28,752 nt of DNA from a virus, in IMG/VR virus record IMGVR_UViG_3300036770_000824, positions 1 through 28,752 of that record; one strand, written 5' to 3'. Within the stretch, counting starts at the first letter, position 1. Every line of letters starts with the position of its first letter. The notes beneath the pieces are model-generated. The model searched no databases. It had not been told where the DNA came from and saw only the letters and a program-made list of their open reading frames with translations. Made by a program: the position numbers and the translations under genes. Below are positions 1 to 28,752 of the stretch, piece by piece.

Positions 1-69
1 TACAGATTGCAGGATGTACTTGATTACGAGGCCGAATGCACAGTGGAAACAGAGCGGAGGAAAAAATGA
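1..69 (+). CDS. C-terminal end of an upstream phage gene (partial)
   Basis: Frame 1 is open from the first base for 22 codons (start YRLQDVLDYEAE, end ETERRKK) and stops with TGA at 67-69. The next gene starts with ATG at 66, giving the ATGA overlap used throughout this block. The last codons (CGG AGG AAA AAA) supply the ribosome-binding site of that gene. Too little remains to assign a function; the charged tail and the stop-start overlap are the only evidence that it is real. Confidence 0.6.
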   Translation, partial: YRLQDVLDYEAECTVETERRKK

Positions 70-188
70 GCAGAGAAGCCATTGAAGAAGCGATAGAAGT
101 GCTAGAGGATGCAAGCGCAGAGATGCTGATGGAAACAGGCGATAAAAATTACTACATCGAAGCCATTGCCGTTTTACGCCAAGCACTT
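66..188 (+). repeat. Dispersed direct repeat, copy 1 (N-terminal module)
   Basis: These 123 bases match 1346-1468 with about 13 mismatches by eye, most of them at third codon positions. The spacing between copies is 1280 bases. The repeat encodes the 41-residue N-terminal module of both proteins. Confidence 0.85.
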
Positions 189-467
189 GTCGATGCCGAC
201 GACACATCACAAGAACGTGTTGATGAAATCGTAAAAGATGAACATGAGCCGGTGGCGTGGGCCAATTCATTCGACCTGCAAAACTTTGACATGAAAGTGC
301 GGACAGGTCCTGACCTGCACCACACAGTGCCTCTCTACACCGCACCACCAAAGCAATGGGTCAGTCTGACGGATGAGGAGATCAGCGCAGTGGATTGGAA
401 ACCTAACGAGACTTTGCATGACTATGCAAGGCATATAGAACTTAAATTAAGAGGTAAAAACACATGA
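66..467 (+). CDS. Small modular phage protein, paralogue of the gene at 1346
   Basis: 133 residues of unknown function. ATG at 66 is chosen over the in-frame ATG at 36 because CGGAGG lies just before it and it overlaps the previous stop as ATGA. Modules in order: an acidic helical N-terminus (REAIEEAIEVL, residues 2-41), an EPVAW motif near residue 61, and PLYTAPPKQWV followed by LTDEEI near residues 88-105. It ends in a basic tail (LKLRGKN). The N-terminal module is about 89% identical in DNA to 1346-1468. The EPVAW, PLYTAPP and WVxLTD motifs recur, to my knowledge, in small hypothetical proteins of proteobacterial phages. It is cotranscribed and translationally coupled with the following genes; a role in early host takeover is only a guess. 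Confidence 0.8.
   Translation: MSREAIEEAIEVLEDASAEMLMETGDKNYYIEAIAVLRQALVDADDTSQERVDEIVKDEHEPVAWANSFDLQNFDMKVRTGPDLHHTVPLYTAPPKQWVSLTDEEISAVDWKPNETLHDYARHIELKLRGKNT
333..361 (+). repeat. Exact 29-base repeat, copy 1 (LYTAPPKQWV module)
   Basis: Identical to 1580-1608. It encodes LYTAPPKQWV in both genes. Its distance from the N-terminal repeat is 267 bases here and 234 bases in the second copy, so the segments between the repeats differ. Confidence 0.85.
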
Positions 468-805
468 GCCAGCAGGATTCTTTATGTCCAAAGTGTGGGC
501 TAATCTCGTGGAGCGGTCATCGCTGTGCGGCAATTCTTGAAGGAGAAGAACACATGAGCACAGAACCCGAAGCCTTGCGGCTGGCTGATGCGCTGGACGC
601 TGAGTTTGTGCAAGGACGAATAAGCAATAGCACGGGCAGGGAATCAGCCGTCGAACTGCGCCGATTGCATGAGGTCAATCAGGATCTGCTGAAGGCACTC
701 AACACGATCCTCAACATATGCTTGATAGATAACGGGCACTGGGCCAAGACGATAGAACGCGAGGCTCATGAAGCCATCGCCAAGGCGATTGGGGGTAGGG
801 CATGA
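464..805 (+). CDS. Small phage protein with Cys/His knuckle and possible internal start
   Basis: 113 residues from the ATG at 464, which overlaps the previous stop as ATGA. The first 30 residues contain CPKCG followed by GHRC (Cys8, Cys11, His19, Cys21), spaced like a small zinc knuckle. A second in-frame ATG at 554 is preceded by AAGGAGAAGAA and would give an 84-residue protein (MSTEPEALRLADALDAEF). That is a typical beginning for small phage proteins. Both starts look usable, so one reading frame may give two products, or two formerly separate genes may have fused. The 3' end overlaps the next gene by four bases. Function unknown. Confidence 0.75.
   Translation: MSQQDSLCPKCGLISWSGHRCAAILEGEEHMSTEPEALRLADALDAEFVQGRISNSTGRESAVELRRLHEVNQDLLKALNTILNICLIDNGHWAKTIEREAHEAIAKAIGGRA
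540..550 (+). promoter_or_regulatory. Strong internal Shine-Dalgarno for a start at 554
   Basis: AAGGAGAAGAA lies three bases before the in-frame ATG at 554. The same element precedes the genes at 1346, 1725 and (with one change) 2206. It suggests that the shorter 554-805 product is made. Confidence 0.6.
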
Positions 806-1353
806 GTGAAAACAAAAACGCAAAGACACCTGCGGACGGGCCTGCGGCAAACAGAGCAATGACGCTAGAGGAAGTGCAACAGTGGATTACCACCACATGG
901 ATAAGGTGTCAGGACGAAGTTTGGCGGCAGCTACCAACACCCAAAAAAGTTTCAAAAGATGATCAAGAGCCGGTGGCGTGGATGCACAACGTTATTGAAG
1001 GTAATGTCATCACGCACATGCCCGCAGACATTGGCCGTCATCCTGAGCGATGGACTGCGCTTTACAAAGACCCTACGCCGTGCAAAACATGCGAGTCACT
1101 TGCTATGGCAGTAATGAACGATCAGACATACCACGAAAAAGTAATTGCAAAGCGTAAGTGGGTTGGGCTGACGGATCAGGAAGTAATGGTCGCTGCATAT
1201 CAAGCAGGATTTGACATTCATGAGGATTACGAAAACGAGGACGACCCAGAAGCAATGCACTGGTGGACACCTGATGGTGAGGCTTGTGACGATTCTTTGC
1301 TGAAACTGCGTGACCTTATCGAAGCCAAGCTCAAGGAGAAGAATCATGGATAG
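802..1353 (+). CDS. Modular phage hypothetical protein with EPVAW and WVGLTD motifs
   Basis: 183 residues, function unknown. It starts at an ATGA overlap with the previous gene, preceded by the purine-rich GGGGGTAGGG. It has an N-terminal lead with MTLEEVQQW near residue 20, then DDQEPVAWM near residue 55 (15 bases at 967-981 are identical to 246-260). Next come a degenerate ALYKDP segment, KTCESLAMAV near residue 98, KWVGLTDQEV near residue 118 and a C-terminal IEAKLKEKNHG. The order of modules matches its neighbours, but the N-terminal repeat is missing and an acidic segment (DYENEDDPEA) is added. The last codons contain the ribosome-binding site of the gene at 1346. Confidence 0.8.
   Translation: MSENKNAKTPADGPAANRAMTLEEVQQWITTTWIRCQDEVWRQLPTPKKVSKDDQEPVAWMHNVIEGNVITHMPADIGRHPERWTALYKDPTPCKTCESLAMAVMNDQTYHEKVIAKRKWVGLTDQEVMVAAYQAGFDIHEDYENEDDPEAMHWWTPDGEACDDSLLKLRDLIEAKLKEKNHG
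1333..1343 (+). promoter_or_regulatory. Shine-Dalgarno embedded in the KEKN codons
   Basis: AAGGAGAAGAA encodes Lys-Glu-Lys-Asn at the end of the upstream protein and lies two bases before the ATG at 1346. It decides the start of the downstream gene in favour of 1346 over the in-frame ATG at 1310. Confidence 0.7.
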
Positions 1354-1468
1354 AGAAGCTATTGAAGAAGCGATAGAGGTGCTGGAGGATGCAAGCGCAG
1401 AGATGTTGACGGAAACAGGCGATGAAAATTACTACGTCGAAGCCATCGCCGTTTTGCGCCAAGCACTA
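1346..1468 (+). repeat. Dispersed direct repeat, copy 2 (N-terminal module)
   Basis: Partner of 66-188, about 89% identical by hand count with mostly silent differences. This implies duplication or recombination followed by selection on the protein. Confidence 0.85.
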
Positions 1469-1732
1469 GAGACAGAGCAAGAGCCTGTGGCGTTTATTAA
1501 TGTGGAAAAGCAAAAACTTGAGTGGGCCAAGCTTACATCGTGGCATACGCCAACAATAGTAAACCTGCCAAAGATTCCACTCTACACCGCACCACCAAAG
1601 CAATGGGTTGGGCTGACTGATGATGAGATAGCGCAGTTGATGTTTAAGTGCGATGTGATTGTTACAGGCCCGACGCAGTTTGATTTTGCTCGTGAGATTG
1701 AATCTAAGCTGAAGGAGAAGAACGGTGGATAG
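1346..1732 (+). CDS. Small modular phage protein, paralogue of the gene at 66
   Basis: 128 residues, function unknown. The start is set by AAGGAGAAGAA two bases upstream, and the gene overlaps the previous one by eight bases. Residues 2-41 repeat the N-terminal module of the gene at 66. They are followed by EQEPVAF, a divergent middle segment, LYTAPPKQWVGLTDDEI and a C-terminal IESKLKEKNGG. The second half is closer to the tail of the gene at 802 than to that of the gene at 66, so the array looks shuffled rather than simply duplicated. Confidence 0.8.
   Translation: MDREAIEEAIEVLEDASAEMLTETGDENYYVEAIAVLRQALETEQEPVAFINVEKQKLEWAKLTSWHTPTIVNLPKIPLYTAPPKQWVGLTDDEIAQLMFKCDVIVTGPTQFDFAREIESKLKEKNGG
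1580..1608 (+). repeat. Exact 29-base repeat, copy 2 (LYTAPPKQWV module)
   Basis: Identical to 333-361, and the longest exact match I found between the two paralogous genes. Confidence 0.85.
1712..1722 (+). promoter_or_regulatory. Shine-Dalgarno embedded in the KEKN codons
   Basis: AAGGAGAAGAA encodes Lys-Glu-Lys-Asn of the upstream protein and lies two bases before the GTG at 1725. It supports a GTG start for the downstream gene. Confidence 0.65.
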
Positions 1733-1958
1733 AGACGACATTATCAAGATGGCGAAAGAGGCTGGAATCGAGTTTTACCCGTCACCAACAAACGATGTGC
1801 GGTTCTGCTTATTTAAGAACCTTGAACGCTTCGCCGCACTTGTTGCTGCTGCCGAGCGTGAGGCGTGTGCCCAAGTTGTTGAAGCAATAGATCGCAATGG
1901 TGCTTGGGTTACGAAAGCAGAAGCTGCTGCCGCCATACGAGCAAGGAGTAAGCCATGA
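1725..1958 (+). CDS. Small phage hypothetical protein (GTG start)
   Basis: 77 residues beginning with GTG and overlapping the previous gene by eight bases. The N-terminus (MDRDDIIKMAKEAG) and the phrase AAAEREACAQVVEAI are, from memory, common in small hypothetical proteins of beta- and gammaproteobacterial phages. The protein looks all-helical and ends in a basic tail (RARSKP). No catalytic motif is visible and the function is unknown. The next gene begins at a four-base ATGA overlap and is preceded by AAGGAG. Confidence 0.75.
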   Translation: MDRDDIIKMAKEAGIEFYPSPTNDVRFCLFKNLERFAALVAAAEREACAQVVEAIDRNGAWVTKAEAAAAIRARSKP

Positions 1959-2209
1959 GTGGTGATCACAACAAGTATCAAAAAGCTAAAGGTAGTAGAA
2001 AAGGGTTGTTTGATGACGTACCCATTAGTAATCCTGACAGAGACAAAGCTTGGGAAGCATTCATCAAGCGAAGAGATGTCAAGGCCATGATGAAAGGCAA
2101 AGAAGATTTCAAGTTCCCGGTCGATGGGTCATACGAGCTGTGGTGTATCTGTTGGGAAAAGGCTTGGCTCAAAGGGTTCCAAGCAGGGTGGAAGGAGAAG
2201 GACAAATGA
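1955..2209 (+). CDS. Small basic/acidic phage hypothetical protein
   Basis: 84 residues, unknown function. It starts at ATGA overlapping the previous stop, with AAGGAG a few bases upstream. It begins with a lysine-rich segment (KYQKAKGSRKG). Later it has DKAWEAFIKRRD and YELWCICWEKAWLKGFQAGW near residues 60-80, a Trp-rich stretch resembling the C-terminal WxxGW-type ends of other small phage proteins. The final WKEKDK codons carry the AAGGAGAAGGA element used by the next gene. Confidence 0.7.
   Translation: MSGDHNKYQKAKGSRKGLFDDVPISNPDRDKAWEAFIKRRDVKAMMKGKEDFKFPVDGSYELWCICWEKAWLKGFQAGWKEKDK
2192..2202 (+). promoter_or_regulatory. Shine-Dalgarno embedded in the KEKD codons
   Basis: AAGGAGAAGGA encodes Lys-Glu-Lys-Asp of the upstream protein and lies three bases before the ATG at 2206. 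It rules out the longer in-frame start at 2050, which would overlap the previous gene by 160 bases. Confidence 0.7.
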
Positions 2210-2403
2210 ACCCTGATACAAAAGTTATTGTTAAAGCTACGGGGGAAGTGGGGTACGTGGTTAGAGAAGACGGTGACTTTTATTACCTACGGATACCCCA
2301 AGAGACTTGGCCGTTTCCTGTATACGCATACGTTAACAAGAAAGCAGTTAAGCGAGCTAAAATAAAGAAGGAACCTACAGATATCGAAGAAGCACCTTTT
2401 TAG
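2206..2403 (+). CDS. Small phage protein, possible beta-barrel fold
   Basis: 65 residues starting at an ATGA overlap with a strong ribosome-binding site. The alternating pattern (TKVIVKATGEVGYVV, then FYYLRIPQ and PVYAYVNKK) suggests a small beta-barrel such as an SH3-like or KOW-like fold. The end is basic, then acidic (AKIKKEPTDIEEAPF). I do not recognise a specific family. It is the last gene of the tightly overlapping run; the next gene follows after nine bases. Confidence 0.7.
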   Translation: MNPDTKVIVKATGEVGYVVREDGDFYYLRIPQETWPFPVYAYVNKKAVKRAKIKKEPTDIEEAPF

Positions 2404-2412
2404 GAGTCTGCC

Positions 2413-2721
2413 ATGCCCTACGTTAACAAGCCCCGCCCCTACAAGAAAGAGTATGAACAGTACGATGGTACTGAGGCAGTCAAAAAGAAACGTGCCGAGC
2501 GCAACCGTGCTAGGGCGATTATGATGAAGAAGGGTCTAGCGCATAAGGGTGATGGCAAGGATGTGCATCACAAGAAAGCGTTGTCAAACGGTGGATCGTC
2601 CAAGGACGGCTTAGCTGTAGTTAGCGCAGCAAGCAATAGATCATTTGACCGCGATGCCAAACATAAGCTGATATCCGAAGTCAGCCCACGGGAACGGAAG
2701 AATCGTGCAAATAGTAAATGA
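2413..2721 (+). CDS. Small HNH-like phage protein
   Basis: 102 residues, very basic, with TAGGAG upstream of the ATG. After a Lys/Arg-rich N-terminus it contains DGKDVHHKKALSNGG (residues 47-61) and VVSAASNRSF (69-78). This matches the layout of short phage HNH-type nucleases (D-hHH-x-L-x-GG then NRS). Phage HNH proteins nick or cut DNA, often alongside packaging or recombination. The second-half Asn/His of a canonical HNH is not obvious, so it may be a degenerate or DNA-binding-only member. It overlaps the helicase gene by 17 bases. Confidence 0.7.
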   Translation: MPYVNKPRPYKKEYEQYDGTEAVKKKRAERNRARAIMMKKGLAHKGDGKDVHHKKALSNGGSSKDGLAVVSAASNRSFDRDAKHKLISEVSPRERKNRANSK

Positions 2722-4255
2722 CGAGCTGCTACTCGTAAAAACACAATACCCTAGCAGGATAAAAGAAACTATTAAAGGCAGTCAGGTCGTAGCGCAGCAA
2801 GGTGACATTTACGAAGTGGCTGTGAACTGGGACTTAGCCGAAGCCCAAGCACTACGCCGACTGAATATTAAGAATGTGCCTTCGCCTATTGTCAGGGACT
2901 ATGAATGGCCTGGGATATATAAGCCGATGGATCATCAGCGGACCACGGCATCCTTCCTGACACTGCATAAACGCGCCTTCTGCTTCAACGAGCAGGGCAC
3001 AGGTAAGACGGCATCAGCGATCTGGGCGTCGGACTATCTGTTAACCATCGGAGCCATCAAGCGCGTGCTTGTGATATGCCCTCTGTCGATTATGCAGTCG
3101 GCGTGGCAAGCGGACTTGTTTAAGTTTGCTGTTCACCGGACAGTTAGTGTGGCGCACGGCACCGCAGACAAGCGCAAAGAAATCATCAAAGGCAAATCCG
3201 ACTACGTCATTATTAACTTTGATGGGGTACATATAGTACGAGAAGACATCAGAAATAATTTTGACCTCATCATCATTGATGAAGCGAATGCTTACAAGAA
3301 CAGTCGTACGGTACGGTTCAAAACCATGCGTAACCTACTCAACGAACGCACTTGGTTGTGGATGATGACTGGCACCCCCGCCGCTCAATCGCCTATCGAT
3401 GCTTTCGGCTTAGCAAAGCTGTGTGTACCAGACAGAGCGCCACTGCTATTCACTGAATATCGGGATAGCGTGATGTATCAAGTAACTCGATTTAAGTGGG
3501 CGCCTAAGCCGTCTGCCATAGATACGGTGCACAAGATACTTCAACCAGCGATACGATTTTCCAAGGCCGAGTGTCTTGACCTGCCAGAGGTTACAAACGT
3601 TTCGCGGTACGCTCCGATGACTGCTCAGCAGTCTAAATACTATAAGCAGATCAAGAAAGATTTTGTTATGCAAGCAGTGGGAGAAGATGTAACGGCAGTA
3701 AATGCCGCTGCGAATCTCACTAAGCTTCTACAGATCGCATGCGGTGCCGTCTACACCGACAGTGGTAATGTTATAGAGTTCGATGCGTCTGATCGGATTG
3801 ACGCAGTCACCGAAGTTATCGATGAAGCTACCAACAAGGTGCTTATCTTTGCGCCATTCACGCATGCGTTGAGGCTAATTAAAGATAAACTAACCAAGCA
3901 TGGCGTCACGTCGGAAATCATCGACGGCAGTGTGTCTGTCAACAAGCGCACTGCGATCTTTCAGCAGTTCCAAGAAACCCAAGATCCTAAAGTTCTTATC
4001 ATCCAACCGCAAGCTGCGGCGCACGGCGTGACGCTCACTGCGGCTAACGTGGTAATCTGGTATGCACCCGTAACATCCATCGAGTCATACCTCCAAGCTA
4101 ACGCCCGTGTGCACCGACAAGGTCAGAAGAATCCAGTAACAGTTGTGCATATCGAGGGCAGTCCGGTAGAGTCTAAGCTTTATCAGATGCTGATAAGCAA
4201 GCTTGACTTTCACACAAAAATAATTGATTTGTACAAACAAGAGATCAATACTTGA
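2705..4255 (+). CDS. SNF2-type DEAD-like superfamily 2 helicase
   Basis: 516 residues with a GTG start inside the preceding gene; the next Met is at residue 75, inside the first helicase motifs. All core SF2/SNF2 motifs are visible: MDHQRT Q-like motif (75-80), Walker A EQGTGKT (96-102), VICPLSI Ia (123-129), DEAN motif II (192-195, with Asn in place of the usual His), MMTGTPA III (220-226), FAPF start of the second lobe (382-385), the AAAHGVTLT V-like motif (437-445) and QANARVHRQGQ VI (464-474). Such enzymes translocate on dsDNA using ATP. In phages they are thought to act in replication, recombination or transcription remodelling. It lies just upstream of the SSB-like and primase-helicase genes, which fits a replication role. 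Confidence 0.92.
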   Translation: MQIVNDELLLVKTQYPSRIKETIKGSQVVAQQGDIYEVAVNWDLAEAQALRRLNIKNVPSPIVRDYEWPGIYKPMDHQRTTASFLTLHKRAFCFNEQGTGKTASAIWASDYLLTIGAIKRVLVICPLSIMQSAWQADLFKFAVHRTVSVAHGTADKRKEIIKGKSDYVIINFDGVHIVREDIRNNFDLIIIDEANAYKNSRTVRFKTMRNLLNERTWLWMMTGTPAAQSPIDAFGLAKLCVPDRAPLLFTEYRDSVMYQVTRFKWAPKPSAIDTVHKILQPAIRFSKAECLDLPEVTNVSRYAPMTAQQSKYYKQIKKDFVMQAVGEDVTAVNAAANLTKLLQIACGAVYTDSGNVIEFDASDRIDAVTEVIDEATNKVLIFAPFTHALRLIKDKLTKHGVTSEIIDGSVSVNKRTAIFQQFQETQDPKVLIIQPQAAAHGVTLTAANVVIWYAPVTSIESYLQANARVHRQGQKNPVTVVHIEGSPVESKLYQMLISKLDFHTKIIDLYKQEINT

Positions 4256-4280
4256 CACACTTTAGTTTGTTAGGTATATT
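4252..4280 (+). promoter_or_regulatory. Sigma-70-type promoter
   Basis: TTGACA at 4252-4257 is a perfect -35 box. It is separated by exactly 17 bases from TATATT at 4275-4280, five of six matches to the -10 consensus. The -35 box contains the stop codon of the helicase gene. Predicted transcription starts near 4287, giving a leader of about 14 bases that holds only the CGGAGGTG ribosome-binding site of the gene at 4301. This is the best promoter in the window and implies recognition by host RNA polymerase. Confidence 0.85.
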
Positions 4281-4300
4281 TAAATCTCGGAGGTGAAAAC

Positions 4301-4690
4301 ATGGACATATCAGTAGATAAGGTAATTAGTACGTTCTTAAAAATACGTGATGCCAAAAACAAATTAACTAAGGATTACGAAGCACAAGTGTCAGAGCTGG
4401 ATGAGCAGATGAGCGTCCTCAAGTCCAAGCTGCTTGAGGTCTGCAAAGACACGGGAGTTACGACGCTCGGAACCGGAAACGCTGTAGCGTACCGCACTGT
4501 TAAAACCCGCTACTGGACTAACGATTGGTCGCACTTCTACGAGTTCTTGAAAGAGCGCGGCAAGTTGGAGTTATTAGAGAAGCGGATCCATCAAACCAAT
4601 ATGAAGGAGTTCTTAGACGAGCACCCAGATACACGCCCACCAGGATTGAACATAGACTCAGAGTACGAAATTACTATCCGTAAAAAATAG
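4301..4690 (+). CDS. Conserved-looking phage protein with N-terminal coiled coil
   Basis: 129 residues, preceded by a near-ideal ribosome-binding site (CGGAGGTG, six bases before the ATG) and a strong promoter, so it is probably made in quantity. Residues 10-45 have the heptad pattern of a coiled coil (KNKLTKDYEAQVSELDEQM). The remainder includes YRTVKTRYW (residues 64-72), DWSHFYEFLKER and PPGLNIDSEYEITIRKK, which looks like a compact alpha/beta domain. Its position directly before the SSB-like gene suggests replication or nuclease-inhibition work. A Gam-like host-nuclease inhibitor is one possibility, but I do not see enough to claim it. Confidence 0.8.
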   Translation: MDISVDKVISTFLKIRDAKNKLTKDYEAQVSELDEQMSVLKSKLLEVCKDTGVTTLGTGNAVAYRTVKTRYWTNDWSHFYEFLKERGKLELLEKRIHQTNMKEFLDEHPDTRPPGLNIDSEYEITIRKK

Positions 4691-4698
4691 GAACAATT

Positions 4699-5565
4699 AT
4701 GTCTAACGTTACTTTATTTGAACAAACAGTACCCGACTATCTTAAAGAAGTTGAGATGGATGAGATGACGCGCCGCTACGCTGGAGGTAGCGGTGGTAAG
4801 CGTATATCGATCCGTGGTCGTGTATTCCGACTAGTCGTTAACGGTAAAGAAGTTTCCAAAAACGAGAACAATGCCATGAATGTTGTTATCGTGGCAGGCG
4901 GCAAAGATATCGCTCGCTATTTCCATGCTAAGAAATACACGCCAGGGGATACTGCACCGCCCGACTGCTTCTCTAACGATGGTGTAACGCCTGACCAGAC
5001 TGCGTCCGCACCGCAAAGCGATACTTGCGAGAACTGCCCTCAGAACATAAAAGGGTCAGGTGAGGGGCAGTCCCGTGCATGTAGGTTCCAGCAACGGTTA
5101 GCTGTGGTGCTTGCAGAGTATATCGACGGCGATGTGTATGAACTCGCGCTACCGTCTAAGTCCATATTTGGACGCTCGGAGCAACTGGATAAGATGCCAT
5201 TCCAGCAATATGCTAGATACGTTGGCTCGCAAGGACGTAACCTCAACACGCTCGTCACTGAGATGCGGTTTGACACTGATAGCGATACGCCGAAGCTTGT
5301 GTTTAAACCTGTTCGGTATCTGAGCCGCGACGAGTGGGTAGAGGCTAAGAAGCAAGCTGAAAGACCAGAAGCTCGCAACGCGCTGAAGATTATCGTATCT
5401 CCGCAGACTAAGAAAGCTGAGGCACTGCCAGCTCCTGTTGTAGAAGAGGCACCGGAACCAGAACCCGTAAAACGCACCGCCAAGAAAAACGCTGAGCCAG
5501 CTCCTGCTCCAGCGAAGAAAGGCTTTACGGATGTCATTAGTAGTTGGTCTACGGATGATGAGTGA
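4699..5565 (+). CDS. Probable phage ssDNA-binding protein with zinc ribbon
   Basis: 288 residues with AGGAAC before the ATG. The N-terminal two-thirds has strand-rich segments (KRISIRGRVFRLVVNG, residues 34-49) and four cysteines spaced C90-x19-C110-x2-C113-x14-C128 (CENCPQN, then ACRF), a likely zinc site. After residue 235 it becomes an Ala/Pro/Glu/Lys-rich flexible tail ending in SSWSTDDE. The acidic C-terminal tip after a disordered linker is the classic layout of single-stranded DNA-binding proteins that recruit partners through the tip. Its location between helicase and primase genes agrees. The assignment rests on architecture, not a recognised signature. Confidence 0.72.
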   Translation: MSNVTLFEQTVPDYLKEVEMDEMTRRYAGGSGGKRISIRGRVFRLVVNGKEVSKNENNAMNVVIVAGGKDIARYFHAKKYTPGDTAPPDCFSNDGVTPDQTASAPQSDTCENCPQNIKGSGEGQSRACRFQQRLAVVLAEYIDGDVYELALPSKSIFGRSEQLDKMPFQQYARYVGSQGRNLNTLVTEMRFDTDSDTPKLVFKPVRYLSRDEWVEAKKQAERPEARNALKIIVSPQTKKAEALPAPVVEEAPEPEPVKRTAKKNAEPAPAPAKKGFTDVISSWSTDDE

Positions 5566-5801
5566 TGGACGCTCGCGGACATTCGCTGAAACTGGTTGAA
5601 GCTATCCGAAGGGGGGACCCTTCGGACCCTGTTATTAAGCTAGGGAAGTATTGCATAGAGCATCAAGTACCTGTTAGTGACGTTGCAAAATATTTTGGCG
5701 TGTCCAAGCTCACCATCTATAACTGGTTTTTCGGTAAGATGAAGCCCAGACCTAAAAATATTGAGGTTCTGTACGACACTCTGAGGCGACTAGATCTATA
5801 A
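5565..5801 (+). CDS. Small helix-turn-helix DNA-binding protein
   Basis: 78 residues from the ATG at 5565, which shares one base with the previous stop; an adjacent GTG at 5562 is the alternative. Residues 35-57 (VSDVAKYFGVSKLTIYNWFFG) form a helix-turn-helix of the Cro/MerR-like kind, with the recognition helix around SKLTIYNWFF. The rest is a short basic support (KMKPRPKNIEVLYDTLRRL). It may regulate phage transcription, possibly from the nearby sites at 5773-5802 or 4252-4280, but no operator could be identified. The size is typical of small phage regulators. Confidence 0.8.
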   Translation: MDARGHSLKLVEAIRRGDPSDPVIKLGKYCIEHQVPVSDVAKYFGVSKLTIYNWFFGKMKPRPKNIEVLYDTLRRLDL

Positions 5802-5802
5802 A
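5773..5802 (+). promoter_or_regulatory. Possible promoter for the primase-helicase leader
   Basis: ACGACA (5773-5778, four of six -35 matches), an 18-base spacer and TATAAA (5797-5802, five of six -10 matches). It overlaps the 3' end of the helix-turn-helix gene. The expected start, near 5809, coincides with the first base of the folded element at 5809-5863. Confidence 0.4.
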
Positions 5803-5808
5803 AGCTAC

Positions 5809-5863
5809 GGGGCGTCTAGCTCGACGGAGTGAAAGAGGGCATGCCGCAGCTCTTTGACGCCCC
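5809..5863 (+). ncRNA. Candidate three-way-junction RNA / structured 5' leader
   Basis: The 94-base gap 5802-5895 holds a compact fold. P1 is an exact 8-bp stem, GGGGCGTC (5809-5816) with GACGCCCC (5856-5863). Inside it, P3 is an exact 6-bp stem, AAAGAG (5832-5837) with CTCTTT (5850-5855), directly stacked on P1. A small P2 hairpin (CTC/GAG, 5820-5822 with 5827-5829, loop GACG) fills the other arm. There is no T-run after P1, so it is not a simple terminator. I compared it from memory with hammerhead and glnA-type motifs and found no match. It may be a leader that controls the primase-helicase or a small RNA. Confidence 0.4.
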
Positions 5864-5895
5864 CATTTACATCGCGGCAGGTCTAGGAGCGGCTT

Positions 5896-8724
5896 ATGAC
5901 CATCAAGGCGTTACTTACTGCGCTACTACCCACAGACGGGTACTACTGCGTAGTAGGTCTAAAATCAGACACCCCTGCGATACAGAAATTCGTAGAGGAT
6001 ATTGACGCAGTAGAAGCAGAAGCTACTGCACTAAGTAACAGCGGGTACAACGCGTACTTCGGTTGCGCCAAATACGCTACTGATAAGAACCGCAAAGCAC
6101 CAAACGTTAAGTCAGCGCAGTGCTTTTGGTTGGACATCGACTGCTACGACGACAAACCCTACGCCGACCAACAAGAAGGCATGGTGGCTTTGAAGAAGTT
6201 CTGTGCAGCCCTTAGCCTACCGAGGCCGACCATTGTGGACTCTGGGCGTGGGTTTCACGTTTACTGGCAACTGCAAGATCCGATAACACCAGAGCAGTGG
6301 AAACGCACCGCAGTAAAACTAAAGAAGCTATGCAACGAGCACAACTTACAAACAGACCCATCTCGCACAGCAGACATAGCGTCAATCTTACGATTGCCTG
6401 ATACCAAGAATTACAAGACCAACCCAGCGTTAGACGTAAAACTTATAACTATAGGTAAGCCCGTTACGTACGATGCGTTTAACGATCTGCTCGGCGTAGA
6501 GATTCAGTCAACGACTCCTGCACCGACCTACGATACAGGCGGTCTGAACGAGCTAACTAAATCCTTGATGGGCAATAAGCAGAATAAGTTCTCGCTTATC
6601 TTGGAGAAATCAACGAAAGGAACAGGATGTGAGCACATTAAACAGGCGTTTGAGCACCAGGATAAAACAACGGAACCGTTATGGAGGGCCGTCTTGTCGG
6701 TTGCGTCGCGCTGCGTGGATAGTGAGACGGCTATCCACGAAATCTCTAAGCAGCATCCACAGTACAACGCTGAGGAAACTGAAGAAAAAGCTGCACGTAC
6801 TACAGGCCCGTACTTATGCAGCACATTCGAAACAATTGAACCAAGCCACTGCGCCAACTGCCCACACAAAGGCAAAATTAGCAGTCCGATTGTACTTGGG
6901 CAGGTTATTACGGAAGCCAGCCCATCCGCGACCACGGTCGGATTTATCGAGGGCGATCCGACTGCCGTATCTACGTACGCCATCCCCCCGCTTCCTTTCC
7001 CGTATTTTGCTGGAAAAACTACAGGGATTTACCGAAAGAGCTCAGATGACGAAGAAGACGCAACCTTAGTCTATGAGCACTATCTGTATATCGTTAAGCG
7101 ACTGAAGGATCCACAGAAGGGTGAGGTTGTATGGCTTAGATTGCATACGCCCAAAGATGGTGTCCGAGAGTTTGCGTTAACAGCTATGGAACTTATGACC
7201 CCTGACAGACTCAGGGAGCGGTTAGCTTGGTTCGGTGTCGTCGGCTTGAAAAAGCAGATGGACAGCATCATGCAATACCTTGTCTATTTTTTAAAAGAAC
7301 TTCAGAACACAACAGGAGCAGAACATATGAGAAACCAGTTCGGATGGACCGAGAACAACGAATCCTTCGTTGTCGGAGATGTGGAGATACGAGCGGATGG
7401 CGACAAGTACACGCCACCTTCAAGCTACACGAACCAGTACTGCCAAGCATTTGAGTCGGTCGGCACGTTTGAAGAATGGAAGAAGGTAATTAACGTATAT
7501 GACCGCGCAGGGTTTGAGCCGCATGCTTTCGGGTTCTTCACTGCATTCGGCGCACCGTTGATGAAGTTTATGAATCAAGCAGGTGCCATTATCAACATGG
7601 TCAACAACGCTTCAGGTACAGGCAAGACCACCTCGATTAAGTGTATGCACAGCGTGTATGGGCATCCTGAAGAAATGATGCTGATCGAGAAGGACACACC
7701 AAACACAAGGCTCCACAGACTTGGCGTGATGAATAACTTACCGCTAGGCTGTGACGAGATCACCAAGATGCCGTCGGACGACTTCTCTGATTTTGCTTAC
7801 AGCGTATCGCAAGGTCGAGGGCGTGGGCGCATGAAGATGAATGAAAACGCCGAGCGGCTTAATTTCGCTAGGTGGTCAACCATATTATTGTGCAGTTCAA
7901 ACGCTTCGGTAGTAGATAAACTAAAAAGTTTAACTACCTCTGATGGGGAGTTGATGCGCGTCATTGAATTTAACGTGCCTGAATCCAAGCTGCTGCCTAA
8001 AGAAGAAGCCGACGAGGTATACGGCAAGCTGTATACGAACTACGGACATGCGGGAAAGATCTATCTGCGAGACCTTGTTGCCAATTTAGAAGAGCGGATT
8101 GGCGAAGTCAGAGAGCTGCAACGGCACATCGATAAGAAGGCAGGTTTCACTAACCGCGAACGCTTCTGGTCCGCAGTTGCTGCATGTAACATCGCAGGTG
8201 CTCAGTTTGCTAGAAGGCTAGGCATCCACGACATCGACGTAGGCCGAGTCTTTAGATGGGCAATCCAAGAGTTATCGCAAATGCGTAACGAGATCAAGCC
8301 CCCTGCAACTAATCATGCCGCAACCATCGCAGACTTTTGGAATAAGTATTCACGCAATACGTTGGTTATTAACGGTGAAGTTGATCGGCGTACAAATGTT
8401 GAGTCATTACCTATACGCGAGCCGTATGGTGAATTGGTTGTTCGCATGGAACCGGATACACAGAAGCTATACATCGACGCTAAAGTGTTTCGCAAGTTCT
8501 GCCAAGACATCCGTGTAACCGTCAAAGATATTATCGGCGCACTCACTGCCGAAGGTGTATGCGAGGGGATTGTCCAGAAGCGGATGCACAAAGGTACAAA
8601 ACTTAGTAGCGTGCCCGCAATCATGGCGTATGCGTTTGATTGCAGCAAAGGAAATTTTATAGACACGGAGCAGTACTGCGATCCTGGTATGGACTTAGAG
8701 GAACTTAAGCAGGATGCTAGTTGA
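5896..8724 (+). CDS. Primase-helicase fusion (AEP-like primase plus DUF927-type ATPase)
   Basis: 942 residues with TAGGAG seven bases before the ATG. The N-terminal part resembles archaeo-eukaryotic primases: FWLDIDC (Asp80, Asp82) as the metal-binding pair, SGRGFHVYW (116-124, His121), then TDPSRTADI and LRLPDTKNYK (near 151-174). A cysteine cluster (about residues 306-322, ending HCANCPHKG) is a likely zinc site. The C-terminal part looks like a DUF927-type helicase: FGWTENN near 480, Walker A NNASGTGKTT (about 570-579), LPLGCDEIT as a Walker-B-like segment (about 615-623), GRGRGRMKMN near 640 and ILLCSSN near 661. Together these would prime and unwind DNA at the phage fork. No DNA polymerase is in the window, so it may work with one encoded elsewhere. 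Confidence 0.88.
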   Translation: MTIKALLTALLPTDGYYCVVGLKSDTPAIQKFVEDIDAVEAEATALSNSGYNAYFGCAKYATDKNRKAPNVKSAQCFWLDIDCYDDKPYADQQEGMVALKKFCAALSLPRPTIVDSGRGFHVYWQLQDPITPEQWKRTAVKLKKLCNEHNLQTDPSRTADIASILRLPDTKNYKTNPALDVKLITIGKPVTYDAFNDLLGVEIQSTTPAPTYDTGGLNELTKSLMGNKQNKFSLILEKSTKGTGCEHIKQAFEHQDKTTEPLWRAVLSVASRCVDSETAIHEISKQHPQYNAEETEEKAARTTGPYLCSTFETIEPSHCANCPHKGKISSPIVLGQVITEASPSATTVGFIEGDPTAVSTYAIPPLPFPYFAGKTTGIYRKSSDDEEDATLVYEHYLYIVKRLKDPQKGEVVWLRLHTPKDGVREFALTAMELMTPDRLRERLAWFGVVGLKKQMDSIMQYLVYFLKELQNTTGAEHMRNQFGWTENNESFVVGDVEIRADGDKYTPPSSYTNQYCQAFESVGTFEEWKKVINVYDRAGFEPHAFGFFTAFGAPLMKFMNQAGAIINMVNNASGTGKTTSIKCMHSVYGHPEEMMLIEKDTPNTRLHRLGVMNNLPLGCDEITKMPSDDFSDFAYSVSQGRGRGRMKMNENAERLNFARWSTILLCSSNASVVDKLKSLTTSDGELMRVIEFNVPESKLLPKEEADEVYGKLYTNYGHAGKIYLRDLVANLEERIGEVRELQRHIDKKAGFTNRERFWSAVAACNIAGAQFARRLGIHDIDVGRVFRWAIQELSQMRNEIKPPATNHAATIADFWNKYSRNTLVINGEVDRRTNVESLPIREPYGELVVRMEPDTQKLYIDAKVFRKFCQDIRVTVKDIIGALTAEGVCEGIVQKRMHKGTKLSSVPAIMAYAFDCSKGNFIDTEQYCDPGMDLEELKQDAS

Positions 8725-8911
8725 TGGGGTCGATTACAGCATTGACTTCACGAAGTTTAAAGTCGGCAGCTCATTCTTCGTACCGTGCATACATCCAAAG
8801 ATTGCTAAGAAAGATGTAAAGGCACGGGCTAAACGCTTAGGATTTAAAGTCGGAATGAAATTTGTTATTGAGGATGGGTTTAGAGGCTTGCGTGTATGGA
8901 GACTTAGGTAG
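8714..8911 (+). CDS. Small basic phage protein at the end of the replication block
   Basis: 65 residues, overlapping the primase-helicase gene by 11 bases in another frame. The sequence starts MLVDGVDYSIDFTKF and contains SSFFVPCIHPKIAKKDVKARAKRLGFKVGMKFVIEDGF-type basic alpha/beta content, ending GLRVWRLR. The pattern (an extended strand, a basic helix AKKDVKARAKRLG, then strands) resembles small nucleic-acid-binding proteins, but I recognise no family. It is the last plus-strand gene; transcription is expected to end at the hairpin at 8962. Confidence 0.7.
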   Translation: MLVDGVDYSIDFTKFKVGSSFFVPCIHPKIAKKDVKARAKRLGFKVGMKFVIEDGFRGLRVWRLR

Positions 8912-8961
8912 TACTATCGCAATAGTTCATATCCATGTTCCCTCCTGGTCTCTTGGCCCTT

Positions 8962-8986
8962 CCCCGCGCCCTGCGGGGATTTTTTT
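8962..8986 (+). terminator. Rho-independent terminator for the plus-strand block
   Basis: The stem CCCCGC (8962-8967) pairs with GCGGGG (8973-8978) around loop GCCCT. It is followed by A and seven T residues (8980-8986). The T-run ends on the stop codon of the convergent giant gene. On the minus strand the hairpin is not followed by a U-tract, so it would act mainly on plus-strand transcripts. The rest of the 74-base gap has only a weak 5-bp hairpin (8913-8926). Confidence 0.88.
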
Positions 8987-11900
8987 CACTTCAGCATTCC
9001 TTTCTTCTTGAGCGCCGCAGTTAGCTCAGCGTCAGGGACATCATCGTACTCAGGGTATTTCTTCCGCACTTCTTCAAGCGTCATCTTGGCGGGGGCAGCA
9101 GGTTCTTTCTCTTTTGTCTCAAGCATATGCCCCAAACGCCCGATCAACCGCTTATCGATTCTTGCACCGACTGCCTCGGCTTGGGCGATATCTTCGGCTC
9201 GCTTGTCAAACGAGTTTTGAATCTTTTCTGCAAGACTGCCACTCTTCGGAAGTAGCTGAGGCTCTTTGCCGTAAAAATCGATAGCAGCTTCCAAAGCTGC
9301 TTCATAACCTTTGTCGTTATCACGTTCAAGCCACAGGCGGTTTAAGATTGCAGTCTCTTTAGATTTCAGCGTAAGCTCAGCCTCTTTGGTTTGGATAGCG
9401 CGTTTCTGCTTTAGCGCTAACTCTTCAGGTTGCAACCCAATCGCTTGCATCGCAAGCATCCACCCAGAAAAATCTTCAGGAGCAATCTGGGTCTCACCAG
9501 ACTTGGTCACCGCCCCTTCAGTGCCGTAACGGTAGGCTTGCATGGGCTTAGCAAAAAACGCAGGGAGTATCTTTTCCCAAGCGCGTTGATAGTGACCTTC
9601 GTTAAACAACTTAGCAGCCTCGGCCCAGTTTATACCCATGCCAACTACGGGACCGGCGTTGGCGATTACGTCTTGGATCAGCCCTTCTACGATATCTGGC
9701 GAATACCGACCATCACGATAGAAGAGATTCTTGGGGTCTAGACTGACACGCTCAGAGATGCTGCCTTGCACAGCTTGAGATATAGGCCCCCGTGCAAACG
9801 ACATGCCGCCCATCCACTCACTAGCCCATCGACGGAACCAGTTCAGATAGTTGAACAACTCATCGTCTTTCTCATCGTCTGAAGCCAGCATTGCAGCCAT
9901 GATTGGCATAACGATCCAGAAGAAAGGCATGGCTTCTAGCCCACCAAACAAGAAGGTTACGCCAAGAATACCTGCAAGTTCTTTACGTGCTTGGCTACCA
10001 ATATCGCTACGGAACTCTTTTATCTCGTCAATCCTGCGATCAATCTCAGTTTGCGATAGGTTTTGTTTTGTAAAGAACTCTCGGATTTCATCAATCTCTT
10101 TCTTGCTGTACGGACGCAACCCTAACTGCAATGCACGCAGGTAGTTGTACGTTGCCATAACAGCGTACTGCTTAAACTTTAAGATGACGCTCAGTGGAAC
10201 ATTAGCAAACAGTCTGGACTTCATCTGTCGGCTAAAGTCGCCAAGGGTTAGCCCTGCGATATGTTTTGCCTCTTCGATAGCAGCTTCGAAAGCTTCATCG
10301 GGGGTGTAAGTTACTGGGTTTCCGTTAGCATCGCGCTCAATAACGCCTCGTGTATCGCGCTTAGGTTCTGCAAGTAACCTGTCGTACTCAAGCTCAAACG
10401 CCGACATCAGCGCAACTTCGCGGTTAGCACGTTCTGACTGATGGAACAGCCCGCCAAGAATCTTTTTCACGACGTTATAGCGCGTGGTGTACAGCTCAGA
10501 TGGGCGGTCACTTAGATCAAAGATATCGTTGGTCAGGCTGATGTTGACCTGCTCTTCAGCAACAAATCGATCTGCTGCACGTTTTAACAACGGCGAAAGA
10601 TTAGGACTCTCGACGATAGAGGGGAACTGCATTTGGGACACCAAACCTTTTGCAGCAGGCTTGAGTGTGCGCCCAGGTGCTGTTTGCCAGTACCGCCCCA
10701 TGTTCTTGAGCATGGTTTCACTAGCTTTGGTGTAGCCGTACTTACCACCCAGCTTCGAACCAGCAAACACAGCAAAGCCTACCGTGTTAAGCAACGCAGT
10801 AAACGGTGCAGAGAGCATCGTGAAAAACACTAGTGAGCCAGCGGCACCTGCGGCTTTTGCCAGCAGCGACTTATCCTCAGCGCTCAAGATAGTCTTAGTG
10901 CGTGCTTCTAACTCGTTAATATAATCTCTATAAACTTCACGAGTGTCAGGCTTGAAAAACTCTTTGACGTAGTCCCGTGCTTTGTTAATGTTGTTGATGA
11001 AATCTTCGCTGTATTTAAACCGAGCCATTTGATAGGCGTTGTGCACCGCAACATCGGTGAACACCCGCAGCATGTCACTACTTGCACCTTGGATAGCCTT
11101 ACGATTAATGAACATCTTCCGCATGCTCTGCTGCGGCAACATGATGTAAATCAACTGGTTAAGACTGTCTTGTAATTCATCACGTACATCTTGGGCTGTC
11201 TTAGTAGCCGCTGCACCAACAGGCGGAATGATGGAGTCAATAAGCTCCTGCACTTGTTTTAGTATCTGCGTAGATGCTAGGTTCTTGGAGAATAGCTCAG
11301 AGATACCACTGCCTGCTTCCACTGTTTCGGCAAGTGCTTGTTGCTTGGCGTTGCCAGCTTTCAGTTCACGTATCCGTGCACGACGCGAAAGCTCACGCGT
11401 TATTTCACTTTCAAACTCGTAAAACTCTTTGAAATTACCTGAGCCGACTTGGAACCAGTACTCACCAAAGCGGCGTAACGGGAAGTACGGGAACACCAAC
11501 TTATCTGCCGCAAACTGTTCATTGATCTTGCGGATAGCTGCTTGACGTTCAGCTTTGGGCAGCTTCAAGACCCGCTTCTTCATCTCGCGGATCATCTCTT
11601 GCAGGTTGTTGTAGAAATAGTTTCTAACCCTGCGGTAAATATCTTTGAACTCAGGGTCAAGGCTAGCCCATGCAGCATCAAGCTTTGGCAACCCTGTCGG
11701 CCCTTTGTCTGGATCTTTGCCGTTAATGGTGGCATCCAGCATGATTTTGCCAGCCAACGTAGACTGCGCTGGTTTCTTGTTCTGAGCAGCAACCCAATCA
11801 AGTGCGATGGTTTGTGCTTCTTTTAGCTTAGCCAGCCGATACGAAGTCATTTTGTCTACGATGTTGATCGCAGTGGCTAGCTGTGGGAACTTAGTACGTG

Positions 11901-14900
11901 TAATGTCTGCAAGCTGCCGTAATGTTGCAGCGAACAAAAAGGCTCGGCGCAGTTTACCGTTTGCTGGGTTCCACAGTGCAGGGCCTAATTCACCTATCGC
12001 TTTAGCAAACGGAACGCGACGTTTGAACGCATCGCCTATGGTGCTACCAAGGGTTTTGGATATGTCTTCAACTGAGCGCCATTTAGACGCACCACTGATA
12101 GGACCGCGAACGGGTTTACGCCTACGTCCCGCAACGATAGGAGGCTGTGGCGGTTGTTGTCCTGGCGGAGGAGGTTGCGGTGGCGGTTGCTGTCCTGACG
12201 GAGGAGGCTGAGGAGACGATGAAGTACTAAAGGATATCCAGCCTTGATCTTCTACATCACCATCTTCTCCAGCTCTTCCACTGACTTCGCCTTCACTAAG
12301 GGCTTCAGGTCTTTGTACACCTGCGCCCCTTCTGGGTCGTTCTCCTGCTGATACAGCCTTAGCCTCGTCTCCAGCGCCGCTTCCAACTCTTCCTTCCGGT
12401 AATCTGGAGGCGCTCCGCTCGTAATCCTCAAGAGACTTTCCAGTGTTAATAGTTGTAGATTTTCCATATTCTTCCTTCATGGCACTAAAAGTCGATTCGT
12501 GCCGCACTAATATATCTAATATAGCGTCCCTAAAGTAGTCAAGCATACCTTCATCTGCAAGGTATTGCTCAACTTTGATCATGTTGGTGTTATGCCCAAC
12601 TCCATGAGACATATCCCCCGTATGGGCTATTTCATGGATCATGGTGTTAAGTATGACTTGGCGAACGCCAAACAAAGACTTTGACCCCCAATCATAAAAA
12701 GGATTCACATACACTGCTTTGTACGGAACTCTTATATGCACCCCACCGTATTTTTTATCGATGCTTATACCGGCAAAAAACAAATTATCCGGTTTTAAAA
12801 CGTCGTAACCGTAAATCCCGCTGTCTGCTAGTAGCTCTTTCATTTCAACTAGCAATGTGCCTAGCTCAGCAAAGAATCCTACGGGATCGCCATAAGGCTT
12901 CCCAACGTCGATAAGATCTACATTAACGTTGGAGTGAAAAGCAGGAGACTTAGGATCTTGCACCATTGAAAGCATGTACTTTTCTCTGGTGGGAGCTGCT
13001 TCATCCGCTTTAAAACTTTCCTCTAACAAGCGTTCCGATTTAGGCTCATTAGATGTAATGACGCTACCTTTTGTGTTTACAACGACCGACTGCCCCCCTT
13101 GCGGCAAGATCTTGACGGTAGTATCAATAGCCGGTTTAACAGGCGTAGATTTTTCTGCGGCAATTCTGCGCTCGTTGAATAGCTTTACTAATTTGTCAGA
13201 CGATTCCTTAAGATCTTGCCCCCCTTCTAAGCGAGGAAGCATAACAATTTTCTTAAAGTTATCCTGCAATTCTTGCATTTCTTCGCCACGGGCAATCATG
13301 GCGAGATAACTATTAAGTGCCTTTATGTCCTTTTCATGCGTCGGTTTAAAACGCTCACGTTCATAAGTAAAAGGATACTCAGGAAGTTTGGCTGCTACTT
13401 TAGGTTTAATGTTAACGACGATGTCAAACGGGATTGTTTCAGTTTGGGACTTCATAAACCTTTGATTAAACTGATACACACCGCTTGATAAAATGTAGTG
13501 GGACGGATATTGCAAAGGGTTTATACCAAAATATACGTCTGCTTCGCCCCACTCAAAGTCAATTTTAAGTTTCCTATATTTATCGTGGGGGAAATTGGCC
13601 CCCACTTGGGGTGTTTCTTTCCTACCGTCTATTGAAAATTCTATTTCTACGTTATCGTGGATAAGAGGGTAGTTAAAAAAAGTTGTATCTTCTAATCTCC
13701 ACGGAAACCATATATAAACGGTCTTACCAAAACTATCAACAAACGACTCAGGTACAGTCACCGTCGTCGTTGTACCGTGTTCTTTTTTAGGCGCAGGGGT
13801 GCGTTTAGCGGTGAAATCACTTCTTATAATATTTATTGCGTCTGTATCTACAACGATTCGTTTCCCGTCACGTACAGTGTTCACATAGTAATGATCTACA
13901 GCGGTCATAAAAGCGTATTTGGCCTTCCCAAAACCTCCGCTGGTTTCCCCAGGAGGCATATCACCTTTATCAGATCCTTCTCCAGTAAATAACGCATTGT
14001 CTACAGTTTCCTCACTCATACCAGAGCCGTTATCAGTCACTGTTATTGTGCGTTTTTCAGAATCTAAAGCTATTGATATTTTTCCTTTTTTAATGGTGCC
14101 TTCGTACATAGCCCGTTTAACGCCGTCAAAGGCATTTTGCGTTAGCTCTTTAACAGCAACTTGTGCTAAAGACCCCCCATACATCTGAGCGCCATGTGCC
14201 TTAATGACTGCTTCGCTATCAACCTTAAACTGCATTTTCTTCTCCCCAAAACCGTCTTTGGTAGAGAAAGAAATGTTAGCGTTGGTATCAGGGCGCGACA
14301 CTAGCTCCAGTTTTGCAGAAGGTACCTTTACGTATGACTTCGGGTTTTTCATCGTATCTGGGCGGTAGCGCACCATGTTGCCTTCTACACCAACTACTAC
14401 ACCTGGAGTATTGCCGTACCTAACAATGTCGCCCATCAAAAAGCCTGACGCCATCTTGTCTATGTTCTTTTGGATGGTGTCGTTTAACGCATCAACCTCT
14501 TTAGGATTTGCAGGTTGTAAGTTAAAGTCTGTAGGCGGCTGCTCGTTTACACGGACTGCGTCATCAACGGGAGGCGTTGCATCCTGTGCGCTTTCTTCTA
14601 GTTTATCCAGAAGCTCTCGGATTTTAGCTAAGTCTTTATCTTGTTCAGCATACAGCTTAGTAAGCTTATCCGGCGAGAAAGTCTTGTAGTTTCTGTCTTG
14701 CGCGAGCCTCTGGCTTAATATGCTATATCCACCTGCACTAATAATAGTGCCCAGCCGATACAACTCTTTAATTTCTTTGGGCGCATTTGTGCGTATGGTG
14801 GCGCCGTCGTAAGGCATAAAGCCTGCTTGACGTATCGCATCGTTGATATCCGTAATAGCTATATCAGTATTAGCGAGGGTTTTGCCAGCAGGCGCTAAGC

Positions 14901-17148
14901 CCTTGGCTTGCTGTTTAGTGCTTGTTTCTTTAATGTACTGATCTAATATTAATCTTTCTCTTGGGGTATTACTACGCAACGTATCCCGCAAAGTATTTGT
15001 TGTCGAAATTGGCTCTGCTTTAGCAGGAGTTTCAACCTTTTTTAGCTTTTCCGTAGCAAAATCAACAGTCTCTTGGGTGCTAGGCTTTTTAGTCCGCATC
15101 GGACCTTGCAACCGCGTAAGAATACCTTCCCCAAAAGTTTTGCCACCAGGGGTTTGTAGCAACCGTTGAGCTATATCGTATTCTTGTTGTTCAAAGGTAT
15201 TGAACGGGGCAGCGGGCTCAGCAGGGACGGCAGGTGCTCTTGCAGCTTTTTTTCTTTTAGCAGGCGCTGGTTCTCTCGGCGCTTCTGCTTCGACGGTTTC
15301 GGTGGGCGTAGGGGCACTAACAATCTCCTTTTCTTCGTTCTTTAACTCTTCTAATGCCAAAATTACTTCTTTACGGATTCTTACGTCATCTACACCTACT
15401 TTATTTTTTCTGTACGGCTCCACTATTTTATTAAGTGAATCAACATCATCTTCCGTATAGACTGAATTACGTTTGATCCCCATTTCTATCAATTCATTTA
15501 ACTCTGCTCCGTATGTGGGGTCATACGTCGTAAGCTCTTCAGCTAGTTCGCGTAGCTGCTGAGGAATACTTTTTGGTTCCGGTGCGGGCTCTTCTAATGC
15601 AGGTAACGGCGCTCCTTCTCCCACTGGAGGCGCAGCAGGAGTTGGCGTAGGGACTCCCACTGGAGACTGCTCAGCTCCTGTAATTCCTTCGGGGGCGAGA
15701 GTTCGTTCGGGTCTGTTAGGTACTGGAAGGCCCTCTCCACTAAGTGTAGGGGTAGGTCTTCTATCAGGGGGTACGACAACATCACGCTCTCCTTCTCTTA
15801 AAGTAGCCGCTGCTTTACGTGCACCCGTAGTAGCTAATGCAGCCGTACCTGCAACCCCACCAATCGTTCCGGTCTGCATCACAGTCTGCAAGACCGTGTC
15901 GGCTAACTGTTTAATAAGGTCGGTAGCAGTAGCTTCTTGCCTTAACCCTATCGGTAATTTCTCGATCCCAAACTGAGTCGCAGTAGTTGCCATCTCTGCT
16001 GGCACTTCTTTAGCGATGGCTTTACCAAAGTATTTACCAAGGAAGTCGGCAAGCTCATCAGTGCGTACGCCTTTGGCTGCGGCACGGACCCCTGCGATTT
16101 GCTCAGACAAACCAAACCGAGAGAAATACAACTCCGCACCCGTTAGTAGCGATGCGCGTACCGCAGCTTCAGAGGCAGATTGACCCTCACGTTTACCTTC
16201 AGAGTACGACTGACCAAATGTTGTTACGCCGATATTAGCTAAAACTGGAAGGGCCGTACCGGTAAAGAAACTTGCTACAAGTCCAGGCCCTTGCTGAGCA
16301 AGTGAACCAAGCATGTTCTCAAACTGGTCAACCATAGGAGACCGACTCTTAGGTTCACCAAGCTGCTGCAAAAATGCTTCAGATTTTTTACCTACTTGCC
16401 CGTAGTAGTTAGCAGCCTCTTCGTTACCTGTTAGGTCAGCTATGGCTTCTGCTGTACCCGCAGCTCCTTGTTTAAGTCCTTGACCTGCACGAGCTAGTGC
16501 CCTGCCAGCAATACCTTCTTTGCGAGTATCGAGCGCTTCAACTGCTTCGGGAGATGGCTCTTCGGCTACAGCGAGTGCCCTCGGCCCCATACCCCGCTCA
16601 ATCTCTTGTTGGGCTATGAGGTCTGCAACTTCATAGTTAGCGCCTTGTTTGACAAGCTCTTCTACTCTTGCTTCGCGTCTAGGATCTAGCTTCTTAAGCG
16701 ATGGCGCTGTAGGCTTAAAGCGCCCATACTCAGCATCGATAGCACGAACCACATTACCAACGTAGTCGGTGCGTTTAGCTAAAACCTCTCGTTGTTGAGG
16801 CGTAGCCATGTCGTACATAGCTCGTATTTTTTCGTACTCCTTCGGACTGACAGGAGCACCCCGCGTCTCTATCGGCGCAGTCGGCTCAGGCGTAAAGCCC
16901 TCCATCACAGACGCACGTCTAGAAGGCGCAGGAGCAGGCGTGATGGGTGCAGTAGCAAACGCCGACTCAGTACCAGTGATGGGTTCAGGTTGCGCGAACG
17001 ACTGGGCGGGGGTGTATCCGACCTTGGTGTAATACTCTTCTCTAGAAAAATCAGAAGCGTAAAACTTATCGTACAGGCTATCCGCTAACTGCTTGTCAGA
17101 AATATCATTGTACTGAGGATACTGTTTACGAAACTCATCAAGTTTCAT
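8986..17148 (-). CDS. Giant polyvalent internal virion protein with Hsp90-like ATPase and metallopeptidase
   Basis: 2720 residues, last gene of the virion operon; its ATG shares one base with the previous stop. It begins LDEFRKQYPQYNDISDKQLAD and ends with a related motif (LEEVRKKYPEYDDVPDAEL). Segments in order: Gly/Ala-rich helices with a possible membrane segment (about 277-345); a Pro-rich linker (about 460-540); an Hsp90/GHKL ATPase with ELTQNAFDG (Asn1005), TDNGSGMS (Asp1039) and SGGFGKAK (about 1070-1077); and a zinc-peptidase motif HEIAHTGDMSH (1505-1515). Then come a Pro/Gln linker (about 1643-1670), a long helical region, and hydrophobic stretches near 2103-2136 and 2388-2423. Giant multidomain proteins of this kind are described as polyvalent proteins. 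They are thought to be packaged and ejected into the host, where their enzymatic domains act. Boundaries are approximate. Confidence 0.88.
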   Translation of the reverse strand: MKLDEFRKQYPQYNDISDKQLADSLYDKFYASDFSREEYYTKVGYTPAQSFAQPEPITGTESAFATAPITPAPAPSRRASVMEGFTPEPTAPIETRGAPVSPKEYEKIRAMYDMATPQQREVLAKRTDYVGNVVRAIDAEYGRFKPTAPSLKKLDPRREARVEELVKQGANYEVADLIAQQEIERGMGPRALAVAEEPSPEAVEALDTRKEGIAGRALARAGQGLKQGAAGTAEAIADLTGNEEAANYYGQVGKKSEAFLQQLGEPKSRSPMVDQFENMLGSLAQQGPGLVASFFTGTALPVLANIGVTTFGQSYSEGKREGQSASEAAVRASLLTGAELYFSRFGLSEQIAGVRAAAKGVRTDELADFLGKYFGKAIAKEVPAEMATTATQFGIEKLPIGLRQEATATDLIKQLADTVLQTVMQTGTIGGVAGTAALATTGARKAAATLREGERDVVVPPDRRPTPTLSGEGLPVPNRPERTLAPEGITGAEQSPVGVPTPTPAAPPVGEGAPLPALEEPAPEPKSIPQQLRELAEELTTYDPTYGAELNELIEMGIKRNSVYTEDDVDSLNKIVEPYRKNKVGVDDVRIRKEVILALEELKNEEKEIVSAPTPTETVEAEAPREPAPAKRKKAARAPAVPAEPAAPFNTFEQQEYDIAQRLLQTPGGKTFGEGILTRLQGPMRTKKPSTQETVDFATEKLKKVETPAKAEPISTTNTLRDTLRSNTPRERLILDQYIKETSTKQQAKGLAPAGKTLANTDIAITDINDAIRQAGFMPYDGATIRTNAPKEIKELYRLGTIISAGGYSILSQRLAQDRNYKTFSPDKLTKLYAEQDKDLAKIRELLDKLEESAQDATPPVDDAVRVNEQPPTDFNLQPANPKEVDALNDTIQKNIDKMASGFLMGDIVRYGNTPGVVVGVEGNMVRYRPDTMKNPKSYVKVPSAKLELVSRPDTNANISFSTKDGFGEKKMQFKVDSEAVIKAHGAQMYGGSLAQVAVKELTQNAFDGVKRAMYEGTIKKGKISIALDSEKRTITVTDNGSGMSEETVDNALFTGEGSDKGDMPPGETSGGFGKAKYAFMTAVDHYYVNTVRDGKRIVVDTDAINIIRSDFTAKRTPAPKKEHGTTTTVTVPESFVDSFGKTVYIWFPWRLEDTTFFNYPLIHDNVEIEFSIDGRKETPQVGANFPHDKYRKLKIDFEWGEADVYFGINPLQYPSHYILSSGVYQFNQRFMKSQTETIPFDIVVNIKPKVAAKLPEYPFTYERERFKPTHEKDIKALNSYLAMIARGEEMQELQDNFKKIVMLPRLEGGQDLKESSDKLVKLFNERRIAAEKSTPVKPAIDTTVKILPQGGQSVVVNTKGSVITSNEPKSERLLEESFKADEAAPTREKYMLSMVQDPKSPAFHSNVNVDLIDVGKPYGDPVGFFAELGTLLVEMKELLADSGIYGYDVLKPDNLFFAGISIDKKYGGVHIRVPYKAVYVNPFYDWGSKSLFGVRQVILNTMIHEIAHTGDMSHGVGHNTNMIKVEQYLADEGMLDYFRDAILDILVRHESTFSAMKEEYGKSTTINTGKSLEDYERSASRLPEGRVGSGAGDEAKAVSAGERPRRGAGVQRPEALSEGEVSGRAGEDGDVEDQGWISFSTSSSPQPPPSGQQPPPQPPPPGQQPPQPPIVAGRRRKPVRGPISGASKWRSVEDISKTLGSTIGDAFKRRVPFAKAIGELGPALWNPANGKLRRAFLFAATLRQLADITRTKFPQLATAINIVDKMTSYRLAKLKEAQTIALDWVAAQNKKPAQSTLAGKIMLDATINGKDPDKGPTGLPKLDAAWASLDPEFKDIYRRVRNYFYNNLQEMIREMKKRVLKLPKAERQAAIRKINEQFAADKLVFPYFPLRRFGEYWFQVGSGNFKEFYEFESEITRELSRRARIRELKAGNAKQQALAETVEAGSGISELFSKNLASTQILKQVQELIDSIIPPVGAAATKTAQDVRDELQDSLNQLIYIMLPQQSMRKMFINRKAIQGASSDMLRVFTDVAVHNAYQMARFKYSEDFINNINKARDYVKEFFKPDTREVYRDYINELEARTKTILSAEDKSLLAKAAGAAGSLVFFTMLSAPFTALLNTVGFAVFAGSKLGGKYGYTKASETMLKNMGRYWQTAPGRTLKPAAKGLVSQMQFPSIVESPNLSPLLKRAADRFVAEEQVNISLTNDIFDLSDRPSELYTTRYNVVKKILGGLFHQSERANREVALMSAFELEYDRLLAEPKRDTRGVIERDANGNPVTYTPDEAFEAAIEEAKHIAGLTLGDFSRQMKSRLFANVPLSVILKFKQYAVMATYNYLRALQLGLRPYSKKEIDEIREFFTKQNLSQTEIDRRIDEIKEFRSDIGSQARKELAGILGVTFLFGGLEAMPFFWIVMPIMAAMLASDDEKDDELFNYLNWFRRWASEWMGGMSFARGPISQAVQGSISERVSLDPKNLFYRDGRYSPDIVEGLIQDVIANAGPVVGMGINWAEAAKLFNEGHYQRAWEKILPAFFAKPMQAYRYGTEGAVTKSGETQIAPEDFSGWMLAMQAIGLQPEELALKQKRAIQTKEAELTLKSKETAILNRLWLERDNDKGYEAALEAAIDFYGKEPQLLPKSGSLAEKIQNSFDKRAEDIAQAEAVGARIDKRLIGRLGHMLETKEKEPAAPAKMTLEEVRKKYPEYDDVPDAELTAALKKKGMLK
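12225..14275 (-). other. AT-rich ATPase-metallopeptidase cassette inside the giant gene
   Basis: This segment encodes about residues 958-1641. The same pentapeptide ISFST sits at each end, from different codons. Four 60-base rows inside (13321, 13621, 13681, 13861) give 38, 33, 35 and 40% GC by hand count. Three rows outside (11461, 11521, 16321) give 53, 50 and 47%. The composition shift and the self-contained domains suggest that the cassette was acquired separately from the rest of the gene. It need not be mobile now; no inverted repeats or target duplications were seen. Confidence 0.5.
12252..12467 (-). CDS. Possible overprinted gene inside the giant gene (uncertain)
   Basis: An alternative frame on the same strand encodes 71 residues, starting MENLQLLTLESLLRITSG and ending KSVEELEKMVM. 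A good ribosome-binding site (AAGGAAG) lies just before the ATG, and the frame is closed by TGA 12 bases upstream. The peptide looks globular and helical. The giant protein in the same DNA is Gly/Ala/Glu/Arg-rich and disordered-looking. Against it: G dominates its third codon positions (well over half), which is expected if it merely shadows G-first codons of the main frame, and the AAGGAAG also encodes Lys-Glu-Glu there. It is possibly real, possibly chance. Confidence 0.3.
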   Translation of the reverse strand: MENLQLLTLESLLRITSGAPPDYRKEELEAALETRLRLYQQENDPEGAQVYKDLKPLVKAKSVEELEKMVM

Positions 17149-18746
17149 TATCTAAGTCCAAGCGGATCGTTAGATTTACCCCCAGCTTGCGGGTAAGGCA
17201 TTGCACCACGGGTTGAGACTGTACCTGAAGCAGGGAACCGTTTTCTCATTTCTGTTTCAGCGTACTCCTCAGCAGCGTCATAGCCTTTATCTGTCTTTAT
17301 TTTTCTATAAGCCGGAGTAAGCCTTACTCGTGCCATCGCTTCATCTTCTGCTTGAGACCGCTTAGTTTCAGCGGTAGATTTACTAGTCTCTGCTCTTTGG
17401 GTAGCTGCTGCGGCAGCTTGACCGCTTGGTAACATCTTAGCTGCTTCTTGATATGCTGCTACTTTAAGCTGCTCGTCTGTTAATTGCTCGCCTTTTGGCT
17501 TCTTATCGTTCTCTTGTTTAAGTTTCGCATAAAATGCAGCAGATGCCTGTTGAAGATCAGTCTTACCACCTGTTTCTCTTTGCATTGCAGCAATCTTTTC
17601 TGCGACCTCAGCACGCATAACAGCAATCGCTTCTGCGGATGCAATCCTCTCGGCAACGCTACGCTCAGATGCAGCAATACGCTCCATCATTGCTTTGATC
17701 TGCTCATCCTTATAGCCAGCGTCAAGCAACATCTTACGTGCATCAGAAACTTGTTTAAGTGCTGTTTCACGTTGTTTAATACCAGCATCAATGTCGCCCT
17801 CAGCCAGCTTGATCTTGGAATCTTCAATACGATCCTTGGCTTCCGACATAGCCAACTGAAACTGCCGATCAAGGGCTTTGTTTTGTTGCACTTGCGCTTG
17901 AAGTGACTGCGCCGCAGCACCGATCTTTCCTTTACGTGGTGCTGAAGCAAATGCAGCAAGTGAAGAAGCGAGCGCACCAAGGCCCCGTCCTTCTTTCTCT
18001 TTCTCGTACTCTTTTTCTCTAGCGGCTAACCGTTCTTCTCTAGCTTTGTAAACGTCTTTTAATCCTGCTTCTTCCCGCAATCTACGTCTTTCTGCAATAG
18101 CTTGCGAATATGTCGGAACATCCATAAGTGCTTGTTGATAAATAGCTTCTTTTACGTCGCCACCAGTAGGTCTACGGGGTGGAGGTACTTGAGTACCATA
18201 CCCACCTGAAACGTTATACTCATCAACATAGTTATCGCCAATCCCCCAGCCTTCACGTTCCGCAGGAGTAAGAAGATCGCCACCTACACTAAACGACACG
18301 ATCCCTCCCGGTGCAAACCCTTGCGCCATGTTTTGTGCGGGGAGTGAAGCAAGTCCTGTTTCTTGAGGTGCAGGTTGTGGTGGTTGTGGTGGGGGTGCCT
18401 GCATCGGTGGAGGCGCAGGGGGCGGCATAGGACGCCCCATAGCCATAGGTAATCCTGACACTTGACGTTGCAGTGCACCATTAGTCATTGCGCCGTTGAG
18501 CATAGCTTTAAGCTGGGCAATCTCCATTTCTTTTTGCGCCATGACAGTCGGCGTTTGAGAAGGATTTGCTTGTAACGCTTGCATACCCATCGCCGCATTA
18601 GACATGCGGGCTCGGCGTAACTCTTCGTATTTTGCATCTTCAGGCAACACTTGAGGTTGCATCCCTTGCTGGTAGCGATCCAGCATAGCGTTAGGGACAG
18701 CTTGGGGGTTCTCCAAGGCACTCTGAACTTGCATACGGTTATACAT
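17148..18746 (-). CDS. Coiled-coil internal virion protein
   Basis: 532 residues. After an N-terminal helical part there is a Pro/Gln/Met-rich linker (PMPPPAPPPMQAPPPQPP, about residues 105-125), then GFAPGGIVSFSVGG near 143-156, a motif common in virion proteins of this phage group. From about 205 to 480 it is rich in Ala, Glu, Lys and Arg with long predicted coiled coils (REEAGLKDVYKAREERLAAREKE, split by GLGALASSLAAFASAP near 265). The C-terminus is flexible and ends SNDPLGLR. Its place between the 242-residue protein and the giant ejected protein suggests an internal or tail-associated virion part, perhaps part of the DNA-ejection machinery. No enzymatic motif is seen. Confidence 0.78.
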   Translation of the reverse strand: MYNRMQVQSALENPQAVPNAMLDRYQQGMQPQVLPEDAKYEELRRARMSNAAMGMQALQANPSQTPTVMAQKEMEIAQLKAMLNGAMTNGALQRQVSGLPMAMGRPMPPPAPPPMQAPPPQPPQPAPQETGLASLPAQNMAQGFAPGGIVSFSVGGDLLTPAEREGWGIGDNYVDEYNVSGGYGTQVPPPRRPTGGDVKEAIYQQALMDVPTYSQAIAERRRLREEAGLKDVYKAREERLAAREKEYEKEKEGRGLGALASSLAAFASAPRKGKIGAAAQSLQAQVQQNKALDRQFQLAMSEAKDRIEDSKIKLAEGDIDAGIKQRETALKQVSDARKMLLDAGYKDEQIKAMMERIAASERSVAERIASAEAIAVMRAEVAEKIAAMQRETGGKTDLQQASAAFYAKLKQENDKKPKGEQLTDEQLKVAAYQEAAKMLPSGQAAAAATQRAETSKSTAETKRSQAEDEAMARVRLTPAYRKIKTDKGYDAAEEYAETEMRKRFPASGTVSTRGAMPYPQAGGKSNDPLGLR

Positions 18747-18748
18747 AA

Positions 18749-19477
18749 TTAACCACCAGGGAAAAGACTACTAATATCAAAGCCAGCGTTCTTTAAGTTA
18801 GCAGCAATAGACGCTATACCAGCTAGGTTTTGAATGTTACTCGGCCCTTGTTGATAGTAGTTTGTCGTTGCAATCGGTAAGCCTTGGAGCAGACTTTGAC
18901 GAAACTTAAACATCTCCAACGGGTACTGATACTGCTCGCGCTCATACTGGGCACGATCTCGGTCAATCGCTGCTTGCTGTAACGCTTGTTGCGCCGCACC
19001 CATACCGTAGGTGGATTGCAGCCTGTTAATGTCAGCACCCAATGCCTGTAAACCAAACTGCGTACCAGCGTAGTCACCTTTTTGCTGAATATCAGCCAGT
19101 TGTTGCTGCAAGTTACGGTCACGCTCTGCCTGCATAAGTCCGTATCGAGAACCGCCAAACGCGCCAGCGCCGACTGCTTTAGCAGCGTCTTGCTGCCCTG
19201 CAATTTGTGACGTACGTGTAGCTTCACGCTTAGCTATATCTGTGACGTTTTGCTGATACGGGTTGAGATACTGTGTGTAAAACGCTTGAGTGCCAGGAGA
19301 CGCTAGCCCACCTATACCAGTAAGCGCTGCGTATTGCTGAGGCTGGAACCCTGCCGATAACGGTTGGTCATAAGGCTTGTACTGTAGGTTAGCAAACGCT
19401 TCCCCTTGCTGAAGAAGGCGCTCAACATAAGGACCGGCCCAAGCCGATAGCGTTGATGAAGAAGTTGCATCAGCCAT
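18749..19477 (-). CDS. Virion protein of the internal/tail-associated group
   Basis: 242 residues with GAGGT before the ATG. Recognisable phrases are PGTQAFYTQYLNPYQQNV (residues about 61-78), GAGAFGGSRYGL (about 103-114) and ERDRNLQQQLADIQ. They recur, to my knowledge, in structural proteins of freshwater and marine tailed phages, usually near the tail and ejection genes. The body is Gln- and Ala-rich and helical, and the end is a short hydrophobic segment (DISSLFPGG). It is two bases from each neighbour gene, so translation is probably coupled. Precise role unknown; it may be an internal core or tail-tube-associated protein. Confidence 0.75.
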   Translation of the reverse strand: MADATSSSTLSAWAGPYVERLLQQGEAFANLQYKPYDQPLSAGFQPQQYAALTGIGGLASPGTQAFYTQYLNPYQQNVTDIAKREATRTSQIAGQQDAAKAVGAGAFGGSRYGLMQAERDRNLQQQLADIQQKGDYAGTQFGLQALGADINRLQSTYGMGAAQQALQQAAIDRDRAQYEREQYQYPLEMFKFRQSLLQGLPIATTNYYQQGPSNIQNLAGIASIAANLKNAGFDISSLFPGG

Positions 19478-19479
19478 AA

Positions 19480-22400
19480 TTACCTCGGCATAAAGCGTTG
19501 AGCGTCAATTTCACGCCCTTGTTTTTTAGTTCCGGTTCTTGCTTTGCGAACACGGTCCATCATCTCGTAAAGAATCTTTGCACCAGCACTAGAATTACCG
19601 TTACCAAGATGACTAACGACATCAGCAGGAATAACAAACTCCCCATCAGAAAGCGCAGCAGGGCGCTTACCATCGATATGAGCCGGTACTCTATCTGCCA
19701 TCCCATCTGTAATTCCGCCTAAATATCTAGGTGGAAGTGTACGCCCACCACGCGCTAGAGACAACAGGCCACCGTAAGCAAGCCCCCCACCGGATGTATC
19801 GACACCTGCACCATCTACCGTATCGGTATCAGTGCCCCCTGCTGGGGAAGGCTGTACACCAGCACCTAAATAGCCTGCCGGAGGCGTATATACGATAGGG
19901 CCAAAACGTTGGAAGTAGGGATCTTCGTAGCCCACGGTGTCAGCTCCGGCGTAGTCATAAGTATCAGGTGGTTTAGTATAACTGCGCGATGCAGTGAAAG
20001 GCTGCGTTAGGTTAGGTGTGTAGGAAGCAGGACCATCACCGCCCGTTGTAAGGTTTGTAAATAAACTTGGCAAACCAATAGGATCAAACTCGCACTTACC
20101 CGTTTTGGAACTGAAGGTATACCCCGTTGGGCATTCAGTGATGGTGTCGTTACCTCCACCGCCTTTAACTGTAGTTTCAGGAGTGCTGCAAATTTGACCC
20201 CCAGAAACAGGATCGTTTAAAACAACTTGTCCTTCTGGACATACGCAATTACCAGCAGCGTCGCGTATTTGGCCTACAACTGGGCAAGCCTTAACTTCTA
20301 CAGAAGGTTTGCATTCACCATTTTGTTCTTTAGTTCCTGGAGGGCATACACAATCACCAGCAGCATTACGCGTTTGGCCTACAACTGGGCAAGTATCATC
20401 AATTATTGTCGTTGTGTCTTGACACATACCACTTGCATTGGGCGCTTGGTCAGGGTCTATGCAGTAGCAATTATCATCGGCGCCTTTGTATTGATCTTCA
20501 TTGCATTTTTTAGCAGTAACTGTTGTAGACGCTTTGCACGAACCATCTGCTTGTTCTGTAGTTCCTGGAGGGCATACGCACCCACCGTTTACATTGTCAC
20601 GGATCTTAGGAGGTATGCAAAAAGTATCTACGACCTTTGTTGAAGTTACTGGTGGTGGGGTAGGTGTCTTTGGTTTAACTGTTGGTAATTTTGAAATATC
20701 GACCCGTTCAACACATTTGTTTTCTATGGGGTCGTAGTCCATATCAATCTTGTTGCAATCAGCCGCAGTTACTGTGACTGATCCCGTACTACCTGTGCCA
20801 GTACCCGAACCATCTAATGCGACGTAATCAATCGGATCATAACAACCGCCTGTTATGGGGTCACGGATTTGATTGGGGTTCTCACAGGGATCAGAAGCGC
20901 CTGTAACTTCTACAGCCCCAGCGTTGATTGAATCATTACCCGAACCACTTGTAACGAGATCGTTATACCCACCAAGATCGATGTAGTCGGATATGGTGTC
21001 GCCAATTGAATCACGGGCTCCTGTTACGGAAACGCTTGGGTTCTTTGCTTTGTACTCATTAGAGCCTTTGAGCGCGTTAATAATGTCATCTAGCCCAATG
21101 CCTGTAGCTTGCCAATAATCTAACCCAGCATCATCACCCGCACGCCCAAGAACCTCTAAATACGCTCTGTTTATGTCTTCTCGTGTAGGTTTAGCAGTAT
21201 CAGCACCCGCTCCAACAGTATCGGCGCCAGAACCACCTGTAACGTTTGCCTTTTTACCATCACCATCACCAAAACCAGAACCTGCAAAGAAATCCGTAGT
21301 ATTAAATTGATCAAGAGGGTCAACGTCTGCTCTAACAACGACTTCACCAGCGGCATTGTTCAGTGCATTTGAGGCGTCAGAACCATCTAAAAAAGAATCC
21401 TGAATAAGTTCAAGCGCGTCGTCACCCGTCAGTTTAGTACCGGGAATTTTTGTATCGCCAAAAGTGCCCATGAAGGCGCCAATACCTGTATTGCGAAGAA
21501 TATCGTTGCTATCGCCACCAGCAATCGCCGTTGTTATTCCAGCCGTGGCTCCTTTAGACACACCGACAGAAAGCTTATCGGTTAACTGATCGGTTATCCC
21601 AACCTCGCTAAGTCCCCTATCTGCGAGATTTCTAATTAGCGAAGTAAAAGATACATCTTTGTTAGTGCCCAACAAATCAGCAGTACCCGGAATGGGTAAC
21701 TTATCAAGCGCCGTTCCAACAAGAGTACCCACCGCGCCTTGCTTAAAGTCGCCACCGAGCAACTCTGATGTAACGCCATTCACAAAAGCGGCAGCGCCGG
21801 TTTTGATTAAAGCTTTTTCTCCAGCCGATAGTAAAACTTGGTCAGCAACCCCCGGTAGCATTTCAACTCCGGCAAGCGCATTACTATTTATGGCGCCAAC
21901 AATGTAATCAGTGATTGTGTTGGTGATGGGTCTAGTAACAACCTGCAAGGGGTTTGTAATTGCACTTGCTGCTTCGCCAACTGTGAGATTGGACGCTAAA
22001 TTAGCGTTTAAGCTAGCAAGCCCTGCATTACTTCCCGCAGCCGCTAACTCGGCACCGGGGGCGAGCGCCCCAGCATTAGCTTCTAAAAATGCAAGTTCTG
22101 ATGCACCTGCTCCTGCTCCGGCTGAACCGCCCAAAGAACTTAACAAATCTCCTGCACCAACCGCAGCGCCGACAACCCCTAACGCCTGTAACCAGCCTTG
22201 TGCTTCTGACGGATTAGGTGATGCTAATCGAGTAGTTGTTGGGTTTCCGTACGCGTCATACTTTTGTACAACGTATTTGTCACCCTGAACGCCAATAATT
22301 TTTTCAGTTTCAACGTCATCGCCTCTGTCTAGCTGACGTATGCCTGTATCAGTACCAAACGTGCGCTGTACATCTCCAGTCAGCAAAGTGCCAAGAGGTA

Positions 22401-22581
22401 TGCCTGAATCACGAAACAGTTGTTGAATATCACCTGTTGATACACCTTTGAACGAGGCGAGATCGTCTGCGCTTAAACCAAATGATGTAGCGATTTTCTG
22501 GAGCTTAGAAGCATCATTACCCGCAGCCGCAATCTGCTCACGAATAATGTCATCTATATAACCAAGGCTGGAAGTCGCCAT
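19480..22581 (-). CDS. Large virion protein with DUF4214-like segment and cysteine-rich tandem array
   Basis: 1033 residues, GGGGTAAGG before the ATG. Residues about 1-460 are Gly/Ala-rich with possible amphipathic helices. Residues about 467-513 (REDINRAYLEVLGRAGDDAG...YW) fit DUF4214 (pattern YLxxLGRxxDxxGLxYW), found in secreted and surface proteins. Short Gly/Asp motifs (GGSGADTVGAGADT, SGSGNDSINAG, GGGGNDTIT) resemble RTX calcium-binding repeats. All 22 cysteines lie in about 558-835 as a seven-unit array. The C-terminal 100 residues (DGMADRVPAHIDG, then ALSDGEFVIPADVVSHLG) form a motif-rich domain shared by virion proteins of related phages. It is probably exposed or ejected; a role in contacting host surface structures is an inference. 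Confidence 0.82.
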   Translation of the reverse strand: MATSSLGYIDDIIREQIAAAGNDASKLQKIATSFGLSADDLASFKGVSTGDIQQLFRDSGIPLGTLLTGDVQRTFGTDTGIRQLDRGDDVETEKIIGVQGDKYVVQKYDAYGNPTTTRLASPNPSEAQGWLQALGVVGAAVGAGDLLSSLGGSAGAGAGASELAFLEANAGALAPGAELAAAGSNAGLASLNANLASNLTVGEAASAITNPLQVVTRPITNTITDYIVGAINSNALAGVEMLPGVADQVLLSAGEKALIKTGAAAFVNGVTSELLGGDFKQGAVGTLVGTALDKLPIPGTADLLGTNKDVSFTSLIRNLADRGLSEVGITDQLTDKLSVGVSKGATAGITTAIAGGDSNDILRNTGIGAFMGTFGDTKIPGTKLTGDDALELIQDSFLDGSDASNALNNAAGEVVVRADVDPLDQFNTTDFFAGSGFGDGDGKKANVTGGSGADTVGAGADTAKPTREDINRAYLEVLGRAGDDAGLDYWQATGIGLDDIINALKGSNEYKAKNPSVSVTGARDSIGDTISDYIDLGGYNDLVTSGSGNDSINAGAVEVTGASDPCENPNQIRDPITGGCYDPIDYVALDGSGTGTGSTGSVTVTAADCNKIDMDYDPIENKCVERVDISKLPTVKPKTPTPPPVTSTKVVDTFCIPPKIRDNVNGGCVCPPGTTEQADGSCKASTTVTAKKCNEDQYKGADDNCYCIDPDQAPNASGMCQDTTTIIDDTCPVVGQTRNAAGDCVCPPGTKEQNGECKPSVEVKACPVVGQIRDAAGNCVCPEGQVVLNDPVSGGQICSTPETTVKGGGGNDTITECPTGYTFSSKTGKCEFDPIGLPSLFTNLTTGGDGPASYTPNLTQPFTASRSYTKPPDTYDYAGADTVGYEDPYFQRFGPIVYTPPAGYLGAGVQPSPAGGTDTDTVDGAGVDTSGGGLAYGGLLSLARGGRTLPPRYLGGITDGMADRVPAHIDGKRPAALSDGEFVIPADVVSHLGNGNSSAGAKILYEMMDRVRKARTGTKKQGREIDAQRFMPR
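20080..20910 (-). repeat. Cysteine-rich tandem repeat array (seven units)
   Basis: Each unit has C-x11-13-C. The four central units continue with a CxC and x10-16-C (for example CVCPPGT...C), while the outer three keep only the first pair, giving 22 cysteines in all. Units are joined by short beta-like linkers (VTVTA, TTVTAK, SVEVKA). Two neighbouring units share 21 identical bases (20268-20288 and 20373-20393), 105 bases or 35 residues apart, so the array is still expanding or homogenising at the DNA level. Confidence 0.85.
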
Positions 22582-22584
22582 ACC

Positions 22585-23223
22585 TTACCCCGCTATCGAA
22601 GAAACAAACACCATCGTTGCAATCACAGACGGCGTTGCAGGACGAGTTGGTGTTGATGCCGCTGGAATCTGTTCAACTTTTACTCCTGTATTGTTTGTAT
22701 GCCAGTACAACTGAACATAGTCTCCGGCTTGGAGCGTTAAAAACAAATTCAACGCTGCAATCAAATGACCGTCTGTACCACCATGACTGTTAGGCACAGA
22801 AAACCTTGAGTTGCTATTGCTTAGATCGGTGCCGTTGACTGCCGCCCAAACGTCAACGTCGTGGATCTGTGTATCCGTATTTGCAAACTGAATACTGAAT
22901 TGTAAGTTGTATATGCCTGAATAGGTAACCGTAAGCTGAGAACTATTGGCTAAATAAACGCTGTCAGAAATATCCGTTGTGTTAAACGTAATAGCATAAG
23001 CTGCTGTTGTACTTGCCGCTGTCTGATCTACGCTACTGGAAAAAGCACCAAATGGGTTACTTAAAAACCGCCCACCATCAGGACCAAGTACGTTTTGCAA
23101 CGTGCCGCTAAGCCTGTTGAAATACAAACGCAGGACGTTATTAAGTCCTTCCTGATACCGGCTATCAAATTCCAGCGGTGAAAGCGGGAGGTTTGGAGGA
23201 GAAGGGAAATTTATCAGGCTCAT
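22585..23223 (-). CDS. Jelly-roll-like virion or fibre protein
   Basis: 212 residues, ATG overlapping the previous stop as ATGA. The N-terminal 60 residues (DSRYQEGLNNVLRLYFNRL, then GGRFLSNPFGAF) look like an attachment or trimerisation element. Residues about 65-212 are an alternating beta pattern with TTAAYAITFNTTD, GIYNLQFSIQF, DVDVWAAVNG, AGDYVQLYWHTN and a final VIATMVFV. This fits a TNF/C1q-like jelly-roll as found in phage fibres and head decorations. It is cotranscribed with the 626-residue virion gene. The fold assignment is by pattern only. Confidence 0.75.
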   Translation of the reverse strand: MSLINFPSPPNLPLSPLEFDSRYQEGLNNVLRLYFNRLSGTLQNVLGPDGGRFLSNPFGAFSSSVDQTAASTTAAYAITFNTTDISDSVYLANSSQLTVTYSGIYNLQFSIQFANTDTQIHDVDVWAAVNGTDLSNSNSRFSVPNSHGGTDGHLIAALNLFLTLQAGDYVQLYWHTNNTGVKVEQIPAASTPTRPATPSVIATMVFVSSIAG

Positions 23224-25100
23224 GCGCCATTACCTGTGGCTCGACCATCAGGCCGAATGTCCATACGTGGTGAACCCAACTGCCATGTTGTACCTACTTT
23301 AGTTGAGCGCACTTTGACGTACGCCTGACGCCCACGGAACCGCGTGTAGATCTGCGAGGTGTATTCATCCACTGGATAATCAGCGGCTATCACAGTTCCT
23401 GATACAGGCGTATTGGCAGGTGACCCTGAGCTTTTCTTAGGATAGATGGTGAACACCACTTCAGGCTCTGTGTTATCCGTGGAGCCAGTAAACGTAATAT
23501 CAGGAATGGTTCTGTAGACATACATGAACTTGTCGCCATCCTCAATATCAAATTCTGCTGACTCAATGTAAGCGTCAATGCCCACCACAGAATCACCTGC
23601 TGCATCATCCACACCATACTCTTGATTCAATATGCGGCGGTTGTAGTCGGCAGACTGAGGGTAATCACGCAAGCCTGAGTCAGACCAAGCAGTGCGCTCC
23701 ATCGTGCCGTAGTACCAAATCTTTTCAAGGTAGTTGAAGACCACATACCGATCTACTGTCGTGCTATTTTCTGAACAGTAGAACCACCAGACTTCATTAA
23801 AACCTTCATTGGTCCCAGCAAATACTTGATAAGCTTGGTTAACGTTTATGTCACTGAATACATACCGGCGCAGGTCACTGGGTAACGTTTGCACCCGACC
23901 GTCATAGACGTAGAACTTATCAATACCCATCCAGTACACAGCCCCTGATGCAAACGCACCAGCGTTAGGGCCGATGATTGATATGTTGTCGCCTAGAAGC
24001 TGAGCACCCCAGACCAGCGGAGCGCCAAGGAATTGAATGGAATACGCAGCCGAGTCGGTAAGTGTAAATATTTCCTGACGAGTCTGGATAGCTAATACAA
24101 TTTCTGAGCCATGTGACAAGCGTAAATCACCTGCTTGATTGGTTGCAGCGGGAGCCCAGTCAGTCAGGCTTTCTTGGTCGGCCCAGCGAATAAGCATGGG
24201 GTCATAGCTACCACTAACAGTATCTGCTGGGTTGTTGGCACCGAAAGCAAACAAGAAACGGGATATGTCCGAAACAAAGATAAACGTTACTTCAGTAGGA
24301 CATGCGCTTGATCCAGGTAAATCTTGTAGTGCTACTGCTCTTGCAGAAAGACCTGATGTTTCATCCCAGTAATATATGGATCCAAAACGCGGTGCAAAGA
24401 CAAGATCCTCACCCCAGTTATACGCACTCCATAACCGTGCGTAGGTTGTAGATCCTCCACCAAACCCCCACGTTCCGGTATTCCATGCGCCGTTACTCCA
24501 GCCAAAACCTATTGTTGTAATTTCTGCGCCGATGGGGAGTTCATAAGAAGCAAGGACTGTATCGCCAAAAGGCGAGTTAGAAGCGTCGACCGAGTTTGCT
24601 GCTACGCCAAGCTCAATACTGTAAGAGTCAGCGTTGATATATGTGATCTCAAACTCATCATTAAGATCGTTAGCTACGATGTCACCACCGATAAAACTAA
24701 TGGTGGCCCCACTGAAAATAACGTAGTCGCCACTTTCAGCACCATGCGCGGAGTCAGCGACAACAAGCGTATTTGATCCTGTGGTTGCGTAAAACGGATC
24801 AATAAGTGATACCGTATCAGCTATAGGCGTGATGTCGTTGTACTGCCCAGAATACTCAACGTAGTATTTTTTGTTGGTGCCAACGCCTAAATAGTTATTG
24901 TTATCAAGCGACACCCAATTCCACAAACTGCGGCAAACGCCAAGAAACTGATTAGCTGAATACTGAGCCCAGCCACCAATTTTCTCTGGTGTACCTTGGC
25001 GGAAACGTACCTTATCGGATACGTACCAACCTTCTTCGTTGGTGTATCGCGTATTTTCCCGGTTGACTCCGGGTCTAAACCGCAGTTTTCTGACAGGCAT
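23220..25100 (-). CDS. Virion protein, tail/DNA-stabilisation-like beta-propeller
   Basis: 626 residues with GAGGT before the ATG. The start (MPVRKLRFRPGVNRENTRYTNEEGWYVSDKVRFRQGTPEKIGGW region) is characteristic of a protein common in short-tailed phages of this kind and often labelled packaged-DNA stabilisation or tail protein. Repeated aromatic beta motifs (YARLWSAYNWGEDLVFAP, FYVYDGRVQTLPSDLRRYV, RYVVFNYLEKIWYYG) suggest a beta-propeller. Residues about 95-190 (SLIDPFYATTGSNTLVV to ASYELPIGAE) look like an inserted beta-domain. It probably sits at the portal or tail tip; the equivalence to P22 gp10 is not established here. Confidence 0.8.
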   Translation of the reverse strand: MPVRKLRFRPGVNRENTRYTNEEGWYVSDKVRFRQGTPEKIGGWAQYSANQFLGVCRSLWNWVSLDNNNYLGVGTNKKYYVEYSGQYNDITPIADTVSLIDPFYATTGSNTLVVADSAHGAESGDYVIFSGATISFIGGDIVANDLNDEFEITYINADSYSIELGVAANSVDASNSPFGDTVLASYELPIGAEITTIGFGWSNGAWNTGTWGFGGGSTTYARLWSAYNWGEDLVFAPRFGSIYYWDETSGLSARAVALQDLPGSSACPTEVTFIFVSDISRFLFAFGANNPADTVSGSYDPMLIRWADQESLTDWAPAATNQAGDLRLSHGSEIVLAIQTRQEIFTLTDSAAYSIQFLGAPLVWGAQLLGDNISIIGPNAGAFASGAVYWMGIDKFYVYDGRVQTLPSDLRRYVFSDINVNQAYQVFAGTNEGFNEVWWFYCSENSTTVDRYVVFNYLEKIWYYGTMERTAWSDSGLRDYPQSADYNRRILNQEYGVDDAAGDSVVGIDAYIESAEFDIEDGDKFMYVYRTIPDITFTGSTDNTEPEVVFTIYPKKSSGSPANTPVSGTVIAADYPVDEYTSQIYTRFRGRQAYVKVRSTKVGTTWQLGSPRMDIRPDGRATGNGA

Positions 25101-25102
25101 AG

Positions 25103-25570
25103 TTACCTCATCAACGCCGCTTCAGCCGCTCGGCGGCGGGTAAGTCCGGGGAGTACACGTCCGGCAGCTTTATTCCACAGCATACATTGATTGGCTGCAC
25201 CATCCCAATCCCCCGCATCAATACGCTTTTTGAAAGTAGAAACACGGTAGTTTCCCAAGCCACAATTGTAGACCCAGCTTGTCACAGCGGCAATGCGCCT
25301 TGGTAATGCAGTCTGGATCTTGGGCGAAAGCTTTACCAGACCTCGGACAAAATACTCCACATGATGATCCAGCGCATCTTCGCACTGCTCCATCGTCCAG
25401 ATCGTATCGGGGTTGATGTCTGGTCCGGTAGCCCCCCATCCAATAGTCCAAGGATGACCTCTGGTGCCGGGGTCTGGATAGGCTTTAACTCGTCCATCAG
25501 GCAAACGCTTTGCTAGCCCTTCAAAGGGCTTGATGAGCACATCCTTGCAAAGCTTCTTAGCCTCATTCAC
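25103..25570 (-). CDS. Endolysin, GH24 lysozyme family
   Basis: 155 residues with a GTG start, overlapping the holin-like gene by four bases (GTGA). It hydrolyses the beta-1,4 link between N-acetylmuramic acid and N-acetylglucosamine in peptidoglycan. The catalytic triad fits E17 (KPFEGL), D33 (AYPDPG) and T42 (PWTIGWG), spaced a little wider than in T4 lysozyme. WVYNCGLGNYRVSTFKKRI near 98-116 and the C-terminal LPGLTRRRAAEAAL are also typical of GH24. There is no signal peptide or SAR-like membrane segment, so it should need a holin to reach the wall; a holin-like gene lies directly upstream. Confidence 0.92.
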   Translation of the reverse strand: MNEAKKLCKDVLIKPFEGLAKRLPDGRVKAYPDPGTRGHPWTIGWGATGPDINPDTIWTMEQCEDALDHHVEYFVRGLVKLSPKIQTALPRRIAAVTSWVYNCGLGNYRVSTFKKRIDAGDWDGAANQCMLWNKAAGRVLPGLTRRRAAEAALMR

Positions 25571-26052
25571 GATTTCTGGTACTTCTCAATGCTTCTTCCG
25601 ACAAACCAAAACGAAATCATCATGTTAAGCATGGCGAAATCGTCCTCGTCGTATGACTTAGTTAATACTTCAGCCCAGTTAGCATTGGTCTGAAAAGCAA
25701 TCGTTAGGCCAGCAGCTTTGACAGCCACGTATACGCCAAATGCAATCCAAGTAAGACCGGGGCGGGTAATAGCAGTGACAAAGCTAGCGAACCAGCCAGC
25801 TTCTTTTGCGGTCTGGGCCTGTTCCTTAAATGCTTCCTTAATCGTGTCCATCTGCTGGATAGAGTAGTCAACATACTTCTCCTCCATGCGGAACTCACCG
25901 CGCATCTTTTCCAGATCGGTCTGAAGCTGGAACATGGACAGCTCATGCTGGCGTTCGTTCTTTTTGTCCAAGAACTTTAAGACTTCTGGTGCAAGCCTGA
26001 ATAAGCCACCAAAGATAGACCCCATTAATCCGCCGCCAAGTAGCTCAAACAT
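25567..26052 (-). CDS. Three-helix holin-like protein (GTA_holin_3TM type)
   Basis: 161 residues with AAGGGG before the ATG. It has a hydrophobic Gly-rich N-terminus (about 4-20), a charged coiled-coil stretch (about 30-75), a second hydrophobic segment WFASFVTAITRPGLTWIAFGVYVAVKAAGLTIAF (87-120, split around ITRPG) and a third near 138-154 (FAMLNMMISFWFVG). The RPGLTW...K signature after a helical lead resembles the three-helix holin family described from gene-transfer-agent-like clusters. Holins make lesions in the inner membrane at lysis time. Overlap with the endolysin gene supports that job. The polarity of the N-terminus is not determined. Confidence 0.8.
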   Translation of the reverse strand: MFELLGGGLMGSIFGGLFRLAPEVLKFLDKKNERQHELSMFQLQTDLEKMRGEFRMEEKYVDYSIQQMDTIKEAFKEQAQTAKEAGWFASFVTAITRPGLTWIAFGVYVAVKAAGLTIAFQTNANWAEVLTKSYDEDDFAMLNMMISFWFVGRSIEKYQKS

Positions 26053-26054
26053 AA

Positions 26055-26471
26055 TTACCCCTTGGCCGTTACGATGTCTTGGCCTTTTTTGACCGTGACT
26101 TTGCTGCCTTCAACATCAACCTGCATGGGCTGCTCGGCTCGGTCCAACTTATCAAGACGGTGGATCAAGTCTTTGATGACCTCAAACTCAGGCTTCTCTT
26201 GTTTCGCAGCAGTTCCTGCAATGCCGTTTAACATTTGAATAAGTGCAGTAAGTGAAGCGCCCAAAAGACCCATAACAGCAGCAATTTTTTCACCTTCAAG
26301 GAATACCGATGCACCAACACCCACGAGTACGATTAAGAAGATATACAGCAGCCCATCTTCACCAATGGCTTTACCTGCTACTTCTCTGGCCGAGTCTTGT
26401 GCCTTTAACTCATCAAGCCGAATTCTGGCCTGAGCTTTAAGGACCGCCAGTTCGTGGGTCTTGTCGTCCAT
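26055..26471 (-). CDS. Two-helix membrane protein in the lysis cluster
   Basis: 138 residues from the ATG at 26471 (AAGGAA six bases upstream). A GTG three bases earlier is possible but less well spaced. The N-terminal 35 residues are helical and charged (LAVLKAQARIRLDELKAQD). Two hydrophobic segments follow: LLYIFLIVLVGVGASVFL (about 41-58) and IAAVMGLLGASLTALIQML (about 63-81). A soluble tail ends in VTVKKGQDIV. It could be a second holin, an antiholin or a membrane anchor for the lysis apparatus; no lipobox for a spanin was found. Gene order makes a lysis role probable. Confidence 0.7.
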   Translation of the reverse strand: MDDKTHELAVLKAQARIRLDELKAQDSAREVAGKAIGEDGLLYIFLIVLVGVGASVFLEGEKIAAVMGLLGASLTALIQMLNGIAGTAAKQEKPEFEVIKDLIHRLDKLDRAEQPMQVDVEGSKVTVKKGQDIVTAKG

Positions 26472-26480
26472 CACTTTTCC

Positions 26481-28130
26481 TTACAACGCTGGGATCTTAA
26501 TAAATACAACACCAGAACCCCCCGCAGCGTTTCCTCCTCCACCGCCCCCGGTGTTAGCTACGCCACCTGTAGACGGAGTTGAAGGTGCAACGGCTTTAGA
26601 CCCATTACCACCCGAAACCCCCGGAGTGCCTGGACCACCAATACCTGCCAAATCTTTCCCGGCACCGCCTCCCCCACCAGCATACGTAACAGGGCTTCCT
26701 GAAATTGATGATGTCAATCCGGCCCCGCCATTTCCACCATAACCTAATGCAGGGCTTGGAGGAAATACGTATTGTGCATTTGCACCGGGACCTCCGGCTC
26801 CACCACCCCCTCCGCCCGATTCTACGAGCACTCCCAAAGGCGCTGGACCGCCCCCACCATTTCCCTGTCCTGGCGTTCCTGAACCTCCTGGCCCAGGAGC
26901 ACTTTGCCCAGCACCTCCTCCAGAGCCCCCATTACCCCCACTCCGCTGAGCTGCGGGTTGAAAGGTATCAGCTCCACCACCTCCGCCGCCGTCGGCTGAT
27001 ACTAAAGTTGCTGAAGGTGTAGCAATTGAAGACGTTCCGCCTTGGCTACCCCTAGCAAATAAATTTGTGCCGCCCCCACCACCAACTGTGATGGTGTAAG
27101 TTAACCCTGGTTCAACAGCTAAGGCTGTCCCTTGTACAAACCCACCCGCGCCACCACCGCCAGACCCAGCCCCTCCATATCCACCACCACCCCCACCAGC
27201 AACGACTAAATATTCCACTGCGTAAACATCAGGGGGGCACGTCCAAGTGCCAGATGCTCTGAAAGGAGCAATTGAATTGCGCGTTATCGTGTATTTTAAA
27301 ATAATTACACCGCTGCCACCTGATGGGGTACCATAACCACCGCCAGCGCCTCCACCTGTTTGAGCAACACCGGGTGTAGCGTTAATAAATACCGGACCAC
27401 CACCCGGCCTATAACCCCCGTTACCACCCGAAACTCCGGGAGTTCCTGGGCCACCTATTCCACCCCCAATTGGGGCGCCACCATCGCCACCCCCACCACC
27501 GCCCGAGTATGTAATTGATGACCCACTCAGTGAATTTACCGTACCATTCCCGCCACTACCACCAACACCGCCCCCATTATTGCCACCCCCGCTTGCTGAG
27601 CCACCACCACCCCCACCTCCGTCATAGGAGTTTGGTGAACTTCCAGCCCCACCACTATTACCTTGCCCTGGAGTGCCCGCACCACCAGCAGCCCCTGTAA
27701 AACCAGCAGTCCCCCCACCCCCTGATCCGCCAGAAGCCCCGTTACTAGGTACACCAAACCCACCGGGGTTAATACCACCTCGACCGCCGCCCACAGCAGT
27801 TGTAAAACTTGTTACTGGCGATGGTGCAGTTAATGATGAATTGTTACCATTTGACCCACCGCCACCCCCTCCGCCCACAGTAACGGTATATGTAACACCG
27901 CCTGTTACAGGAAACCCTGTACCAGCAACGTATCCTCCGCCGCCACCGCCACCGATGCTACCTGAAATACTTGAGTTTCCTGAACCACCCCCGCCAGCGA
28001 CTATTAAATAATCAACAGTAAGCCCATCATAAGGTGCGGTCCACGTTGTTGATCCGGTAAAAGTAATAACTTCTGTAATAAGTGTATTACTTAAACCCTT
28101 GTTAAACAGCGTTGCTAAGATGCCTGTCAT
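26481..28130 (-). CDS. Glycine-rich tail fibre or adhesin with duplicated domain
   Basis: 549 residues from the ATG at 28130, which overlaps the upstream stop as ATGA. The longer frame begins with TTG at 28154 and is less likely. Two copies of a module are visible: TTWTAPYDGLTVDYLIVAGGGG near residues 25-50 and GTWTCPPDVYAVEYLVVAGGGG near 292-315. Each is followed by over 100 residues of Gly-rich repeat (GGxG, GTPGQGN). GGPGTPGVSGGNG occurs in both halves. Glycine-rich phage fibre domains form stacked polyglycine-type helices and can bind host receptors. The coding strand is extremely G-rich (C-rich on plus). It is probably the distal receptor-binding part or an accessory fibre. Confidence 0.85.
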   Translation of the reverse strand: MTGILATLFNKGLSNTLITEVITFTGSTTWTAPYDGLTVDYLIVAGGGGSGNSSISGSIGGGGGGGYVAGTGFPVTGGVTYTVTVGGGGGGGSNGNNSSLTAPSPVTSFTTAVGGGRGGINPGGFGVPSNGASGGSGGGGTAGFTGAAGGAGTPGQGNSGGAGSSPNSYDGGGGGGGSASGGGNNGGGVGGSGGNGTVNSLSGSSITYSGGGGGGDGGAPIGGGIGGPGTPGVSGGNGGYRPGGGPVFINATPGVAQTGGGAGGGYGTPSGGSGVIILKYTITRNSIAPFRASGTWTCPPDVYAVEYLVVAGGGGGGYGGAGSGGGGAGGFVQGTALAVEPGLTYTITVGGGGGTNLFARGSQGGTSSIATPSATLVSADGGGGGGADTFQPAAQRSGGNGGSGGGAGQSAPGPGGSGTPGQGNGGGGPAPLGVLVESGGGGGGAGGPGANAQYVFPPSPALGYGGNGGAGLTSSISGSPVTYAGGGGGAGKDLAGIGGPGTPGVSGGNGSKAVAPSTPSTGGVANTGGGGGGNAAGGSGVVFIKIPAL

Positions 28131-28752
28131 GATAGGTTGCCCGAAAGTAAGCAAGTATCGGCTGCTGTAAACATGACGGAGGCTATGCCATAAGCCGCTA
28201 ATGAAACAGAGCTTTTGTCAGTAGTAGTTCCAGCTATAAAAGCATTGGTGATATTCGTTGTAATCGTTTTAGCGGAGTTGGTGTTATTTACAATCACAAC
28301 TACATCCCCTGCCGCAAACACCGAGTTATTAATAGTCACCTCACCACTTGCGCCTAATTGAATAGACTTACCAACATCGCCAGCCACAAGCGTGTAGTTT
28401 GATGTTTTCTCAGCGCCTCCTGTAAGTGGCGTACCTTTATAACCTGCTGTGAAAGTTTCTGCGGGTAGCGTGACGTTTGTTGTACCTGTTGTGGTCATCG
28501 TCAAACTATTGCCACCCGATGTTATGAGAGACGACCCGTTTGCAAGCGTTAATGTCGCGGATGATGCCGGTGCTGTAATAGTGACTTTGTTCAGACTTGT
28601 AGCAGTTGCCACACCAAGCGTCGGTGTGACAAGCGTTGGGCTTGTGGCAAAAACAAGTGAGCCCGATCCTGTTTCATCAGTGACCGCAGCGGCAAGATTT
28701 GCCGATGAAGGCGTTTGCATCCATGTGACTACGCCACTACCAAGTGATGTAA
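28127..28752 (-). CDS. Tail fibre C-terminal part (cut by window edge)
   Basis: The frame stays open from the window edge (TSLGSGVVTW before the first Met at 28720) to TGA at 28127-28129. TPSSANLAAAVTDETG followed by SLVFATSPTLVTPTLG is a very common repeat-like segment of phage tail fibres, usually in the middle of longer fibres. The C-terminal part (SNYTLVAGDVGKSIQLG, then VVVIVNNTNSAKTITTN) resembles fibre-end domains. The true start lies beyond the right edge. The 3' end overlaps the glycine-rich fibre gene by four bases, so the two fibre proteins are probably produced together. Confidence 0.85.
   Translation of the reverse strand, partial: TSLGSGVVTWMQTPSSANLAAAVTDETGSGSLVFATSPTLVTPTLGVATATSLNKVTITAPASSATLTLANGSSLITSGGNSLTMTTTGTTNVTLPAETFTAGYKGTPLTGGAEKTSNYTLVAGDVGKSIQLGASGEVTINNSVFAAGDVVVIVNNTNSAKTITTNITNAFIAGTTTDKSSVSLAAYGIASVMFTAADTCLLSGNLS

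Follow-up and report, generated by a model that had tools for sequence, protein, structure and literature searches.

Can a putative ATPase and a putative zinc peptidase that lie side by side in one giant phage protein be regarded as a single unit, and if so, what might such a unit do? The locus that raises this question is a 28.7-kb IMG/VR virus record, which at its full length (28,752 nucleotides) we call the window, and in which a minus-strand gene (8986-17148) encodes a 2720-residue product. The features on which the analysis draws are the following, with residues numbered along the giant.

8986-17148 (-): gene of the giant polyvalent protein, 2720 residues, at the end of the late (virion) operon and convergent with a DUF927 primase-like gene.
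14284-14466 (-): small segment before the module with GDIVRYGNTPGVVVGVEGNMVRYRPD, residues about 895-955, SH3/KOW-like by eye only.
12289-14268 (-): exchangeable GHKL-zincin module, residues about 961-1620, its edges placed where synonymous divergence from the relative L002 drops.
13729-14223 (-): predicted GHKL (Bergerat) ATPase domain, residues about 976-1140, from HATPase_c_3 and the model; intact in 77/77.
14122-14148 (-): N box ELTQNAFDG, residues 1001-1009 (Glu1001, Asn1005, Asp1008), invariant in 77/77.
14014-14037 (-): G1 box TDNGSGMS, residues 1038-1045, with Asp1039, Gly1043 and Met1044 in 77/77.
13918-13941 (-): G2 box SGGFGKAK, residues 1070-1077, with Gly1071, Gly1074, Ala1076 and Lys1077 in 77/77.
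13279-13728 (-): predicted S5-like transducer, residues about 1141-1290, with invariant Gln1226 and Arg1264, from the model and structure alignment.
12940-13278 (-): linker between ATPase and peptidase, residues about 1291-1403, model confidence low in part.
12448-12939 (-): predicted minigluzincin-like zinc peptidase (WLM/YgjP type), residues about 1404-1567, from profiles and the model.
12604-12636 (-): HEIAHTGDMSH, residues 1505-1515, with His1505, Glu1506 and His1509 each in 77/77 and His (74) or Glu (3) at 1515.
12109-12447 (-): Pro-rich, fast-evolving linker after the module, residues 1568-1680, dN/dS 0.32.
11527-11955 (-): LPD39 (large polyvalent protein associated domain), residues 1732-1874, Pfam PF18858, E 1.6e-9, above the cut-off.
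11464-11481 (-): PLRRFG, a PLxRFG signature, residues 1890-1895.

By these signatures the giant is a PLxRFG/LPD39 polyvalent protein, in which several unrelated predicted domains (LPD39, GHKL and zincin) share one long chain, and its C-terminal third matched a PHROG described as 'DarB-like antirestriction'. The segment containing GDIVRYGNTPGVVVGVEGNMVRYRPD travels together with the module in one subfamily, and residues 633-960, which include it, are mostly 43-58% identical across about a fifth of their length. At the extreme N-terminus, the first 28 or so residues (LDEFRKQYPQYNDISDKQLADSLYDKFY; window 17065-17148) have a similar motif at the C-terminal end (9001-9084, residues 2689-2716), where PHROG 302 (virion structural) overlaps it; the N-terminal type is also carried by proteins from phages of Vibrio, Shewanella, Thalassomonas and Pelagibacter that are 36-37 kb in size. 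This terminal motif may be a packaging or ejection signal.

The first-pass annotation had called the giant a virion protein. What speaks for this is the position of the gene, together with the LPD39, PLxRFG and DarB-like similarity, so that the label stands as a deduction from context rather than as a directly proven property. One of the same-strand neighbours upstream is a virion protein of the phage stabilisation type (PHROG 3287), and in the related isolates DSL-LC04, HTVC027P, 023Pt_psg01 and Pra-JY27 the gene at the operon end likewise encodes a long protein, annotated as a DNA transfer protein in DSL-LC04, after which genes on the opposite strand follow; a DNA helicase lies directly or nearby on that strand in the first three. 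Pfam found no GHKL domain in the operon-end proteins of these isolates. Most of the IMG/VR loci that we fetched have window-type late genes upstream of the giant, a convergent DUF927 primase and SNF2 helicase downstream, or both; some module-bearing giants (L082, L084, L090 and L098, for example) are without such neighbours and seem to come from other phages. Late-operon position and polyvalent class together suggest that the giant is probably carried in the virion and injected, and the earlier proposal that the ATPase-protease may enter with the phage DNA agrees with its place in a protein whose class is believed to enter the host by injection. Elsewhere among the late genes, a 1033-residue protein (19480-22581) has one piece of about 80 residues that is 40-70% identical in most relatives, its remainder being diverged or replaced, as in receptor-binding or tail-fibre proteins, and 26481-28154 encodes a Gly-rich protein with matches to Gly_rich_2 and to a tail-fibre-assembly PHROG; GC there is about 55-58%, with a strong skew.

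Profiles and modelling both indicate that residues 976-1290 are a genuine GHKL (Bergerat) ATPase followed by an S5-like transducer. HATPase_c_3 matched residues 996-1109 (E=3e-7, above the Pfam cut-off) and was matched by 65/65 module members, while a BbrUII/HgiDII restriction enzyme model was matched by 64 of the 65; Hsp90/HtpG gave the best single family matches of the ATPase, at scores that did not reach the equivalog cut-offs. For the structure we used a model of the whole module as one chain, built from 65 sequences (mean pLDDT 80), in place of an earlier 12-sequence model that was poor in the peptidase. Together with HATPase_c_3 this model gives a Bergerat fold, with the N, G1 and G2 boxes present at the very residues that had been named in the first-pass annotation. 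In VIA-align, model residues 12-324 (976-1288) aligned with Hsp90, GyrB, ParE, TopoVI-B and MutL (Z about 18-19, about 280 residues), and since the aligned span covers both the ATPase and the S5-like transducer, it points to a GHKL-S5 unit as in Hsp90, MutL and GyrB. No MORC protein stood among the structures listed as matches.

The Hsp90 side of this alignment stops near residue 415-470, and in the giant the peptidase comes next. This bears on a rather improbable reading, in which the module would be a chaperone-protease of the producing cell, its ATPase folding or maturing the giant and its partners and its peptidase trimming them before packaging. The rank of Hsp90/HtpG among the family matches would suit such a role, as would phage P1 DdrB, which is cut prior to packaging (PMC5512222), but the peptidase sits after the S5-like part, where Hsp90 has the rest of its middle domain and its C-terminal domain, and the N4 virion RNA polymerase and its zincin are packaged uncut (PMC5512222).

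Residues 1404-1567 resemble, in profile searches and in the model, a zinc peptidase of the WLM/YgjP minigluzincin kind (Wss1, abylysin) with the signature HExxHx5H. HEIAH is the sole HExxH in the giant of the window, with a composition-based chance expectation of 0.011, and among 3000 shuffled controls none contained HExxHx5H or a GHKL-like triple. Zinc can be held by His or by Glu, and position 1515 was His in 67, Glu in 5 and Gly in 2 of the set retrieved with the ATPase half, the Gly cases having His one place further on. WLM was matched by 23/65 members (E up to 0.01, best 8e-6) and a YgjP-like model by 6/65, while a search with the WLM model gave no match to the window's own copy. When a peptidase-only profile was compared with solved structures, proabylysin (a minigluzincin) and two WLM domains ranked first, weakly (E 0.0095-0.022), with atragin (0.024) and other metzincins behind them. 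In the model, the core runs helix, three strands, HExxH helix, helix, with pLDDT in ten-residue blocks mostly 89-96, an order described for the zincins of polyvalent proteins (PMC5512222). Our VIA-align and Foldseek searches used the whole module, so that GHKL proteins filled the match lists and the listed rows say nothing about the peptidase. The spacing had earlier been described as close to that of metzincins: the motif at 1505-1515 and its His1505, His1509 and 1515 ligands hold good, but Gly1511 is G in only 30/77 modules, position 1512 (motif position 8) is mostly V, S, D or E, and the third ligand can be His or Glu. Metzincin membership was rejected on the unconserved Gly and on the profile order.

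The resemblance to WLM peptidases also bears on an unlikely alternative, in which an ATP-driven DNA clamp would, in the manner of MutL or gyrase, close around the incoming DNA or next to it, and a WLM/SprT-like peptidase would strip host proteins such as restriction or silencing complexes from that DNA. The GHKL-S5 fold matches GyrB, ParE, TopoVI-B and MutL as well as Hsp90, the restriction enzyme model is matched almost throughout the family, proteases of the Wss1 type clear DNA-bound proteins (PMC4559962), the GHKL part is common to phage rIIA, which is listed as counter-defence in a jumbo-phage review (PMC7824862), and genes engaged in conflict typically show cassette swapping. Against these points stands the short reach of the WLM similarity, some 30-60 residues surrounding the active site, together with its weakness when solved structures are searched (E about 0.01).

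Are the two domains one unit? A scan with the C-terminal part of the giant returned 24 loci, in which the giants have either GHKL followed by peptidase or neither; no complete giant among them had one half only, and every complete one carried at least one HExxH, so some peptidase seems to be needed. Searching IMG/VR with a profile of the module gave 147 relatives, of which 80 were kept, and with the earlier loci these made 77 distinct full-length modules. Scans with each half, in overlapping and so not independent samples, gave the same answer: among the best 80 of 127 confirmed loci found with the peptidase half the ATPase was also present in 80/80 frames, and among the best 80 of 198 found with the ATPase half the peptidase was also present in 79/79, with 69-178 residues between the two. 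The coupling suggested by the first-pass annotation is thus far stronger than could have been seen from one sequence. None of the 77 aligned modules, down to about 25% identity, has lost either active site, with Glu1001, Asn1005, Asp1008, Asp1039, Gly1043, Gly1071, Gly1074, Ala1076 and Lys1077 invariant in the ATPase, Gln1226 and Arg1264 in the transducer and His1505, Glu1506 and His1509 in the peptidase. Between the window and L002, dN/dS is 0.10 for GHKL-S5 and 0.04 for the peptidase. That the domains are dead remnants without enzymatic activity is hardly credible in the face of such retention of catalytic residues and such constraint. What is shown is one unit of two intact, constrained and consistently coupled predicted catalytic domains; their functional coupling we infer from this co-conservation. 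In many module-bearing giants (L020-L031 and others) a second zincin-like motif (e.g. FLHEVLHAATEA) lies about 300 residues past the HExxH of the module; the window is without it.

The module is not fixed in the giant. The loci L018 and L019/L033 are 75-76% identical to the window over the C-terminal part (L018 also 76% across the first 583 residues) and lack the module. At its place they have other segments with HExxH motifs, and L018 also LPD23, so that alternative cassettes seem to share one slot in close relatives. The giant of L018 (3821-12964) has weak ART and DUF6782 matches as well, and that of L019 (4307-12886) other HExxH domains at this place. The reverse also occurs: the module is 50-53% identical in giants whose C-terminal parts show no detectable similarity.

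Synonymous sites tell the same story. Between the window and L002, 37 of 278 four-fold sites differ in the module against 338 of 874 outside it (p 1e-16), with the edges of the drop near residues 961 and 1620, and the same pattern of a younger module was seen for L115/L116 (4/327 inside, 245/854 outside) and L045/L070 (19/266 and 245/588). Divergence was equal inside and outside in L047/L052 and L103/L108, and higher inside in L025/L024 (0.30 vs 0.12) and L095/L096. Ranking the pairs by the similarity of their modules favours younger-module cases and so biases the proportion of such cases, but not the existence of both directions. Uniform synonymous constraint was rejected as the cause of low module divergence on the pairs that are equal or higher inside; a difference that is lower, equal or higher depending on the pair fits exchange by recombination and does not fit a general constraint. 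On synonymous divergence and absence from close relatives, then, the module is exchanged between phages as one cassette. The varied company it keeps in other carriers (InPase, LPD1, LPD5, MutS_I and RadC in L083; ART and LPD38 in L106) indicates that it is shuffled among polyvalent architectures. In the giants of L082/L083 and L090, which have 4080-4429 residues and belong to other phages, it is combined either with InPase, LPD1, LPD5, MutS_I and RadC or with a region that weakly matches ddrB-ParB.

Base composition had been read earlier as the mark of a recent foreign insertion. The low-GC segment itself was roughly right, the module having 42.9% GC against 49.1% in the remainder of the gene, and 600-base windows falling as low as 40%. 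It does not serve as a mark of recent insertion, since the module is lower in 76/76 relatives (mean difference 4.9 points); with third-position GC at 0.34-0.43 in the window module, near the 0.39 of the giant's own N-terminal part, this points mainly to amino-acid composition and not to import. A recent insertion marked by low GC is accordingly very improbable; the exchange is real, but is visible in synonymous divergence.

What might the unit do? The reading we prefer, which we would give an even chance, is that the giant travels in the virion and enters the host together with the DNA, where ATP binding by GHKL-S5 would close a dimeric clamp and the closed clamp would switch or feed the peptidase. 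GHKL-S5 units such as those of Hsp90, MutL and GyrB bind ATP and dimerise, and since nothing in the head of a phage generates ATP, contact with ATP could itself signal arrival. The peptidase would first cut the giant itself in its variable linkers, perhaps in the Pro-rich linker 1568-1680 as candidate processing region, freeing its domains after arrival, with host proteins as possible later substrates. The zincins of polyvalent proteins have been argued to process those proteins (PMC5512222; Iyer et al. 2017), and Wss1, a WLM peptidase, cleaves itself on activation and acts on DNA-bound proteins (PMC4559962). Some polyvalent proteins have a zincin and no GHKL domain, which means that processing does not in general require ATP, and in many module-bearing giants the second zincin could do the processing, leaving the module peptidase for host targets. 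The stricter version, a virion protease that ATP would switch, off in the ATP-poor capsid and on in the cytoplasm, where it would cut the giant and perhaps also host proteins bound to the entering DNA, is tentative and on the doubtful side. Action on host defence complexes is possible, self-processing being at least as likely.

For the question of what processes the giant proteins that phages inject, and what sets the processing off, a strictly coupled unit of about 640 residues, present in many uncultivated phages and swapped as a cassette, offers something concrete and expressible to test. A peptidase gated by ATP would amount to an arrival sensor within a virion protein; one that acts on host proteins would be a new type of counter-defence protease. 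The coupled, mobile ATPase-peptidase module appears undescribed: we found no description of a GHKL and zincin pairing in the databases and open papers searched, where polyvalent proteins, GHKL ATPases, rIIA-type proteins and WLM peptidases and other zincins are already known. The text of the paper defining polyvalent proteins (PMC5512222) has no mention of GHKL, Hsp90 or HATPase, and the jumbo-phage review (PMC7824862), alone among the papers searched in containing both 'GHKL' and 'zincin', uses GHKL of a topoisomerase and of rIIA. By tblastn with the queries used, the module was not found in isolated phages or plasmids of the collections searched, where only GHKL-only matches such as rIIA and HtpG were returned, and the single module match in cellular genome contigs (L120) lies on a phage-like contig. 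The viral protein BFVD A0A516L4L2 (1404 aa), which carries no name or recorded function, matches the module in structure from end to end (E 2.5e-40, TM 0.68).

Among known systems, Hsp90/HtpG, GyrB, ParE, MutL and TopoVI-B share the fold of 976-1288 and the catalytic boxes, but their C-terminal parts were not seen in the module, which has the peptidase instead. T4 rIIA-type proteins are likewise phage-borne, with an N-terminal GHKL ATPase and a proposed counter-defence role; they are stand-alone genes beside rIIB of about 710-730 aa (three examined) with no HExxH in the sequences read, whereas the ATPase here is joined with a peptidase inside a giant late protein. With the WLM, YgjP and abylysin minigluzincins (the Wss1 and Spartan group) the module shares the HExxH helix, a third ligand six residues past the second His and the pattern T-M-[IV]-H-E-[LI]-A-H, and differs from them in that the third ligand is Glu in a few members. 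Finally, the giant is like the phage polyvalent proteins (PLxRFG/LPD39/DarB-like; Iyer et al. 2017) in its multidomain form, LPD39, PLxRFG, late position and internal zincin, and unlike them in the constant pairing of its zincin with a GHKL ATPase.
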